This document shows, piece after piece, positions 1 through 64,000 of a stretch of DNA of 64,000 nucleotides (its first letter is position 1; the number at the start of each line of letters is the position of its first letter). A program made the translations under genes and the position numbers. Source of the stretch: Streptomyces mirabilis. GTDB lineage: Bacteria; Actinomycetota; Actinomycetes; Streptomycetales; Streptomycetaceae. The stretch is from contig NZ_CP074102.1 in NCBI RefSeq assembly GCF_018310535.1, forward strand, positions 8,184,001-8,248,000, written 5' to 3'. The notes under the pieces were generated by a model. It searched no databases and was not told the DNA's origin. It saw only the letters and a list, made by a program, of their open reading frames with translations.

Positions 1-40
1 ACTGAATCCGAGGAGATGACCATCCGATGCCCACCTCGGG

Positions 41-1039
41 TTGCGTGGTCACACCCGCACCGGGACGCCGACACCTGGGTGGGCGGCGAGGACAGAGCTG
101 CGCAACACCAGCTTCGTGCAGCTGCTGCTCAGCTCCGGGTTGCGACGGCAGGAAGGCGGGTCGCTGCTGACATTCGAGCTGCCGACGCAGCGCCTGCGCT
201 ATGGCCGCTACTGCCACGGCCGCGTCGCTGGGGCGGTGACGAGGTCGAAGGCCAGCCGGGTCTTCTACGCCTCGGTGGACGCGGTCGGCCAGGTCGAGGC
301 GTACATCGCCTCGGAGCGGGCGTGGGCGGTCCAGCGGGCCCAGGCCCAGGGCCGTTACGACCGTCTGCCGACGATACGACTGGTCACGAAGGTGACCCAC
401 GGGTTGAGGCCGGCAGTGGAGTGGGTGGACCGCGACGGAGTGATCGGCGGCCAGGAACTGAGACGACTGGGCTGGCGTGAACGGCAGTGGCTGTTCTTGG
501 AGGGTCCGGACGGTCCGGAACCGGCGTGGTTGTGGCTGTCCGAAGAGGGCCTGCCGATGGCTCCGGACCGGTGGAACGGCATCTTTCGCGCCGCGAACTT
601 GCGCTGTGAGGAAGTCCTGCTCACGCCCGAGGAACGTGAGATCAAGCGGGACTTCCGGTTGGCGGAGATATGTGGCAAGAGCCCGTACGCAACACCGCAT
701 GCCGCACGTCATTCGATGGCGCTCTACATGCTCATCCTGCTAAACGAGCTGATGACGTCCCGCTACGGGCTCACCGCGGCAGACCGGCGGGACTTCGCCC
801 TACTGTTCGGCGACCCGTGGTGGCTGGTGAAGACGCTCTTGGGGCACTCGGACGTGGAGACAACGAAGCGGCACTACCTCGCGCCCGTTGCCCACCTGCA
901 GCTGGAGTCGATCCTCGCCTCCGCGGAGACGACGGACGAGGGCCGCGACGCTGAGGACCTGGACAACATTTTCTCGCGGCTGGCCCGGGAGACGAGCGGC
1001 ATCCAGGACATCGACATCCTCCTCAAGGATGCTCCGTGA
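41..1039 (+). CDS. Tyrosine recombinase, first gene of a four-gene recombinase cassette (5' end uncertain)
   Basis: Catalytic part of a phage-type integrase: an Arg in GLRRQEGG (about residue 36), HAAR (about 222), then GHSDVETTKRHY with the conserved His and the nucleophile Tyr. Such proteins cut and rejoin DNA through a 3'-phosphotyrosine. The visible ORF is 332 aa and lacks the usual N-terminal core-binding (SAM-like) domain. An in-frame TGA lies at 17-19, so the 5' part is either missing, in another frame, or upstream of the window. The gene overlaps the next by 4 bp (GTGA), which implies translational coupling. The layout resembles TnpA of Tn554-type transposons. The family call is firm; the start is not. 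Confidence 0.75.
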   Translation: MRGHTRTGTPTPGWAARTELRNTSFVQLLLSSGLRRQEGGSLLTFELPTQRLRYGRYCHGRVAGAVTRSKASRVFYASVDAVGQVEAYIASERAWAVQRAQAQGRYDRLPTIRLVTKVTHGLRPAVEWVDRDGVIGGQELRRLGWRERQWLFLEGPDGPEPAWLWLSEEGLPMAPDRWNGIFRAANLRCEEVLLTPEEREIKRDFRLAEICGKSPYATPHAARHSMALYMLILLNELMTSRYGLTAADRRDFALLFGDPWWLVKTLLGHSDVETTKRHYLAPVAHLQLESILASAETTDEGRDAEDLDNIFSRLARETSGIQDIDILLKDAP

Positions 1040-2765
1040 GCGGGCGGGGACGGCGAGCCGTCCTGCCCCCGGCCGATCACCGCAGCGAGCCGCCGCTGGC
1101 GCCGGACGGGCTTGTGGTGACCGTGGGCAACAAGGCCGGCTACAAGATGGAGTTCAACTTCGCCGAGCTGCCCGTTGCCGGTCCGATGCAACGGTCCCTG
1201 GCGGTCGTTTTCACCGCCCAGTCGCGTCGCTGGAAGAGCCATAGCACCGCGAGGACCTCCTGGAAAAAGTTGATGATCTTCGCGCGGTTCCTGTCCGGGT
1301 TGGACCAACCGCCGCAGGATCTGGATGAGCTGACCGCGGCGATGCTCAAGCGCTGGCGAGCCCAGCATGTCGCCACAAACACCGGCAAGGTCACGCTGTC
1401 GTCGGTCCGCACGCTCTTGCAGAGGGACCCCCGGCTGGGCCGCGGGCCAGTGGCTGAGGAACTTGCCTGCCGCGTCCCCAAGCCCACGCCGAGCAAGCAG
1501 TCCTACGATGAGCCGGACCGCGAACGCGTGGTGCTGGCCGCACAGCGGCAGTTCCGGGCCGCACGGCTGCGGATCCGCGAGAACACCGAACTGCTGGAGC
1601 GGTGGCGGTCTGGCCAGCTGTCTGCGGACAGCCGTGAATGGCACCTCGGCCAGATCCTGGACCATCTCGCCCGCACGGGTGACGTCCCTCGCACCGTCCA
1701 GGGGGGCGTGAAGAACCGCCGTCTTTTGGGCCGCACAACGGGGGTCGAGTTGTTGTGGGGCCGGCTGTTTCTGACCCGCGGAGAACTGACTGCCCTGGCG
1801 GTCCTGTTGACCGACCGGTTCGGATGGAATCTGTCCGTCTACGACCGCATGCCGACCCCGACCAGAGCTCCGTCGGTCGGCGAGACGACGACCGTGACCT
1901 ACCAGGTTCAGGTCGAGAAACGCCGGGTGGGCGGCGGGCGCTGGTTCTCCACGGAGAACATCAGCGATTCGGGTGCCGACTCTCCCGGCCGGCTGATCAC
2001 CCAGGCAATCGAGGCGACCGCACACGGCCGCGCGCTGGCCGCACGGCTGGCGCCGGGACACGGTCTGCTGATGACGGCCCGCACACATCGGGTCGGGGTG
2101 GAGGAGAAGGACCTGGACCGGCCGCGCCCGGTCGGCCCCCTGGTTTTCGGTGTCTCGATGACTGACGGAAAGAGCTGGGCGAACAGTCATCAACTGGGCG
2201 GATCGCCGTTCCAGCGGACCCGCAGGACGACGGTGACCCGCGAAGGCCGTCCTCTGCAGCACTCCAGAGGCACCCACGAGAGCGTTTATGTCCTGCCCGA
2301 CCAGCGTGTCCAGCGCGCCGCACAGGGCGTCATCGCCGACGGAGCCGATGAAGCTCTCCAGCAGGCCCGGAACAGCGTGTTCGGGGGCCATGTCCGCCAG
2401 ACGCCGGACCCGCGGCACTTGGAAACAGCGACAGCGGACTGCGCGGACGAGGAGTCCGGCCCCTGGCCGGCTCCGGACGGCGGATGCGGTGCGGATTTCC
2501 TGCTCTGCTTGGCTTGCCCGAACGCCCACGTCCACCCGGGCCACCATGCCCGGCTCGCCCACCTCCACCAACGGCTGCAAAGCCTGCGTTCGGCTCTGCC
2601 GGATCAGGCCTGGAACAAGCACTGGCGCGATCACTTGCTGCGGCTGGAGGACCTCCGCGACGACAACCAGAAGGTCGGACCAGCTGCCTGGAATGCCGCA
2701 CTGGCCCAGGTCAGCGACGCCGACCGCACTCTCATCGACCTTCTCCTGGAAGGAGTTCTCGCCCC

Positions 2766-2769
<4 letters not shown>
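1036..2769 (+). CDS. Divergent tyrosine-recombinase-like protein, second gene of the cassette
   Basis: 577 aa from a GTG that overlaps the previous stop, with an AAGGA box about 6 bp upstream. The N-terminal third looks like a core-binding domain (GLDQPPQDLDELTAAMLKRW, residues about 91-110). The C-terminal half carries HSRGTHESVYV (about 415-425), a plausible degenerate His-Arg-His-Tyr catalytic stretch, followed by a Cys/His cluster (CLACPNAHVHPGHH). It ends by a 4-bp overlap with the next gene. Neighbours and coupling indicate a role in the same recombination complex. Its own catalytic competence cannot be judged by eye; it could be a structural partner. Confidence 0.6.
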
Positions 2770-5311
<2,542 letters not shown>

Positions 5312-5317
5312 CTGCCC

Positions 5318-5343
5318 GCCCCGGCCTTCTTCGCACCGGGGGC
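5318..5343 (+). terminator. Hairpin after the recombinase cassette
   Basis: GCCCCGG pairs with CCGGGGGC across an 11-base loop, starting 7 bp after the stop of the fourth cassette gene. There is no T-run, as is common in actinobacteria. From here to 5552 I see no gene. Confidence 0.45.
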
Positions 5344-5552
5344 TCTCCCGCCTGGGCACCACCGAGGCCGGGCAGGTCCTGCGCCCCTTCACCCGCGGGT
5401 GTGTCCAGCGAAGGCCGTACAGACCCGAACCCGGAGCGGCAGTGGCGCGCTGTGCCATGGACCACGGCTACGCATGGTGCAACACCGCCAGGGCTCAGCG
5501 TTCCGACATCACGCGTTCAATCGCAGTAGCAACTCTTGCCAGAAACTTCGCA

Positions 5553-5810
5553 CTACTCGGAATCCACGGCTTTGGATGCATCGAACACGGCCAGCAGGGT
5601 GGACGGTGAAACCTTGAGGCCGCGCGCAAGGTTGAGCAGGGTCGTCAAGCTTGGATTGCGTTGCCCGTGCTCAATGTAAAGCACGCCGCGAAAACTCATC
5701 CCGCTGCGCTCCGCCAACTCCTCAAGAGTGAGTCCCTGCGCTTCTCGTAGGCGCCGCACATGCATACCGAATACGTGAAGTTGCGGGTCTGGTTGATTCG
5801 GTCGCGGCAC
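5553..5810 (-). CDS. XRE-family transcriptional regulator
   Basis: 85 aa if started at the GTG at 5810; an alternative ATG at 5765 gives 70 aa. Almost the whole protein is one Cro/CI helix-turn-helix: MHVRRLREAQGLTLEELAER, then SGMSFRGVLYIEHGQRNPSL with the usual recognition-helix spacing. The frame is open further upstream but that extension has no family likeness. Single-domain XRE proteins are common next to mobile elements. No clear Shine-Dalgarno decides the start and no target operator is evident. Confidence 0.65.
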   Translation of the reverse strand: MPRPNQPDPQLHVFGMHVRRLREAQGLTLEELAERSGMSFRGVLYIEHGQRNPSLTTLLNLARGLKVSPSTLLAVFDASKAVDSE

Positions 5811-5943
5811 GCAAACGACTCGAACACTCGGACACAGTTGACTGCCATGAACAGTTGTGCATAATCGATCGCTGATCGTGATGTGTTCAGGCTCGTAGTC
5901 CAGCGCTGGCCGTGACGGCAGAGATACCTTGAGAGGAACCCGC

Positions 5944-6273
5944 ATGCCCGCTGCGAGGAAGTACCCGCCTGAGTTGATCGAGCGGGGGGTCCGGATGGTC
6001 AGAGAGCTGAGGCAGGACGATCCTGGCCGGTCGGGCACGGTCCGGCGAGTGGGGGAGTTGCTCGGTGTCCACCCCGAGGTGCTGCGGCATTGGGTCAGAA
6101 AGGCCGACGCTGCGGCCGACGGGCATCCGGGGTCACCGCACGTCGACGCCGTTCACCTGCGTCGACTCGAACAGGAGAACGCAGAGCTGCGTCGGGTGAA
6201 TAGCATCCTCAAAGCGGCCGCAGTTTTTTTCGCCACAGAATTGGAGCAGGGAAAGGTTACATTCGGAAATTAA
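5944..6273 (+). pseudogene. IS3-family OrfA remnant (orfB missing)
   Basis: 109 aa from the ATG at 5944, with GAGAGGA 7 bp upstream. It has the typical OrfA build: an N-terminal helix-turn-helix (PELIERGVRMVRELRQ ... VGELLGVHPEVLRHWVRKAD) and a C-terminal leucine zipper (LRRLEQENAELRRVNSILK). It ends after FFATELEQGKVTFGN, which departs from family ends, and no DDE-type OrfB follows in any frame. OrfA normally binds the IS ends and is joined to OrfB by frameshifting, so this copy cannot transpose. Confidence 0.75.
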
Positions 6274-6382
6274 TAAGTCATTTGATGCTTGCGGGTGCGG
6301 TGCTCAAATGCGACTGACTTTCGGTCTCCAGATTCGCACTTGCGGCCAGGTAAAGATTGACAACACGGATTCTTGACCGGGC

Positions 6383-6712
6383 TCAAGTTTGAAGGTTCTC
6401 CGCTACCTCGCGCAAGGACGTCAGGGCGATAGCGACTTGCCGGCCGAGGCTGGTGAGCCGGTAAGTGATGGTGACCGGACGCGTCGCGGTCACGTTCCTA
6501 GACACCAACCCGCGGCTCTCCAGGTCCGCAAGGCGGCTGGAGAGCACGCGGTTGGAGATCCCGGAGACGGCTGCGTGGATCTCACCGAATCGTCCCGAGC
6601 CATCGAAGGCATGCAGGGCCAGCAGGATGTGCATCGTCCATCGGGTCGAGAGGGCCTGAAGCAGATCACTCTCGGCCCGGGTCAACTGCGTACTGCCGTT
6701 GCTGGCGGTCAT
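6383..6712 (-). CDS. HxlR-family winged-helix regulator
   Basis: 109 aa from ATG 6712, with GGAGG in the 10 bp upstream. HxlR signature features are RWTMHILLAL near the N-terminus, RFGEIHAAVSGISNRVLSSRLADLESRGLVSR as the HTH plus wing, and VTYRLTSLGRQV at the end. Members often sense electrophiles or redox stress and control a neighbouring oxidoreductase. Here the neighbours are IS debris, so the target is unknown. The family's N-terminal Cys is absent. Confidence 0.8.
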   Translation of the reverse strand: MTASNGSTQLTRAESDLLQALSTRWTMHILLALHAFDGSGRFGEIHAAVSGISNRVLSSRLADLESRGLVSRNVTATRPVTITYRLTSLGRQVAIALTSLREVAENLQT

Positions 6713-6720
6713 ACCCCTCC

Positions 6721-6843
6721 TTACTCGGCGGTGGGGGCCTCGTCCTCCGTCTGCGCGGTGTCGAACAGTGCGTCGCTCTGCTTCTCGTCTGACTTCTGGG
6801 CCGCTTCCGGCTCGGGCTTCGGAGCGTGCTTGCGCTGGCCAGA
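6721..6843 (-). pseudogene. Orphan C-terminal tail of an unknown gene
   Basis: On the minus strand an open frame reading GQRKHAPKPEPEAAQKSDEK and onwards, acidic and low-complexity, ends at a TAA (6721-6723) only 8 bp before the HxlR start codon. It looks like the disordered tail of a protein whose body was lost when the transposase fragment at 6844 arrived. If so, the HxlR gene was once the second gene of an operon. No family assignment is possible. Confidence 0.3.
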
Positions 6844-7209
6844 TCAGGCGGTTGCCGCCAGATGGCCGGTGGGTGTCCAGGTCCCGCGTTCCTTGGTTTT
6901 GCGCCTGTGGTGGGTGCGGCGGCGGGGGCGCTCGCCGCCGAGTGCGAGAGTCTCAAGCCATTTTTTGATCTTGCGGCGGTTGGCATGGGCGAGCTGGAAG
7001 GCCAGAAGGATCGTTTGGGCCGCGATGCCGCGGATCCGGCGGGAGCCCGCAGCCTCGATGCCCTCGGCCAGTGGGTTCTTCGCGTAGCCGTTGTAGCCCT
7101 CGACGCTGTTGCGGAGCCGGAAGTAGATCTTCTGCCATTCCGGGCCGCCGTACTCCAGAGCCTGCCACTGCTTGGCGCCGGCTTCCGGGCTGATGGTGAT
7201 GGCGCGCAC
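6844..7209 (-). pseudogene. C-terminal fragment of a transposase-like protein
   Basis: The frame reads ITISPEAGAKQWQALEYGGP, then FRLRNSVEGYNGYAKN, RRIRGIAAQTILLAFQLAHA and NRRKIKKWLE, ending in a basic tail. The EGYNGYAK...RGIAAQ...LAFQLAHANRRKI pattern recurs at the C-terminus of a widespread actinobacterial transposon-associated protein, whose formal family I cannot name. The N-terminal part is missing: the frame runs into the IS5-type fragment transcribed the other way at about 7209. It has no independent start with a credible ribosome site. Confidence 0.5.
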
Positions 7210-7601
7210 GCGAGGCCGACGGGCGAGCCGCCGAGCCGAGCGCGGGGCTGATCGACTCGCAGTCCGTCCGCACTGCAGACACCGTGCCCGCCGCGACCCG
7301 GGGCTTCGACGCGGGCAAAAAGATCAAAGGACGCAAGCGATTCATCGTCACCGACACCCTCGGCCTGCTCCTGGCCGTCCACGTTGTTGCCGCGAACGTC
7401 CAGGACCGCGACGGCGGTCGTCGCCCGCTGCTCTGGACTCGCCTTGACCACCCGGGCGTCCTAAAAGTCTGGGCTGACCAGGGCTTCGCCGGCCGCTTGG
7501 TCGACTGGACCGCCATCATCCTCGGCCGCGAGCTGGAGATCGTCCGCAAATCCCCCGACCAGCGCGGTTTCCAGGTCCAACCCAAGCGGTGGGCTGTGGA
7601 G
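7209..7601 (+). pseudogene. IS5-family transposase, middle part, interrupted at codon GAG 7599-7601
   Basis: The frame through IDSQSVRTADTVPAATRGFD (from 7251), GKKIKGRKRFIVTDTLGLLL, ADQGFAGRL and RGFQVQPKRWAVE is a classic IS5-type DDE core: the first Asp in IDSQS, the second near KVWADQGFAG. The 5' third of the gene is missing. It stops being transposase exactly at 7601 and resumes in frame at 10093-10095 (GAG) with RTFSWITAHRRLARDYE. The serine-recombinase element between them is therefore an insertion. Confidence 0.85.
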
Positions 7602-7608
7602 ATCTGTC

Positions 7609-7627
7609 AAGCACAGTGCACTCATGG
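7609..7627 (+). repeat. Left arm of the deduced attP (inverted repeat)
   Basis: AAGCACAGTGCACTCATGG matches the reverse complement of 10066-10084 at 16 of 19 positions. The recombinase stop codon (7622-7624) lies inside this arm, so the gene runs to the very edge of the element. Confidence 0.8.
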
Positions 7628-9784
7628 AGTCTGTTGCTCCGCTGTTTCGGCGGTCTCGGTCCAGATGCGGCGGCTGTACCAGCCAGGCGGACGGGTCCGG
7701 CGTTCGCGGAGTTCGTCGAGTTCTCGCTGGTCGGCGTGGGCGATGAGCCGGTGAGGCCAGCAGCTCTCCCGGCGGGTGGTGATCCAGCCGCGGTTGATCC
7801 AGGCGTAGAGGGTGGAGGTGGTCATGTCCAGCTCGGCGGCCAGGTGCTTGAGCCACCACTCGTCCGGGCCGGGCTCCTCGCCCGGTGGTGCGGGGCGGTG
7901 CTGGTGGACACGGCCTGCGGGGCAGGCGAGGCGGCGCATGAGGTCGCGGACGGTGGCTGCGGAGATCCGTTTGCCGCCCTTCGCGGGCCGGAAGCCCTCG
8001 GCCTGAAGGCGGTCGGCGATCCCGTTGGCTCCTATGCCCTGGCCTGCGAGTTCGCGGATCCGATCGGTCAGTTGCGGGTAGTAGCTGAGCTGTTGAAGCC
8101 GCTGGACCGGGCGGATAACCTCTCCCGCCGTAGTGGTCCCGCCGGCCCAGACGATCGTGACCTTCACTTGCTCGCTGGTGCCGAGCACGGTGACGACGAC
8201 CTTGTCGACGACCGCGCGGATGATCTCCTTGCGGTCCGCTGTCGTGGTGCTGTGCGCACGCCACAAACCCTCGATGTCGCCGGCCAGAGCCGTGATGGTC
8301 TGCCGCTCGGCCGGAGTGAGGATGTGCGGACTGCTGCGGGTGAACCGGTCGTAGTCCTCGCCAAGCCTCTGCTGGACGGCCAGGGCGCCCTCCCACTCCT
8401 TCTCCAACTGGCGTACGACCAGGCGGTTCTCCGGCTCGGCGAGGTGATGGCTGCGACGGGCCCGGTCAGCGTCCTGCGCGGCGCGTTCCAGCCGCTGCGC
8501 CCACAGCCGTTCCAGCTCGGCCCGCTCGGCCAGGACCTGGTCGGCCGCGCGCAGGGACACCTCGACGGCGGCGGGCGTCAGTGCCGCGAGGACCTGCTGT
8601 TCGACGAAGGCGTCCACGCAGGCGGAGTTGAGCAGCTGGCAGCTCTTCTGGGCGCCGTAGTTGGTCATGTCCCGGGCGCACACGTATTCGGGCAGGGCCT
8701 TGCTGTGCTGGGTGTGGTAGCGCACGCTCATGCGCCGGTTGCAGCGTCCGCAGTGCACCAGCCCGGCCGTGAGCGCGGGGCCGCCTCGTATCGCGCCCAT
8801 GGCTTCGGCGCGGGCGCGGTTGGCCGCCAGTTTCGCCTCGTTCGTCTCGAACTGGGCGACGGTGATGTAGGCGGGCAGGACGTTCGGGATCATCACATGC
8901 CATCCGTCCCGGGAGCGGACGACCCGTCCGGTGCTCGGCCGGGCCGGGTCCTGGCGGCGCGGGTCGACCCGGCGCCGCCCGTAGGCATAGATGCCGGCAT
9001 ACGCGGGATTGTGCAGCAGGGTCTGCAGCGTCATCCGGTTCGGCCTTCGCCATTCCAGGGTGCCCTTGTCCGGCCCCTCCCGCAGCCGGATGCCCAACTG
9101 GATGTCATGGTCGACGAGATAGCGCAGGACACCGTGCAAGGTGCCGAGCCGCTCGAACTGCGCGAAGACCAGGCGGATCACGGTCTGCACCTGCTCGTCC
9201 GGATCAAAGGCGACCTCCCCCGACGGGCGGCGGACGTAACCGCTGGGCAGAGGGAAGGCCAGCTCGCCGCGGCGGGCCTTGTTCAGGCGCCCGCTCCACA
9301 TCCGCTGCTTGATCAGGTGGAGTTCGGCCTCGCTCATCGTGCCCTTGAGCCCCAGCAGCAGCCGGTCGTTGTACTCGCCCGGGTCGTAGACCCCGTCGGT
9401 GTCCGCGAGCACCGCACCCGACAGGGCGCACAGCTCGATCAGCTGGTACCAGTCCCTGCCGGAGCGGGCCAGACGGGACATCTCGATCCCCAGCACGAGA
9501 CCGACGTGGTCCAGCCCGATCTCGGTGACCAGACGCTGGAAGCCGGTGCGGGCCACCGCGCTCGACCCCGACTTGCCCAGGTCCTCGTCGATCACCAGGA
9601 CCCGGTCCGCCTGCCAGCCCAGCGCGACCGCCCGGTCCACCAGGGCGTACTGCAACCGGGTCGACTCCTGGTGCTCGACGAGCTGCTGACGGGTGGACTG
9701 GCGGACATAGATCACTGCGAGTCGCTGCAGGTGACGGTCGTCGATCTTGCTGCCGGGCCGCTCCCACGGCATCACCGAGGTCAT
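7622..9784 (-). CDS. Large serine recombinase (resolvase/invertase family)
   Basis: 720 aa. The N-terminal resolvase domain starts LAVIYVRQSTRQQL, with the nucleophile Ser at about residue 30 and the helper motif MSRLARSGRDWYQLIEL at about 110. A recombinase domain follows (TLQTLLHNPAYAGIYAYGRR). Next are a zinc ribbon (CGRCNRRM ... CARDMTN ... SCQLLN), a coiled coil, and a C-terminal helix-turn-helix extension (LAAELDMTTSTLYAWINRGW). It should catalyse staggered cutting and 180-degree rotation of strands for excision and integration of the element around it. The ATG overlaps the upstream small ORF by ATGA, so the two are probably co-translated. No frameshift or missing motif is apparent. Confidence 0.93.
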   Translation of the reverse strand: MTSVMPWERPGSKIDDRHLQRLAVIYVRQSTRQQLVEHQESTRLQYALVDRAVALGWQADRVLVIDEDLGKSGSSAVARTGFQRLVTEIGLDHVGLVLGIEMSRLARSGRDWYQLIELCALSGAVLADTDGVYDPGEYNDRLLLGLKGTMSEAELHLIKQRMWSGRLNKARRGELAFPLPSGYVRRPSGEVAFDPDEQVQTVIRLVFAQFERLGTLHGVLRYLVDHDIQLGIRLREGPDKGTLEWRRPNRMTLQTLLHNPAYAGIYAYGRRRVDPRRQDPARPSTGRVVRSRDGWHVMIPNVLPAYITVAQFETNEAKLAANRARAEAMGAIRGGPALTAGLVHCGRCNRRMSVRYHTQHSKALPEYVCARDMTNYGAQKSCQLLNSACVDAFVEQQVLAALTPAAVEVSLRAADQVLAERAELERLWAQRLERAAQDADRARRSHHLAEPENRLVVRQLEKEWEGALAVQQRLGEDYDRFTRSSPHILTPAERQTITALAGDIEGLWRAHSTTTADRKEIIRAVVDKVVVTVLGTSEQVKVTIVWAGGTTTAGEVIRPVQRLQQLSYYPQLTDRIRELAGQGIGANGIADRLQAEGFRPAKGGKRISAATVRDLMRRLACPAGRVHQHRPAPPGEEPGPDEWWLKHLAAELDMTTSTLYAWINRGWITTRRESCWPHRLIAHADQRELDELRERRTRPPGWYSRRIWTETAETAEQQTP

Positions 9785-9912
9785 CGCCGGTCCCGCTCAC
9801 TCGCCGTCGCGGCGGCCGACAACGCGCGGCTCGCCAGCCGCGCCAACTGCCCCACCACCGCCTGCCGGTTCACCTCCGGCAGTGCCGCCCACACCTGCCC
9901 GTCCGGCACCAC
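9781..9912 (-). CDS. Small ORF coupled to the serine recombinase
   Basis: 43 aa from GTG 9912, reading VVPDGQVWAALPEVNRQAVV, GQLARLASRAL and on to a TGA that overlaps the recombinase ATG (ATGA). The helical VWAALPEVNRQAVVGQLARL pattern is like the short partner proteins found upstream of actinobacterial recombinases. No Shine-Dalgarno is obvious; it may begin as part of the ORF starting at 10069 through a frameshift. The coupling is seen; the function is unknown. Confidence 0.5.
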   Translation of the reverse strand: MVPDGQVWAALPEVNRQAVVGQLARLASRALSAAATASERDRR

Positions 9913-10069
9913 CGGAATCGTTGTCTGGGGCCGACGTCACTGTCGTCTCGCATGACGACCCGTTCCCCTCGTCACTCAGCCGGCCCCGCAACCGTTGGGC
10001 CACAGCGACCAACCGCTGCAGACCCTCACGGCCAATTATCGGCGTCCGCTCACTGCTTTGACTATCCAT
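9797..10069 (-). CDS. Possible small leader ORF at the right end of the serine-recombinase element
   Basis: 90 aa from ATG 10069, whose start codon lies inside the right inverted repeat. Only the first 37 or so residues (MDSQSSERTPIIGREG, LQRLVAVAQRLRGRLSDEGN) look protein-like. The rest is Gly/Ala-rich and shadows the GTG-9912 ORF in another frame. Most likely a short gene, or a fusion made by frameshift with the 9781-9912 ORF. If transcribed, its promoter would lie outside the element or across the joined attP. Confidence 0.35.
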   Translation of the reverse strand: MDSQSSERTPIIGREGLQRLVAVAQRLRGRLSDEGNGSSCETTVTSAPDNDSGGAGRAGVGGTAGGEPAGGGGAVGAAGEPRVVGRRDGE

Positions 10070-10084
10070 AAGCGCAGTGTGCTT
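10066..10084 (-). repeat. Right arm of the deduced attP (inverted repeat)
   Basis: Reads AAGCACACTGCGCTTATGG on the minus strand, 16/19 identical to the left arm at 7609-7627. It is separated from the TGGAG core (10091-10095) by 6 bp. Confidence 0.8.
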
Positions 10085-10090
10085 GGGCGA

Positions 10091-10275
10091 TGGAGCGCAC
10101 GTTCTCGTGGATCACCGCCCACCGGCGCCTTGCCCGGGACTACGAGACCAGCCCGGCACACTCGGAGTCGATGATCCGATGGGCGATGATCGACATCATG
10201 GTTCGCCGCCTCACACGCAGAGGAACGGCTTCACGGCCAGGGCCCCGACCGCTCACGCGGATCCCTTCTCGGTGA
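10091..10275 (+). pseudogene. IS5-family transposase, 3' part
   Basis: Continues the gene broken at 7601: GAG CGC ACG gives ERTFSWITAHRRLARDYE, then MIRWAMIDIMVRRLTR and a basic tail to 10275. RTFSW...RRLARDYE carries the catalytic Glu region of IS5 transposases. It is in the same frame as the 7209-7601 part once the intervening element is removed. The 5' third is lost, so the host IS was probably already dead or later deleted. Confidence 0.85.
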
Positions 10276-10303
10276 TCAACGGTTCTGCTGATGCAAAATT
10301 GAG

Positions 10304-10585
10304 TCAGCCAGTGACGTCACCGGAAGGTGCGGCCTCCAGCGCGAGCAGCTCCTCGTCAGTGAGCTGCGGAACAGTCCAGTCGTTGCCCTGCACATGTGCG
10401 AGGAACCGCTGGTCGAGCGCCACGTGATAACGCTCGACGTAGTAGGCCAGATCGGAGTGCCAGAGCCAGCGCCCGTCCGTCAGCAGGTGCCACCCGCCGA
10501 TCACGGCATGGGAAGGGCTGAGGACATCGTGTACGAGTGTGGTCGCGGCGACCAGGACTGTGCCGTTCCGCAGGTACTCGACTAG
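10304..10585 (-). pseudogene. Small hypothetical gene, 3' part, interrupted by an IS5-family element
   Basis: Reading through from the IS junction gives VEYLRNGTVLVAATTLVHDV, LSPSHAVIGGWHLLTDGRW, LWHSDLAYYVERYHVALDQR, ending at 10304. The same frame continues at 11678-11792 with codons GAG CTA G|TC GAG when one CTAG and the IS are removed. The restored protein is about 133 aa, soluble and rich in Trp, His and Leu, with no family I recognise. An apparent ATG at 10504 is internal and should not be used as a gene start. Confidence 0.7.
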
Positions 10586-10601
10586 GTGTTCTGAGTTGAG
10601 A

Positions 10602-11132
10602 TCACGGGAGGGCTGGCAGGCTGCGTAACCAGAGGATGGATCCGCGCAGGTGGAGTCCTGCGGCGTAGCTCTCGGATGTCTTGTCGTACCGGCTGGCCAG
10701 TCCCCGCCATTCCTTGAACTTGTTGATGGCGCGCTCGACCGTGTTGCGATCTTTGTAGAGCGTGGCGTCGTGGCTGACCGGGCGGCCGCCGGAACGTCCC
10801 TTCTTCCTGCGGTTGGCGGCCTGGTCGGTCTTTTCCGGGATCACTGCCTTGATGTTGCGTCTGTGCAGGTGGGCGCGGTTGGCGCGGGAGGAGTACGCCT
10901 TGTCTCCGGCGACCGCGTCCGGCCGTGTCCTGGGGCGGCCGACCGGGACGCGCACCTTGATCTTCTTGAGGACCGGGATGAAGCGCGGGCTGTCCGCGGA
11001 CTGCCCGGGGGTGAGGATGATGGCCAGCGGGCGGCAGCGTCGCTCGACGGCGAGGTGGACCTTGCTGGTGAGCCCGCCCCGGGAGCGGCCCAGTTCGGCG
11101 GCCCGCAGTCGGGCCCTGCGGCGTCGGCGCAC
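10602..11132 (-). CDS. IS5-family transposase, C-terminal ORF (OrfB)
   Basis: 176 aa ORF carrying the second Asp and the Glu of the DDE triad: GGLTSKVHLAVERRCRPLAI, VAGDKAYSSRANRAHLHRRN and TVERAINKFKEWRGLASRYD. The first ATG is unlikely to be a real start. Translation is expected to arrive from OrfA by frameshifting, because the frame is open upstream of the ATG through the poly-A/C stretch near 11183-11200. Acts on the ends of its own IS. Confidence 0.85.
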   Translation of the reverse strand: MRRRRRARLRAAELGRSRGGLTSKVHLAVERRCRPLAIILTPGQSADSPRFIPVLKKIKVRVPVGRPRTRPDAVAGDKAYSSRANRAHLHRRNIKAVIPEKTDQAANRRKKGRSGGRPVSHDATLYKDRNTVERAINKFKEWRGLASRYDKTSESYAAGLHLRGSILWLRSLPALP

Positions 11133-11182
11133 GGCGCGGCGCTGTTCCCGCTCGGGGTCCTCCCTGTCCGCGGACCCCTCAC

Positions 11183-11599
11183 CTACGGGGTTGTTTTGCC
11201 CCTTTGCTGCAGCCCCTTTTCTTCCGCCACGGCCTTCTCCAGGTCCTCAAGGAGCTCCGGGTCGACGACCATGCCCGCCGCGTGGTGATGCGCGCGGGCA
11301 ACGGTCGAGTCCACGCTGACCAGGCTGAGATCGACATCGTCGCGGGCCGCCGCCTCGGCGATCATCGTTTCCATGAGGGCCTGGAAGACTTCGCCATGCG
11401 CCCACATCCGGAACCGGTCGTAGATCGTCGACCAGGAGCCGTAGCTCTCCGGCACATCCCGCCAGGGGCTGCCGGTGCGGAACCGCCACATCACCGCGTT
11501 GAAGTAGCTGCGCAGGTCAGGGATCGGTCCGAACGCCCCCAGCGGCAGGTGCGGCTCGATCAACTCCCACTCGGCATCGGTCAGATCACCACGAGTCAC
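11183..11599 (-). CDS. IS5-family transposase, N-terminal ORF (OrfA)
   Basis: 138 aa starting MTRGDLTDAEWELIEPHLPL, followed by YFNAVMWRFRTGSPWRDVPE and the first catalytic Asp in LVSVDSTVARAHHHAAG. It ends shortly after a run with AAAA and CCCC (GGGGCAAAACAACCCC on the coding strand). That is a credible slippage site for joining to the 10602-11132 ORF. Confidence 0.85.
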   Translation of the reverse strand: MTRGDLTDAEWELIEPHLPLGAFGPIPDLRSYFNAVMWRFRTGSPWRDVPESYGSWSTIYDRFRMWAHGEVFQALMETMIAEAAARDDVDLSLVSVDSTVARAHHHAAGMVVDPELLEDLEKAVAEEKGLQQRGKTTP

Positions 11600-11674
11600 G
11601 CGACCGGTCTACCGCAGCCAGCGCCCTCCTGAAGCGGGAATGACCGATCCTGTGATCTCAACTCAGAACAGGCC

Positions 11675-11792
11675 CTAGCTCGCGGGCCTGTGCCGGCGCC
11701 TTATCGCGGACGGAGCCTCGGAGCGACGGCCCGTCTGGCCAGCCGCGCTCAAGTTCTCTGAAGTTCCCGACCACAGGAAATCTCTCGTCCAT
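11675..11792 (-). pseudogene. Small hypothetical gene, 5' part
   Basis: Starts at ATG 11792 (MDERFPVVGNFRELERGWPD, then GPSLRGSVRDKAPAQAREL) and is cut at 11675-11678 by the IS5-family element. Before the IS630-type insertion at 11805 this ATG lay only 9 bp after the stop of the serine hydrolase gene (12938-14149). The two were therefore adjacent genes on one strand and probably co-transcribed. The 3' part is at 10304-10585. Confidence 0.7.
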
Positions 11793-11804
11793 CCGCAGAG
11801 GCTA

Positions 11805-12938
11805 GTGTCCTGCGCCGGGAATTCGATGAATATGTGTACTGTTGCCGGCATGGCGCGCATGGGACGGCCGATGGCCGAGCTGACGTTGACCGATGGCGAG
11901 CGTGAGACGCTGGTGCGCTGGTCACGGCGGGCGACGTCCGCGCAGGCTCTGGCCCAGCGATGCCGGATCGTGCTGGGCTGCGCGGAGGGAAAGTCGAACC
12001 AGCAGGTGGCCGCCGAACTCGGCATCTGGCCACAGACGGTGGGCAAGTGGCGTCGGCGCTTCCTTGAGTCCCGACTGGACGGCCTTTCCGACGAGCCGCG
12101 CCCTGGCGCTCCTCGGAAGATCTCCGACGAGCAGGTGGAAGCGGTTGTTGTCGCCACGTTGGAACGCGCCCCGAAGGACGCCACGCACTGGTCGCGGGCA
12201 TCCATGGCGGCCGAGAGCGACCTGAGCAAGTCCACCGTGGGGCGGATCTGGCGCACGTTCGGTCTCAAACCGCACCAGGTCGACACCTTCAAGCTCTCCA
12301 ACGACCCCCAGTTCATCGACAAGGTCCGCGACATCGTGGGCCTCTACCTCGACCCGCCGGAGAAGGCGCTGGTTCTCTGCGTGGACGAGAAGAGCCAGAT
12401 CCAGGCGCTGGACCGCTCGGCACCGGTGCTGCCGATGATGCCGGGCATGCCCGAACGCCGTACCCACGACTACGTCCGCCACGGCATCACCACCCTGTTC
12501 GCCGCCCTGGACGTGGCCACCGGCGAGGTGATCAGCTCCATCCACCGCCGCCACCGGGCTGCGGAGTTCAAGAAGTTCCTCGCCAAGCTGGACAAGGAGG
12601 TCCCCGCCCAGCTCGACGTCCACCTGATCTGTGACAACTACAGCACCCACAAGGCACCGGTGGTTCGCAAGTGGCTGGAGGCCCACCCACGCTTCCACAC
12701 GCACTTCACCCCGACGTACTCATCCTGGCTCAACCAAGTCGAACGATGGTTCGGGCTGCTGACGGACAAGCGGATACGGCGCGGGGTCCACAAGAACCTC
12801 CAGGCCCTGGAGCGCGACATCCGCACCTGGACCGCGCAGTGGAACGAGGACCCGAAGCCCTTCGTCTGGACGAAGGACGCCGATGAGATCCTCCAGCGGC
12901 TCGCCTCATATCTTGATCGAATTCCCGGCGCAGGACGC
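11805..12938 (+). mobile_element. IS630-family insertion sequence
   Basis: Terminal inverted repeats GTGTCCTGCGCCGGGAATTC (from 11805) and GCGTCCTGCGCCGGGAATTC (complement, ending at 12938) differ by one base over 23. TA lies on both sides (11803-11804 and 12939-12940, within CTAG), the target duplication of this family. One intact transposase gene fills it. A relic of a related end sits at 14282-14333. Confidence 0.88.
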
Positions 12939-12941
12939 TAG
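11850..12941 (+). CDS. IS630-family transposase
   Basis: 363 aa from ATG 11850; the frame is open to 11805. An N-terminal paired HTH (TLTDGERETLVRWSRR ... AAELGIWPQTVGKWRRRFLE) is followed by the DDE domain: LCVDEKSQIQALDR (first Asp), LICDNYSTHKAP (second Asp) and SSWLNQVERWFG (Glu). The full triad is present, so the enzyme should be active. Its TAG stop uses the CTAG target at 12938-12941, the same four bases that hold the stop of the convergent serine hydrolase gene. Confidence 0.93.
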   Translation: MARMGRPMAELTLTDGERETLVRWSRRATSAQALAQRCRIVLGCAEGKSNQQVAAELGIWPQTVGKWRRRFLESRLDGLSDEPRPGAPRKISDEQVEAVVVATLERAPKDATHWSRASMAAESDLSKSTVGRIWRTFGLKPHQVDTFKLSNDPQFIDKVRDIVGLYLDPPEKALVLCVDEKSQIQALDRSAPVLPMMPGMPERRTHDYVRHGITTLFAALDVATGEVISSIHRRHRAAEFKKFLAKLDKEVPAQLDVHLICDNYSTHKAPVVRKWLEAHPRFHTHFTPTYSSWLNQVERWFGLLTDKRIRRGVHKNLQALERDIRTWTAQWNEDPKPFVWTKDADEILQRLASYLDRIPGAGR

Positions 12942-14149
12942 ACGGCGGGTGTCAGGACGGCTCCCAGCAGGCGATTGGACAGGGGGGTCGAGGCGCCGAA
13001 GTCGAGGCCGAGGTTGGAGACCGAGTAGACGGCGCGGACGGACAGGTCGCGGGTGGCGAACATGCCGTTGGCGTAGCCGTCGTCGTGGCCGGTCTTGCCC
13101 CAGAGTACGGTGCCGTTCGGCAGCGGGGTGGACATCAGACCGGCGCCGAAGCAGGCCACCTTGTTGCAGGAGCTGCCGCCGACGAACGGGACGAGCTTGC
13201 CCTCGTTGTCCTTGGGCAGGGTAAACAGCTCGTTCTGCTGTGCGGCGGGCAGCAGGCGGCCCTGGAGCAGCGCGGTGATGAAGTGGTCCAGGTCGGCCGG
13301 GGTGGAGATCATGTTGGATGGGTCGCCGCCCTGCTCGCTGACGTCCACCGCGTTGCCCTGGCTGTTGGTCATGTAGCCGTGCAGGTAGGGCCGGGGCATC
13401 TCGGGGTCGCCCTCGGGCACCGAGGTCTGGTCGAGGTGCACCGGTTCCAGGATGCGGTCGGTGACCTCCTCCTTGAAGGAGTGGCCGGTGATCTGCTCGA
13501 TGAGCTTGCCCGCGATCCGGAAGCCGAGGGAGTTGTACTCCTGCTTGGTGCCGGGGGCGAAATGCGGGCCGGGCCACGAGCGGTCGGCGGGGCGCAGGGT
13601 GCCCTGGATGATCTCGTCGAAGGTCCGGTATGTGTATCGGTCGGCGATCGTCTCGTCGGCGCTTTCGGCGGGCTTGCCCTCGTCCACGTTCGGCAGGCCG
13701 CTGGTGTAGTTGACCAGCTCGCGGACGGTGATCGGCTGGAAGGTGTCCGGGAGCAGACCCGGCATGTAGTACTGGACGGTCTGGTCGAGGTCGATCCGTC
13801 CCTCGGCCGCGAGCTGGAGGATGACAGTGGTCTCGAAGACTTTGGAGATGCTGCCGGCGTGGAAGTGCGCGTTCTCCGGGATCTTGCGGCCGGTCTGGCT
13901 GTCCAGGGTGGAGCCCTTCCACAACTGGCCCGGCTCGCCGACCCGGACGATCGCACCGGCGGCGCCGTCGGTGGGCCGGGTCTGGATGGCGGCCTCCAGG
14001 GTGGCCGGGTTCAGTGCCGGAAAGGCCGTCGTGGCACTGGAGTTCGAGCCACTCGCGGCGAAGGCCTGGGTGTCCGATCCAGCGGTGAGGCCGACGAGGG
14101 CGGAGCAGGCCACGGCGAGGGTGGCGGCACGACAGGCGAGGGGCTTCAT
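12938..14149 (-). CDS. Secreted serine hydrolase, beta-lactamase / D,D-peptidase family
   Basis: 403 aa with an N-terminal signal peptide (MKPLACRAATLAVACSALVG, cleavage near AFAAS). Penicillin-binding-fold motifs are SISK (nucleophile Ser and Lys, in HFHAGSISKVFE), YNS (in EYNSLGFRIAG) and KTG (in LWGKTGHDDG). Class C-like proteins of this type act outside the membrane as D,D-peptidases, esterases or beta-lactamases; the substrate cannot be told from sequence. The stop abuts the IS630 element, whose insertion separated it from the small gene now at 11792. Confidence 0.88.
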   Translation of the reverse strand: MKPLACRAATLAVACSALVGLTAGSDTQAFAASGSNSSATTAFPALNPATLEAAIQTRPTDGAAGAIVRVGEPGQLWKGSTLDSQTGRKIPENAHFHAGSISKVFETTVILQLAAEGRIDLDQTVQYYMPGLLPDTFQPITVRELVNYTSGLPNVDEGKPAESADETIADRYTYRTFDEIIQGTLRPADRSWPGPHFAPGTKQEYNSLGFRIAGKLIEQITGHSFKEEVTDRILEPVHLDQTSVPEGDPEMPRPYLHGYMTNSQGNAVDVSEQGGDPSNMISTPADLDHFITALLQGRLLPAAQQNELFTLPKDNEGKLVPFVGGSSCNKVACFGAGLMSTPLPNGTVLWGKTGHDDGYANGMFATRDLSVRAVYSVSNLGLDFGASTPLSNRLLGAVLTPAV

Positions 14150-14281
14150 GGTGAGACTCCGTGAGATCGGCTTGGCTGAGCGGTCCTTGCGACGTGATCA
14201 ACCCTGCTCAGCCGCCCGGGCTCCGGGTATCGGGATCAACCCTGACCCGCCCCTGAGCCGCCCCCCACCTGACCTGCGCAC

Positions 14282-14333
14282 CATGCCAGCAACACACTAC
14301 ACATATTCATCGAACTTAAGGCGCAGGGCACTA
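14282..14333 (-). repeat. Relic of an IS630-type left end
   Basis: On the minus strand, next to CTAG at 14332-14335, TGCCCTGCGCC then TTCGATGAATATGTG and GGCATGG follow the order and spacing of the first 50 bp of the IS630 element at 11805. The match is broken after the would-be start codon. No other end or transposase is visible nearby, so this is a scar. Confidence 0.65.
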
Positions 14334-14920
14334 GGGCATCTGCTCGCGCACGGTCGACAGAGATCTCAAACGCGGTCTGAAGCGGATAGCGACGATTTCG
14401 AGGGCCGTCCCTGCCTGCAGGGCGGGGGAAATAGCCAGGTTCAGCAGCAGGGGATGTGCGTCCGCAAGTACCCCGTGGCAAGCGGGTCCTGTCCAGCTGG
14501 GTCGCCGGGACACGCATAGGGACAGCTGGCAAGGGAGAGGGGCATGGGCAGGACCTGCGCCTCTCAGGTCCTGTGCATTGCCGTCGGAGGCTTGATGAGG
14601 GCGCTTCAGGGCGACGGCCTGTAGAGCAGCGCTGTGTGGTCCAGGGGTGCGCAGCACTGCACCGGGCCGTGGGTGAGGTACGGCTGCCTGGACGGCCCCG
14701 AGACGCAGGCAGGGACGAGGACATCCTCGGCGCGGCCCGGGAGGCCCTCCTGCGCGCCGGTTAATTAGACGCTCTTCTGACCAGCGAGTTCGTACCTAGC
14801 AGCAGCGGGCTCAGCGGTTTCTCAGTCTCAGATCTGTGTCATTTCCTCACCGGCCGCGCTCAGATCGAGCGGCGCATCGAGACGCTCGTCTGGAACCAGG
14901 ACGCTGTCCATCCCTACCTG
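14334..14920. other. Region without a recognisable gene
   Basis: About 590 bp. Short open frames exist on both strands but none shows a family likeness, a good ribosome site or normal codon pattern throughout. A stretch ending DEDILGAAREALLRAG on the plus strand (about 14714-14762) looks protein-like but has no credible start. Confidence 0.5.
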
Positions 14921-15832
14921 TCAGCTCGTGTGGAGAACGGAGTGGAGTGCCTTGTCGATCGTGGGGTGGCCGAAGGTGAAGCCCGCCTTGTGCAGGGCCG
15001 CAGGGACGGCGCGGCAACTGCCTGTGATGCCCGCGGCGAACTCGCCGAGCGCCACTCTGAGGGCGAAGGCAGGAACGGAGGCGATCGTCGGGCGATGAAG
15101 GGCGCGGCCCATCGCTCGCGTGATCTCGCGGTTCGTCAGTGGTTCGGGGGCTGTGAAGTTGACGGGGCCTGTGAGCGTCTCGTCGTCGATCGCGAAGCGC
15201 AGTGCCCCGATGTGGTCGGTCAGCGAGATGAACGGCCAGTACTGGTCGCCGGAGCCGAGCCGGCCGCCCAGGCCGAAGCGGAAGAGCGGGAAGAGCCTGC
15301 CGAAGGCGCCGCCTTTGGCGGAGACCACCAGGCCGGTGCGGGGGTGCACCACCCGGATGCCCGCCTCTCGGGCAGTGTCTGCGGCGGCCTCCCAGTCGAC
15401 GCAGACGGCAGCCAGGAAGTCGTCCCCGGGTGGCGCGCTCTCCTCGATCGTCCGGTCGCCGGTGCCGCCGTAGTAACCAGTCGCGGATGCGGAGACAAGG
15501 ACGCGGGGTGGGGTGGACGATTCGGCGCAGGCCCGCGCGATGGTCCGGGTTCCCAGTGCGCGGCTGCGGCGGATCTCCTCCTTGTACGCGGCGCTCCAGC
15601 GCTTGTCTCCGACCCCGGCGCCGGCCAGGTGCACGACGGCGTCCACAGTGTCCAGCGCACCGGGCTGGACGTGGCCTCCGATCGGATCCCATTGCGCCGC
15701 CTCGCTGCCGTCCCCCGCGGGGCGCGCCGACCGGTCGCGGACGAGGCGAACGACCTGGTGGCCGTCGGTGAGGAGCGAGTGGGTGAGGGCGGATCCGATG
15801 AGTCCGGTGGACCCGGTGATCGCGACGCGCAT
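14921..15832 (-). CDS. TIGR01777-type NAD(P)-dependent epimerase
   Basis: 303 aa from ATG 15832 (MRVAITGSTGLIGSALTHSL, the Rossmann GxxGxxG); the open frame upstream to 15925 is not used. Family signs are RSRALGTRTIARACAESSTP, SATGYYGGTGDR, FRFGLGGRLGSGDQYWPFIS and the C-terminal DUF1731-like region with SVPAFALRVALGEFA. Members (YfcH-like) are cytoplasmic SDR-fold proteins of uncertain substrate. It lies 77 bp downstream of the MarR gene on the same strand and is probably co-transcribed with it. Confidence 0.9.
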   Translation of the reverse strand: MRVAITGSTGLIGSALTHSLLTDGHQVVRLVRDRSARPAGDGSEAAQWDPIGGHVQPGALDTVDAVVHLAGAGVGDKRWSAAYKEEIRRSRALGTRTIARACAESSTPPRVLVSASATGYYGGTGDRTIEESAPPGDDFLAAVCVDWEAAADTAREAGIRVVHPRTGLVVSAKGGAFGRLFPLFRFGLGGRLGSGDQYWPFISLTDHIGALRFAIDDETLTGPVNFTAPEPLTNREITRAMGRALHRPTIASVPAFALRVALGEFAAGITGSCRAVPAALHKAGFTFGHPTIDKALHSVLHTS

Positions 15833-15909
15833 GGCGTTCTCCCGAACGGGCTTGGGCAGGTGGCCTTGTGGCCACCCGGGATGGTTGTCGGACTTCGAGG
15901 TTCTCGGAG

Positions 15910-16413
15910 TCAGCGGCGATGCCACGGCAGGGCCGACGGGTAGGCGTCCTCCTCGCCGGCCTGCTTGAGGGATGCGACCACGGTGGCGGTGATGGTGGCG
16001 AGCTGCTCCACCTGTTCAGGGCTGAGGGCGTCGAACACCACGCGGCGGACGGCAGCCACATGGCCGGGGGCGGCCTTGGCCATCAACTCCATGCCGGCCT
16101 CGGTGAGTTCGGCCAGCTGTCCCCGTCCGTCGGCCGGATCCTCCCGGCGCCGCACGTAGCCCGACTCCTCCAGGCGGATCACCGCGCGCGTGAGGCGGCT
16201 GCGGGTGAACTTCAACTGCTCGGCGAGCAAGGACATCCCCAGGGCGCGGTCGGGTGCCACGGACAGGCGGGCCAGGAGGCTGTAGTCCGCGTGCGTCGTG
16301 GCCGCGTCGCGCCGCAACTGCTGATCGAGGTAGTCGCTCAGCAGCGTCGAGCAGTCGAGGAAGTTGATCCAGGCTCGCAGCTCTTCGGGAGTGAGCCACC
16401 GGGGGGATGTCAT
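15910..16413 (-). CDS. MarR-family transcriptional regulator
   Basis: 167 aa from ATG 16413. Winged-helix features are ADYSLLARLSVAPDRALGMS, then LAEQLKFTRSRLTRAVIRLE and ESGYVRRREDPADGRGQLAE (the DxRxx wing). The conserved dimer helices are at both ends. Two dyads in the upstream gap (16433-16452 and 16474-16489) share TTTG...CAAA half-sites. The protein likely represses both itself and the divergent DUF6069 gene; the ligand is unknown. Confidence 0.88.
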   Translation of the reverse strand: MTSPRWLTPEELRAWINFLDCSTLLSDYLDQQLRRDAATTHADYSLLARLSVAPDRALGMSLLAEQLKFTRSRLTRAVIRLEESGYVRRREDPADGRGQLAELTEAGMELMAKAAPGHVAAVRRVVFDALSPEQVEQLATITATVVASLKQAGEEDAYPSALPWHRR

Positions 16414-16432
16414 GGCGGCCACTCTAACCGAG

Positions 16433-16452
16433 ATGTTTGCCTGATCAAACAT
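16433..16452. promoter_or_regulatory. Probable MarR operator 1
   Basis: ATGTTTG and CAAACAT half-sites separated by 6 bp, 20 bp upstream of the MarR start codon. Confidence 0.65.
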
Positions 16453-16473
16453 TTCGGGGGTAGCGTCTCCAGT

Positions 16474-16489
16474 GTTTGAGGAATCAAAC
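16474..16489. promoter_or_regulatory. Probable MarR operator 2
   Basis: GTTTGAGGAATCAAAC, again TTTG/CAAA arms with a 6-bp spacer, about 55 bp before the DUF6069 start. The dyad centres lie 39 bp apart, roughly four helical turns. Confidence 0.6.
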
Positions 16490-16544
16490 GCCTTCCTTTC
16501 TGGCGCTGCGCCTGTCGTTCTTGAGCTCTCCGCAGGAGGTCCCC

Positions 16545-16994
16545 ATGTCCGGTTCCGTCCCCGAAGCCGTATCGTCCGCCCCGCCCGCGCCGCGCTCCCG
16601 CGGCCTGACCGTGGTCGCGGGGCTTCTCGCGGCGGCTGTCGTGGCCGTCCTCGGAAACGTGGTGGTCGCATTCCTCGCCCACGCGGCGGGGGCGTCGGAA
16701 GATTTCGATCCGCTGCACCTCTCCGCGTACGCGCCGCTGACGGTGTTCGGCGTCGTCCTTGGCGCCATCGGCTGGGCGGTCGTCCGTCGTGTCGCCAAGA
16801 ACCCGGCGGGGCTGCTGCGGTGGCTGGTGCCCGTGCTCGTGGTCGTGTCGTTCGCGCCCGACCTGTCCCTGCTCGGTGGCGGTACGCCCGGCAGTGGGCC
16901 GCTGGCCGTCGCTGCGCTGATGGTGATGCATGTGGTGGTCGCGGTCGTCGCCGTCGCCGCCTATCGGCGCGTCCTGCCGCTGCCTGTCCGCTGA
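16545..16994 (+). CDS. DUF6069-type four-helix membrane protein
   Basis: 149 aa from ATG 16545 with GCAGGAGGT upstream. Four hydrophobic segments, at about 20-42 (TVVAGLLAAAVVAVLGNVVV), 62-82, 93-110 and 120-140, mark a small inner-membrane protein. Its role is unknown. It is divergent from the MarR gene and shares its operator region, so expression is probably MarR-controlled. It is followed by a 337-bp gap without a gene before the MFS start. Confidence 0.75.
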   Translation: MSGSVPEAVSSAPPAPRSRGLTVVAGLLAAAVVAVLGNVVVAFLAHAAGASEDFDPLHLSAYAPLTVFGVVLGAIGWAVVRRVAKNPAGLLRWLVPVLVVVSFAPDLSLLGGGTPGSGPLAVAALMVMHVVVAVVAVAAYRRVLPLPVR

Positions 16995-17331
16995 CGCTAC
17001 CTGGCGTGCGCGACCGTGCCGGCTGCCGGCTGCGGGCGGTGTCCCGGGGGCCGGGACGACCGAGTTCCGGGACACCGCTGTTCGCGCGCAGGACCGGCCG
17101 TGCACGTCTTCCGTCCGCGTGACAGTTGCCCACCCCATCCACCGCGTGGATAACCCGGATACGGGATTCGGATTGCGCTGGGGATGGCACCGGCGCCTTG
17201 GCGCCCCCATAGTCGTCGCTACCGCACGCCGCTGTCCGGACGCTGCCGGCGTGCGAGTTCCCCCAGCATGCCGGGCGCCGTCGGTGCCCGTGAGGCATGC
17301 CCGCTCCCTTACGCCGTCCCCTGGAGTCGCC

Positions 17332-18600
17332 ATGCCCGGTTCCGTGCCCCCGCCGCCTCCCGCCGCGGTCGATGCCACCGCTCCGTCAGCCGTCGCCGAG
17401 TCGGGCCCGGCGCATCTGTTGCGGGTGACCCTTCTGATGGCGGGCAGCTGTCTGCCGATCCTGGGGGCGGTGCTGATCGCCCCGGTGCTGCCGAAGATGC
17501 AGGACCACTTCGCGTCGGTCCCGGGGGCCAAAGCGCTGGTGCCCCTCGCGCTGACCGTTCCGGCGCTGGCGCTGGCGCTGCTGGCCCCGTTCGCCGGTGT
17601 GATCGTGGACCGGGTGGGCCGCAAGCGCCTGCTGATCGTGGCCACTCTCCTGTACGCCGTGTTCGGCACGGCTCCGCTCTGGCTGGACTCGCTGGGCGGC
17701 ATCATCGCCAGCCGCGCCCTGGTCGGAGTCGCCGAGGCCGCGATCATGACCTGCTGCACGACCCTGATCGGCGACTACTACAGCGGTCACCGGCGGGTGA
17801 AGTACCTCGCCCTGCAGACCATGTGCGCCTCCGCGTCGGCCACCGTCTTCTTCGTGCTCGGCGGCGCCGCCGGATCAGCGGGCTGGCGCGTGCCCTTCTG
17901 GGTCTACGCCGTGAGCCTGGTGCTCGCCCCGCTGATGGCAACCGCCCTGCCCAACCCGGCGGTCCGTGCGGACGGTGACGAGACTCCGGCCGAGACGGAG
18001 GCCCGCCGCTCGTTCCCCTGGCGGCAGTTGGGCGGCATCTGTGCCCTCACCTTCTTCGGGGCGATGGTCTTCTACACCGTCCCGGTAGAGATGTCGTACC
18101 TGCTCGACGACCTCGGGGTGGAGAACACCGGCGTGATCGGACTGGCCACCGCGATCGCCAGTGCCGCCACCGTGGGCGGAGCGGTCACCTTCGCCCGGCT
18201 CAAGCGTTCTCCCGACCCGATGCTGCCCGTCGTTCTCGCGGTCTGCGCGGTCGGCTTCGGCGTGATGTTCCTCGCGGGCAACGCCCCGCTGCTGGTCATC
18301 GGGGCGGTCGTCAACTGTGTGGGCACCGGCATGCTGCTGCCCGCCCTTCTCACCAGTGCCATGTCCCGCCTGGCGTTCGAGGACCGCGGCCGCGGCACGG
18401 GGTTGTGGATGGCGGCTTTCTTCGGCGGTGAGTTCGTCTGCCCGCTGGTGCTGCTCGCCGGGGAGTCTGCCGTCGGCACGCTCGCCGGTGCGGTGGGCGT
18501 GCTGGGGCTGGCCGCCGCCCTCGTCGCGGCGGGGCTGTGGGCGGCCCGCCGCCGGGTGGGCGCCGTCGATCCCCGGCCGTTGCCGGAGCAGTTGGCCTGA
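17332..18600 (+). CDS. MFS transporter
   Basis: 422 aa from ATG 17332 (GGAG 6 bp upstream); the frame is open upstream to 16930 but that part shadows the previous gene. Twelve hydrophobic segments. The loop 2-3 motif A variant is FAGVIVDRVGRKRLLIVATL. The LIGDYYSGHRRVKYLALQ loop is seen in drug/aromatic-acid type MFS proteins. Direction of transport and substrate are unknown. It stands between the MarR unit and the LysR-controlled aromatic operon and could belong to either. Confidence 0.9.
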   Translation: MPGSVPPPPPAAVDATAPSAVAESGPAHLLRVTLLMAGSCLPILGAVLIAPVLPKMQDHFASVPGAKALVPLALTVPALALALLAPFAGVIVDRVGRKRLLIVATLLYAVFGTAPLWLDSLGGIIASRALVGVAEAAIMTCCTTLIGDYYSGHRRVKYLALQTMCASASATVFFVLGGAAGSAGWRVPFWVYAVSLVLAPLMATALPNPAVRADGDETPAETEARRSFPWRQLGGICALTFFGAMVFYTVPVEMSYLLDDLGVENTGVIGLATAIASAATVGGAVTFARLKRSPDPMLPVVLAVCAVGFGVMFLAGNAPLLVIGAVVNCVGTGMLLPALLTSAMSRLAFEDRGRGTGLWMAAFFGGEFVCPLVLLAGESAVGTLAGAVGVLGLAAALVAAGLWAARRRVGAVDPRPLPEQLA

Positions 18601-18656
18601 CGGTGCGCAGGACGACCGCCGAGAGCGCGTCGATCACGGGCTGCCGCCGGGTCCGG

Positions 18657-19640
18657 TCAGAGCCGGCCCGGCGGCAGCCCCGCGCTCCGGTCGACGGGCA
18701 CGGCCTTCCCCGGGCCCTTGCCATTGCCGTAGCCGTTGCCCGCCAGCGTCGCGCCCACCTCCGCGGCCTTCTGCCGCAGCCAGATGTGGCCCGCGTCCTG
18801 CGCGTGCACCGGGTGCCACCACATCGCCTCCCGCACCGGCACCGCCTCGAAGGGGCAGGGCAGGACACGCACCGCGGCGGATCGGACCGCCTTGCGCGCC
18901 AGGCGCTCCTGGATCATCGCGACCCGACGGGTGCCCTCGACCATGAGGGGCAGCAGCTGGAAGGTCTGCACGGACACCTCCACCTGGGGACTGATCCCTA
19001 TCATGCTGAGCTGGCGGGCCGCCGGGGCGTCGTAAGGACGCTGGTAGACGGCCCAGGGCAGACGCCCCAGCTGGTCCAGGGTGAGTTCGTCACCGACCTC
19101 GGGGTGGTCGTCGGCGACCAGGCACAGCCAGCGGTCCTGGTGGAGGTCGACGGCGGGCAAGCCGTCGATGACGCCGTGCGGCATCAGCAGTCCGTCGACG
19201 GTGCTCAGCACCGTGGCGGTGTTCTCCACGACGGACGGTGCCGGGTGCTGGAAGGTGAGCCGGATGCCGGGCGCCTCCTCGTGCAGGGTGCGAGCGAGTG
19301 CGGCACCGAACACGGCCGCCCCGTAGTCGGAGGCGAGCAGGGTGAACTCGCGGCTCTCCGCGGCCGGGTCGAAGTCGGCCTGGCTGGCGAAGACCCGCTC
19401 CAGCAGGTCGCACGCGGTGGCGCTGCGCTCGCGCAAGGCGGCGCCGAGCGGGGTCAGCTCGTAGGCGTTGCCGGTGCGGGCGAGCAATTCGTCGTCGAAA
19501 TGGCGGCGCAGCCGGGACAGCGCAGCGCTCATGGCGGGCTGGCTGAGGCCGATGCGCTCGCCGGCCCTGGTGACGTTGCGCTCCTCCAGCAGCGCGCGCA
19601 GGGCGAGGACCAGATTGAGGTCGAGTCGGGACAGGTTCAC
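18657..19640 (-). CDS. LysR-family activator of the aromatic operon
   Basis: 327 aa. The N-terminal HTH is LNLVLALRALLEERNVTRAG ... RIGLSQPAMSAALSRLRRHF (residues about 9-52). A periplasmic-binding-like effector domain follows (from about 90) with EFTLLASDYGAAVFG and GRLPWAVYQRPYDAP. It is closest in style to the NodD/PcpR-like branch that binds aromatic effectors. It is divergent from the FAH gene at 19761 across a 120-bp gap containing dyads, the classic LysR arrangement: autorepression plus inducer-dependent activation. The inducer is presumably a pathway intermediate. Confidence 0.9.
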   Translation of the reverse strand: MNLSRLDLNLVLALRALLEERNVTRAGERIGLSQPAMSAALSRLRRHFDDELLARTGNAYELTPLGAALRERSATACDLLERVFASQADFDPAAESREFTLLASDYGAAVFGAALARTLHEEAPGIRLTFQHPAPSVVENTATVLSTVDGLLMPHGVIDGLPAVDLHQDRWLCLVADDHPEVGDELTLDQLGRLPWAVYQRPYDAPAARQLSMIGISPQVEVSVQTFQLLPLMVEGTRRVAMIQERLARKAVRSAAVRVLPCPFEAVPVREAMWWHPVHAQDAGHIWLRQKAAEVGATLAGNGYGNGKGPGKAVPVDRSAGLPPGRL

Positions 19641-19666
19641 CGGGCAATCACCTAACAGCGAGAGTC

Positions 19667-19699
19667 ATCCACGACATGGATATGGCGCATCCACAGGAT
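19667..19699. promoter_or_regulatory. Probable LysR binding region
   Basis: Two nested dyads in the divergent gap: ATCC-N7-GGAT at 19667-19681 and ATCC-N3-GGAT at 19689-19699. They are 27-60 bp upstream of the LysR start. The operon start at 19761 has AGGAGGAA at 19747-19754. Confidence 0.5.
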
Positions 19700-19760
19700 T
19701 AATTTCCGTGATTGGTCGATCGGGGTCACAGTAGACCCCATCCCAGCAGGAGGAAATCTG

Positions 19761-20741
19761 ATGGCAACGCTCGCGCAACCTGCCGGCCCGTTCGTGCTCG
19801 GCACGTTCGCACTTCCGGACGGAGAACCGTTCCCCGGTCTGCTGGCCAGGGGCCGGGTTCTCGACCTGACCACAGCCCTGACCTGGGCGCCGTCCAGCGT
19901 GCGTGCCGTGGTGGAGCGCTGGGAGGAGGCCCTGCCCGTGCTGCACGCCCTGGCGGACGAGCCGGCCCTGGACTGGCGACCGCTGGAGGGCCTGCGGGTG
20001 CACGCCCCGCTGGAGCCGCGCCAGATCTTCCAGTCCGGCGCGAACTACCGGCAGCACGTGATCGACCTGGAGGTCGCCCACCGCTCCCCCGACGACCCGC
20101 GCACGGTCGAGGAGGCGCGCGAGGAGATCGCCGCGGTCATGGACCGCCGGGCCGCCGAGGACCTGCCCTACGTGTTCATCGGTCTGCCGAGCGCGATCAC
20201 CGGCCCGTACGACGATGTCGTCCTGCCCTCCTGGGCCGAACAGCCGGACTGGGAGCTGGAGTTGGCGGCCGTCATTGCCAAGCCTGCCTACCAGGTGACG
20301 GTCGAGGAGGCCCTGCAGTACGTCGCCGGGTACACGATCGCCAACGATCTCACCGACCGTGCCACCGTCTTCCGCCGGGACATGAAGGCCATCGGCACCG
20401 ACTGGCTGCGCAGCAAGAACGCCCCCGGCTTCACCCCGCTGGGCCCGTGGCTCGTTCCGGCCGGGTCCATCGCCGACCCCGGTGACCTGCGGGTCACGCT
20501 CAGGCTGAACGGCGAGATCATGCAGGACGAGTCCACCAAGGACATGCTGTTCGGGGTCGCGCGCCTGGTGTCGTACATCTCCCGGACGGCCCAACTCCTG
20601 CCCGGTGACCTGGTGTTGACCGGCAGCCCGGCCGGAAACGGCATGCACTGGGGACGGTTGCTGCGCGACGGCGACGTGATGGAGGGGTCCATCACGGGTC
20701 TGGGTGCGCAGCGCACCCGATGCGTCGGGGAAGCCTCGTGA
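19761..20741 (+). CDS. Fumarylacetoacetate hydrolase family protein (first copy)
   Basis: 326 aa with AGGAGG upstream. FAH fold signs: IFQSGANYRQHVIDLE (about 93-108), the metal-binding Glu residues in DWELELAAVIAK (about 162-173), NDLTDRATVFRRDMKAIGTD, and PGDLVLTGSPAGNGMHWG near the end. Members hydrolyse or hydrate/decarboxylate oxo-acids made after ring cleavage, using a divalent metal. It opens the nine-gene catabolic operon and overlaps the next gene (GTGA). A second FAH gene at 25076 suggests two consecutive steps or two substrates. Confidence 0.9.
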   Translation: MATLAQPAGPFVLGTFALPDGEPFPGLLARGRVLDLTTALTWAPSSVRAVVERWEEALPVLHALADEPALDWRPLEGLRVHAPLEPRQIFQSGANYRQHVIDLEVAHRSPDDPRTVEEAREEIAAVMDRRAAEDLPYVFIGLPSAITGPYDDVVLPSWAEQPDWELELAAVIAKPAYQVTVEEALQYVAGYTIANDLTDRATVFRRDMKAIGTDWLRSKNAPGFTPLGPWLVPAGSIADPGDLRVTLRLNGEIMQDESTKDMLFGVARLVSYISRTAQLLPGDLVLTGSPAGNGMHWGRLLRDGDVMEGSITGLGAQRTRCVGEAS

Positions 20742-21694
20742 ACCGCCACGACCCCGAGGGCGCGATCGCCGAGGCCGCCAAGGCGTACTCCAACTGGGGG
20801 CGCTGGGGCGAGGACGATGTGCTCGGCACGCTGAACTTCCTCGACGAGGCCAAGCGCCGCGAGGGCGCTGCGCTGGTGCGGCGGGGTGTGAGCTTCTCGC
20901 TCTCGCAGCGGTTCGACATGAATGGCCCGCAGAAGGGCTGGCGTCGGCGGACCAACCCCGTGCACACGATGCTCGACACCGGGACCGACGCGGCCCTGGG
21001 CAACCAGGGCTTCCCGCACGGCATCGGCGGCGCCGACGACGTGATCGCCATGCCGTTGCAGTGCTCCACCCAGTGGGACGGGCTCGGGCACATCTTCGAC
21101 CACGGTTTCGCCTGGAACGGGCGGCGCGCCGACAAGGTCGTCACCTCCGACGGCGACCTCGTCACCGGCATCGAGCACATGGCCCCGTACGTCGCCGGGC
21201 GTGGGGTGCTCCTGGATGTGGGCCAAGTGGTTGGAGCCGACGGCGAGTTGGCGGACGGCTTCGCCGTCACCGCGGAGCACCTGACCGCGACCGCCGAGGC
21301 CCACGGGGTGAGCGTCGGCCGCGGCGACATCGTCCTCGTCCGCACCGGACATCTCGCCCGCGCCCGGCGGGACGGCTGGGGCGACTACGCGGGCGGGCCC
21401 GCGCCCGGCCTGTCGTTCACCACCGCCGGCTGGCTGCACGGCAGCGAGATCGCCGCTATCGCCACCGACACCTGGGGCTTCGAGGTACGGCCCAACGAGT
21501 TCGAGGACGCCTTCCAGCCGCTGCACCAGGTCGTCATCCCCAACATGGGCCTGCTCATAGGCGAGATGTGGGACCTCGACGCCCTCGCCGCGGACTGCGC
21601 GGACGACGGCGTGTACGAGTTCTGGCTCACCGCCGCGCCCCTGCCCATCACCGGAGCCGTCGGCTCCCCGGTCAACCCCATCGCCGTCAAATAG
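20738..21694 (+). CDS. Cyclase family protein (kynurenine-formamidase fold)
   Basis: 318 aa from the GTG overlapping the preceding stop. It shows the longer actinobacterial cyclase-family pattern: LNFLDEAKRREGAALVRRGV, then STQWDGLGHIFDHG (the metal-site region, replacing the HxGTHxD motif of classic members), GRGVLLDVGQV, GDIVLVRTGHLARA and LHQVVIPNMGLLIGE. These metal-dependent enzymes hydrolyse amides, esters or lactones, often enol-lactones in ring-cleavage routes. Its step here is probably a hydrolysis after or beside ring opening. Confidence 0.85.
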   Translation: MNRHDPEGAIAEAAKAYSNWGRWGEDDVLGTLNFLDEAKRREGAALVRRGVSFSLSQRFDMNGPQKGWRRRTNPVHTMLDTGTDAALGNQGFPHGIGGADDVIAMPLQCSTQWDGLGHIFDHGFAWNGRRADKVVTSDGDLVTGIEHMAPYVAGRGVLLDVGQVVGADGELADGFAVTAEHLTATAEAHGVSVGRGDIVLVRTGHLARARRDGWGDYAGGPAPGLSFTTAGWLHGSEIAAIATDTWGFEVRPNEFEDAFQPLHQVVIPNMGLLIGEMWDLDALAADCADDGVYEFWLTAAPLPITGAVGSPVNPIAVK

Positions 21695-21864
21695 CCCGCA
21701 CAGCTGCCGGATGCGCCCCTCCCCGGACAGCAGCGGCGCATCCGGCCCCCACCGCTCCACCCGCTCCGCACCCCCGTCCCCACCCCTGGTCCGCACTCGC
21801 AGCGGGCGAGCCGCAGCCCACGCCGCCCGAAGTCGCGCGGCCCAACCCCGGAGGTATCCCCGAC

Positions 21865-23010
21865 ATGGCTGACAGCCCCACCAGCCCCGCCCGTTCCATC
21901 CTGGTCATCGGCGGCGGCGCCGCAGGCAACGCCATCACCGTCCTGCTGCGCCGTGCCGGCATCGCCGTCGACCTGATCGAGGCCAGGCCCGACTGGAACG
22001 CCACCACCGGCTCCGGCATCACCCTCCAGGGCAACGCCCTGCGGGTCCTGCGCGAACTGGGCGTGTGGGAACAGGTGGAAGCCTCCGGATACGCCTTCGG
22101 CTCGCTGGGCGTGACCGCCCCCGACGGCTCCGTCCTGTTCGTCGCCGAGGACATCCAGACCGGCGGAAAGGACCTGCCCGCCACCATCGGCATGCAGCGC
22201 CCCCAACTGCAGCAGATCCTCATCGACGCGGTCCGCGCCTCCGGCGCCGACGTTCGCCTCGGCATCACCGCCGAAGCGCTGGAGCAGGACGCCGACGGTG
22301 TGTCGGTGCGCTTCAGCGACGGCAGCGAGGGCCGCTACGACCTGGTGATCGGCGCCGACGGACTCAACTCCGCCACCCGCGCCGCGATCGGCATCACGGA
22401 CAAACCCGAGCCGACCGGCATGGCCATCTGGCGCATCGCCGCCCCGCGGCCCGAGAGCGTGACACGCACCGACCTCGCCTACGGCGGCCCCGCCTACATC
22501 GCCGGCTACTGCCCCACCAGCGAGAACACCATCTACGCGTACGTCGTCGAAGCGTGCCGCGACCGCACCTCCATCGACCCGGCCACCTACGCCGACGAGA
22601 TGCGCCGCCTGGCGCAGAGCTACGGCGGGGTCTGGCCGGAGATCACCGAGCACATCACCGACCCGAAGAAGGTCAACTACACCTGGTTCGACCGCCTGCT
22701 GGTCGAGGACTCCTGGCACCGGGGCCGGGTCGTGCTGATCGGCGACGCCGCCCACTGCTGCCCGCCCACCTTGGCCCAGGGCGCGGCGATGTCACTGGAG
22801 GACGCCCTCGTCCTCGCCGAGCTGCTCACCAGCGGACGGGAGTGGGACGACGAGCTGCTCCAGGCCTACTACGACCGCCGCATTCCCCGGGTGCGCGCCG
22901 TCGTCGCGGGGTCCATGCAGATCGGCCAGTGGCAGCTGGACGGTGTGCGCGACGCCGACATGGCCGGGCTGGTCGGCCGCACCATGAACCTCCTCAAGGA
23001 GCGCCCGTGA
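21865..23010 (+). CDS. FAD-dependent aromatic monooxygenase
   Basis: 381 aa from ATG 21865 (GGAGG upstream) after a 170-bp gap. Class A flavoprotein hydroxylase motifs: VIGGGAAGNAITVLLRRAG (FAD ADP site), YDLVIGADGLNSATR (DG motif) and VVLIGDAAHCCPPTLAQG (GD motif). It should use NAD(P)H and O2 to hydroxylate an aromatic ring, preparing a catechol- or hydroquinone-like substrate for the dioxygenase two genes downstream. Overlaps the next gene by GTGA. Confidence 0.92.
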   Translation: MADSPTSPARSILVIGGGAAGNAITVLLRRAGIAVDLIEARPDWNATTGSGITLQGNALRVLRELGVWEQVEASGYAFGSLGVTAPDGSVLFVAEDIQTGGKDLPATIGMQRPQLQQILIDAVRASGADVRLGITAEALEQDADGVSVRFSDGSEGRYDLVIGADGLNSATRAAIGITDKPEPTGMAIWRIAAPRPESVTRTDLAYGGPAYIAGYCPTSENTIYAYVVEACRDRTSIDPATYADEMRRLAQSYGGVWPEITEHITDPKKVNYTWFDRLLVEDSWHRGRVVLIGDAAHCCPPTLAQGAAMSLEDALVLAELLTSGREWDDELLQAYYDRRIPRVRAVVAGSMQIGQWQLDGVRDADMAGLVGRTMNLLKERP

Positions 23011-24011
23011 CCACCACCGCATCCCCGACCATCGACGTCCACGCCCACCTCCTGCTCCCGGAGGTCGAGGAGGCCGTCGCCGGTCATCCCGGTCTCGCCG
23101 AGGCCCGTGCCCTCGACGCGCGCCGCAACGGCCCGGCGGCCCTGGCAGTGAGCGGTCCGATGGTCGGCGCGCGCGTGCCGAAGCTGACGGACGCCGCGGT
23201 GCGCCTGGCGGCCATGGACGCGCAGGGCGTGGACATCCAGCTGGTCAGCCCCTCGCCGTCCCACTACCACTACTGGGCCGAGCCTCAACTGGCCGAGAAG
23301 GTCTGCCGGCTGGCCAACGAGGGCACCGCCGCACACTGCGCGAAGGCTCCCGACCGCCTGCACGGCCTGGGCCTGATCCCGCTCCAGCATCCCGACCTCG
23401 CGGTCGGCCTGCTCGACCACGCTCTGGACCAGGGGCTGAGGGGTGTGGAGATCTCCTCGCACGCGCCCGGCCGCGAACTGTCGGATCCCGCGTACGAACC
23501 CTTCTGGTCCCGTGCTGAGGAGACGGGCTCCCTCCTCTTCCTGCACCCGTTCGGCTGCACCCTCGACGGGCGCCTGGACCAGTGGTATCTGTCCAACACC
23601 GTCGGCCAGCCCACCGAGAACGCGGTCGCCCTCTCCCACCTGATCTTCTCCGGCGTCCTGGACCGTCATCCGAGCCTGAAGCTGGTCGCGGCGCACGGCG
23701 GCGGCTACCTGCCCACCCACATCGGCCGCTCCGACCACGCCTGGCGGGCCCGTCCCGACGCCCGGGGCTGTGTGCGGGAACCGAGCAGCTATCTGAAGCA
23801 GCTGTACTTCGACTCCCTCGTCCACGACCCTCAGGTGCTGCGGGAGCTGCTGCGAGCGGTCGGCCGGGAACGGGTCCTGCTCGGCTCCGACTTCCCCTTC
23901 GACATGGGCACCGACGACCCGCTCGGCGCGCTGCGCGCCGCGGACCTGCCCGACACCGACTTCCACTCCGTCCGCGGCGGAAACGCCGCCGCTCTGCTCA
24001 ACCTCGTCTGA
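23007..24011 (+). CDS. Amidohydrolase family decarboxylase/hydrolase (ACMSD-like)
   Basis: 334 aa from the overlapping GTG. Amidohydrolase-2 metal ligands are IDVHAHLLLP (HxH), LLFLHPFGCTLDG (His), LVAAHGGGYLP (His) and LLGSDFPFDMG (Asp). This family includes aminocarboxymuconate-semialdehyde decarboxylase and other ring-cleavage-product decarboxylases or aromatic decarboxylases. It sits between the hydroxylase and the ring-cleaving enzyme, so non-oxidative decarboxylation is the best guess. Confidence 0.88.
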   Translation: MTTTASPTIDVHAHLLLPEVEEAVAGHPGLAEARALDARRNGPAALAVSGPMVGARVPKLTDAAVRLAAMDAQGVDIQLVSPSPSHYHYWAEPQLAEKVCRLANEGTAAHCAKAPDRLHGLGLIPLQHPDLAVGLLDHALDQGLRGVEISSHAPGRELSDPAYEPFWSRAEETGSLLFLHPFGCTLDGRLDQWYLSNTVGQPTENAVALSHLIFSGVLDRHPSLKLVAAHGGGYLPTHIGRSDHAWRARPDARGCVREPSSYLKQLYFDSLVHDPQVLRELLRAVGRERVLLGSDFPFDMGTDDPLGALRAADLPDTDFHSVRGGNAAALLNLV

Positions 24012-24021
24012 GGAGGACCCC

Positions 24022-24960
24022 ATGAGTAACCGCCTGCTCACCCACCTCCGACACGTCGACCTCGCCGTGCCGGACTACGACAAGCAACTCGACTTCTACG
24101 CCGGCGTCTGGGGCCTGACCAAGGTCGCCGAGGACTCCGGCATCTCCTTCCTTGCCGCCGAGGGCTCCCCCGAGCAGTACGTCGTACGGCTGCGCAAGGC
24201 CGACGAGAAGCGCCTCGACCTCGTCTCCTACGGCGCCGCGAGCCCGGCCGACGTGGACACGCTCGCCGAGCAACTCCTCGCCGGGGGTGTTGAGCTGGTC
24301 ACCCAGCCGGGCAAGGTGGAAACACCCGGCGGCGGTTACGGCTTCCGCTTCTTCGACGTCGACGGCCGCACCATCGAGGTCTCCGCCGACGTCGAGGTGC
24401 GGCAGCACCGCAAGATCGAGGAGAAGGAGTCGATCCCGGTCAAGCTGTCGCACGTCGTCCTCAACTCGCCGGATCTGGACAGGACCAGGGCGTGGTACGA
24501 GGAGCACCTCGGCTTCCGGCTGTCCGACACGCTCGGCCATCCGCGCATCGGCGACGTCATGCACTTCATGCGGATCAGCAACCAGCACCACTCCATGGCC
24601 ATCGCCAAGGGCCCGCACACCTCCCTGCACCACATCTCCTTCGAGATGCGCGGGATCGACGAGTACATGCGCGGCTCCGGCCGTGTCATCCGCTCCGGCG
24701 CCCGCAAGATCTGGGGTCCGGGCCGGCACATGGCGGGCGACAACACCTTCACCTACTTCCTCGACCCGCACGGCAACACCGTCGAGTACACGACGGAGTT
24801 GGAGCTGCTGGACGAGGACACCTGGCACCCGCACGTCTACGACTTCTCCAAGCCCGAGGTCACCGACCAGTGGGGCACGGCCAACCCGATGAACGAACTG
24901 GTCACCAAGGAGTCGTTCAACGACGTCGACCGCGGCGTCTTCGTCGCCCCGCCGGTCTGA
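24022..24960 (+). CDS. Extradiol (catechol 2,3-type) dioxygenase, VOC superfamily
   Basis: 312 aa from ATG 24022 with GAGGAGG upstream. Two tandem VOC modules: HLRHVDLAVPDYDKQLDFYA at the N-terminus and VKLSHVVLNSPDLDRTRAWY from about residue 140. The 2-His-1-Glu iron triad is visible as KLSHVVLN, SLHHISFEM and NTVEYTTELE. Type I extradiol enzymes open a catecholic ring next to the diol. This is the ring-cleavage step expected after the FAD monooxygenase. Confidence 0.9.
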   Translation: MSNRLLTHLRHVDLAVPDYDKQLDFYAGVWGLTKVAEDSGISFLAAEGSPEQYVVRLRKADEKRLDLVSYGAASPADVDTLAEQLLAGGVELVTQPGKVETPGGGYGFRFFDVDGRTIEVSADVEVRQHRKIEEKESIPVKLSHVVLNSPDLDRTRAWYEEHLGFRLSDTLGHPRIGDVMHFMRISNQHHSMAIAKGPHTSLHHISFEMRGIDEYMRGSGRVIRSGARKIWGPGRHMAGDNTFTYFLDPHGNTVEYTTELELLDEDTWHPHVYDFSKPEVTDQWGTANPMNELVTKESFNDVDRGVFVAPPV

Positions 24961-24979
24961 TCGGCGAAGCCCTGAGTCC

Positions 24980-25031
24980 CCGGGGGCGCGGTGACCCTGT
25001 CACTGCCCTGACTCCCCTGCCGCGCCCCCGG
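24980..25031 (+). terminator. Long hairpin inside the aromatic operon
   Basis: CCGGGGGCGCGG pairs perfectly with CCGCGCCCCCGG (12 bp) across a 28-base loop, between the dioxygenase and the second FAH gene. It could terminate part of the transcripts or protect an upstream mRNA segment, splitting the operon 5+4. Confidence 0.5.
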
Positions 25032-25075
25032 CCTTCGTGCCCACCCCTCACGCCGACAGCCGACAGGAAACCGCC

Positions 25076-26047
25076 ATGCGTTTCGCCACGTACGAGTACC
25101 GCAACCGACGCCAGGTGGCCGTCGTCGAAGAGGACGGTACGCTCTACCCCCTTCCCGGCGTCAGCTCGCTGACCGGCCTGCTCGCCGAGGGCGGAGGTCT
25201 GCCCGAACTGCTCGACGCGGGCTCCGCGATGCTCGACGTGCCGGCCGGCCCCCACGTCTCCGATGTACGACTGCTGGCGCCGCTCCAGCCGCCCACCGTG
25301 CGGGACTTCGTCACCTTCGAGGAACACGTCGAGGGCGTACGGCGGTCCGTGGACGGGGCTGCCGGGGTACCGGAGCGGTGGTACGCGGCCCCGACGTTCT
25401 ACTTCGGCAACCCCTACGCGATGTACGGGCCGCACGACGACATCCCCATGCCGCCGGGGTCGAGCGTGTTCGACTTCGAGCTGGAGGTCGCCGCCGTGAT
25501 CGGAAAGGAGGGCCGCGACCTCACCCCCGAGCAGGCCCGCGACCACATCGTCGGTTACACCGTCTTCAACGACTGGTCGGCCCGGGACCTGCAGTCCGCC
25601 GAGATGAAGGTCGGCCTCGGCCCCTGCAAGGGCAAGGACACCGCCACCACGCTGGGTCCGTACCTGGTCACCGCCGACGAGCTGGGGAAGTACCGCGACG
25701 CGGACGGCTTCCTGCGTCTGGCGCTCACTGCCGAGATCAACGGCGAGGTCGTGGGCAAGGATCTGCTGTCCAACATGAGCTGGACCTTCGAGGAGATGGT
25801 CGCCTACGCCTCACGCGGCACCGTTGTCCGCCCCGGCGACGTCCTCGGTTCCGGGACCTGCGGAAACGGCGGCTGCCTGGCCGAGCTGTGGGGTGTACGG
25901 GGTGAGCAGTCCCCGCCTCCCCTGAAGCCCGGCGACACGGTCACCCTCACCGTCGAGGGCATCGGCTCCGTCTCCAACACCGTGGTGGCCGGCCCGGACC
26001 CCATGACCGTTCCCGTCGCCCGACGCCGCACGAGGGAGCGGCCGTGA
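25076..26047 (+). CDS. Fumarylacetoacetate hydrolase family protein (second copy)
   Basis: 323 aa from ATG 25076; the longer frame from 25037 lacks support. FAH motifs: LQPPTVRDFVTFEEHVEGVR, SVFDFELEVAAVIGKEGRDL (ExE metal site), GYTVFNDWSARDLQ and VRPGDVLGSGTCGNGGCLAE. Best match in style is the branch that cleaves acylpyruvates or fumarylpyruvate. It could release the 3-oxo acid that the CoA-transferase later activates. Overlaps the SDR gene by GTGA. Confidence 0.9.
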   Translation: MRFATYEYRNRRQVAVVEEDGTLYPLPGVSSLTGLLAEGGGLPELLDAGSAMLDVPAGPHVSDVRLLAPLQPPTVRDFVTFEEHVEGVRRSVDGAAGVPERWYAAPTFYFGNPYAMYGPHDDIPMPPGSSVFDFELEVAAVIGKEGRDLTPEQARDHIVGYTVFNDWSARDLQSAEMKVGLGPCKGKDTATTLGPYLVTADELGKYRDADGFLRLALTAEINGEVVGKDLLSNMSWTFEEMVAYASRGTVVRPGDVLGSGTCGNGGCLAELWGVRGEQSPPPLKPGDTVTLTVEGIGSVSNTVVAGPDPMTVPVARRRTRERP

Positions 26048-26814
26048 CCGATCTCCATCCCTGGGGGCACCTCCCGGCCGAAGGCTGGGGGAGGCTCCTC
26101 GGCAGGGTCGTCGTGGTCACGGGCGCGGCCGGTGGCCAGGGCGCCGCGGAGGCCGAGGCGCTGACCCGCGAGGGCGCCCGGGTGATCGCCACCGACGTCA
26201 CGGAGTCACCCGGCTGCCGCCGTCTCGACGTCACGAGCGAGAAGGACTGGGCGGAACTCGCCGCCGACCTGCGTGAGGCGTATGGGCAGGTGCACGGCCT
26301 GGTCAACAACGCGGGCGTCACCTGGCGGGCCCGGATCGACGACGTACGCCCCGAGGACATGGCCCGGGTCCACGCGGTCAACGTCACCGGCCCGCTGCTG
26401 GGCATCCAGCACCTGGCCCCGCTGATGCCACCCGGCTCCTCGATCGTGAACGTCGGCTCGTCCGCCGCGCTCACCGGCCACTACCCGGTCGCCTACACGG
26501 CCAGCAAGTGGGCGCTGCGCGGTCTGTCGCGGACCGCCGCCATGGAGCTGGGACCCCGCGGCATCCGCCTGAACACGATCCATCCCGGCTTCATCGAGAC
26601 GCACATGACCGCCTCCGCGGCGCCCGCGTTCCGCGAGGCGAACATCCGGGAGACGCCACTCGGCCGCACCGGCACGGTCGAGGAGGTCGCCCCGCTCGTG
26701 GTCTTCCTCCTGTCCGACGAGTCGTCCTTCATCACCGGCGCCGAGATCCCGGTCGACGGCGGCCTTACGGCGCACGGCGGCGTCAAGTCGATCTCCGACG
26801 CCCTTCACCAGTAG
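26044..26814 (+). CDS. Short-chain dehydrogenase/reductase
   Basis: 256 aa from the overlapping GTG. Rossmann motif VVVTGAAGGQGAAEAEALTR, then LVNNAGV (NNAG), the Ser in NVGSSAALTGHYP and YTASK (catalytic Tyr and Lys), and the C-terminal ITGAEIPVDGGLTAHGG. Classical SDR of the 3-oxoacyl-ACP-reductase-like kind. In this operon it most likely oxidises an alcohol or semialdehyde intermediate with NAD(P)+. Confidence 0.9.
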   Translation: MTDLHPWGHLPAEGWGRLLGRVVVVTGAAGGQGAAEAEALTREGARVIATDVTESPGCRRLDVTSEKDWAELAADLREAYGQVHGLVNNAGVTWRARIDDVRPEDMARVHAVNVTGPLLGIQHLAPLMPPGSSIVNVGSSAALTGHYPVAYTASKWALRGLSRTAAMELGPRGIRLNTIHPGFIETHMTASAAPAFREANIRETPLGRTGTVEEVAPLVVFLLSDESSFITGAEIPVDGGLTAHGGVKSISDALHQ

Positions 26815-26836
26815 CAGCAGAAAGGCCCTCCCACCC

Positions 26837-27592
26837 ATGGACAAGGTCCGCGCGAGCGCGGCCGAGGCGGTCGCCGACATCCCCGACGGCGCGTCACTGG
26901 CCGTCGGCGGCTTCGGACTCAGCGGTGTACCCGAGGCCGCGATCCGGGCCCTGCACGAGCAGGGCGCGACCGGCCTCGAAGTCGTGTCGAACAACTGCGG
27001 CGTCGACGGGCGCGGGCTGGGCGTGCTGCTGGCCGCCGGACGCATCGCCCGGGTGACCGGGTCCTACGTCGGTGAGAACAAGGAGTTCGCCCGCCAGTAC
27101 CTGTCCGGCGAGCTGGAGGTGGAGCTGGTGCCGCAGGGCACCCTCGCCGAACGGCTGCGCGCGGGCGGCGCGGGCATCCCCGCCTTCTACACCCCGGCGG
27201 GCGTGGGAACGCAGGTGGCGCGGGGCGGTCTGCCCTGGCGGTACGCCCCCGACGGCTCGGTCGCCGTCGCCTCCCCTCCCAAGGAGACCCGCGACTTCCA
27301 CGGCCGCCCGCACGTCCTGGAGCACGGCATCACCACCGACTTCGCCCTCGTACGGGCCTGGCGCGGCGACCGCCACGGCAACCTGGTCTTCCGCCGCGCC
27401 GCCGCCAACTTCAACCCCCTCGCCGCGATGGCCGGGCGGACCACCGTCGCCGAGGTCGAAGAGCTGGTCGAGCCCGGTGAGTTGAGCCCCGACGAGGTCC
27501 ACCTGCCGGGCGTCTTCGTCCAGCGGATCGTGGCCCTCGCTCCTGAACAGGCGGCCGACAAGCAGATCGAGAAGAGGACGGTACGACCCTGA
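26837..27592 (+). CDS. scoA: 3-oxoacid CoA-transferase, subunit A
   Basis: 251 aa with AGAAAGG upstream. Subunit A signs: [20 protein letters not shown] (GGFG), [36 protein letters not shown], and a PAGVGT loop. It pairs with subunit B to move CoA from succinyl-CoA (usually) to a 3-oxo acid such as acetoacetate or 3-oxoadipate. That closes the route into central metabolism. Its TGA overlaps the ATG of subunit B (TGATG). Confidence 0.92.
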
Positions 27593-28227
27593 TGGCCTGG
27601 ACCCGCGACCAGATGGCCGCCCGCGCAGCCGCCGAACTCACCGACGGCTCCTACATCAACCTCGGCATCGGTCTGCCCACCCTCATCCCCGGCCACCTTC
27701 CCCCCGACATCCACGTGGTCCTGCACTCCGAGAACGGCATCCTGGGCACCGGCCCCTACCCGACCGAGGATGAGGTCGACCCGGACCTGATCAACGCCGG
27801 CAAAGAGACCGTCACCGTCCTGCCCGGGGCCTCCTTCTTCGACTCGGCGCTCTCCTTCGGCATGATCCGGGGCGGCCACATCGACACCGCCGTCCTCGGC
27901 GCCATGCAGGTCTCCGCCACCGGCGACCTGGCCAACTGGATGATCCCCGGCAAGATGGTCAAGGGCATGGGCGGCGCCATGGACCTCGTCCAGGGCGCCC
28001 GCCGCGTCATCGTCCTGATGGAACACACCGCCAAGGACGGCACCCCCAAGATCGTCGAGGAGTGCACCCTGCCGCTGACCGGCGAGCGGTGCGTCCACCG
28101 GATCATCACCGACCTCGGCGTCCTCGACGTCACACCGGCCGGCCTCGCGCTCGTCGAGACCGCACCCGGGGTCACCGCCGAGGACATCGCTGCCCGCACC
28201 GAAGCACCTCTGATCCGGAAGCCATGA
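27592..28227 (+). CDS. scoB: 3-oxoacid CoA-transferase, subunit B
   Basis: 211 aa. It contains the catalytic Glu in [10 protein letters not shown] (SENG, about residue 50), which forms the glutamyl-CoA intermediate, and [20 protein letters not shown] and [14 protein letters not shown] typical of subunit B. It is coupled to subunit A by the TGATG overlap and is the last gene of the operon; a strong terminator follows 12 bp later. Whether the acceptor is acetoacetate or 3-oxoadipate cannot be settled from sequence. Confidence 0.92.
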
Positions 28228-28238
28228 ACCATGGACAC

Positions 28239-28276
28239 GTCGGGCGGGCAGGGACCACGGTCCCTGCCCGCCCGAC
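28239..28276. terminator. Strong bidirectional hairpin terminator
   Basis: A perfect 18-bp stem GTCGGGCGGGCAGGGACC with a 2-base loop, between the end of the aromatic operon and the convergent roadblock gene. Confidence 0.85.
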
Positions 28277-28322
28277 GTTCTGCGTCCTGTTCTCACCGTC
28301 CAGACAGCAGCGGCGACCCACG

Positions 28323-28739
28323 TCAGCGCACGAACGGAGACGGATGGGGTTGACCGATGAGTTGCGGCGTGAGGAGTGCGCCGGCGCGGTCGGCGAGGAC
28401 GGCCATCTCGTAGCCGACGAGACCGATGTCGCAGCCCTCCCCGGCGAGGACGCCGAGGCAGGAGCCGTCTCGCATGTGGTTGACCATCATGAACCCGTCG
28501 AGCATTTCGATCATGACGAGCTTCATCCCGCGGAATCCGTAGGTGTCGGCGGCGTTCTGGGTGAGGGACACGATGCCGGACACCAGGGCGGACAGATGGT
28601 CGGCGAGATCGCGGCTGAGGCCGTCGGAGGCCGCGATGAGGAGGCCGTCGGAGGAGACGGCGACCGCGTGGGTGACGCCGTCAGCGGTGCGGGCGAAGTC
28701 GGAGATGAGCCAGGCCAAGTTCTGGTGCGCGGAGGTCAC
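28323..28739 (-). CDS. Roadblock/LC7 domain protein (CvnB-like)
   Basis: 138 aa, a single roadblock fold: LAWLISDFARTADGVTHAVA, VSSDGLLIAASDGL, LSALVSGIVSLTQNAADTYG and LGVLAGEGCDIGLVGYEMAV. In Streptomyces conservons (cvnABCD) this protein partners a sensor-kinase-like CvnA, a DUF742 protein and a small Ras-like GTPase at the membrane. Here it follows a truncated CvnA by 9 bp. The expected CvnC and CvnD genes are absent: the aromatic operon end lies next door. Confidence 0.9.
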   Translation of the reverse strand: MTSAHQNLAWLISDFARTADGVTHAVAVSSDGLLIAASDGLSRDLADHLSALVSGIVSLTQNAADTYGFRGMKLVMIEMLDGFMMVNHMRDGSCLGVLAGEGCDIGLVGYEMAVLADRAGALLTPQLIGQPHPSPFVR

Positions 28740-28748
28740 GGGCTGTTC

Positions 28749-29975
28749 CTATCTGGCTTCGGCGCGCGCGACGCCCGCCCGGAAGCCGTTGAGCATGGAG
28801 GAGACGTGCGTCCGCCGGTCCGGCGGCGGGGCCTCGTCGGGGGCGAGGATCCGGGCGGGGAGGGTGACGAGAGCGGACACGCCCCCGCCGGGGGTGTCGG
28901 AGAGCAGGACCTCGACGCCGAGGCGGCGGGTGAGGCGGCCAACGACGTAATGGCCGAGGTAGCGGGTGGGAGCGACGAGGAAGGCTTCCTCCCCGGAGAT
29001 GCGGGCGTTGGCGCGGGCCAGGCCCTCGGGGGACATGCCCACGCCGTGGTCGACGACGGCGATGCAGTAGTCGTCGCCGTCCCCCCATCCGTGGACGTCC
29101 ACGGGCTGATCGGGCGGGGAGAAGGAGAGGGCGTTCTCGACGAGCTCGGCTAGCAGGTGAGACAGCTCGGCCACGGCGCGGCCGCTGATCCGCCGGGGCT
29201 CGATCTCGGCCAGGGCGACCCGTCGGTACTGCTCGACCTCGCCCATGGCGGACTGCACGAGTTCGAGGCTGCCGGCGGTCACGCTGCTGATCTGGGGGCT
29301 GCGTTCGTCGACGAGGACGAGCAGGCTCTCGGCGTTGCGGCGCATACGGGTCGCGAGGTGGTCGAGTTCGAAGAGCTCGGCCAGCGCCTCGGGGTCGAGC
29401 TCCTGCTGTTCGAGGGCGGTGATGAGGGCCAGTTGACGGCGCACGAGCCCCTGGCTGCGGCGGCCGAGGCTGGCCAGTGACTCGGCGGTGTTGCGGCGCA
29501 GCACGGCCTGCTCGGCGGCCAGGCCGACGGCGGTGCGTTCGACGTTGTGCAGGGCGGCGACGACACGGGAGATTTCCTGTGCGCTGCTGGGCGGCCGTCC
29601 GCCGCCTTCGGCCGGGACGAGTTCGCCGGCCTGGATACGGGCCACGGTCTCGGGAAGGCGGCGCTGGGCGACGTCGTCGGCCTCGCGGGCGAGGGCGTCG
29701 AGGGGGCGGGTGATGGAGCGGCCGGCGAGGACAGCGGCCGTGACGAGGGCGGCGATCACCAGCAGGCCAAGGGCGAGGTAGCCGGTCAGGGCGGCAGCGG
29801 CATCGGCACTGAGGGCCTTGGCGCGGGCCCGCGCGTCGGCGTCGACCCTGCGCTGCGCGTCGTACACGGTGCGGTCGGCGCGAATCATGTTGCTTGTGAA
29901 CCCCGTGGCGTCGGCGTCGATCTTCGACCCGTCGGCGGCCTTGAGGGCCGCGTTCTCGATGACGTCGAGGGCTGG
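28749..29975 (-). pseudogene. CvnA-like sensor kinase, 5'-truncated
   Basis: The reading frame shows the end of a sensor region (VIENAALKAADGSKIDADAT), one membrane helix (GYLALGLLVIAALVTAAVLA), a HAMP-like linker (SITRPLDALAREADDVAQRR), a dimerisation helix and an ATPase domain (ELVENALSFSPPDQP N-box; VVDHGVGMSPEGLARAN G-box). The N-terminal membrane helix and most of the extracytoplasmic sensor are missing. The frame merely runs on into the SpoIIE gene without a credible start. Most likely non-functional, though a start within 30000-30060 (GTG) cannot be excluded. Confidence 0.7.
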
Positions 29976-30051
29976 CCTTGAGGCCAGAGGTCGAGCCTCC
30001 GGATCAGGTGGAGACCCGTATACCGCCTCCGTGGACGCAACCTGCGGGTGA

Positions 30052-32466
30052 TCAAGCAGCCTCGACCTGATCGTGATCGGCCAGGGGGAGGGCCTGCTCG
30101 GCCCAGATCGTCTTGCCCCGTCCGGCGTAACGGGTGCCCCAACGGCGAGTGAGCTGGGCAATGAGGAAGAGACCCCGGCCGCCCTCGTCGGTCTCGTACG
30201 CATGGCGCAGATGCGGGGCGGTGCTACTGCCGTCGGTGACCTCGCAGATGAGGGTGAGGTCGCGGATAAGGCGGAGATGGATGGGGCCGCTGGCGTAGCG
30301 GATGGCGTTGGTGACCAGCTCGCTGACGATCAGTTCGGTGGTGGGCTCCAACTCTTCCAGGCTCCAGTTGGCGAGTTGCCGACGGGCCAGCGTGCGGGCG
30401 GTGGTGACGACCGCCGGGTCGTTCGGCAGGGTCCAGGCCGCCACCTGGCCCTCCCTGAGGCCTTTGGTGCGTGCCAGCAACAACGTGATGCTGTCCTCCC
30501 CGCTGTCCTGGTGTGCGCGGACCACGGCGTCACAGGTGTCTTCCATGGGCCGGTGGGGGCTGGCCAGGATCTGCCGCAGACCGGCCGGCACCGTTTGCGG
30601 GTCCCCGCCTTGGACGAGGCTGCTGGTGGACAGGACGATAGCGCTTCCCACCGGTAGTTCCACTTCGACGGTCTCGTAGGGCGGACGACCGCGGCCCAGC
30701 GGTGGGCCGAACGGGACGTCGGGCAATTCCACCGCGCCTTCGGGCTTGATGATCACAGGTGCCAACTCGCCGGCCCGGGCGAAGGTGCACCGTCGGGAGA
30801 TGGGGTCGTAGACCGCGTACACACAGCTGACCCCTGCCAGAGGCGTCCCTGCCGAGGTGTCGTCGGGAGGTTGGGCATCGGCCTGGCCGGTCACCAGGTC
30901 GTTCAGCTGGGTGAGCAATTCCTCGGGGGCCAGGTCCTGCGCGGCCAGGGCGTTGATGGCGCTGCGCAGCCGACCCATGTCCGCCGCTGCCTGCATGCTC
31001 TGCCCGGCCAGGTGCCCCACCACGAGAGCCACCCGCGTGCCGGAGAGCGGGATGACATCGAACCAGTCCCCGACGTTTCGGGAGAGCTCGTGGCGCCAGG
31101 CCACCTCCACCGCGTTCTGGGCCGGGAGGCGCTGCGGAAGCAGGCTGCGCTGCAGGATGAGCGCCGCGCTGTGCTCGCGCGCGTACTGCCGCGCATTGTC
31201 GATGCACACGGCCGCCCGGGCGGCGAGTTCGGTGGCGAGGGCGAGATCGTCCTCCTCGAACGGATCGGTGGTCCTCGTCCGGTAGAAGCTGGCCAGGCCG
31301 AGCATCACACCGCGGGCGGTGAGTGGTACGACCATCATGGAGTGCGTGCCGGCCCTGCGCACGATGTCGGCTCGGTGGGGCTCAAGGGTGGACCACTCGC
31401 GGTCGGCCTTCAGGTCACGCAACAGGCGGGGCTGCAGGTCTGTCAGGCACGCGGTGAAGAACGACGGGTGGGTCGGGACCAGCTCGTCCGGAGCGTACGC
31501 CGGCTGAACGTCCAGCCCTTGGGCAACGTGGAAAGCGGCGCGCCGCACGAGCGCCTCGGCGCTCACCGGCCCGGGCGGGGACGCCTCACCGTGAAACACT
31601 TCGTCCAGGACGTCCACCGCGACGACGTCGGCAAGGGCCGGCACCGAGACCACGGCCAGCTCCTCGGCCGTCGTCATCACGTCCAGCGTCGTACCGATCC
31701 GGGTGCCCGCCTCCACCAGCAGGGCCAGGCGCGCTTGTGCCCGGTGCCGCTCAGACGCGTCCTGCGAAGTGACGCACACCCCGAGAACGCTTCCGTTCTC
31801 ATCCTTCAGTGGCAGGAGCGTCACCGAGTACGTGTGATCGTGATCGGGGTCGGACGGGGGGCGGCCCGTGTGTTCGAAGTCGATCACCGGCTCACCGGTC
31901 TCCAGCACCGATCGGAGCACTTGCTCCGCAGCGTCATCTATCACGCCCGGAGCCACCTCACGAGCGAGGCGCCCGATGGCCTCCTCACCCACCACTCCCC
32001 GTGGTCCCGGCCCGGCGAGGTTCATGCGGACGACCCGTAGCTCGGGGTCGAGGACCTGCACTCCCAGTGGGGATTCGGTCAGCAGCGCCCTCAGCAGTGC
32101 CGTATCGAGCACCTGCTCATCGGTGCCGTCTGCGGCTTTCAGGACCACTGCCCAGCGCACGGTGCCGTCCTGCACGAGGAGGCGCACCTGTGCGCGGACA
32201 TCGAGGAGGTGCCCGTCCCGATGCCGGGCGGCCAACCGTTCACCAGGGCTCGGCGTCTCCTCCGTGAGGCCTGCGGAGGCCGACCGCTCCCCGGCAAACA
32301 GCAGTGCCGTCACAGGGCGGCCCAGGGCCTCGTCCGCCGGATAGCCGAGCAGATCCTGGGCCTGCGCACTCCACTCGGCGACGGCACCCTGCTCGTCCAG
32401 CACAACCCGGGCACCACGTGCCGCGGACCGCCCGCGGGGCTCAGAGGTGCCCGGTCGCGCGTTCAT
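30052..32466 (-). CDS. SpoIIE-type PP2C phosphatase with PAS, GAF and RsbW-like kinase domains
   Basis: 804 aa from ATG 32466 (GGAGGA 8 bp upstream); the frame is open to 32784 but without support. Order: PAS (about 20-120), second PAS (about 135-255), GAF (about 260-430), SpoIIE phosphatase (about 450-670, with FDVIPLSGTRVALVVGHLAG and ELAPVIIKPEGAVELPDVPF), and a C-terminal HATPase_c of the anti-sigma-factor type (ELIVSELVTNAIRYA, DEGGRGLFLIAQLTRRWG). Such proteins dephosphorylate anti-anti-sigma factors and can also bind or phosphorylate them, linking signals to sigma-factor release. No partner gene is adjacent. Confidence 0.9.
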   Translation of the reverse strand: MNARPGTSEPRGRSAARGARVVLDEQGAVAEWSAQAQDLLGYPADEALGRPVTALLFAGERSASAGLTEETPSPGERLAARHRDGHLLDVRAQVRLLVQDGTVRWAVVLKAADGTDEQVLDTALLRALLTESPLGVQVLDPELRVVRMNLAGPGPRGVVGEEAIGRLAREVAPGVIDDAAEQVLRSVLETGEPVIDFEHTGRPPSDPDHDHTYSVTLLPLKDENGSVLGVCVTSQDASERHRAQARLALLVEAGTRIGTTLDVMTTAEELAVVSVPALADVVAVDVLDEVFHGEASPPGPVSAEALVRRAAFHVAQGLDVQPAYAPDELVPTHPSFFTACLTDLQPRLLRDLKADREWSTLEPHRADIVRRAGTHSMMVVPLTARGVMLGLASFYRTRTTDPFEEDDLALATELAARAAVCIDNARQYAREHSAALILQRSLLPQRLPAQNAVEVAWRHELSRNVGDWFDVIPLSGTRVALVVGHLAGQSMQAAADMGRLRSAINALAAQDLAPEELLTQLNDLVTGQADAQPPDDTSAGTPLAGVSCVYAVYDPISRRCTFARAGELAPVIIKPEGAVELPDVPFGPPLGRGRPPYETVEVELPVGSAIVLSTSSLVQGGDPQTVPAGLRQILASPHRPMEDTCDAVVRAHQDSGEDSITLLLARTKGLREGQVAAWTLPNDPAVVTTARTLARRQLANWSLEELEPTTELIVSELVTNAIRYASGPIHLRLIRDLTLICEVTDGSSTAPHLRHAYETDEGGRGLFLIAQLTRRWGTRYAGRGKTIWAEQALPLADHDQVEAA

Positions 32467-32738
32467 GGTCGACTCCTCCAGGGCGCTTCCCCTCGCCGTC
32501 CTCGGCGGCGAGGTCGACAAGGCCATTTCACCGCAGACGGCGATCGGGCGCCGCTCAGGACAGCCGATCATGCCCAGTGCCGGCACGGCGTATCCAGCCC
32601 GTTCCAGGTCGCCCAGACTGGTGACCATGGTGGCCGGGTCGATGAAGACCGCGACGCCGGCTGGACAGACGCAGTCTGCCCGGACCGCAGGAACCACTTC
32701 GTTCACCAGTGACGTGCCATGGCGATGCTGCGGGCTGT

Positions 32739-33965
32739 TCAGCCGATGACGTCCCGGCCGAAGATCTGGCGGGCTATGACCCACTTCTGGATTTCGTTGG
32801 TCCCTTCGTAGATCTCACCAATCTTGCTGTCCCGGTAGATCGCCTCAACGGGTCCGAGTCGACCGTCAGCGCCGCGCTCGCGGGCGAAGCCGAGACCGCC
32901 GAATGCTTGGACGGCGTCGCGCGCCATGTCGACCGACAATCGCGTGGCGTAGTGCTTGGCCATGGCGACCTCCGGATCCGGAGAAGGATTGCCAGCGTCC
33001 AGGCGTAGTGCGGCCTTGGTGTAGAGCGAACGGGCGTTCTCGATCTCGGTGGCGCGGTCGGCGAGCAGGAACTGCCAGTGCTGGTTGGAGGCGACCGGTC
33101 GGCCGAAGGTGTGCCGCGTCGAGAGGTGGGCCACCGTGTGGTCGAAGGCGGCCTGGGCCATGCCGACACCAGCGGCTGCGATGGCGATCCTGCCGTACGT
33201 CAGTGTGGTCAGCGCGTGCCGCAGGCCCTTTCCTTCAACACCGCCGAGCAGTGCGTCGTCGGAGAGCTCGACGTTGTTGAAGTGCATGTCGGCGGTGACC
33301 TGGCCGCGGTTGCCCATCTTGCGGTCGGGCACGCCGACCTCGACGCCGGGCAGATCCGTGTCGACGATGAACATGCTCAGCCGCTCGCCAGTGCGGGCCA
33401 GAACCAGGACGAACCCGGCGACCGGAGCGTTGGAGATCCAGCACTTGTGGCCGTTGAGGACCCACCCCGACTCTGAGCGCGTCGCCACGGTCTGCGCGGC
33501 CTGCGGAGACAGGTCGCTGGAGGCATCCGGCTCGGTGGTGGCGAACGCGCCGACCAGCGATCCGTCGACCACCTTGGGAAGCCAGCGCTTGCGCTGCGCG
33601 TCGGTGCCCTGGTTGAGCGAGTTGCCCGCCAGGACGCCCTGCACGTCGAAGACGGCCGCGATGCTGCTGGAGTAGTAGGCCAGCTCCTCCATGGCAACCG
33701 CCGCAGCGGTCGCCGGGTGAGCCAGTCCGTGGCCGCCGACATCGGCGGGCAGCGGAATACCGAGGACGCCTGCTGCGGCGAGCGCGTCGAACACATGCCG
33801 CGGGAAGCCGTCCGTACGCTCATCCCCGTCGGCGATGGCTGCAGCGTGCGGGGCGACGTGCTTCTCAGCGAACGCGCGCACCGCCGCGCGCACGTCCTCG
33901 GTCTCTTGGGGGGCGAGGAGTTCGTGGTAGAGGCGATCCGCCTGGCGGCGCGGAGCAGAAGTCAT
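32739..33965 (-). CDS. Acyl-CoA dehydrogenase
   Basis: 408 aa from ATG 33965 (MTSAPRRQADRLYHELLAPQ). FAD and substrate motifs: GAFATTEPDASSDLSPQAAQ, GWVLNGHKCWISNAPVAGF, and QAFGGLGFARERG ... DSKIGEIYEGTNEIQKWVIA, with the catalytic Glu expected in IYEGTNE. It oxidises an acyl-CoA to the 2-enoyl-CoA, passing electrons to ETF. It is the last gene of a minus-strand catabolic cluster that includes an acyl-CoA synthetase (36917-38416). Confidence 0.93.
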   Translation of the reverse strand: MTSAPRRQADRLYHELLAPQETEDVRAAVRAFAEKHVAPHAAAIADGDERTDGFPRHVFDALAAAGVLGIPLPADVGGHGLAHPATAAAVAMEELAYYSSSIAAVFDVQGVLAGNSLNQGTDAQRKRWLPKVVDGSLVGAFATTEPDASSDLSPQAAQTVATRSESGWVLNGHKCWISNAPVAGFVLVLARTGERLSMFIVDTDLPGVEVGVPDRKMGNRGQVTADMHFNNVELSDDALLGGVEGKGLRHALTTLTYGRIAIAAAGVGMAQAAFDHTVAHLSTRHTFGRPVASNQHWQFLLADRATEIENARSLYTKAALRLDAGNPSPDPEVAMAKHYATRLSVDMARDAVQAFGGLGFARERGADGRLGPVEAIYRDSKIGEIYEGTNEIQKWVIARQIFGRDVIG

Positions 33966-34093
33966 CTGTGGAACCAATCATTCGTAGTACGTATTACCGT
34001 GCGGCAACGGGTCGCTGTGCACTCCGCCGTCGACCACACCGTCGTGGCGTTAGCGGGTTCAGCACAGCCGCGTGCCCTGATCGGCTCTCCCTG

Positions 34094-35068
34094 TCATCCG
34101 TAGACCACGTCGCGCGGAGGCTTGCCGTCCAGATACGCCGTGGTGTTCTCCATCGCGGCTGTGACGATCCGGGGCACCGTGTCGCGGGTGGCGCCCGCGA
34201 TGTGCGGGGTGAGCACCACGTTGGGCGCGCGCAGCAGCCGAAGCTCCGGTCCCGGGGGCTCGGGGTCGAAGACGTCGAGGCCGGCTCCCGCGATCCGACC
34301 GGCCTCCAGCGCGTCCGCGAGGGCCTCCTGGTCGACGAGGGCGCCCCGGGCCGTGTTGATCAGAAATGCGGTGGGCTTCAGCAGCGACAGCCGGTCGGCG
34401 TCCAGCAGTTGCCGGGTCTCCTCGGTGAGCGGGACGTGCAGCGACACCACGTCCGAGCGCTGCAGCAGTTCCTCGAGTGGCACCCGGCGCGCGCCGTACC
34501 GCTCGGCTGCCTCGGCGTGCTCGCTGCGCGCCGTATACAGCACCGTCATGTCGAACGCGGCTGCCAGGCGGGCCGCCTCCTGGGCGACCACCCCGAAGCC
34601 GACCAGGCCGAGAGTCTTGCCCGCGAGTCCGGTCAGCGACGGCCGCAGGCGGTCCATGGCCCAGTCGCCGACAGCGAGCGCGGTATGAGCCGGGACGAGC
34701 TGCTTGGCGAGCGCGAGCAGGAGCGCGAAGGTGTGCTCGGCGACCTCCCGGTGTTCGGCGCCGGTGGAGCCGATGTTGCACACCGTCACCCCGCGGGCGC
34801 GTGCGGTGTCCAGGTCCACGTAGTCGAAGCCGTGGCTGGAGCACTGGACGAACTCCAGGCGCGGCGCGGCCTGGATGTCCGCCCCGGTGACCGGTGCAAG
34901 GGCGGTGACCAGGACCCGGGCGCGGGACAGCGCCTCCGGATCCTCGCCGGTGGCCTCCACCACCGTTACATCGGCCCGGTCGGCGAAGGCGGCGGCGAAG
35001 ACGGCGCCGACCTTGCGTCCGCCGACGTGCGACGGTACGACGACGAGGACGGTCTTGCGGTCGGTCAT
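34094..35068 (-). CDS. D-2-hydroxyacid dehydrogenase
   Basis: 324 aa from ATG 35068. NAD-binding domain GKTLGLVGFGVVAQEAARLA (GxGxxx), the substrate Arg in INTARGALVDQEAL, Glu in DVFDPEPP and the catalytic His in LTPHIAGATRDTV. Hence an NAD(P)H-dependent reductase of 2-oxo acids, or phosphoglycerate-dehydrogenase-like enzyme. In this cluster it may interconvert a 2-oxo and a 2-hydroxy acid together with the FMN oxidase at 43696. Confidence 0.92.
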   Translation of the reverse strand: MTDRKTVLVVVPSHVGGRKVGAVFAAAFADRADVTVVEATGEDPEALSRARVLVTALAPVTGADIQAAPRLEFVQCSSHGFDYVDLDTARARGVTVCNIGSTGAEHREVAEHTFALLLALAKQLVPAHTALAVGDWAMDRLRPSLTGLAGKTLGLVGFGVVAQEAARLAAAFDMTVLYTARSEHAEAAERYGARRVPLEELLQRSDVVSLHVPLTEETRQLLDADRLSLLKPTAFLINTARGALVDQEALADALEAGRIAGAGLDVFDPEPPGPELRLLRAPNVVLTPHIAGATRDTVPRIVTAAMENTTAYLDGKPPRDVVYG

Positions 35069-35125
35069 GGCTGGCTCCTGCGATGGTTGGGTGGGCTTGG
35101 TTCGGTATCGGACTTGGCGGGCCGT

Positions 35126-35274
35126 CACCAGGGGCTCTCCCCGGCGCGGACCAGGACGCCAGGGGTGCGCTCGGCGAGCCGGGTCCAGCCGGACAGGGCC
35201 GGGTTGAGGCCGAACTCGGCGAGCAGGCGGCGCAGTACGTGACTGACGCCGGCCACGCCGTCGAGGCCGTGCCT
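35126..35274 (-). pseudogene. C-terminal scrap, possibly of an FMN-dependent hydroxyacid oxidase
   Basis: After an in-frame TAG the minus strand reads RHGLDGVAGVSHVLRRLLAE, FGLNPALSGWTRLAERTPGV and on to a TGA, 57 bp before the hydroxyacid dehydrogenase start. GVxHVLRxLLAE...LALxGxxxLAE is the usual last helix region of lactate/glycolate-oxidase-type proteins. No catalytic part remains. The assignment is tentative. Confidence 0.4.
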
Positions 35275-35342
35275 CTAGGCGTACGGGTGGCCGCAGCACG
35301 CCGCGGGCGCCGCTGTGTCGCGTGCGGGGGCAGCCCGCAAGC

Positions 35343-36179
35343 TCATTCGAACAGGTCCGGATCGGTCCGCGAGATCTGCTCGAAAAGGGGTTGGAACTGG
35401 AACCAGCCGACAAACTCGCTGCCGACCTGGGAGTGGGTCAGCTTGGCGTTCTCATCCGTGATGCTGACGGTCGGGCCGGCTGCCTTGGCTGCCAGTTGCG
35501 CCTGAGCGGATCGCTCCATCGTGATGAACCACCACGCGGCGGAATCGACGGAGGTTCCGACGGTGAGCAGGCCGTGGTTTCGCAGGATCGCCGCCTTGTG
35601 GGAGCCGAGAGCGTCGGCGATGCGCCTGCCTTCGGTGGGGTCGTTCACCACGCCGGTGTAGTCGTCGAACAGACCGTGGTCCTGGTGGAAGGCGCAGGCG
35701 TCCTGGGTGAGCGGCTCCAAATGCTGGCCTGTGGCCGACAGGGCCTTGCCGTACACCGAGTGGCTGTGTGCCGCGCCTATGACGTCGGGGCGGGCCTGGT
35801 GGACCGCGGAGTGGATCGCGAACGCCGCCCGGTTGACCCTGTGCCGCCCCTGGACGACCTCGCCGTCACCGTTGACCAGCAGGAGGTCGCTGACCCTGAT
35901 GTGCTTGAAGGAGACACCGAGCGGGTTGACCCAGAAGTAGTCGGGGTACCCGGGGTCGCGTGCGGTGATGTGGCCGGCGACGCCTTCCTCGAAGCCGAAG
36001 CGGCCGAACAGGCGCAGGGCTGCGGCCAGCCGCTCCTTGCGGTGGCGCCGCTCGGTGGCCGCATCGTCGAAGACCGGCGGTCGGGGGAAGATCAGGTCCG
36101 CTTCGGGGATGGGGGTCAGCCCGGTGGCCGGGAGCGGCTCGGCGGTGGGGCGACTGGTGGGAGTGGCTGCGGCCGACAT
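35343..36179 (-). CDS. Class II aldolase/adducin family protein
   Basis: 278 aa from ATG 36179. Family signs: RLFGRFGFEEGVAGHITARD, YFWVNPLGVSFKHIRVSDLL, the zinc-binding HSHSVYGKALSAT (HxH) and LRNHGLLTVGTSVDSAAWW (third His). Class II aldolases cleave phosphorylated or free hydroxy-oxo acids with Zn2+; several members act in non-sugar catabolism. Substrate unknown. Confidence 0.9.
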   Translation of the reverse strand: MSAAATPTSRPTAEPLPATGLTPIPEADLIFPRPPVFDDAATERRHRKERLAAALRLFGRFGFEEGVAGHITARDPGYPDYFWVNPLGVSFKHIRVSDLLLVNGDGEVVQGRHRVNRAAFAIHSAVHQARPDVIGAAHSHSVYGKALSATGQHLEPLTQDACAFHQDHGLFDDYTGVVNDPTEGRRIADALGSHKAAILRNHGLLTVGTSVDSAAWWFITMERSAQAQLAAKAAGPTVSITDENAKLTHSQVGSEFVGWFQFQPLFEQISRTDPDLFE

Positions 36180-36277
36180 GGCGATTCTCCTTGGGGCAGG
36201 GGGAGGAGGCTCTGGACCACACGCTCGCCATCGCGGTGCAAGGCGTCGATGGTCCACGTGCGCACGCGCCCGGCGGT

Positions 36278-36600
36278 TCACGCAGCCGGGCGGACGATGC
36301 AGCGGAAGCCCAGGTGGCAGGTCGAGGTGTCGATCGGCTGGGGCAGCCGTGCGGCGGGACGGTAGCGGCGGCAGTAGTTCGGCGCGCACAGGTGCGATCC
36401 GCCCTTCATCACCTTGCGGAGGATGCGCTGGTGTTGACCGGGTTCGGCGCTGTCCGCCTCCTCGCCGCCATCCGGGTTGACACGCGGCCGTGGTGCGCCG
36501 CAGCAGGTCGGGGTGTTGGTCGCGAGGCGCCGGTGCTCGGCGTACCACTCCGGCGTCCACTCCCACACGTTGCCGATCATGTCGTACAGGCCATAGTCGT
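36278..36600 (-). pseudogene. Formylglycine-generating enzyme (SUMF1-type), C-terminal fragment
   Basis: From about 36600 the frame reads [20 protein letters not shown], and further on [20 protein letters not shown] and STCHLGFRC. This contains the two active-site Cys (CAPNYC) of enzymes that convert Cys to formylglycine in sulfatases. The N-terminal two thirds are gone; the frame joins directly to the start of an MFS transporter gene. Its client, an arylsulfatase, also survives only in pieces at 40683-41251. Confidence 0.8.
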
Positions 36601-36774
36601 TGGCGGAAACATCGACACGACCAACTGCCGGGAGAGATAGTCGGACATCACGAGTGTGAACGCCATCGCGAACACGCCCCAGGCGTATCTGCGGGTCCCG
36701 CCCGGTTCGCCGGCTGCCCCGGCGGTCGGTTGCCCCGCGGGCGGCGGCATGGCTACGGTGGATGCTTCATTCAT
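36601..36774 (-). pseudogene. MFS transporter, N-terminal fragment fused to the FGE remnant
   Basis: Starts at ATG 36774 (AGGCGACATCGA precedes it) and reads [16 protein letters not shown], then [20 protein letters not shown] and [11 protein letters not shown], the first helix and motif of an MFS protein. It breaks off at about 36601, where formylglycine-enzyme sequence takes over in a different frame. A deletion removed the rest of the transporter and the front of the FGE gene. Confidence 0.75.
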
Positions 36775-36916
36775 TCGATGTCGCCTCCTTCTCTCGTTGT
36801 CGGGACGCTGGCTGCCGACGCAGGGGCCGGTACGGGGGCTGCGGGGGATACAGGAAGACCCGGGGCTGCCTTCTGCCGTTGCTGCCGATGGCAGAAGGCA
36901 GCCTCCAGGGGTGGGG

Positions 36917-38416
36917 TCAGCCCGCGGTGTGGGCGGCGGTCACGCTCGCCGGCACCTCGACGCTGCGCCTGAGGATCTTGCCGGTGGACGTCTTCGGCAG
37001 CTCCTCGACGATCCACACGTGCCGCGGGTATTTGTACGCCGCTGCCTGGGCCTTGACGTGCTCGCGCAGTTCCTCGGGGGTGGTCGTGACGCCGTCCTTG
37101 AGCGCGACGGCGGCACAGACCTCCTCGCCGAGCGCGGGGTGGGGGATGCCGACGACGGCTGCCTCGCGCACTGCAGGGTGGGTGTACAGCAGCTCCTCGA
37201 TCTCGCGCGGGTAGACGTTGTAGCCGCCGCGGATGATCAGGTCCTTCTTGCGGTCGACGATGAAGTAGTAGCCGTCCTCGTCAACCTGGGCCAGGTCACC
37301 GGAGCGGAACCAGCCGTCGGTGTCGATCGCCGCGGCGGTGGCCTCCGGGCGCCCCCAGTAGCCCTTCATGACGTTGTGGCCGCGGATGGCGATCTCGCCG
37401 ACGCCGTCCGAAACGTCCAGCAGCCTCATCTCCACCCCGTCGACCGGCTGGCCGATCGACCCCGGCTTGCGCACCCGGTCGGGGTGGGTGAACGAGGCCA
37501 CCGGCGAGGTCTCGGACAGCCCGTAGCCCTCCACGATGATGCAGCTGAACTCGGCCTCGAAGGCGTGCAGCACCTCCACGGGCAGCGCCGAGCCGCCCGA
37601 GACGCACAGCCGCAGGCTGTCCACGTCGAACGTCGCCCGCTCCGGGTGGCTCAGCAGCGCGACGTACATCGTGGGCACGCCCTGGAAGATGCTGACCCGC
37701 TGGCGCTGGATCGTCTCCAGCACCGCGTGCGCGTCGAAGCGCGGCACCAGTGCCAGGCAGGCGCCGGCGGCGATCGAGGCGTTGAGACCGCAGGTCTGGC
37801 CGAAGACGTGGAACAGCGGCAGCGCGCCGAGCACCACGTCACCGGCTGTGAGCGAGAACAGGTCGATCGAGGCCTGGGTGTTGCTGGTCAGGTTGGCATG
37901 AGTCAGCTCGGCGCCCTTGGGCGTGCCGGTGGTGCCCGAGGTGTAGAGGATGACGGCGGTGTCCGACGCCTCGCACTCCGTGATCCCGGCCTGGGGGGTG
38001 GTGGCGGCGAGCAGGGTCTCGAACTCTCCCGGCGTCACCAGCAGGCACTCGGTGCCCGCGGTGGCCGCGCCGGCCACGGCATCCTCGGCGAAACCGTGCC
38101 AGGCCAGGACCAGAGTGGCCTGCGAGTCACCCAGGTAGAAGGCCACCTCACGCGACTTGAGCAGCACATTCATCGGCACCACGACGGCGCCGGCGCGCAG
38201 GATGCCGTAGTACACCGCGGCGAACTGCGGCACGTTGGGCAGCATGCAGCCGATCCGGTCACCGGGCCGCACGCCACGGTCGCGCAGCAGCCCCGCCACG
38301 CGGGCACTGGCTTCGTCGAGCTCCCCATAGGTCAGCAGCGTGTCGCCGAGGAGGATCGCGGGGGCGTCGTCGTCGCGTGTCACCGAGGCTGTCAGGTTGT
38401 GCGCGAGGTTGGTCAT
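36917..38416 (-). CDS. Long-chain acyl-CoA synthetase / AMP-dependent ligase
   Basis: 499 aa from ATG 38416. Adenylation motifs: AVILYTSGTTGTPKGAELTH (P-loop), EGYGLSETSPV, GWFRSGDLAQVDEDGYYFIV, and KDLIIRGGYNVYPREIEELL with the final Lys in PKTSTGKILRR. It activates a carboxylic acid with ATP and CoA through an acyl-AMP. It likely feeds the acyl-CoA dehydrogenase of the same strand. It is 43 bp downstream of the Baeyer-Villiger-type monooxygenase gene. Confidence 0.93.
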   Translation of the reverse strand: MTNLAHNLTASVTRDDDAPAILLGDTLLTYGELDEASARVAGLLRDRGVRPGDRIGCMLPNVPQFAAVYYGILRAGAVVVPMNVLLKSREVAFYLGDSQATLVLAWHGFAEDAVAGAATAGTECLLVTPGEFETLLAATTPQAGITECEASDTAVILYTSGTTGTPKGAELTHANLTSNTQASIDLFSLTAGDVVLGALPLFHVFGQTCGLNASIAAGACLALVPRFDAHAVLETIQRQRVSIFQGVPTMYVALLSHPERATFDVDSLRLCVSGGSALPVEVLHAFEAEFSCIIVEGYGLSETSPVASFTHPDRVRKPGSIGQPVDGVEMRLLDVSDGVGEIAIRGHNVMKGYWGRPEATAAAIDTDGWFRSGDLAQVDEDGYYFIVDRKKDLIIRGGYNVYPREIEELLYTHPAVREAAVVGIPHPALGEEVCAAVALKDGVTTTPEELREHVKAQAAAYKYPRHVWIVEELPKTSTGKILRRSVEVPASVTAAHTAG

Positions 38417-38459
38417 GGCCAGGTCTCTCTGTCGTGATGTGGTGGAAGAGCGTGGGGGC

Positions 38460-39956
38460 TCAGTTCGCGGTGGGTGCGACGGCGGCGGTGGTGCGCAGCT
38501 CGTAGGGGGCGGGATCGAAGCGGCGGGTCGCGCGGCGGTACTTCCAGGTCGCGTCAGGCCAGTTGAGCGAGGCCACGCCGTCGGCGCCCTGGTAGAAGCT
38601 GTTGCAGCCGCCGACCGACCAGACCGTGCCGGCCAGCCGCGCCGTGTGCTGCTCGACGTAGGCGCGCTGCTCCTCGGCGCGGACCTCAACACTGGTGATG
38701 CCGCGGGCGCGCATCAGATGCAGGGCGTCCATCGCGTACGCCACCTGGCACTCCTCCTGGAACACATGGGAGTTGTGGCCGGTCGCGCTGCCCGCGCCGC
38801 CGAGGCGGAACAGGTTGGGGAAGTTGGTCACGGTGACGCCGAGGTAGGTGTGCGGGCTGCCGTTCCAGCACTCGGCCAGGGTCCGCCCGTCGCGTCCGCG
38901 CAAGTGGTCCGCGAGTGGCGGGTCGGCGACATGGAACCCGGTGCCGAAGATGATCACATCGGCGGGGTGCTCGCGGCCATCGGTGGTGACCACCGAGTGC
39001 GCCCGCACCTCGCGGACGCCGGCGCTGACCACCTCGACATTGGGCGCCGACAGGGCCGGATACCAGTCATTGGAGATCAGGATGCGCTTGCAGCCCAGCT
39101 CCCAGTTCGGGGTCAGCCGCTCGCGCAGCGCGGGGTCGGCCACCTGCCGTCGCATGTGCCACAGCGCGGCCTTGGTCGCGATCCGCCGAACGCGCGGCGA
39201 CACCATGACCTTCCACGTCACCAGCTCACGCATCCAGTACTGCCGCCCGCGTATCAGCCGCTGCAGCCACGGCGCGGCTGCGTACAGCCGCCGCTCGAGG
39301 CGGGTCGTCGCACGGTCCATCCGCGGGGTGACCCACGGCGCCGTCCGCTGCACCACGGTCATTCGCCCGACGATCGGCTGGATCGCGGGCACGAACTGGA
39401 TCGCCGAGGCACCGGTACCGATGACTACCACCTTGCGGCCGGTCAGATTGAGGTCGTGGTTCCAGCGGGCCGAGTGGAACACCTCGCCGGCGAAACCGTC
39501 CAGACCAGGCAGGTCCGGGAGCGACGGCTCGGCGATGGGGCCGCTGCCGTCGATGAGCACATCAGCGGTGAGCGGTCCGGCGCTGGTCTCGATCCGCCAG
39601 CGTTGGGCGGTGTCGTCCCAGGCGGCCCCGAGCAGGCTGCAGCCGAAGCGGATGTGGGGGAGCAGCCCGTGCTCGCAGGCGACTTGGCGCAGGTAGTCGC
39701 GTATCTCGGACTGCTGGGAGAAGGCGTGGGTCCAGTGCGGGTTGGGCGCGAAGGATAGCGAGTACAGGTGCGACGGGATGTCGCAGGCGCAGCCGGGGTA
39801 GCTGTTGTCCCGCCAGACGCCGCCCACCTCCTGCTCGCGCTCCAGCACGGCGAAGTCCTCACCGTCGCCCTTGAGCGAGTGGGCCGCGGCCAGCCCACCG
39901 AACCCGGCTCCAATAACGACGACGCCGAGATGCTGCGGCTCGGATTCAGCTGCCAT
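38460..39956 (-). CDS. Flavin monooxygenase of the Baeyer-Villiger type
   Basis: 498 aa. Two Rossmann motifs, VVVIGAGFGGLAAAHSLKGD and KVVVIGTGASAIQFVPAI, flank the BVMO fingerprint FAGEVFHSARWNHD (FxGxxxHxxxW), and the GxGxxG-linked VIIFGTGFHVADPP follows. It should insert oxygen next to a ketone using NADPH and O2, giving an ester or lactone. An alpha/beta hydrolase (41540) could open that product. It is divergent from the TetR gene across a perfect palindrome and is probably its main target. Confidence 0.92.
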   Translation of the reverse strand: MAAESEPQHLGVVVIGAGFGGLAAAHSLKGDGEDFAVLEREQEVGGVWRDNSYPGCACDIPSHLYSLSFAPNPHWTHAFSQQSEIRDYLRQVACEHGLLPHIRFGCSLLGAAWDDTAQRWRIETSAGPLTADVLIDGSGPIAEPSLPDLPGLDGFAGEVFHSARWNHDLNLTGRKVVVIGTGASAIQFVPAIQPIVGRMTVVQRTAPWVTPRMDRATTRLERRLYAAAPWLQRLIRGRQYWMRELVTWKVMVSPRVRRIATKAALWHMRRQVADPALRERLTPNWELGCKRILISNDWYPALSAPNVEVVSAGVREVRAHSVVTTDGREHPADVIIFGTGFHVADPPLADHLRGRDGRTLAECWNGSPHTYLGVTVTNFPNLFRLGGAGSATGHNSHVFQEECQVAYAMDALHLMRARGITSVEVRAEEQRAYVEQHTARLAGTVWSVGGCNSFYQGADGVASLNWPDATWKYRRATRRFDPAPYELRTTAAVAPTAN

Positions 39957-39977
39957 GTGGCCACCCCTCTAGAAAGC

Positions 39978-39994
39978 TAACGCGAGTCGCGTTA
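39978..39994. promoter_or_regulatory. TetR operator
   Basis: TAACGCGAGTCGCGTTA, 8-bp perfect arms around one base, in the 49-bp gap between the divergent monooxygenase and TetR genes. It must overlap one or both promoters. Confidence 0.85.
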
Positions 39995-40005
39995 CGCTCC
40001 CACCC

Positions 40006-40680
40006 ATGTCAGCAGTCGTCAAGAGTCCAGAACCCGAGGAATCGACCAGTGCCGGGCGGGACCAGGACCAGCCCGTTCGTAGCCGCCGTCGACAGCCGGT
40101 CCAGGCCCGCAGCCGCGAGACCGTCGAACGGATCCTCGACGCCGCAGCCCTCCTCCTCGAGGAGGACGGCGTCGAGGCCGTCACCACCCGTGCCATCGCC
40201 AAGCGCGCCGGCATCACCGCGCCGTCGCTCTACCGCTTCTTCGTCGACCGTGAGCAGATCCTCGACGCGCTGATGGAACAGCACCTTGAGCGGCTCGGCG
40301 CCTTCCTCGCCGCGGATGAGGCAGGCTGGACGCCCTCGTCACTGACGGAGCTCGTCGAGCGCAAGCTCGACTCGTTCGCCGCCTACTTCCAGGCCAACCA
40401 CAACGCCGCCCGGCTGTGGCTGGACGGGCGGGTCTCGCCGACGGTGCGGGCCGAGGTGCTGCGCTACCACCGGCGCATCGCCGAGCACCTGCACGACCTT
40501 GCCGTCGCGGACGGCCTGGCCGACCCGCAGACCGATCTGCTGGTCTTCGTGATGGCGGTCGAGCTCGGCGACCGGATCCTGGACCTGGCCTTCCGGGAGC
40601 GCCGCGATCCCGACCCCGACGTGATCCGCCACGGCCGGATCGCCCTCACCGCCTACCTGGAGGCCGCGCTGCGGCTGTAG
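40006..40680 (+). CDS. TetR-family repressor
   Basis: 224 aa. The N-terminal HTH lies after a basic tail: RSRETVERILDAAALLLEED, GVEAVTTRAIAKRAGITAPS and LYRFFVDREQILDALM (residues about 35-90). The effector domain is all-helical. It presumably binds the 17-bp palindrome at 39978 and releases it on binding a pathway ligand, controlling the minus-strand monooxygenase/ligase operon and itself. Confidence 0.92.
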   Translation: MSAVVKSPEPEESTSAGRDQDQPVRSRRRQPVQARSRETVERILDAAALLLEEDGVEAVTTRAIAKRAGITAPSLYRFFVDREQILDALMEQHLERLGAFLAADEAGWTPSSLTELVERKLDSFAAYFQANHNAARLWLDGRVSPTVRAEVLRYHRRIAEHLHDLAVADGLADPQTDLLVFVMAVELGDRILDLAFRERRDPDPDVIRHGRIALTAYLEAALRL

Positions 40681-40682
40681 CG

Positions 40683-41251
40683 CACCGAACGTCATGGTGA
40701 TCCTGCTCGACGACGTGGGCTTCGGTGCCCAGGCACTCTTCCCGGGCATGGGCCACCTCTGGGCTCCGCGGGCGGCGCTGTGTTCGTCGCCGCCTCCCGC
40801 TCGACGGTGACCACGGCGCCCCCCGCTGCGGCAGCCGCAGCGGGTCGGCGCACTCCCACAGGTGTATGCCCTCGTCCGGCCTGCCGTCGAGAGTGCGGCC
40901 AGCAGCAGGCTTCTGACCTGCCGGTCCCGACGGGCTCGTTCCGACATCGCCTCGCGGTATGCCCCCGCCACGGCTTCGGTGAAGGGCGGCACCGTCACGC
41001 TCTACCTGGACGGTGCCGAGGTGGGCCGCGGGCAGCTGCCGGTGACCCAGGCCATCGTGTTCTCCGGCGACGAGACAGCCGACGTGGGCTGCGAGTCGGG
41101 CTCGCCCGTCACGCCGGATTACCCGGCGCGCGGCAACGACTTCACCGGCGAGATCCGGTGGGTGCAGATCGACGTGGCCGCTACCGCGGCCAACCAGGAG
41201 CACTTGATCCCGATCGAGGAGCGCTGGCGGATCGCCATGACCCGGCAGTGA
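40683..41251 (+). pseudogene. Arylsulfatase remnant with internal deletion
   Basis: Two pieces in different frames. APNVMVILLDDVGFGAQALF from 40683 is the N-terminal metal-binding DD region of sulfatases. ASVKGGTVTLYLDGAEVGRG, FSGDETADVGCESGSPVT and FTGEIRWVQIDV (about 40970-41251) are the typical C-terminal beta region. The active-site CxPxR, which the lost formylglycine enzyme would modify, is gone. The stretch between is scrambled. An apparent 129-aa ORF at 40862 is only part of this. Confidence 0.75.
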
Positions 41252-41266
41252 CGGGACGGCAGTGAC

Positions 41267-41306
41267 GGGATGGCGGGCTGCCCGTCCACGAGCAGCCCGC
41301 CATCCC
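41267..41306 (+). terminator. Strong hairpin terminator
   Basis: GGGATGGCGGGCTGC pairs perfectly with GCAGCCCGCCATCCC (15 bp, 10-base loop), 15 bp after the sulfatase remnant. From here to 41539 I see no gene. Confidence 0.85.
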
Positions 41307-41539
41307 GGGGCCGGACGCATTTGCCGCGCCATGATGCGCTGTTGTCCGGCCTGCGACCTCCCGGTGTGCCACAGCACACCTCGGAAGCCAAAGTATGTGC
41401 GTACGGCTATTCCTCTCGGCGCACCACCGCCCTACGTTGGTCGCCCAACGCCACGACGCAGCGCCGGACAGAGCGCGCGCTCGGGCCGGCGGCCCCCGAT
41501 CGGCCGCACCCCCACTCCAGACCGACCAGGGACGGAACC

Positions 41540-42487
41540 ATGCACGAGATCACCTTCCCCAGTGGCAAAGACCAGTGCTCCGCCTGGCATCTCCCGGCGA
41601 CCAGTGACGCGTTCGACGGCGCAGGAGGACGGCCGTGCGTCGTCATGGCGCCCAGCTTCGGGGGCACCCGCGACGGCGGTCTCCTGAGATACGCCGAGGG
41701 CCTCGCGGCTGCAGGCCTTGACGTCCTGCTCTTCGACTACCGCGGGTTCGGCGGTTCGACCGGAACCCCACGACAGGACGTTTCCTACCTGCGCCAGCGG
41801 CAGGACTATCACGCAGCCATCGCCGAGGCTCGTCGGCTGCCGGGAATCGACCCAGCCCGGATCGTGCTCTGGGGCAATTCCTACGCGGGCGGCCACGTCG
41901 TCGTGGTCGCTGCCCGGGACCAGCGCGTGGCGGCGGTCATCTCGATGACGCCGGCGATGGACGGCGTCGGTGTCATTCTGCAACTGGCGCGCAACGGCGG
42001 CCCGTTCCACCTGGTCAGGGCAACCATCAACGGTCTTCGTGATGCGCTGAGGGCAGTCACCGGCCGCACCCCTCACCTCGTTCCGGTCGGCGGAGAGCTC
42101 GGCTCGAACGCGATCATGGTCAAGCACGGGGTCCTGCAGGCCTACCTCGCCGTCGCCGGCCCGGGCTGGCGCAACGAGGTGTGCGCACGCACAGCGCTCC
42201 AAGTGGCGTTCAACCGACCGATCAGATTCATTTCACGGGTGACCTGCCCGCTGCTCATCCAGGCCGGGACTCACGACCAACTCGTGCCACCAGCGCCCGC
42301 GCGCCGGGCCGCCGCGAAGGCGGGCAGCCGGGCCCAGCTGGTGGAGTACCCCATCGACCATCTGGACGTCTACACGGGATCGGCGCAGGCGCACGCGCTG
42401 GCCGATCAGCTCGAATTCCTGCGCCGCACCCTCGCACCGAGCCCCACTCGCCACGAGACGTCTGCCCCCCGTCACGAGGAAGCCTGA
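41540..42487 (+). CDS. Alpha/beta hydrolase
   Basis: 315 aa from ATG 41540 (AGGGACGG upstream); the frame is open to 41270 without support. Nucleophile elbow GNSYAGG at about residue 114, strand DVLLFDYRGFGGSTGTP, the acid Asp in QAGTHDQLVPP and the His in YPIDHLDVYTG. It resembles acetylxylan-esterase/dienelactone-type hydrolases. It may hydrolyse the ester or lactone produced by the Baeyer-Villiger enzyme; the gene starts a plus-strand run with the SDR and FMN oxidase. Confidence 0.88.
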   Translation: MHEITFPSGKDQCSAWHLPATSDAFDGAGGRPCVVMAPSFGGTRDGGLLRYAEGLAAAGLDVLLFDYRGFGGSTGTPRQDVSYLRQRQDYHAAIAEARRLPGIDPARIVLWGNSYAGGHVVVVAARDQRVAAVISMTPAMDGVGVILQLARNGGPFHLVRATINGLRDALRAVTGRTPHLVPVGGELGSNAIMVKHGVLQAYLAVAGPGWRNEVCARTALQVAFNRPIRFISRVTCPLLIQAGTHDQLVPPAPARRAAAKAGSRAQLVEYPIDHLDVYTGSAQAHALADQLEFLRRTLAPSPTRHETSAPRHEEA

Positions 42488-42573
42488 TCCCGGACTCCTT
42501 GCCCGCGTGCCCTCGAGGAAGTCGGGCGCGCCTGCCCCGCCGCATCAACCATCGCCTTCGACCGGAGTCACCC

Positions 42574-43404
42574 ATGAAGCTCAAGAACCTCAACGGCAAG
42601 GTCGTCCTCATCACCGGCGCCGGCAGCGGCATCGGCCGCGCCACCGCCCTGCTCAGTGCCCGGCGCGGCGCCAAGCTCGTCCTCTGCGACCGCGACGAAG
42701 CCGGCCTCAACGAGACCGCGGCAGCTGCCCGCGCCCTCGGTAGCGAGGTGTTCGCGCAGACGGTCGATGTCGCCGACCCTGCGGCAATGGATGTCTTCGC
42801 CGACGCCGTGCACGCCCGGTTCGACGCGGTCGACGTGCTCATAAACAACGCCGGCGTCGGCGTCTGGTGCGGTCTCCTTGACACCCTGCCCGAGGACTGG
42901 GACCGGCAGCTGGCGATCAACGTCAAGGGCGTCGTGCACGGCTGCGAACGCTTCCTCCCCCGGATGATCGAGCGCGGTCGCGGCGGCCACGTCGTCAACG
43001 TCTCCTCGGCGGCCGGCTATATGCCCAGCCCCGCCATGTCCTCCTACTCCGTCACCAAGTTCGCGGTCTTCGGGCTCTCCCAGGCCCTGCGCATGGAGAT
43101 GCGCCCCCACAAGATCGGCGTCACCGCCTCCTGCCCGGGGCCGACCAACACGCCGATCATCCGCACGGGCCCGGTCCGCGGGGTAAACACCGAGGAACGG
43201 GCAGACAATGTCCTCAGCTTCTTCCAGAGGACCGGCGCCCGACCCGAGAAGGTCGCCAAGACCATGCTGCGCGCCGTCGCTCGCAACCGTGCCGTCGCCC
43301 CCGCTGGCCTCGAGGCCCACGCCCTGTACTACGCGAGCCGCATCTCCCCGCCCGTCGGACGTTGGATCGCCGTACGCTGGGCCGTCATGGCCAACAAGGG
43401 ATGA
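42574..43404 (+). CDS. Short-chain dehydrogenase/reductase
   Basis: 276 aa from ATG 42574 (CCGGAG upstream). KVVLITGAGSGIGRATALLS (TGxxxGxG), LINNAGVGVWCGLL (NNAG), NVSSAAGYMP and SYSVTKFAVFG (Ser, Tyr, Lys). A C-terminal extension ISPPVGRWIAVRWAVM is typical of the SDR branch found beside monooxygenases in fatty alcohol or terpenoid breakdown. It probably oxidises an alcohol intermediate. Confidence 0.92.
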   Translation: MKLKNLNGKVVLITGAGSGIGRATALLSARRGAKLVLCDRDEAGLNETAAAARALGSEVFAQTVDVADPAAMDVFADAVHARFDAVDVLINNAGVGVWCGLLDTLPEDWDRQLAINVKGVVHGCERFLPRMIERGRGGHVVNVSSAAGYMPSPAMSSYSVTKFAVFGLSQALRMEMRPHKIGVTASCPGPTNTPIIRTGPVRGVNTEERADNVLSFFQRTGARPEKVAKTMLRAVARNRAVAPAGLEAHALYYASRISPPVGRWIAVRWAVMANKG

Positions 43405-43465
43405 ACGCTTCGGCGAGAGCGTGTGTCCCACCGTCCGCGTGCACGATCAGGAACCCGAGCCAGCC

Positions 43466-43693
43466 ATGAAAGTCAGAAACCTGAACAGCCGTGTCGTCCT
43501 CGTCACCGGCACCGACCCCTACGGGCGGTCCGGCCGGGCTCAGAAAATGTACGAGCGTCGCGGCTACCCGCCCGAGCGTGTCGCGGTGAACATCCTGCGT
43601 GCGGTGGGGGGCAACCACGCCGTCGCGCCCGAGGCCCACCTCATGTACGGGCTCACCTGCATCTCCTCGCCCGCCGCCCGCCGGTCCGACTGA
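43466..43693 (+). pseudogene. SDR remnant with large in-frame deletion
   Basis: 75 aa from ATG 43466: MKVRNLNSRVVLVTGTDPYG parallels the start of the SDR at 42574. It jumps straight to KMYERRGYPPERVAVNILRA and VGGNHAVAPEAHLMYGL, which parallels its C-terminal PEKVAKTMLRAVARNRAVAP region. Roughly 180 residues, including NNAG, Ser and YxxxK, are gone, so no catalysis is possible. It was probably a tandem SDR gene. The frame is still open and ends 2 bp before the next gene. Confidence 0.75.
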
Positions 43694-43695
43694 TC

Positions 43696-44877
43696 ATGAC
43701 GAACGCGACGCCGAATTTCGGCGACTTCCAGCTCGAGGTCTATATGCGCGGCCTGTCGGGTGTGCGCGAGAACCTGCCGTTCACCTACGCGGAGCTCGAG
43801 GCCCGCGCGCACGCTGCCCTCCCGCCGGACATCGTGTCCTATGTCGCAGGCGGTGCCGGCAACGAGTACACCCAGGACGCCAACGTCACCGCGTTCGACC
43901 GCTGGGGCCTGATCCCACGGATGCTCGTCGGCGCCGCCCAGCGCGACCTCTCGATCGACCTCTTCGGGATGTCACTGCCAACACCGCTCCTGCTCGCTCC
44001 GGTCGGCGTCATCGGCCTGTGCGCGCAGGACGGGCACGGCGACCTCGCGACCGCGCGCGCCGCGGCGAAGTCGGGCGTGCCGATGATCGCCTCGACACTC
44101 TCGGTCGACCCGCTCGAGGACGTCGCAGCGCACCTCGGTGACACACCCGGGTTCTTCCAGCTCTACACCCCCAAGGACCGCGAGGTCGCGGAGTCGTTCG
44201 TCTCGCGCGCCGAGACGGCCGGCTTCAAGGGCATCGTCGTGACGCTCGACACCTGGCAGCTGGGCTGGCGGCCACGCGACCTGGGAATCGGCAACTTCCC
44301 GCAGCTGCAAGGCCATTGCCTGGCCAACTACTTCTCCGATCCGGTGTTCCGGGCCAAGCTCGCCAAGCCCCCGGAGGAGGATGTGCGGGCCGCGGCACTC
44401 GTGTGGGCCTCGGAGTTCGCCAACCCGACGCTCAACTGGGACGACCTGGCATGGCTGCGGTCGATGACCAAGCTGCCGCTCCTGCTCAAGGGAATCTGCC
44501 ATCCCGACGACGCACGGCGCGCGATCGACGCCGGCGTCGACGGCATCTACGTCTCCAACCACGGCGGCCGCCAGGCCAACGGCGGCATCCCCGCGATCGA
44601 GCTGCTCCCCGCAGTGGCGCAGGCCGCAGGCAGCACCCCGGTCATCTTCGACTCCGGTGTGCGCGGCGGGGAACACATCGTCAAAGCCCTCGCCCTGGGC
44701 GCGACCGCCGTCGCGATCGGCCGACCCTACGCATACGGGCTCGCGCTCGGCGGCGACGACGACGGCATTGTGCACGTCCTTAAATCGCTGCTGGCCGAAG
44801 CGGACCTGCTTATGGCGATCGACGGCTACCGGTCGATCGCCGACCTGGGTCCTGACGCGCTGCTCAGGCGGGTCTGA
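43696..44877 (+). CDS. FMN-dependent alpha-hydroxyacid oxidase (lactate 2-monooxygenase-like)
   Basis: 393 aa. FMN-barrel motifs: DIVSYVAGGAGNEYTQDANV, LLLAPVGVIGLCAQDGHGDL, QLYTPKDREVAE, LPLLLKGICHPDDARRAIDA (Lys), YVSNHGGRQANGGIPAIELL (catalytic His in SNHGGRQ), and FDSGVRGGEHIVKALALGA with the IGRPYAYGLALGG end. The long insertion before TLNWDDLAWL fits lactate 2-monooxygenase-type members. It oxidises a 2-hydroxy acid with O2. It is the last gene of its strand run and is followed by a terminator. Confidence 0.9.
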   Translation: MTNATPNFGDFQLEVYMRGLSGVRENLPFTYAELEARAHAALPPDIVSYVAGGAGNEYTQDANVTAFDRWGLIPRMLVGAAQRDLSIDLFGMSLPTPLLLAPVGVIGLCAQDGHGDLATARAAAKSGVPMIASTLSVDPLEDVAAHLGDTPGFFQLYTPKDREVAESFVSRAETAGFKGIVVTLDTWQLGWRPRDLGIGNFPQLQGHCLANYFSDPVFRAKLAKPPEEDVRAAALVWASEFANPTLNWDDLAWLRSMTKLPLLLKGICHPDDARRAIDAGVDGIYVSNHGGRQANGGIPAIELLPAVAQAAGSTPVIFDSGVRGGEHIVKALALGATAVAIGRPYAYGLALGGDDDGIVHVLKSLLAEADLLMAIDGYRSIADLGPDALLRRV

Positions 44878-44893
44878 ACCACGCAGTCGAAGC

Positions 44894-44927
44894 CTCGCCC
44901 CGGGCGCCGACCGACGCCCGGGGCGAG
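44894..44927. terminator. Hairpin terminator
   Basis: CTCGCCCCGGGCG and CGCCCGGGGCGAG, 13-bp perfect stem with an 8-base loop, 16 bp after the FMN oxidase gene and before the convergent regulator. Confidence 0.8.
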
Positions 44928-45087
44928 TCCTCCATCCGGGGTTCCCGTGGAGCCGATGCCCACCTCCCCTGTCAGGCGGCGCACCCGGAGCGCGCGGAGC
45001 AGCACGCACGCCGCGCAGCCAGAGCAGTCGCGCCGCCGACCAGAGCCCAGGCGCGGGTCCTTGCTGCTATGGCCGACCCCGGCGCGC

Positions 45088-46323
45088 TCAGCCGGCGGGC
45101 GGTCCGAGACGCCGCCTGAGCTCGAGCGCCAGCTCGACTGCGAGCCGTCGCTCACCCGGCTGGTAGCCGAGCAGCTCGGTTGCACGCCCGATGCGCTTGA
45201 GGACCGTGTTTCGGTGGGTGTACAGGCGGGCGGCGGCACGGGGCGCGTTCTCGGCCTCCTCGAGATAGACGCGGAGCGTCTCGCGCAGTCGTGCCGCCGT
45301 AGGTTCCTCCTCGGCGAGCGGTCCGAGTGTGGTCGCGACGAACTCGGCCGCCCGGCGTGGATCCTGCGCAGCCAGCACGGTGACCTCGAGCTCGCGGTAG
45401 GACGCGAGCCGTTCGCTGTCGGGGTTGCCGAGGAGCAGACGGTGCACGGTGAGAGCAGCCTCGTGGCTGGCACGAAAGCCGGCGATTCCATGTCGAGCGG
45501 GACCGATCGCGGCGCGCAGGCTGTCATGCGTCCGAACCATCGCCGAACGCAGATCCTGGATGGGTGGTTCCCCGTCGATACCGATCCAGGCCCACAGCGT
45601 GGTCGTTCCTGCGGGAAGCGTAAGCGGCTTGCGCGCGCCTGCAGCGCGGGCAAGCACAAACGCTGCCGACTCCAACGCTCCGTGCGGCGCACCGGGCGGC
45701 TCAGCCCAGACGACGACTGCGGTGTGGCTCCGGTCGAGCGCGTAGGCGATCCGTTGAGTGGCGACCGCAGGGTCGATGGGGGCGCCGTCGAGGATCAACC
45801 GGATGGTCTCGGTGCGCCTGGCGAGTGCGCCGCCGATCACCTCCTCGCGTTCGCGCTGGGCCTCGGCGAGCATGACACGAAGCGCGTGGTCGACGTAGCG
45901 GAAGGCGAGCGAGAGCGAGAGCTCGGTGACGCCGATCAGCTCGGGCCCGGGCCCGACTGCCTCGTACGCGCAGGCCATCCAGCGTTCGAGCACGACCTGC
46001 TGGGCACGCCGAGCGCTCTCGTAGATCGCGTCGAGGTCGATACCTCGACGTGCGACAGTGCGGGCACCGTCGAGCGCCTCGGGCGGGATCGGGGTCGGCA
46101 GGGGTGACTCCGCGTGCCGGGCAAAGCTGAGGAAGCGCTGCAGGTGGCCGCGGTGGTTCGCGGTCAGTTCGGCCGCGATCGCGGCGTCGGACCCGAACGC
46201 CGGGACCGCCTCGATTGCGGCGGCGTCCATCTCGGCGACGGTCTCATCGAAGTCGAGAGCCAGTCGATCCGCGATCACGGCCACCAGCTCGAAGGTTCGT
46301 GCTGTCGGCTTGAGCGTCCTCAC
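45088..46323 (-). CDS. PucR/CdaR-type transcriptional regulator
   Basis: 411 aa from GTG 46323 (VRTLKPTARTFELVAVIADR). The central GGDEF-like/CdaR region holds TLWAWIGIDGEPPIQDLRSA. The C-terminal PucR helix-turn-helix is LRETLRVYLEEAENAPRAAA, RLYTHRNTVLKRIGRATELL. Such regulators usually activate adjacent degradation genes in response to a small acid or purine-like ligand. It is convergent with the FMN oxidase run and may control the hydrolase/SDR/oxidase genes. Confidence 0.9.
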   Translation of the reverse strand: MRTLKPTARTFELVAVIADRLALDFDETVAEMDAAAIEAVPAFGSDAAIAAELTANHRGHLQRFLSFARHAESPLPTPIPPEALDGARTVARRGIDLDAIYESARRAQQVVLERWMACAYEAVGPGPELIGVTELSLSLAFRYVDHALRVMLAEAQREREEVIGGALARRTETIRLILDGAPIDPAVATQRIAYALDRSHTAVVVWAEPPGAPHGALESAAFVLARAAGARKPLTLPAGTTTLWAWIGIDGEPPIQDLRSAMVRTHDSLRAAIGPARHGIAGFRASHEAALTVHRLLLGNPDSERLASYRELEVTVLAAQDPRRAAEFVATTLGPLAEEEPTAARLRETLRVYLEEAENAPRAAARLYTHRNTVLKRIGRATELLGYQPGERRLAVELALELRRRLGPPAG

Positions 46324-46503
46324 ATGCGAAGTGTGCCGTCGCACACCACCGCTCCACAAGGCAGGGCATGCGACGCATGGCTGGTGGGAGCGGTGATCAG
46401 TTCCACGACCGGCGGGAGCGTCAACGACTGCAGCCAGCTGGTCACGGAGCGCATCTGCTGCCCGCCGACCGCCCAGCTGTTTCGGAGGGCCTGTCGGGCC
46501 TGG

Positions 46504-46956
46504 TCACGTGCTGGTTGGTACGCCTGGGTGTCGATCGTCGGGGTTCGAGGGTCGGTGGTACGGGCCCAGGAGCACCGTCGCGTCGTCTTCGCTGGCTGCA
46601 ACCTCGGCGAATGTGCCATTTGCTTTCAGCCGGATGACGATGGGTTGGTCGCCGAGCCGTTTGACCTCATCGTCACGGGCCGGTCGTTGCTGATTCAGTG
46701 CGTCGGCGGGGATGAGTACGTTGCGGAACAGAAATGGGGCCTTGGTCCAGACGAGGATGTCGCGGACCCAGCGTCCGTACCCCCGGCTCCACTTGGGCCG
46801 GAGGCCGTCGATCTTTCCGCTCTCGACCCGGATGGCGCCGCGGAATGCGCCGGGTTGCCGTTTCACCCAGTACTTGCGGCCGTACACGACGCAGGCGAAG
46901 ACAACGATGAGGTCGACGCCGAGCACGGCGAGTAGTGCGATCAGCACACGACCCAT
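46504..46956 (-). CDS. Membrane-anchored protein of unknown function (DUF2550-like)
   Basis: 150 aa from ATG 46956: one N-terminal membrane helix (VLIALLAVLGVDLIVVFACV, residues about 4-23). A cytoplasmic part follows with YGRKYWVKRQPGAFRGAIRV, GLRPKWSRGYGRWVRDILVW and PIVIRLKANGTFAEVAAS. This resembles actinobacterial DUF2550 proteins, which have a PH-like beta domain. The frame is open far upstream but only this part looks coding. Function unknown. Confidence 0.6.
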   Translation of the reverse strand: MGRVLIALLAVLGVDLIVVFACVVYGRKYWVKRQPGAFRGAIRVESGKIDGLRPKWSRGYGRWVRDILVWTKAPFLFRNVLIPADALNQQRPARDDEVKRLGDQPIVIRLKANGTFAEVAASEDDATVLLGPYHRPSNPDDRHPGVPTST

Positions 46957-47065
46957 TCGGGGGAACGTCGATGGAGGCGACCGCCGCCAGGCAGGAAGCG
47001 TCGTCGAAACAGCAGGCCCACCCTGCCCTCGGCGACCTTCCCGCCCGCAAACCTCGAAGGCCGAC

Positions 47066-47347
47066 TCACCTGGGCGGTGGGAAACGATCAACGTATTCAC
47101 GGGAAACGATCTTCGTCGGCTTCGTGTATGCGCTGACCAGTGCATTTCGTCGGTTCCCCAAGGCGTCCTGCGGGAGCGGCAACAGCAGCGTGCGGGTGGG
47201 CGACAGACGCGACGGCAACTGCTGGCCGACAGCTCGGGGGCGGTCGTTCGCCCGCATCGCCTCGGTGTACCGCGTGCCGGTGGCCCGGCTCTGCTCTCGG
47301 ATCTCCCGTGTGCGCTTCCGCGACTTCCTGGGCTGGTTCGTAAGCAT
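47066..47347 (-). CDS. Small basic protein of unknown function
   Basis: 93 aa from ATG 47347 (MLTNQPRKSRKRTREIREQS, RATGTRYTEAMRAND). The basic start with REIxxxSxATGxxYTEAxR is a motif seen at the N-terminus of several Streptomyces plasmid- and phage-borne proteins. The second half is less protein-like. Probably a short or decayed accessory gene. The gap 46957-47065 holds nothing I can name. Confidence 0.35.
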   Translation of the reverse strand: MLTNQPRKSRKRTREIREQSRATGTRYTEAMRANDRPRAVGQQLPSRLSPTRTLLLPLPQDALGNRRNALVSAYTKPTKIVSREYVDRFPPPR

Positions 47348-47629
47348 ATCTGACTCCATACAGCAGCGCGCCCCACGCACACGCTGCATTGAAGGCAGGC
47401 GGTTTCAGGTGCACGATGCGTCGAAAGACAGCTTGGCCTACCAACGAGGATCCCGGCGTGAGCGGAAAACCCCTTCAGCGGTCGGCGGTCGTGGCCGCCT
47501 GCTAGGCAGCATACCGGGCCTCCGGAGGCAGCAGCACGAAAGGCTAACCGCTGGCGCCGGGCCCCACACTTGGGCACCGCACCCCGCCACGTGCGACAGA
47601 GCTGGGAGAGCGTTGAGCTCGTCCACCGA

Positions 47630-47918
47630 TAGGCTCCTGGAATCGCGTGGACGCCCCGGTGGGCAGCGTGACTATCCCGACGAAGCCCTGGAGCGGGTCC
47701 AGCTCATCCAGGACCTCTTCGCGGCCGGCCCCTCCAGCCGTACCGTCGCCGAACTCCTGCCGTGCGTGAGCACCGGCGTCGCGACCCCCGCCATGCTCGA
47801 CCAGCTCATCATCGAACGCGACCGCATCGCCGCACGCATCCAGGACCTGGCCCGGGCCAAGACCAAACTCGGCCGCGTGATCGAGAATGTGACCGCGGCG
47901 AACGTGGCGCAGGACTGA
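47630..47918 (+). pseudogene. MerR-family regulator, C-terminal fragment
   Basis: The frame reads RLLESRGRPGGQRDYPDEAL, ERVQLIQDLFAAGPSSRTVA, ELLPCVSTGVATPAMLDQLI and a helical end. That is the second half of a MerR winged helix (RPxGxRxYxxxxxxRL) plus the dimerising coiled coil. The first HTH helices and the start codon are missing; upstream sequence is unrelated. It cannot bind DNA in the normal way. Confidence 0.8.
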
Positions 47919-48135
47919 TCAACCCGTCGCGAGGCGTGGGGCCCCGACCTATGCGGCATCTACCGGGCGACATCGCGCGTGAACAGGTCTCCCCACCCGG
48001 TCGGGTCCGTGACCGCCACCCCTCCCTTGTACTCGCCATGGACGATCAACGCCTCCACGGTATCGGCCGAGCGAAGCCCACTCGTACATGCCTAACTTGC
48101 CTTACACCGCTTCAACCCGTTGACCTGTAGAGACA

Positions 48136-48159
48136 CTTGACAGCACTAGATAATCACCG
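48136..48159 (+). repeat. Direct repeat, copy 1
   Basis: CTTGACAGCACTAGATAATC followed by ACCG; 21 of 24 bases recur at 48393-48416. The core CTAGATAATCA is identical. Confidence 0.65.
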
Positions 48160-48392
48160 GGACCAGCGGCAGGCTGCCCGGTGGGTGACCGCAGCAAAGG
48201 CGCGGACCGGGACCTCTTCGCGAGCCGACGTGCTGGACCTCAGTGGTCGGGGGCTCCCGGAGATATCCGCCAGTCGTTGCCCTCAGACATGTCTGTGGGC
48301 ACGACAGCGGGCAGCCCTGGAGATCTCCCCTCTGCAACCAGACTTGCCTAACGTGCCAGAACGCCTGCTTTTGCTCTGACCTGCTGCTTCAG

Positions 48393-48416
48393 CTTGACAA
48401 CCCTAGATAATCATCG
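48393..48416 (+). repeat. Direct repeat, copy 2
   Basis: CTTGACAACCCTAGATAATC followed by ATCG, 257 bp after copy 1 in the same orientation. Both resemble an upstream operator/promoter element, but no complete gene follows either copy. Confidence 0.65.
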
Positions 48417-48482
48417 CCGCAGGCCCTTACGACCTGGTCGGCGATAGGAAGTGGATCAACGAGCGGCGCCATGCGGCACTGA

Positions 48483-48590
48483 ACAGAAGAACTTGACAGG
48501 GAAGCCGACCACTTCGCCTTCGCCACCCGTCCCGACCTCGTCAACGCCCTGCTGCACGCGTTCGTCTTCGAGCGGCCGGGCGAGGGCTGA
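48483..48590 (+). pseudogene. C-terminal fragment of an unknown gene
   Basis: After an in-frame TGA at 48480, the frame reads TEELDREADHFAFATRPDLV, NALLHAFVFERPGEG and stops. Codon use is typical of the host, and the segment has no start codon. It may be the tail of a hydrolase-like gene; I cannot place it. Confidence 0.3.
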
Positions 48591-48719
48591 GCGGCGCTGA
48601 TCCGGGCGGCGGGACCGGGGCGGCGGGATGTGGGTGGTGCCGACCGGCAGCGGGATCGGACCCTCGGTACGGTCGTAGCGGCGCGGCGCCGCACGGAGTT
48701 GTAAGGGGATGACTACGGC

Positions 48720-50721
48720 ATGACGGAGGAACTTGGCGTGCGGGTGCAGGCGGCACGGGACCGCGCGTTCGCCGGCAGGGTGGGGGAACTGGCCCTGTTC
48801 CGGGCGGCGCTCGCCGGCGACATGCGCGCGTTCACCGTCATGTTCCTGCACGGCCCCGGTGGCATCGGCAAGTCGATGCTGCTGCGGCGCTTCGCGGAGG
48901 AGGCACGCTCCGCGGGTCGTACGGTCGTCGAGGTGGACGGCCGCACGACCCAGGCCACGCCTGCCGCTTTCGAGCAGGAGGCGCGGGCGGCGCTCACGGA
49001 CGAGCGTGCCGTACTGCTCGTGGACACCTTCGAGCGATGTCAGGGCCTTGAGGGGTGGCTCCGAGACAGGTTCCTGCCCCGGCTGCCGGCCGGGGCGATC
49101 GTGGTGATCGCCGGCCGGCTGACACCCGATCCGCGGTGGACCACCGATCCCGGCTGGTCGGATCTCCTCCACGTCACCGCACTGCGCAACCTCTCCCCGG
49201 ACGAGTCCATGGCCTTCCTCGACGCCCGCGGCGTCCCGGGCCCCGCCCACGCCCCGCTGCTCGCGTTCACCGGCGGCCACCCCCTCGCGCTCGCGCTCGC
49301 GGCGGCCGTCGGAGTCAAGGACGAACGGGCGGCCGCGCGCTGGGAGCCGAGCCGCGAGGTGATCGAGACACTGCTGCCCGAACTCGTCGGCGAGGTGCCC
49401 TCTCCCCGCCACCGACGGGCGCTCGAGGTGTGCGCGCACGCGTACATGACGTCGGAGTCGCTGCTGAGGGTCATGCTCGGCGAGGAGGAGGCCGGACCGC
49501 TGTTCCACTGGCTGCGCTCGCTGCCGTTCATCGAGTCCAGTCCACAGGGCCTGTTCCCGCACGATGTGGTCCGCGAGGCTCTGGAAGCGGATCTGCGCTG
49601 GCGCGACCGTGAGGGCTTCGAGGAACTGCATCTGCGGCTGCACCGGCATCTGTACGAGCAGGCCAGGGCCGTACCGGAAGGGTCGCTGCTGCCCGCCGTC
49701 GGGGCGCTGCTCTACATGTACCGCGGCGACGGCCATATGTCGGAGTTCCACTCCTGGCGCGCCGAGGGCGAGGTGTACGAGGAGCCGTGCGGCCCGGAGG
49801 ATCACGGCCGTGTGCTCCAACTCACCGTCGAGGCCGAGGGTGAGGCGTCCGCGGCGATCGTCCGTTTCTGGCTGGGCGAGCAGCCCGGGGCGTTCCGGAT
49901 CTATCGCTCCACGCACACCGGCGAGACTGTCGCCTTCGCCGCCTGGCTACGGCTCGAAGAGCCGGTCGGCACGGATGCCGACCCGGTGGTGGCGGCGGCC
50001 TGGGCGCACGCGCGTGCCACCGCTCCGCCCCGCGACGGCGAGTATCTGGGCATCGCCCGCTTCTCCGTGTACCCGCCCGCCTATCAGCGGCCCTCCGCAC
50101 CCATGGATCTCATCCAGTGGCACACCATGGGCGACATCTTCCGCGCCGAGTGCCTCGCCTGGTCGTACATCGTGATGCGGGACGCCGACCTCTGGGGGCC
50201 GCATCTGCGGCACTTCGACATGCCACCGGTCGCCGAGGCGCCGTACGTCGGCGACTTCACGTACACCCTCTTCGCCCATGACTGGCGGGCCCAGCCGCCA
50301 GGGCCCTGGCTGGACCTCAAGACCCGGGTGATGCTTGACGGGCCGCACGCGACGGTCGCACCGGCGGAGCTCGTGGTGCTGTCCCGGCAGGAGTTCGACG
50401 CGGCTGCGCGGGATGAGCAAACCCGAGGCGCTCGCCGGCAGTCCGCTGGCGCGCAGCAAACTCGCCGTCGAGTACGGCATGTCGCTGCGCGACGTCCTCG
50501 TCCAGGCGGTCGAAGAGCTGCGCGAGGAACGGGGCGGCGAGAAGTGCCACCGGGCGGTGGTGGCCACGTACCTGGGCGGGGCTCCCACGCAGGAGGCGGT
50601 CGCCGAGCGGCTCGGGCTGCCGTTCAGTACCTATCGCAGGCATCTGACCGGTGGCATCGACCGGCTGTGCGACGCGCTCTGGCGACGGGAGCTGTACGGA
50701 GTGCTGCCCTCCGGAAAGTGA
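48720..50721 (+). pseudogene. STAND-type ATPase with GNAT-like middle and C-terminal HTH, frameshifted
   Basis: From ATG 48720 a P-loop (MFLHGPGGIGKSMLLRRFAE, about residues 41-60), Walker B (RAVLLVDTFERCQGLEGWL) and LTGGHPLALALAAA-like sensor mark an AAA/STAND NTPase. A mixed region (about 360-560) follows. The real C-terminus, SPLARSKLAVEYGMSLRDVL ... EAVAERLGLPFSTYRRHLTG, lies in the +1 frame up to 50721, so the frame shifts near 50410. Family members keep these parts in one chain. Either a disabling indel or a sequence error. Confidence 0.75.
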
Positions 50722-50801
50722 GCAGCGAACCGGACTGGGAACCGGCCACCTTCCGGGCCGATCGTTCGCACCGTGAGGACCGCAATCGAGGAGGTCGTAC
50801 G

Positions 50802-52430
50802 GTGAGGACAGTCGTGATCGGCGCCGGAGTCGTCGGACTGACGACGGCGTTGCTGCTCGCCCGGGACGGGCATCAGGTGGCGGTCGTCGACCGGGACACC
50901 GGGATGCCCGCCGACACCGACGCGTGGGAGCGGCCCGGGGTCACCCAGTTCCGCCACCCGCACATCATGATGCCGCGGGCGTGTCAGCTCCTGGCCACGG
51001 AGCTTCCCCTGGTACTGGCGGAGCTCATGACTCGGGGCGGGCGCGCCCACAACATGCTCGCCGGGGCCTGGAACCTCCCGACCGTCGGCGGCCGCCGCCC
51101 GGACGACGAACGGTTCGACACGATCGCGGCCCGCCGCCCCCTCGTCGAGGCCGCGCTGACCGCCGTCGCACTGCGCACCCCGGGCCTGACCATCCACCGG
51201 AACACCCCGGTGACGGCGCTGCTCACCGGCACCGACCGGACCCTCGGCCGGCCGCACATCGCCGGTGTGCTCACCCGGCACGGCGGAGCCTTGGACGCGG
51301 ATCTGGTCGTCGACGCGGCGGGCCGCAACTCGCCCGTGTCGAAGATGCTCACCGACGTCGGGGCGGCCAGGCCCGTCGACGACCACGCGGACATCGGGTT
51401 CCGCCTCTACACCCGGTACTTCAGGTCCACCGACGGGACTCTCCCCACGCAGGCCGCCTGGCCACTCGACCACCACGACAGCGTGTCCACGATCACCGTT
51501 CCCGGCGACTCGGACACCTGGGCCCTGTCCCTCGCCGTATCCGGCCGCGACCAGCTCCTGCGTGCACTGCGTCGGGAGTCGGCCTGGCAGCGGGCGGTGG
51601 CGCTGTACCCGAACGTCGCGCACTGGGCCACGACCGGCGAGCCGATCACCGGCGTCCTCGCCATGTCCGGTACGGAGAGCAGGATCCGCCGTTTCGTACG
51701 CGACGGACAGCCCGTCGCGACCGGGTTGGTGAGCGTCGGGGACGCCTGGGCCGCCACCAACCCGCAGTTCGGCCTCGGCATGGCCATGGGCATGGTCCAT
51801 GCGGCGATACTGCGCGATCTGGTACGCACCACGGGCCCCGGTGAACCGGAGAAGCTCGCCCTCGCCTTCGACGAGGCCACGCACGCGACCCTCGCCCCGA
51901 TCCATCAGGGCCTGGCCGCCTGGGACCGGCACCGCCTCGCCCAGATCGACGGCGAGATCTCCGGCATCCCCTACGAGCCCGAGGACCCGGACTGGAATTT
52001 CCGGCAATTCCTCGAAGCCGCCAAACTCCGTGACCCCGAGATCCTGCGCGCCATGGGTGAGGTCGCCTCGATGCTGGCAACCCCGGACGAGGCCCTCGCC
52101 CCGCCCGGCCTCCCTGAACGCGTGGTGCGGCTGGGCACGGGAGCGCCTCGCCATCCGGAGCCGGGGCCTTCACGGGCCGAGCTCCTCGAGGCGATCGCCT
52201 CTTGGCCGATCGCAGCCGGAAGCACGGTGCGAGGCGCAGGTGAACACCGGATCGGCCTGTTTTGTGAGCAGTCCTCGGCCATAGCTTTCCGTCAGCCAAC
52301 TACCCACCACTGGGAAGGGATCACCCATGTCCACAACCGCCGTCGTCCACCCCGGCAACGGGCCGACAGCCGCCGAGTCCGCCGGCGCCGATCTGGTGGC
52401 CGCTGTCTACCGTGCCCTGGCGGCCGGTGA
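50802..52430 (+). CDS. FAD-dependent monooxygenase with run-on C-terminus
   Basis: The start is the GTG at 50802 with GAGGAGGT upstream (VRTVVIGAGVVGLTTALLLA, FAD site). Also DLVVDAAGRNSPVSKMLTD (DG-like) and GLVSVGDAWAATNPQFGLGM (GD motif). The body looks complete to about 52190 (SRAELLEAI). The next 80 or so residues are unlike the family and overlap the SnoaL-like gene by 104 bp, suggesting a lost stop. The same frame is open upstream into the ATPase pseudogene, which creates a misleading giant ORF. Substrate unknown. Confidence 0.8.
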   Translation: MRTVVIGAGVVGLTTALLLARDGHQVAVVDRDTGMPADTDAWERPGVTQFRHPHIMMPRACQLLATELPLVLAELMTRGGRAHNMLAGAWNLPTVGGRRPDDERFDTIAARRPLVEAALTAVALRTPGLTIHRNTPVTALLTGTDRTLGRPHIAGVLTRHGGALDADLVVDAAGRNSPVSKMLTDVGAARPVDDHADIGFRLYTRYFRSTDGTLPTQAAWPLDHHDSVSTITVPGDSDTWALSLAVSGRDQLLRALRRESAWQRAVALYPNVAHWATTGEPITGVLAMSGTESRIRRFVRDGQPVATGLVSVGDAWAATNPQFGLGMAMGMVHAAILRDLVRTTGPGEPEKLALAFDEATHATLAPIHQGLAAWDRHRLAQIDGEISGIPYEPEDPDWNFRQFLEAAKLRDPEILRAMGEVASMLATPDEALAPPGLPERVVRLGTGAPRHPEPGPSRAELLEAIASWPIAAGSTVRGAGEHRIGLFCEQSSAIAFRQPTTHHWEGITHVHNRRRPPRQRADSRRVRRRRSGGRCLPCPGGR

Positions 52431-53088
52431 CACCGCCGCCTTTCTGAACTGCCTCTCTCCTGCCATTACTTGGACGGTCGCAGCGGGCAGCCCGACAGCG
52501 GGGACCTACCACGGAGGCGAAGAGGTCCTGGCGAAGGCCATGGGGCCGCTCGCGCTGGACTGGGACGATTTCACGGTCGCCCCGGCAGAGATCTGCCCGA
52601 CCGGCGACAGGGTCTTCGTGACCGGCACCTACAGCGGAGTTCATCGCGCGACCGGGAAGACCGGCGTCGCACGGTTCGTACACATCTGGCGCGTCGAGGA
52701 GGGTGCGGCCGCGCGGTTCGAGACCGTGTTCGACACGCACCCCATCTGGGTGGCCCCCCCCATAGCCGTCTCACGCGGGCATCCGGTGCCGCTCTCCCTG
52801 AGGCGCCGAAGCGGGACGCGGGGGAGCGGTCCGACGGTCGCGGGTCGGCTGCGGAGAGAGGTCGGCGCACCGCCGCTGATTCCGGGCAACGGAATCGGCG
52901 GGGCGATGACGGCGGTCGGTTCCCCTGCCGACGAAGGGACGCTGGGCGATCCTTTCCCGAGCTGGTGCGATCGTTCCCCCTGTACCTCGGCCCGATCCTC
53001 TGGGATCCAATTGATGACGCGTTGGGGACGCGAGGACAGGAACAGACTGACAAGGGCCGAGAAGCGCCGACACGGCTACTACGTCTGA
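52327..53088 (+). CDS. SnoaL-like (NTF2-fold) protein with aberrant tail
   Basis: From ATG 52327 (GGAAGGGA upstream). NTF2-fold core of about 140 aa: LVAAVYRALAAGDTAAFLNC, LSPAITWTVAAGSP, VFVTGTYSGVHRATGKTG, ARFVHIWRVEEGAAARFETV and FDTHPIW. The following 110 residues are Arg/Gly/Ser-rich and do not belong to the fold, so the normal stop near 52760 is lost. SnoaL-like proteins act as cyclases, isomerases or binding proteins; the role here is unknown. A 300-bp stretch without a gene follows. Confidence 0.65.
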   Translation: MSTTAVVHPGNGPTAAESAGADLVAAVYRALAAGDTAAFLNCLSPAITWTVAAGSPTAGTYHGGEEVLAKAMGPLALDWDDFTVAPAEICPTGDRVFVTGTYSGVHRATGKTGVARFVHIWRVEEGAAARFETVFDTHPIWVAPPIAVSRGHPVPLSLRRRSGTRGSGPTVAGRLRREVGAPPLIPGNGIGGAMTAVGSPADEGTLGDPFPSWCDRSPCTSARSSGIQLMTRWGREDRNRLTRAEKRRHGYYV

Positions 53089-53385
53089 GCTGCTGAAACG
53101 TCATGGATGGGCGTTGGTCGGCAAGGGCCGCCAAGATCCCCGAAGGACTCGTAAAGGAAACGGCCCTGAGGGGTCGCTCGGCCCTCTCGCGCAGTGCCCC
53201 ACGGTTTGGTTGTTCAGATTGGCGGGGCGGTCGTCGGCGTACCTTGTCCGGCTGATCCGGCCAGGGGGCGCCGGTGTCTGCCCGGTGTTCCCGCGCGCGG
53301 TCTCTGCTCGGCCTCGCCGCCCTTGCCATCGGCGATGGCGCAAAGCGGCAGCAAGCGGTCCCCTGGCGCCCCCGTCTATGACTGT

Positions 53386-54165
53386 TTACAGCCGTATCGC
53401 CCAACTGTGCCCGGTCGCCCGGAACGACAGGACAAGTTCGGTGCGCGGGTCGTGGCCGATCGCGATGAACAGGCCCGTCACGTCGAGGTCGCGCGTCTGG
53501 CCGGTGAGGACGTCGCGGAGCACGACCCCGGCGAGCTTGCCGTCCGCTTCCTTGATCTCGGCGATCTCGCTGTCGAAGGCGAAGGAGATCTTGTCGTCGG
53601 AGAAGGCGCGGTTCTGCATGATCTGGGAGGCGCGCAGGGTGGAGCGGCGGTGCACGACGGTCACCGACTTGGCGAACCGGGTGAGGAAGGTGGCCTCCTC
53701 CATGGCGGTGTCGCGGTCGCGGAAGAAGAACCCGTCGCAGGTCGCGCACCAGGACACACCGCGGCCGGACAGTTCGTCCTCCTTGGGCAGGCCCAGCTTG
53801 CGTTAGCCGGACCCGGTGGCGACGATCACGGCCTTGGCCCGGTGCACCGTGCCCGCGGCGTCGGTGACGGTGTTGATGTCACCGGTGGGGTCGACCTCGA
53901 CGATGTCGTCGTCGATCATCTCGGCGCCGAACCGCTCGGCCTGGGCCCGCATGTTCTCCATGAGGACCGGGCCGTCGACGCCCTCGGGGAAGCCGGGGAA
54001 GTTCTCGACCTCGGTGGTCGTGGTCAGCGCGCCGCTGACGAAGATGGCGCCGCCGAAGACAAGGGGCTTGAGTTCGGCGCGGGCGGTGTAGAGGGCGGTG
54101 GTGTATCCGGCGGGGCCGATGACGATGACCTCGCGTACGTCATCTCTCGCGGCCACCGTGGTCAC
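53386..54165 (-). pseudogene. trxB: Thioredoxin reductase, heavily damaged
   Basis: Begins at GTG 54165 overlapping arsC. At least four lesions: the FAD motif reads [10 protein letters not shown] with two residues missing from GSGPAG. A Tyr codon is TAA at 53803-53805 (VATGSG*RKLG). The NADPH motif after CDGFFFRD lacks about ten residues (no VIGGGD). The C-terminus departs after GHDPRTELV. The redox pair CATC survives. Intact TrxB would recycle thioredoxin for ArsC-type arsenate reduction, explaining its place in an ars operon. Three different in-frame changes argue for true decay rather than sequencing error. Confidence 0.9.
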
Positions 54166-54581
54166 GCCTCCTGCTTGGCCTCGATCTCGGCGATCAGGGC
54201 CTCGATGCGGGTCTTGATCTCGTCGCGGATCGGGCGGACGAACTCGACGCCCTTGCCTGCCGGGTCCTCCAGCGTCCAGTCGAGGTACTTCTTACCGGGG
54301 AAGATCGGGCAGGTGTCGCCGCAGCCCATGGTGATGACGTAGTCCGACGCCTGGACGGCCTCGGTGGTGAGGATCTTCGGCTTCTGGTCGGAGATGTCGA
54401 TGCCGACTTCCTTCATGGCCTCGACCGCGGCCCGGTTGACCTGGTCACCGGGGATGGACCCGGCGGAGCGTACCTCGATCCGGTCGCCCGCGAGGTGGTT
54501 GAGGAATCCTGCGGCCATCTGCGAGCGTCCGGCGTTGTGGACGCAGACGAACAGCACGGAGGCGAGCGGGCTGGAGGACAT
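54162..54581 (-). CDS. arsC: Arsenate reductase, thioredoxin/mycothiol-type
   Basis: 139 aa. The low-molecular-weight phosphatase loop [20 protein letters not shown] (CxxxxxR(S)), then [20 protein letters not shown] carrying the further Cys pair, and the DP in [10 protein letters not shown]. It reduces arsenate to arsenite in the cytoplasm through a Cys relay. It lies between the second arsC-type gene and trxB on the minus strand, divergent from arsR, and is presumably controlled by it. Confidence 0.95.
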
Positions 54582-54639
54582 CGGTTCTTCCTTTACGGTG
54601 TGGATCGGGTGGTGCGACCGGTGGCGCCGGACAGGGGGT

Positions 54640-55275
54640 TCAGCGGCTCGGCAGGGAATCGAGCAGTTCGGTGATGTGGGCGTCGATCTCGTCGCGGATG
54701 ATGCGCACGACGCCGATCGGTGCGCCCTCGGGGTCGGCGACGGGCCAGTCCAGGTAGCGGCGGCCGGGCACCACCGGACAGGCGTCGCCGCAGCCCATGG
54801 TGATGACGATGTCGGCGGCCTGCACCACCTCGTCGGTCAGCGGCTTGGGGAAGGCGTTCGCGATGTGCGCGCCGGCCTCGGTGATGGCCTGCGCGACCAC
54901 GGGTTCCACGGCGGTGGCCGGGTGCGTGCCCGCGGAGGAGACGACCGCCTGACCTTGTGCCCGGTGGGCCAGGAGCGCGGCGGCCATCTGCGAGCGTCCC
55001 GCGTTGTGGCTGCAGACGAACAGCACCCGCGGCAGCCCGACGCCGGGTCCTCCCTCGACGTGGGCGAGCGCGTCCAGCCGCTCGGCCGTGAAGCGTTCCG
55101 CCAGGACGACCAGGTGGGTGCGTACGTGGGCGTGCTCGGCGAGTTGGGCGTACGAGTCGGCGACGAGGCGCTGCACGGTCTCGGTCGAGAAACGGCCCCG
55201 GTAGCGGACGGCGAGCCGGGCGGCTCCGGCCGCGAGGCGTTGATCGGGGAGGACGGGAGGTGGGGACGAAGTCAT
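54640..55275 (-). CDS. ArsC-type reductase with N-terminal helical domain
   Basis: 211 aa. Residues 1-75 are a helical bundle (TVQRLVADSYAQLAEHAHVR) found fused to ArsC in actinobacteria. Residues about 80-211 repeat the ArsC fold: [40 protein letters not shown] and VVRIIRDEIDAHITELL. Both active-site Cys regions are present. It is the first gene of the minus-strand ars operon, 58 bp before arsC, and could differ in reductant or substrate. Confidence 0.9.
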   Translation of the reverse strand: MTSSPPPVLPDQRLAAGAARLAVRYRGRFSTETVQRLVADSYAQLAEHAHVRTHLVVLAERFTAERLDALAHVEGGPGVGLPRVLFVCSHNAGRSQMAAALLAHRAQGQAVVSSAGTHPATAVEPVVAQAITEAGAHIANAFPKPLTDEVVQAADIVITMGCGDACPVVPGRRYLDWPVADPEGAPIGVVRIIRDEIDAHITELLDSLPSR

Positions 55276-55320
55276 GAGAAGCCCTTTCGACGGGATACGG
55301 ATCCCAGGGTTCAGCGCAAG

Positions 55321-55330
55321 CTGATATCAG
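55321..55330. promoter_or_regulatory. Probable ArsR operator
   Basis: CTGATATCAG, a perfect 10-bp palindrome in the 82-bp divergent gap. TGAT-N8-ATCA at 55339-55354 is a second candidate. Confidence 0.6.
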
Positions 55331-55357
55331 CTCCGAATGATGTGAAAGTATCAGTCC

Positions 55358-55672
55358 ATGATGACATCAGTCGACACTGATCTGATCCGGGTTCTGGCCG
55401 ACCCGCTCCGGCTCCAGATCGTCACCCTGCTCGCCCAGGAGACGCTCTGCAGCACGCACCTGATCGAGGAGACGGGCGTCAAGCAGACCAACCTCTCCAA
55501 CCATCTGAAGGTGCTGCGCGAAGCCGGGGTCGTGGAGACCGAGCCGTGCGGCCGGTTCACCTACTACCGGCTCAAGCCCGACGTCATCGCATCCCTCGCC
55601 GGCCAGTTCGCCGACCTCGCGGAGACCGCGCGTGTCACTGCCGAGAACAACGTCAAGCGGTCCTGCCCCTGA
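55358..55672 (+). CDS. arsR: ArsR-family metalloregulator (first copy)
   Basis: 104 aa from ATG 55358 (or 55361). Winged helix: RVLADPLRLQIVTLLAQETL, CSTHLIEETGVKQTNLSNHL, KVLREAGVVETEPCGRFTYY. Cys in ETLCSTHL and a late Cys pair region (KRSCP) are candidate As(III) ligands. It represses the divergent arsC genes and its own operon with the aquaporin until arsenite binds. Confidence 0.92.
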   Translation: MMTSVDTDLIRVLADPLRLQIVTLLAQETLCSTHLIEETGVKQTNLSNHLKVLREAGVVETEPCGRFTYYRLKPDVIASLAGQFADLAETARVTAENNVKRSCP

Positions 55673-55739
55673 TCGCCGGCCCCCTGACCCCTGTCGCCCG
55701 AGTACCCGTCGCCCGAGGCGACCGCACTGAGGAGTCCTG

Positions 55740-56510
55740 TTGACCGCCACCCATGAGTCCGCCACGGGGTCCGCCATTCCCGCTGGCGAGCCGCAGCCCG
55801 CCCCGGGGGCCACCCCGCCCCGTACCCCGCTGGTCGCCAAGGCCGCCGCCGAACTGGTCGGCACGGCGGCCCTGGTGGCGGTCGTGGTCGGCTCCGGCAT
55901 CCAGGCCACCGAGCTGACCCACGACGTCGGCCTCCAGTTGCTGGCCAACTCGCTGGCCACCGTCTTCGGGCTCGGCGTTCTGATCGCCCTGCTCGGCCCG
56001 GTCTCCGGCGCGCACTTCAACCCCGCCGTCACGCTCGCCGAGTGGTGGACGGCACGGCGCGGAGGTGCCGGGGTCACCCTTCGGGAAGCGGCCGTGTACG
56101 TCCCCGCGCAGATCACCGGCGCGATCGCGGGCGCCGTCCTGGCCGACGCGATGTTCGGCGAGCAGCTGGTGAAGTGGTCCACGCACGACCGCTCGGCAGG
56201 ACACTTGTTGCTCGGTGAGGTCGTCGCCACTGCCGGACTGATCTTGCTGATCTTCGGCCTGGCCCGCACCGACCGGCTGCGCTTCGCCCCCGTGGCCGTC
56301 GCCTCGTACATCGGCGCCGCCTACTGGTTCACCTCCTCCACGTCCTTCGCCAACCCGGCGGTGACCATCGGCCGAGCCTTCACCGACACCTTCGCGGGCA
56401 TCGCGCCGGGCTCGGTCGCGGGCTTCATCGGCATGCAACTCGTCGGCGCGGTGGTCGGACTGGCGCTGGTGGCGCTCATCTTCATGCCCGGCCGGGCGCC
56501 CGCCCAGTAG
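55740..56510 (+). CDS. MIP-family aquaporin, probable arsenic efflux channel
   Basis: 256 aa from TTG 55740 with GAGGAG 6 bp upstream. Six membrane helices and the two half-helix NPA loops GAHFNPAVTLAEWW and TSFANPAVTIGRAF. In ars operons an aquaglyceroporin such as AqpS provides downhill exit for arsenite made by ArsC, and replaces ArsB/Acr3. No Acr3 or ArsB gene is visible here, which supports that role. Confidence 0.88.
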   Translation: MTATHESATGSAIPAGEPQPAPGATPPRTPLVAKAAAELVGTAALVAVVVGSGIQATELTHDVGLQLLANSLATVFGLGVLIALLGPVSGAHFNPAVTLAEWWTARRGGAGVTLREAAVYVPAQITGAIAGAVLADAMFGEQLVKWSTHDRSAGHLLLGEVVATAGLILLIFGLARTDRLRFAPVAVASYIGAAYWFTSSTSFANPAVTIGRAFTDTFAGIAPGSVAGFIGMQLVGAVVGLALVALIFMPGRAPAQ

Positions 56511-56518
56511 CCCGCCGC

Positions 56519-57572
56519 ATGACACAGGCGACCCAGGTCGTGGTGGCCGGCGGCGGTCAGGCCGGGCTCACCGTCGGGTACCACCTGCGCCGACCGGGCA
56601 TCGAGTTCGTCATCCTCGACGCCCAGGCCGTGCCGGGTGGCGCCTGGCAGCACGCCTGGGAGTCGCTGCATCTGTTCTCCCCGGCCGCGTTCTCCTCGCT
56701 GCCGGGGTGGCTCATGCCGGCGCAGGCGCGCGAGGAGTATCCGGACGCGGCGCACGTGGTGTCGTATCTGCGCGACTACGAGAAGCGTTACGACCTGCCC
56801 GTCCAGCGGCGGGTGCGCGTCGCGGGCGTGCATCGGGACGGTGAACTCCTGCGGGTGGAGACCGACTCCGGGTCTTGGAGCGCACGGGCGGTCATCAGCG
56901 CGACGGGGACCTGGTGGCGCCCCTTCCTGCCGGCGGTGACCCGGGCGCGGGGACTTCGGCGGCGCACAGCTGCACACCGTCGAATACCGCACGCCCCAGG
57001 AGATCGCGGGCCGCCGCGTATTGCGGTCGGGGGCGGCAATTCCGGCGCACAGATCGCCGCCGACCTCGCCTACGACACCGAGCTGACCTGGGTCACCCAG
57101 CGGCAGCCCCGCTTCCTGGCCGACGGCATCGGCGGCCGCGCTCTGTTCGACGCCACCGTCCGCCGCCGCGCCCTCGACGAGGGCCGTACGGATACCGGTG
57201 GCGTCGCCTCGCTCGGCGACATCGTCGCCGTCCCGCTCGTACGCGCGGCACGCGACGGCGGCCTGCCTCAAGGCCGCGCCCATGTTCACCCGCCTCCTCC
57301 CGGGAGGCGTCGAATGGGCCGACGGGACGCGGGCCGAGGCCGACACGATCGTCTGGTGCACCGGCTTCCGCCCGGCACTCTCCCACCTCGCCCCACTCAA
57401 GCTGCGGGAAACGCGTGGCCACATCCTCACCGCCGGCACTCAGGCCGTGGCCGAACCATGCCTGCACCTGCTCGGCTACGGCGACTGGACCGGGCCGGCC
57501 TCCGCCACACTGACCGGCGTCGGCCGGCCTGCGAGGGACGCGGCCCGCGCGGTCGCGGAGCTCGTCCGCTGA
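56519..57572 (+). pseudogene. ArsO-like flavoprotein monooxygenase, frameshifted
   Basis: Begins VVVAGGGQAGLTVGYHLRRP at 56519, 8 bp after the aquaporin. The first frame holds to about 56945. The next 70 bp continue the family sequence in another frame (DFGGAQLHTVEYRTPQEIAG). The first frame resumes with AVGGGNSGAQIAADLAYDTE. From about 57265 a third frame carries APMFTRLLPGGVEWADGTRA, IVWCTGFRPALSHLAPL, to the stop at 57572. All domains are recognisable but the chain is broken three times. ArsO-type enzymes accompany ars operons. Confidence 0.8.
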
Positions 57573-57594
57573 TCCCAGCCCAGGGGCTGTGGAC

Positions 57595-58145
57595 TCACAC
57601 GGTCAGCACGGTCGCTGCGTCCACCCAGCGGGCCAACAGACTGAAGGCGGCGAGTTGTTCGAGTGCCCCGTGCTCCGGCAGCTCCGGGAGGCCGTCCTCA
57701 TGGCTGTTGGGGTTGCGGATCGCCGCGTAACACCCTTCAGCAAACGCCATGGCTCCGCGGTGGACACTGCGGAAAGTGTCGCTCCCGTCGTCCTCCATGA
57801 GCCGCAACCGGGGTTGGTCCGCCTTCGGGGCGTCCAGCGAGAACACGCGCTGGAAGAGCTTCGTCTCTCCGACGTCGCGGCGCCCGATCTTCTTCCGCGC
57901 CTCGGCGTTGACTTTCCTGGCGGCCGCTGTGACCGCTTCCCGGCGGTGCCCACTGCGCCACAGCGCACGGGCTCCCTCCCGTGGGCGCTCGCGACGATGC
58001 CGGCCTGCGAGCCGTGGGTGGAACGGGAACCGGGGAAGGCCGGAGCGGCGCTTCCGGTGCGTGGCGGTTTTGGCGGTTCGTAGTCAGTCAGATGGAGAAA
58101 CCGGGCCACCTCGTTGCGCGCCCAGGGGATGTCGATGCCCATGGC
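57595..58145 (-). pseudogene. TIGR02391 (Ymh) family protein, frameshifted
   Basis: The C-terminal part is clear: ALWRSGHRREAVTAAARKVN, then FSLDAPKADQPRLRLMEDDG, FRSVHRGAMAFAEGCYAAIR, NPNSHEDGLPELPEHGALEQ. The N-terminal part (MGIDIPWARNEVARFLHLTD, from ATG about 58142) is in a different frame. At least one indel near 57975 separates them, and the stretch between is atypical. The family is of unknown function and often sits in accessory or phage-defence-rich regions. Confidence 0.7.
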
Positions 58146-58150
58146 CCTAG

Positions 58151-59029
58151 GCCGCGTCTTCAAAAGATCTTGAGTGGTGGATCATGGTCGGGTGATACGT
58201 CGCCATGAACTGTCCGATGCCGAGTGGGAGTTCGTCGGACCGCTGCTGCCGGTGTCACTGCGGGGCCGGAAGCGGCTGGACGACCGCAAGGTGCTCAACG
58301 GGATCGTGTGGAAGTTCCGCACCGGGACGGCCTGGCGGGACGTGCCGGAGCGGTACGGCCCGTGGGCCACGCTGCCACCCGCTTTCGCCGGTGGGCGCCG
58401 GACGGCACCTTCGAGCGGATGCTCCGGGCCGCCCAGGCGCACGCCGACGCGGCCGGGGACATCGACTGGCTGGTGTCGGTCGACTCCACCATCGTCCGGG
58501 CCCACCAGCACGCCGCCGGGGCCCGAAAAGGGGGCTCCGCAGCCCCGGCCTCGGACGCTCCAGGGGCGGCCTGACCAGCAAGATTCACCTGGCCTGTGAC
58601 GCCTTGGGCCGCCCGCTCGCCTTCACGATCACGGGCGGGAACACCAACGACTGCACCCAGTTCACCGCCGTGATGGAGGCGATACGGGTGCCCCGCCTCG
58701 GCCCCGCGTGCGGCCCTCCCATGTCCTGGGCGACAAAGGCTACAGCTCGAGGGCCATCCGGACCTGGCTGCGACGCCGGGGTATCAGCCACACCATCCCC
58801 GAGCGGGCCGACCAGGCCCGCAATCGGCACCGACGCGGCAGCCGGGGCGGGCGCCCGCCGGTCTTCGACAAGCAGCTCTACAAGCGTCGCAACGTGGTGG
58901 AACGCTGCTTTAACCGCCTGAAGCAATGGCGCGGCATCGCTACCCGCTACGACAAGACCGCCGAGTCCTACCAGGCAGCCGTCACCCTCGCATCGCTCCT
59001 GATGTGGGCGTGACATTTGAAGACAACCC
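58151..59029 (+). mobile_element. Decayed IS5-family insertion sequence
   Basis: CTAG at 58147-58150 and 59030-59033 flank ends that share GTCTTCAAA as inverted repeats (GCCGCGTCTTCAAAAG left; complement of CATTTGAAGACAACCC right). This matches the target preference of the IS5-type element at 10586. The transposase inside is frameshifted. Confidence 0.75.
58174..59013 (+). pseudogene. IS5-family transposase with several frameshifts
   Basis: Pieces in three frames: RRHELSDAEWEFVGPLLPVS to TGTAWRDVPERYGPWAT; then FRRWAPDGTFERMLRAAQAH and LVSVDSTIVRAHQHAAG (first Asp); then GRSRGGLTSKIHLACDALGR and GGNTNDCTQFTAVMEAI; finally VLGDKGYSSRAIRTWLRRRG and NVVERCFNRLKQWRGIATRY (second Asp, Glu). At least three frame changes rule out a single protein, and their number is beyond programmed slippage. 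Confidence 0.85.
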
Positions 59030-59032
59030 CTA

Positions 59033-60322
59033 GCTTGATCTTTAACGTCCGGAGTCGAATGGTGCGTCGAACTTGATCGCTCGGTCCGGTAACTGCCGTA
59101 CGCGGAAGCGGCCTTCGGCTGAACATGTGCTCCGACCAAGGAACACACACGTCCAGCACGAAGGCCGTGAGGATGAGTCTGCTGCATCACGCTGTCCGGC
59201 GAGAGCCGTTGGCGCAACTGTCATGCTTCCGGGGCGAGTTCTACTCCTGTCTGACCGCTCGTTCGGACGCGTTGTTCGAGCTGGCTGATGCCGTTCTGTG
59301 CGGTGACGGGCCGGTGAGGTCGCTGGCCGAGCTGTCGCTGGTGGGTGAACACCGCCGCGGCCATGGCGGGCTCTACGCCGCCCTGGCCCGTGGACGCATC
59401 GACGCCGGCCGGCTGCGGCGGGCACTGGCCGAAGTGCCACTGCCGCGGGCTGCCGACGGCCGGCTGGTCCTGGCCGTCGACGTCACCTGCTGGCTGCGGC
59501 CCGATGCCCACACCTCACCACAGCGGATCCTGTGCCACACCTACGGCCGGGGCAAGGACCAGCACATCCCCGTCCCCGGCTGGCCCTACTCGATCATCTG
59601 CGCACTCGAGCCAGGCCGCAGCTCATGGACCGCACCCCTGGACGCGCTGCGCCTGGCGCCCGGCGACGACACCGCCACCGTCACCGCCCGGCAGCTGCGC
59701 GATCTGCTTCAGCGACTGATCGCAGCGGGGCAGTGGCAGACGGGCGACCCGGACATCCTCATCGTCGCGGACGCCGGATACGACGCACCCCGCCTCGGCT
59801 TCCTCCTGAGGGACCTGCCCGTGCAGGTGCTGGCCCGGATGCGTTCGGACCGCGTCCTGCGCAGAGCTGTCCCGCCCCGGCTGCCGCACACCCAGGGCCG
59901 GCCTCCCCGGCACGGCAGCGAGTTCGTCTTCGGACAGCCCGACACCTGGGACACCCCGGACACCGAAACCGTCACCGACACACGCCTCTACGGCACCGCC
60001 ACCGCTCGTTCCTGGAACCGGCTCCACCCCAAACTGACCCACCGCTCCTCCTGGGCCGCAGCCGACGGCACCCTCCCGATCGTCGAGGGGACCGTGATCC
60101 GCCTGGACATCGACCACCTGCCCAGCGGAGCAACCCCCAAGCCCGTCTGGCTGTGGTGGTCCGGCACCGACGCCACCCCGGCAGACGCAGACCGCCTCTG
60201 GCAGGCCTACCTGCGGCGCTTCGACATCGAGCGTGCACACACCCCGCAAAACACAGCCGCCGAAGCAGAGAACGAAGAAGTCAACCACCCCACGACCCCG
60301 CCGCACAGGTTAAAGATCAAGC
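59033..60322 (+). mobile_element. Insertion sequence with truncated transposase
   Basis: Perfect 14-bp inverted ends GCTTGATCTTTAAC (59033-59046) and its complement (60309-60322) enclose one transposase gene. The left end touches the CTAG of the previous IS5-type element, so the two are back to back. Confidence 0.75.
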
Positions 60323-60399
60323 GTACGTCCAGCAGTCCGGGCGTCTTCCCAGTTCAGAAGGGGTGTGAACGATGTAACCGGACGTCAAGCTCAGGATAG
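59173..60399 (+). CDS. Transposase (IS701/IS4-like DDE type), C-terminus rearranged
   Basis: From ATG 59173 (GTGAGG just upstream). DDE-like features: RLVLAVDVTCWLRPDAHTSP (first Asp), DPDILIVADAGYDAPRLGFL (second Asp) and LWQAYLRRFDIE (Glu region). After RRFDIE the expected C-terminal 80-100 residues are missing. Instead the frame runs through AHTPQNTAAEAENEEVNHPT, over the IS end and into the group II intron leader. The true C-terminal tail is probably in another frame. Activity is doubtful. Confidence 0.75.
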   Translation: MSLLHHAVRREPLAQLSCFRGEFYSCLTARSDALFELADAVLCGDGPVRSLAELSLVGEHRRGHGGLYAALARGRIDAGRLRRALAEVPLPRAADGRLVLAVDVTCWLRPDAHTSPQRILCHTYGRGKDQHIPVPGWPYSIICALEPGRSSWTAPLDALRLAPGDDTATVTARQLRDLLQRLIAAGQWQTGDPDILIVADAGYDAPRLGFLLRDLPVQVLARMRSDRVLRRAVPPRLPHTQGRPPRHGSEFVFGQPDTWDTPDTETVTDTRLYGTATARSWNRLHPKLTHRSSWAAADGTLPIVEGTVIRLDIDHLPSGATPKPVWLWWSGTDATPADADRLWQAYLRRFDIERAHTPQNTAAEAENEEVNHPTTPPHRLKIKRTSSSPGVFPVQKGCERCNRTSSSG

Positions 60400-60905
60400 C
60401 CAGCCGGTGGAAGTCCGGTCCGGGGAGACGCCAGGGTCCCCGGTAGCTGACTCCCGGCGTCGCCCGAAATGGTGGCGTCGAAGTGGAGTGACAAGCGCCT
60501 CTCGGGGGCGTGCAACCGACCAGTCCGCAACATGAAGTGAAGCCTGCAGCGTCGTCATTTAACCCCCGCCCGCGGGCGGGCCAAGGAGGAGCCGAGCCTG
60601 TGCTTGATTGGCGAAGGCCACGGAAGATGATCTCGGACCTGGAGCGGTCGTCGAAGAACCTCCCGGCGTAAGGGGCGTGGAATGGTCGGAAGGTTGTCCT
60701 GGGAACTGGAGAGAGCCTCCTCGGCCCCGGGTATTGCGGCCCGGGAAGCGTGGCCTGCCTATAACCGGCAGAACCGGGAAATGGCGGGTTGTCGAGAGGC
60801 AGTCGGAGGGGGTCGTAGTAGTGACGATCGGCGGGACAACACAACCCGCTGGGAGCGAAGGGCCCCTGCTTCATCGACGCGATTCGAAAACAGGGAGGGA
60901 CCCGG

Positions 60906-62270
60906 ATGAGTGCCGTTACGGCTAGTTCCATCCGCCGGGAGGAAAGCGTCGCAGGACCAGTCCGCCGTCCTCTGGACAAGGTCCGAGCCTTGCAACGGAC
61001 GCTTTACCGCTGTGCCGAGCAAGAACCCGAACGCCGGTTTCACGCCCTGTATGGCCATGTCCACCGCATGGACGTTCTGAGGCGGGCGTGGGCCGGTGTG
61101 TGCGCAAACCGGGGTGCCCCCGGCGTGGACGGTACGACCGTCGACGCGGTGGAATCCTCGGGGGTGGATGCATTCCTCCAAGACCTTTCGCAGAGACTGC
61201 GGGCGCATACGTATCGTCCGTCAGTGCTGCGACGGGTCCAGATTCCCAAACCGGGGCGGCCGGGGGAGTTCCGGCCGCTATCGATCCCCACCGTGGCGGA
61301 CCGCGTGGTGATGACGGCTGCGAAACTGGTCATGGAACCAGTATTCGAGGCCCAGTTCACCGAGGCGAGCTATGGATTCAGGCCGAAGCGGTCCGCGATC
61401 GACGCGTGCGAGGCAGTGCGTGTCGCCGCGAACCAGCGGCGGGAGTGGGTGTTCGAGGCCGATATCCGCGACTGCTTCGGCACGATCGACCATGAGGCGC
61501 TGATGGCCCAAGTGGCGCGGCGTGTGGTGGACCGGCCGATGCTGAAGCTGATCCGGGCCTGGCTGCGGATGGGAGTCCTGGTGGGCGGGGTGACCTCGCC
61601 TACCGGGGCGGGAACCCCTCAGGGCTCACCGATTTCCCCATTGCTGGCAAATATCGCGCTGCACGTTCTCGACGAGGCGTGGCAGAACGAAGGTCGCCGG
61701 CTGGGGACGTTGGTGAGGTACTGCGATGATTTCGTAGTCCTGTCGCCGACCAAGCAACGGGCCGAACAGGCCCGTGAATTGGCGGCACGAGTTCTGGAAC
61801 GGCTCGGGATGCGATTGCATCCTGAGAAGACCGGCATCGTCTGCCTCACCCGAGGCGGGCAGGGCTTCGACTTTCTCGGCTTCCACCACCGGAAGATGGA
61901 ATCGTGGAAATGGCGGGGCAGGTACTACTTGCAACGCTGGCCCTCGGCCAGGGCGATGCGGGTACTGCGGGACAAAGTCCGTGCGGCGACCGCTCGTTCG
62001 AAGACTGAGCGGCCGGTATCCGCCGTGGTCGCCGATCTCAACCCGGTCCTGCGGGGCTGGTCGGCGTACTTCCGTAACGGGAACTCCGGACGGAAGTTCA
62101 ACGTGGTCGACGGCTATGTCCACGAACGGCTGGCGATCTTTGCCAGCGCGAAACACGGACTTGCGGGCAGGAACTGGACCACCCGATTTACTTATGGGTG
62201 GATCACCCGGCTCGGTGTCTACCGCCTTACCGGAAACGTGCACAGGGCAACGGCGCATGCCAGCCGGTGA
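60906..62270 (+). CDS. ltrA: Group II intron reverse transcriptase/maturase
   Basis: 454 aa from ATG 60906 (GGGAGGGACCCGG upstream). RT fingers-palm motifs: GVDGTTVDAVESSG, RRVQIPKPGRPGEFRPLSIP, YGFRPKRSAIDACEAVR, FEADIRDCFGTIDHEALM, GTPQGSPISPLLANIALHVL and the catalytic LVRYCDDFVVL (YCDD variant of YADD). The maturase X domain and a GWSAYFRNGN motif close it. There is no HNH endonuclease domain, as in bacterial class C introns. It should splice and retrotranspose its intron. Confidence 0.95.
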   Translation: MSAVTASSIRREESVAGPVRRPLDKVRALQRTLYRCAEQEPERRFHALYGHVHRMDVLRRAWAGVCANRGAPGVDGTTVDAVESSGVDAFLQDLSQRLRAHTYRPSVLRRVQIPKPGRPGEFRPLSIPTVADRVVMTAAKLVMEPVFEAQFTEASYGFRPKRSAIDACEAVRVAANQRREWVFEADIRDCFGTIDHEALMAQVARRVVDRPMLKLIRAWLRMGVLVGGVTSPTGAGTPQGSPISPLLANIALHVLDEAWQNEGRRLGTLVRYCDDFVVLSPTKQRAEQARELAARVLERLGMRLHPEKTGIVCLTRGGQGFDFLGFHHRKMESWKWRGRYYLQRWPSARAMRVLRDKVRAATARSKTERPVSAVVADLNPVLRGWSAYFRNGNSGRKFNVVDGYVHERLAIFASAKHGLAGRNWTTRFTYGWITRLGVYRLTGNVHRATAHASR

Positions 62271-62281
62271 ACGATGTCGGA

Positions 62282-62315
62282 AAGCCGTGTGCGGGAGAAC
62301 TGCATGCACGGTTTG
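62282..62315 (+). ncRNA. Group II intron domain V
   Basis: AAGCCGTG pairs with CACGGTTT around a GAGA (GNRA) tetraloop; the catalytic AGC triad is at 62283-62285. Length 34 nt, as usual. Confidence 0.8.
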
Positions 62316-62396
62316 AAGCGGCGGGGACTGGAAACGGGGCATCAGCCACCGCGCCAGTCCCCGACCCTACTAGGGTGGCCCGTCCGGTGACGGCTA

Positions 62397-62759
62397 TCAG
62401 GCGATCTTCAGCATCTGTGCCATGGCAGCCACCACCGACGGCTCCACTCGGTAGTACACCCAGGTGCCGCGCCGCTCGGAGGCCAGCAGCCCGGCCTCCT
62501 TCAGTTTCTTCAGGTGGTGGGAGACAGTCGGCTGGGAGACGCCGACGTCGGAGATGTCGCACACGCACGCCTCGCCGCCTTCGTGCGAGGCGACCAGCGA
62601 GAACAGCCGCAGCCGCACCGGGTCGCCGAGCGCCTTGAACGTCGCCGCTGTCCGCTCCGCCTCCTCGGCACTCAGCGGACGCTCCGTCAGCGGCGGGCAG
62701 CATGGCGCCGCGGCTTCAGCATCAGGTTCGAGCAGCGGCAGAACCTTCGTATTCGACAT
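62397..62759 (-). CDS. arsR: ArsR-family metalloregulator (second copy)
   Basis: 120 aa from ATG 62759. The Cys pair CCPPL near residue 20 and ACVCDISDVGVSQPTVSHHL in the recognition region (ELCVCDL-type alpha-3 site) suggest As(III)/Sb(III) sensing. Wing ERRGTWVYYRVEPS. The start codon lies inside a 32-bp inverted repeat, implying an operator on top of the start and possibly a leaderless mRNA. It is divergent from the flavoprotein gene at 62992. Confidence 0.92.
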   Translation of the reverse strand: MSNTKVLPLLEPDAEAAAPCCPPLTERPLSAEEAERTAATFKALGDPVRLRLFSLVASHEGGEACVCDISDVGVSQPTVSHHLKKLKEAGLLASERRGTWVYYRVEPSVVAAMAQMLKIA

Positions 62760-62783
62760 ACGTCTATGTTGACACATGTCGAA
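62752..62783. promoter_or_regulatory. ArsR operator 1, overlapping the arsR start
   Basis: TTCGACAT (62752-62759) and ATGTCGAA (62776-62783) are perfect 8-bp arms. The segment between includes GTCTATGTTGAC, which recurs in operator 2. Confidence 0.8.
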
Positions 62784-62898
62784 CCAGAGACACGCTTTCG
62801 CGCTGTGGCGATGGTGGGTGGCCGTGTTCGCCCAGGCCCCCGAAGGGGCCGGCCGTCACCGCCGACGGCAATGTCGGCGACTCCGCAATCGATCTCCA

Positions 62899-62934
62899 GT
62901 TTCGATAAGTGTCTATGTTGACGCTTGTCGAAAC
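62899..62934. promoter_or_regulatory. ArsR operator 2, before the flavoprotein gene
   Basis: GTTTCGA ... TCGAAAC arms around GTGTCTATGTTGACGCTTG. GTCTATGTTGAC is identical to operator 1. A smaller dyad TCGAC-N4-GTCGA follows at 62961-62974, close to the GTG start. Confidence 0.75.
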
Positions 62935-62991
62935 AAGTGGGATGCTGGCTGCGCAAGACATCGACAAACGTCGAAGCAAAGGGGATTCGTT

Positions 62992-64000
62992 GTGACTGTG
63001 CCTTCTAACGAGGGGCTCACCACCGGCCAACTGCCCGTCGCGGTCATCGGAGCCGGCCCCATCGGCCTGGCTGCCGCCGCCCACCTCGTCGAACGCGGCG
63101 TCGAGCCTCTGGTCCTGGAAGCCGGGCCGGCCGCGGCGGCCGCGGCGCGTGAGTGGAGCCACATCCGGCTGTTCTCCACCTGGGGCGAGGTCACTGACCT
63201 GGCCGCCGAGAAGCTCCTCGCTCCGACCGGCTGGACCAAGCCCGACGCGGCCACGTATCCCTCCGGTGGCGACTGGGCCGAGCAGTATCTGCAGCCGCTG
63301 GCCGACGCCCTGGGCGACCGTGTGCGCTACCACACCACGGTGACCGGGGTCTCGCGCGCCGGACGCGACCGCATCGTCGACGCCGACCGCGAAAGCCGGC
63401 CCTTCGTCCTGCACCTCACCACCGCCGATGGCGAGGAGGAGCGCATCTTCGCGCGCGCCGTCATTGACGCCTCCGGCACCTGGACCAAGCCCGGCCCGGC
63501 CGGGGCCAGCGGTCTGCCCGCCCTCGGAGAAAAGGCCGCCGCCGACCGCGTCACCTACCGCGTCCCCGACCTCAAGGACCCGGCCGTCCGCATTCGTTAC
63601 GCGGGCAAGCGCACCGCCGTCATCGGCTCCGGCGCCTCCGCCTTCACCGCGTTGGCCACCCTCGCGGACGTCGCCAAGGACGAGTCGGGCACGCATGCGG
63701 TGTGGGTGCTGCGGCGTGGCATCAGTGGTTCCACGTTCGGCGGCGGCGAAGCCGACCAGCTGCCCGCCCGCGGCGCGCTGGGGCTGGCAGCGAAGGCCGC
63801 GGTCGACAACGGCTACGCCGACGCGGTCACCGGATTCCGCACCGAGGCCATCGAGCGGGCGGACGACGGACGGCTCATTCTGGTCGGCGAGGACGGCCGA
63901 CACCTCGACCCGGTCGACGAGGTCATCGTCCTGACCGGCTTCCGCCCCGACCTCGCCTTCCTCTCCGAGATCCGCCTCGGTCTCGACGAACGCCTCCAGG
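62992..64000 (+). CDS. NAD(P)/FAD flavoprotein of the arsenic cluster (3' end outside window)
   Basis: GTG start at 62992 (AGGGGATTCGTT upstream). At least 336 codons are open to the window edge. LPVAVIGAGPIGLAAAAHLV (FAD site), WSHIRLFSTWGEVTDLAAEK, AVIDASGTWTKPGP, KRTAVIGSGASAFTALATLA (NAD(P) site) and VDEVIVLTGFRPDLAFL. The double Rossmann layout is that of ArsO-like or thiol-linked flavoproteins that accompany ars genes in Streptomyces. Shared operators with arsR make it arsenic-inducible by inference. It is intact so far, unlike the copy at 56519. Confidence 0.88.
   Translation, partial: MTVPSNEGLTTGQLPVAVIGAGPIGLAAAAHLVERGVEPLVLEAGPAAAAAAREWSHIRLFSTWGEVTDLAAEKLLAPTGWTKPDAATYPSGGDWAEQYLQPLADALGDRVRYHTTVTGVSRAGRDRIVDADRESRPFVLHLTTADGEEERIFARAVIDASGTWTKPGPAGASGLPALGEKAAADRVTYRVPDLKDPAVRIRYAGKRTAVIGSGASAFTALATLADVAKDESGTHAVWVLRRGISGSTFGGGEADQLPARGALGLAAKAAVDNGYADAVTGFRTEAIERADDGRLILVGEDGRHLDPVDEVIVLTGFRPDLAFLSEIRLGLDERLQ

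Follow-up and report, generated by a model that had tools for sequence, protein, structure and literature searches.

We predict that the window, the 64,000-nucleotide stretch of Streptomyces mirabilis DNA analyzed here, carries a self-contained mobile element driven by its own large serine recombinase (LSR). The element very probably belongs to a clade specialized on the GA that opens the catalytic glutamate codon in several families of DDE transposase genes. The unit lies within an IS5-family transposase gene, and the features on which this reading draws are as follows.

7284..7601, + strand: left half of an IS5-family transposase, ending R-W-A-V-E (PF01609, NF033580)
7599..7600, no strand: left crossover dinucleotide GA, which supplies bases 1-2 of GAG (7599-7601), the codon for the likely catalytic Glu in the IS5 transposase
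7599..10092, no strand: mobile unit, 2,494 bp with one core GA counted (equally 7601-10094), placed by arm symmetry, relatives, and uninterrupted relatives of the host IS
7609..7627, no strand: left inverted arm, attP half, with the recombinase stop codon inside it
7622..9784, - strand: large serine recombinase, 720 aa (Resolvase PF00239, Recombinase PF07508, zinc-ribbon PF13408)
9781..9912, - strand: small ORF 2 (VWAALPEVNRQAVVGQL), conserved, its stop overlapping the recombinase start
9797..10069, - strand: small ORF 1, with an N-terminal part (PIIGREGL.RLV) kept in relatives
9927..9930, - strand: C-run (CCCC on this strand) where the conserved frame passes from ORF 1 to ORF 2, a candidate frameshift site
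10066..10084, no strand: right inverted arm, attP half, with the ATG of small ORF 1 inside it
10093..10094, no strand: right crossover dinucleotide GA, in the GAG codon 10093-10095
10093..10275, + strand: right half of the same transposase, opening with the same Glu codon (ERTFSWITAHRRLARDYE; NF033580, searched on 10090-10275)

Ends and attachment arms

As a preliminary description had reported, TGGAG is present at both junctions (7597-7601 and 10091-10095). The inverted arms that it noted are also real: 16 of 19 positions pair between 7609-7627 and 10066-10084 when aligned by hand, and 18 of 24 match when positions 5-28 are counted outward from the core GA. None of 20,000 letter shuffles of the arm pair reached 18, and the best pair anywhere across 30 shuffled searches had 11-16 matches, compared with the 18 of 24 for the real arms. 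The arms are absent from the 25 longest inverted repeats listed and are visible only in an alignment centered on the junctions. They had been placed 6 and 7 bp from TGGAG; they do lie near the core, but when measured from GA the distance is exactly 8 bp on both sides (7601-7608 and 10085-10092). The deduced attP is symmetric around a 2-bp core that it shares with attB, the attB side being read from empty sites.

The left flank reads up to KRWAV and the right flank resumes with ERTFSW. The NCBIfam IS5 model NF033580 matches the left half to profile position 222 and the right half from 222, and the joined flanks give a single uninterrupted match and align with intact IS relatives across the junction, which bears out the expectation that precise excision rejoins the transposase frame. 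The host IS is decayed, as the model match in the left half starts at position 73 and contains two stops. A search of the window's own genome for a close intact copy found none among the candidates scored (40 of 122), the nearest being 65-71% identical. All nine intact IS relatives that were read are continuous across the site and carry no arms, the best match to an arm being 11-14 of 19. Intact IS copies already containing the arms, and recombinase relatives lacking arms at their ends, had been named beforehand as observations that would count against the element; neither was encountered, and the relatives carry arms at their ends. The observation of a serine-recombinase element with readable junctions is confirmed and its interpretation supported. 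Comparison of sequences establishes the ends, the core and the Glu codon.

Genes encoded by the unit

All three LSR domains (PF00239, PF07508 and PF13408) score above the Pfam cut-offs, with the catalytic domain first. In an alignment of 13 sequences (the window recombinase and those of 12 relatives), S30, R104, R107 and four cysteines (C345, C348, C369 and C382) are invariant. We take S30 to be the catalytic serine, and R104 and R107 are presumably the active-site arginines.

The small ORFs have no Pfam or NCBIfam matches. They are conserved in relatives and are therefore probably part of the element's machinery. Of the 22 elements read, 20 have a CCCC run at a distance of 140-190 bp from the core, and translation may pass into small ORF 2 through a +1 frameshift in ORF 1. 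The recombinase and these ORFs take up the unit, so the earlier statement that it has no cargo holds for the window; no relaxase or conjugation genes are present, and no phage structural or replication genes were recognized within it. A phage origin was rejected separately: four of 50,697 phage records match, at 24-29% identity, and none covers 80% of the query.

Junctions in related elements

We examined 60 non-redundant loci that have a relative of the recombinase (LSR identity at least 49%). An element was assigned to the clade if both of its ends lay at the GA of the E codon in either of two contexts, the signature R-(3)-E or the motif NP[VI]E, and this arrangement is found at both ends of the window copy (L027). 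Both ends lie at the GA of this likely catalytic Glu codon in 28 of the 60 loci, and a single readable end does so in 17. The surviving ends of two truncated copies (L023 and L025) are likewise at the GA of this codon. Two variants use the same Glu codon with another dinucleotide, GC at both ends in L014 and CA at one end in L002. The remaining census loci are the exception L140, one that is rearranged, one read by eye and eight that are unreadable. L009 has an internal deletion, and its readable end is without GA.

L140 is a relative with pieces up to 72% identical (average 53%). Its arms surround a TA core, and its flanks are not a transposase Glu site. The rule therefore has at least one exception; L140 was left out of the tree.

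Of 33 non-redundant loci with at least 50% identity, 26 (counted by hand) had ends at the Glu when these were assigned by arm symmetry about TC/GA, without regard to reading frame. The arm references for the 60-locus census came from 23 loci picked after this result was known, so the census counts are not independent of it. Before counting, thirteen loci were dropped as overlapping stretches or as repeats of a place already represented in another collection (L047, L060, L061, L063, L065, L071, L089, L094, L102, L106, L134, L135 and L147). The plasmid records examined were 14 of the 479 in which a relative occurs. Members of the clade were found in Actinomycetota, Cyanobacteriota and Pseudomonadota.

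Target families and choice of site

Ten joined flanks searched against NCBIfam place the interrupted genes in IS5, IS701, NF041680, IS1380, IS630 and IS4. In the IS4 family, the targeted E is the E of DDE, according to the part of PMC2266710 that covers it. The targeted Glu is likely equivalent to the catalytic E in IS5, IS1380, IS630 and NF041680, and outside IS4-like families we infer that it is catalytic. The preliminary description had proposed that a transposase gene serves as attB and so offers many targets; this was right but too narrow, as the target is the likely catalytic Glu codon in several families.

In a tree of 38 recombinases, the 33 rows of this group are united in a single clade (100/99), with five distant recombinases outside it; among these distant rows the tree program warned of long-branch meeting. 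Switches of transposase family occur inside the 33-row clade. Recombinases 78-100% identical to that of the window sit in IS5 transposases that are just 34-87% identical to each other.

Transposons of the TnpX/TndX kind (Tn4451, Tn5397) are moved by their recombinase, have a GA core and use several sites per genome, and they carry cargo such as resistance genes. The window unit resembles them in its GA core and predicted recombinase-driven movement, but it has no cargo and its group's targets are mostly limited to the transposase Glu codon. A relaxed multi-target transposon of this kind, needing GA and a weak context and found in transposases through bias or the abundance of IS, would fit the GA core, the diverse attB sequences among elements, and the one GC/GC and one TA case. 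We consider this unlikely, as the same codon is nearly always used despite the 56 GA dinucleotides available in the coding sequence of an intact IS5 relative and the 88 in an intact IS701; with that many available, repeated use of one GA is therefore not chance. The attP arms are also closer to the N-side half of the family that each element targets than permuted pairings are (7.01 of 14 matches, permutation mean 5.63), with 27 of 40,320 permutations as high for 26 elements in 8 families, relatedness not corrected. DUF4368 was not found in the window recombinase by Pfam, which also argues against such a transposon; the part of PMC10083194 on the TnpX/TndX clade gives this domain for 63% of its LSRs, so it is not universal.

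Empty sites and repeated copies

The window's own genome has a second element (L028), inside an IS701 with four intact 1,450-bp copies, so that one of five copies is occupied. With the element removed, the occupied IS differs from the four intact copies by 0, 1, 0 and 0 mismatches. Read against these empty sites, insertion of the second element is base-exact. Streptomyces olivoreticuli has two identical 2,513-bp elements in different IS copies, and identity stops at the core on both sides; only two element copies were found in that genome. Other searches scored two or three candidates per genome (24 in the window's own), so copy numbers taken from them are lower bounds. Compared in this way, the elements are the product of multiple independent insertions.

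Carrier IS with clear terminal inverted repeats are three of 19 tested (L017 and L028 with 18/18, L103 with 17/18), and the repeats are probable in L113 (15/18). In the other 15 of 19, no pair of terminal repeats was clearly above shuffles, partly from truncated flanks. The clear and probable cases make transport by the carrier possible, as would be expected if the unit were a passenger gene captured long ago by one IS and carried by its transposition, with a recombinase that does not pick the site. That account is very improbable and is already contradicted by the occurrence of the unit in six transposase families, by the related recombinases in divergent IS5 transposases, by the identical elements in different IS copies, and by the four intact siblings of one carrier that lack the element. 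Least credible is a developmental switch like the skin or fdxN element, in which programmed excision turns the transposase back on: excision would restore the frame, and the recombinase has a sub-threshold match to NCBIfam XisF (84 bits, cut-off 375), but the host genes are transposase genes, one of them multi-copy with one copy in five occupied, and the window's host IS is decayed.

Proposed mode of movement

For an element moved by its own LSR, we propose that the unit, as a circle, would carry an attP of two arms symmetric about GA. The recombinase would join this attP to an attB at the GA opening the catalytic glutamate codon of a DDE transposase gene; each end would then have one GA, with no duplication of the target. 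An inserted unit would break the transposase at its active site, and exact excision would restore the gene. The mover would be the element's own recombinase, and intact siblings could in addition mobilize those carrier IS copies in which both ends are kept. Transposon genes may be favored as targets as they are numerous and their loss is harmless, and the catalytic codon could not mutate away without killing the transposon. We infer the circular form, the chemistry, a direction factor and the reason for the target choice.

The elements look like parasites of jumping genes, because most readable relatives occupy the Glu codon, in six transposase families. We lean slightly toward a broader reading, in which the cargo-free clade of Actinomycetota, Cyanobacteriota and Pseudomonadota is a parasite of DDE transposons that has been re-aimed repeatedly between families, nearly always at the catalytic Glu codon (abundant, harmless to lose, and escaped only by mutations that kill the transposon). 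Such elements would be natural brakes on IS activity, spreading through the action of their own recombinase as well as inside IS moved by intact siblings.

The niche of this mobile element would be the active site of another, which is unchangeable if the host transposon is to jump, and this suggests one way in which IS activity is restrained in bacterial genomes. The group also provides naturally occurring attP/attB pairs, dozens in all, for compact recombinases with different targets; the codon alignment hints at the bases that each recombinase reads, which is useful for studying how serine recombinase specificity changes. The proposal is directly testable because filled and empty sites coexist in one chromosome.

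Comparison with known systems

Inteins and group I introns with homing endonucleases occupy host-gene codons that are functionally essential and the most strongly conserved. The window unit shares with them a site in an essential codon; however, they splice and the host gene keeps working, whereas this element breaks its host gene.

The LSR integrases of phages and integrative elements (A118, phiC31 and Bxb1) have the same domain order, an attP symmetric about a 2-bp core, and no target duplication. In contrast to these, the window unit is 2.5 kb and without phage or conjugation genes, and the target is one codon common to several transposase families. The portion of PMC3783163 on the A118 attP places a zinc-domain motif at positions 16-24 of each half, which fall within the arms of the window unit. 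For A118, the zinc motif is reported to be shifted in attP relative to attB; a by-eye comparison of the elements here gave no clear signal of such a shift.

Among the multi-targeting LSRs of Durrant et al. 2022 (PMC10083194), as excerpted, one recombinase cluster likewise has several target gene clusters. The targets named in these excerpts are competence, magnesium-chelatase and prolyl-isomerase genes; unlike here, the excerpted main text makes no mention of transposase active sites. IS607-type elements have a serine transposase with an N-terminal DNA-binding domain, as given in the relevant part of PMC6188088, and the window recombinase (720 aa, catalytic domain N-terminal) is not of this type. 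We found no description of a recombinase element that targets the active sites of transposases in the literature covered, most subscription papers and bioRxiv lying outside it.

Distant recombinases

More distant recombinases (41 non-redundant loci, 33-48% identity) had no comparable ends except for three arm matches, and because of this they were kept out of the counts. Two of the matches (L083 and L123) read as Glu sites and the third (L141) is weak. Annotated DUF5372 and helix-turn-helix genes lie upstream in two other distant loci (L120 and L122), and in L117 and L119 the junction pieces lie in istB of IS21.

The element and the transposase it interrupts

The mobile element covers 2,494 bp between 7599 and 10094, and its single large gene encodes a serine recombinase. 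Its features are:

7622-9784, minus strand, serine recombinase of 720 amino acids (PF00239, PF07508, PF13408)
9797-10069, small ORF upstream of the recombinase
9781-9912, second small ORF, overlapping the first

The preliminary description placed the unit in an IS5-type transposase gene, and model searches bear this out. The left half of the broken transposase stops at ...PKRWAV-E, the right half starts at E-RTFSWITAHRRLARDYE, and the rejoined halves match NF033580, the IS5 model, in one stretch. The host insertion sequence (IS) is decayed; the left-half match to the model starts only at position 73 and contains two stops. Immediately to the right of the interrupted IS, an IS5-type element of two ORFs, with DUF4096, occupies 10602-11599. 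The IS5 model has 68 matches in this genome, and many of these are fragments belonging to a single copy.

Ends and core

The arms are symmetric about GA, with 8 bp from core to arm on each side and 18 of 24 positions equal; 30 shuffled searches scored 11-16, all below the real arms. Among relatives, the base preceding GA at the left junction changes with the host IS. At the right junction this base is mostly G, with T in locus L004 and A in L008, which we read as variation in attP. L012 and L018 have A as the third base of the glutamate codon at their right junctions, as if derived from the host. Streptomyces olivoreticuli has two elements, with no further copies found in that genome, that are identical at 2,513/2,513 bases. 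They occupy separate IS copies, with 66% identity between the 100-bp flanks, and the first base past the core differs on both sides. Because of the arm symmetry, the variation in junction bases and this identical pair, the core is GA. TGGAG, first proposed as the core, is present at both junctions but is too wide.

A codon as the target

We scanned one genome per species across 84,980 species, which yielded 26 loci; genome searches added more, and 14 regions were fetched from 479 plasmid records with a match. In a first pass, ends were set by arm symmetry about TC/GA with the reading frame ignored, and translated afterwards. A transposase glutamate is at the junction in 26 of the 33 non-redundant loci at ≥50% identity (hand count). 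The remaining seven are two with an altered core (L002, L014), one in which the contig stops at the core (L011), and four in which at least one end is lost or was not located (L091, L093, L095, L116).

The second pass used known arms, from 23 reference loci picked after the first pass, on all 60 non-redundant loci at ≥49%. In 28 loci both ends are at GA in a Glu codon, and either the residue four places earlier is R or the IS630 motif LNP/FNP is present; only one end is readable in 17, and it is at the GA of the Glu codon, as is the surviving end of L023 and of L025. The altered cores of L002 (GA/CA) and L014 (GC/GC) are still on the same codon. L009 has an internal deletion and a readable end without GA, and L140, with a TA core, is an exception to the rule. 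No arm match was found in nine loci, including L066, an IS630 site when read by eye. Insertion is aimed at a codon rather than at a gene.

In L014, GC replaces GA at both ends and the rejoined transposase codon becomes Ala, through either a changed core or a changed target. L140 (G1031:C52, near 2695-4769) has recognizable arms and similar outward-facing C-terminal pieces (YW..H...EH.R.YP) on both sides. The weaker relatives L083 (GYKQLLEV-E) and L123 (YAQRWKI-E) have arm matches at Glu sites of further transposases, which suggests that the habit is wider than counted.

The targeted glutamate belongs to the signature R-(3)-E. In many hosts, the main IS5 group excepted, K is found seven residues after this E; the IS630 motif is NP[VI]E. 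The IS4 family has Y-(2)-R-(3)-E-(6)-K, in which E is that of the DDE triad; IS701 is related to it and its motif is a variant (PMC2266710). From the motifs, we predict that the glutamate is also catalytic in IS5, IS1380, IS630 and NF041680. NCBIfam assigned ten joined flanks to IS5 (four proteins), IS701 (two), NF041680, IS1380, IS630 and IS4; scores were under the curated cut-offs for nine, as expected of fragments. In a slightly different set of ten, Pfam found a DDE transposase domain in eight and no match for L068 and L015. The choice of target is likely explained by the catalytic codon being the part of the transposase that is unable to change.

Empty sites

The genome encodes two full recombinases and one fragment. 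The second full recombinase (L028, C1:1262682-1264817) is 72% identical to that of the window and is inside an IS701 transposase. Its carrier IS has terminal repeats matching at 18/18 positions and is 1,450 bp once the element is subtracted. Four intact IS701 copies elsewhere in the chromosome are each 1,450 bp, with 0, 1, 0 and 0 mismatches to this sequence, and their site reads CGCATC-GA-GCACGAC (R-I-E-H-D). No close intact sibling of the window's host IS was found in its own genome, where the nearest is 65-71% identical. Elsewhere in the genus, other genomes have intact relatives, 81.5-84.3% identical, that are continuous through the site and ungapped near the junction. The annotation of one named plasmid copy is an IS5 transposase that runs across the site. 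All nine intact relatives read lack the arms (best arm match 11-14/19). Insertion is precise, without duplication, at the GA of the Glu codon. It has occurred repeatedly and independently, and movement is recent, given the identical copies and near-perfect empty sites.

One clade with changing targets

A tree was built of 38 recombinases (L140 left out, rooted for drawing only); the 33 group members form one clade (100/99), separate from five distant sequences. Within it, L013, L014 and L016 (IS5 targets) interleave with L015 and L064 (NF041680), and L090 (IS1380) groups with L103 (IS5) and L011 (NF041680); this is one clade that changes targets. Eleven elements, including that of the window, have recombinases 78-100% identical to the window's, in IS5 transposases only 34-87% identical among themselves. 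Members occur in Actinomycetota, Cyanobacteriota (L113, L114) and Pseudomonadota (L115). Within the window's genus (Streptomyces, judging by named contigs among the matches), at least 14 of 295 genomes have a match of ≥49% identity over ≥120 residues (hand count).

Proposed mechanism and small ORFs

The element would form a circle carrying attP, integrate by the recombinase alone, excise with the help of a factor, and be transported within IS copies that retain both ends. Both ends of the carrier IS are clearly kept in 3 of 19 tested and probably in one more. The enzyme belongs to a known type, and the anatomy matches serine integrases (PMC3783163). The consulted part of a large survey of large serine recombinase targets lists genes for competence, magnesium chelatase and prolyl isomerase, and does not mention transposase active sites (PMC10083194); such targeting is not described in the literature searched.

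The attP arms match the N-side half of the family that their element targets at 7.01/14 positions (mean of permuted families, 5.63), chiefly at positions 2 and 7-9, where CCA mirrors the Trp codon in hosts with R-W-x-[VI]-E. Agreement this high was reached by 27 of 40,320 permutations of families, a statistic that ignores shared ancestry; because of this, the match between arms and target family is only a lead to how the recombinase may recognise its site.

Two pieces of the small ORFs, (P)IIGREGLLRL and LPEVNRQ..V..L..LA.R, are conserved and lie in different frames. In 20 of 22 elements a run of C lies close to the frame change, at a distance of 140-190 bp from the core. A stop precedes the second piece in L013, L015 and L016, with no ATG, GTG or TTG between the two; an ATG is present there in L064, and L115 has its own ATG. 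The different frames, the nearby C-run and the second pieces lacking a start make plausible a programmed +1 frameshift at this C-run that joins the small ORFs (9781-10069) just ahead of the recombinase. From their position, our guess is that they encode a direction factor.

Distant recombinases

L120 and L122, on Rhodococcus and Caballeronia plasmids, have DUF5372, helix-turn-helix and recombinase genes in tandem; a search by arm symmetry did not find their ends. The junction pieces of two distant recombinases, L117 and L119 (Bradyrhizobium and Methylocystis plasmids), fall in istB of IS21, close to the motif GDPT.ADAILDRLVHNA; these recombinases may represent a second clade, one that targets a different transposition gene.
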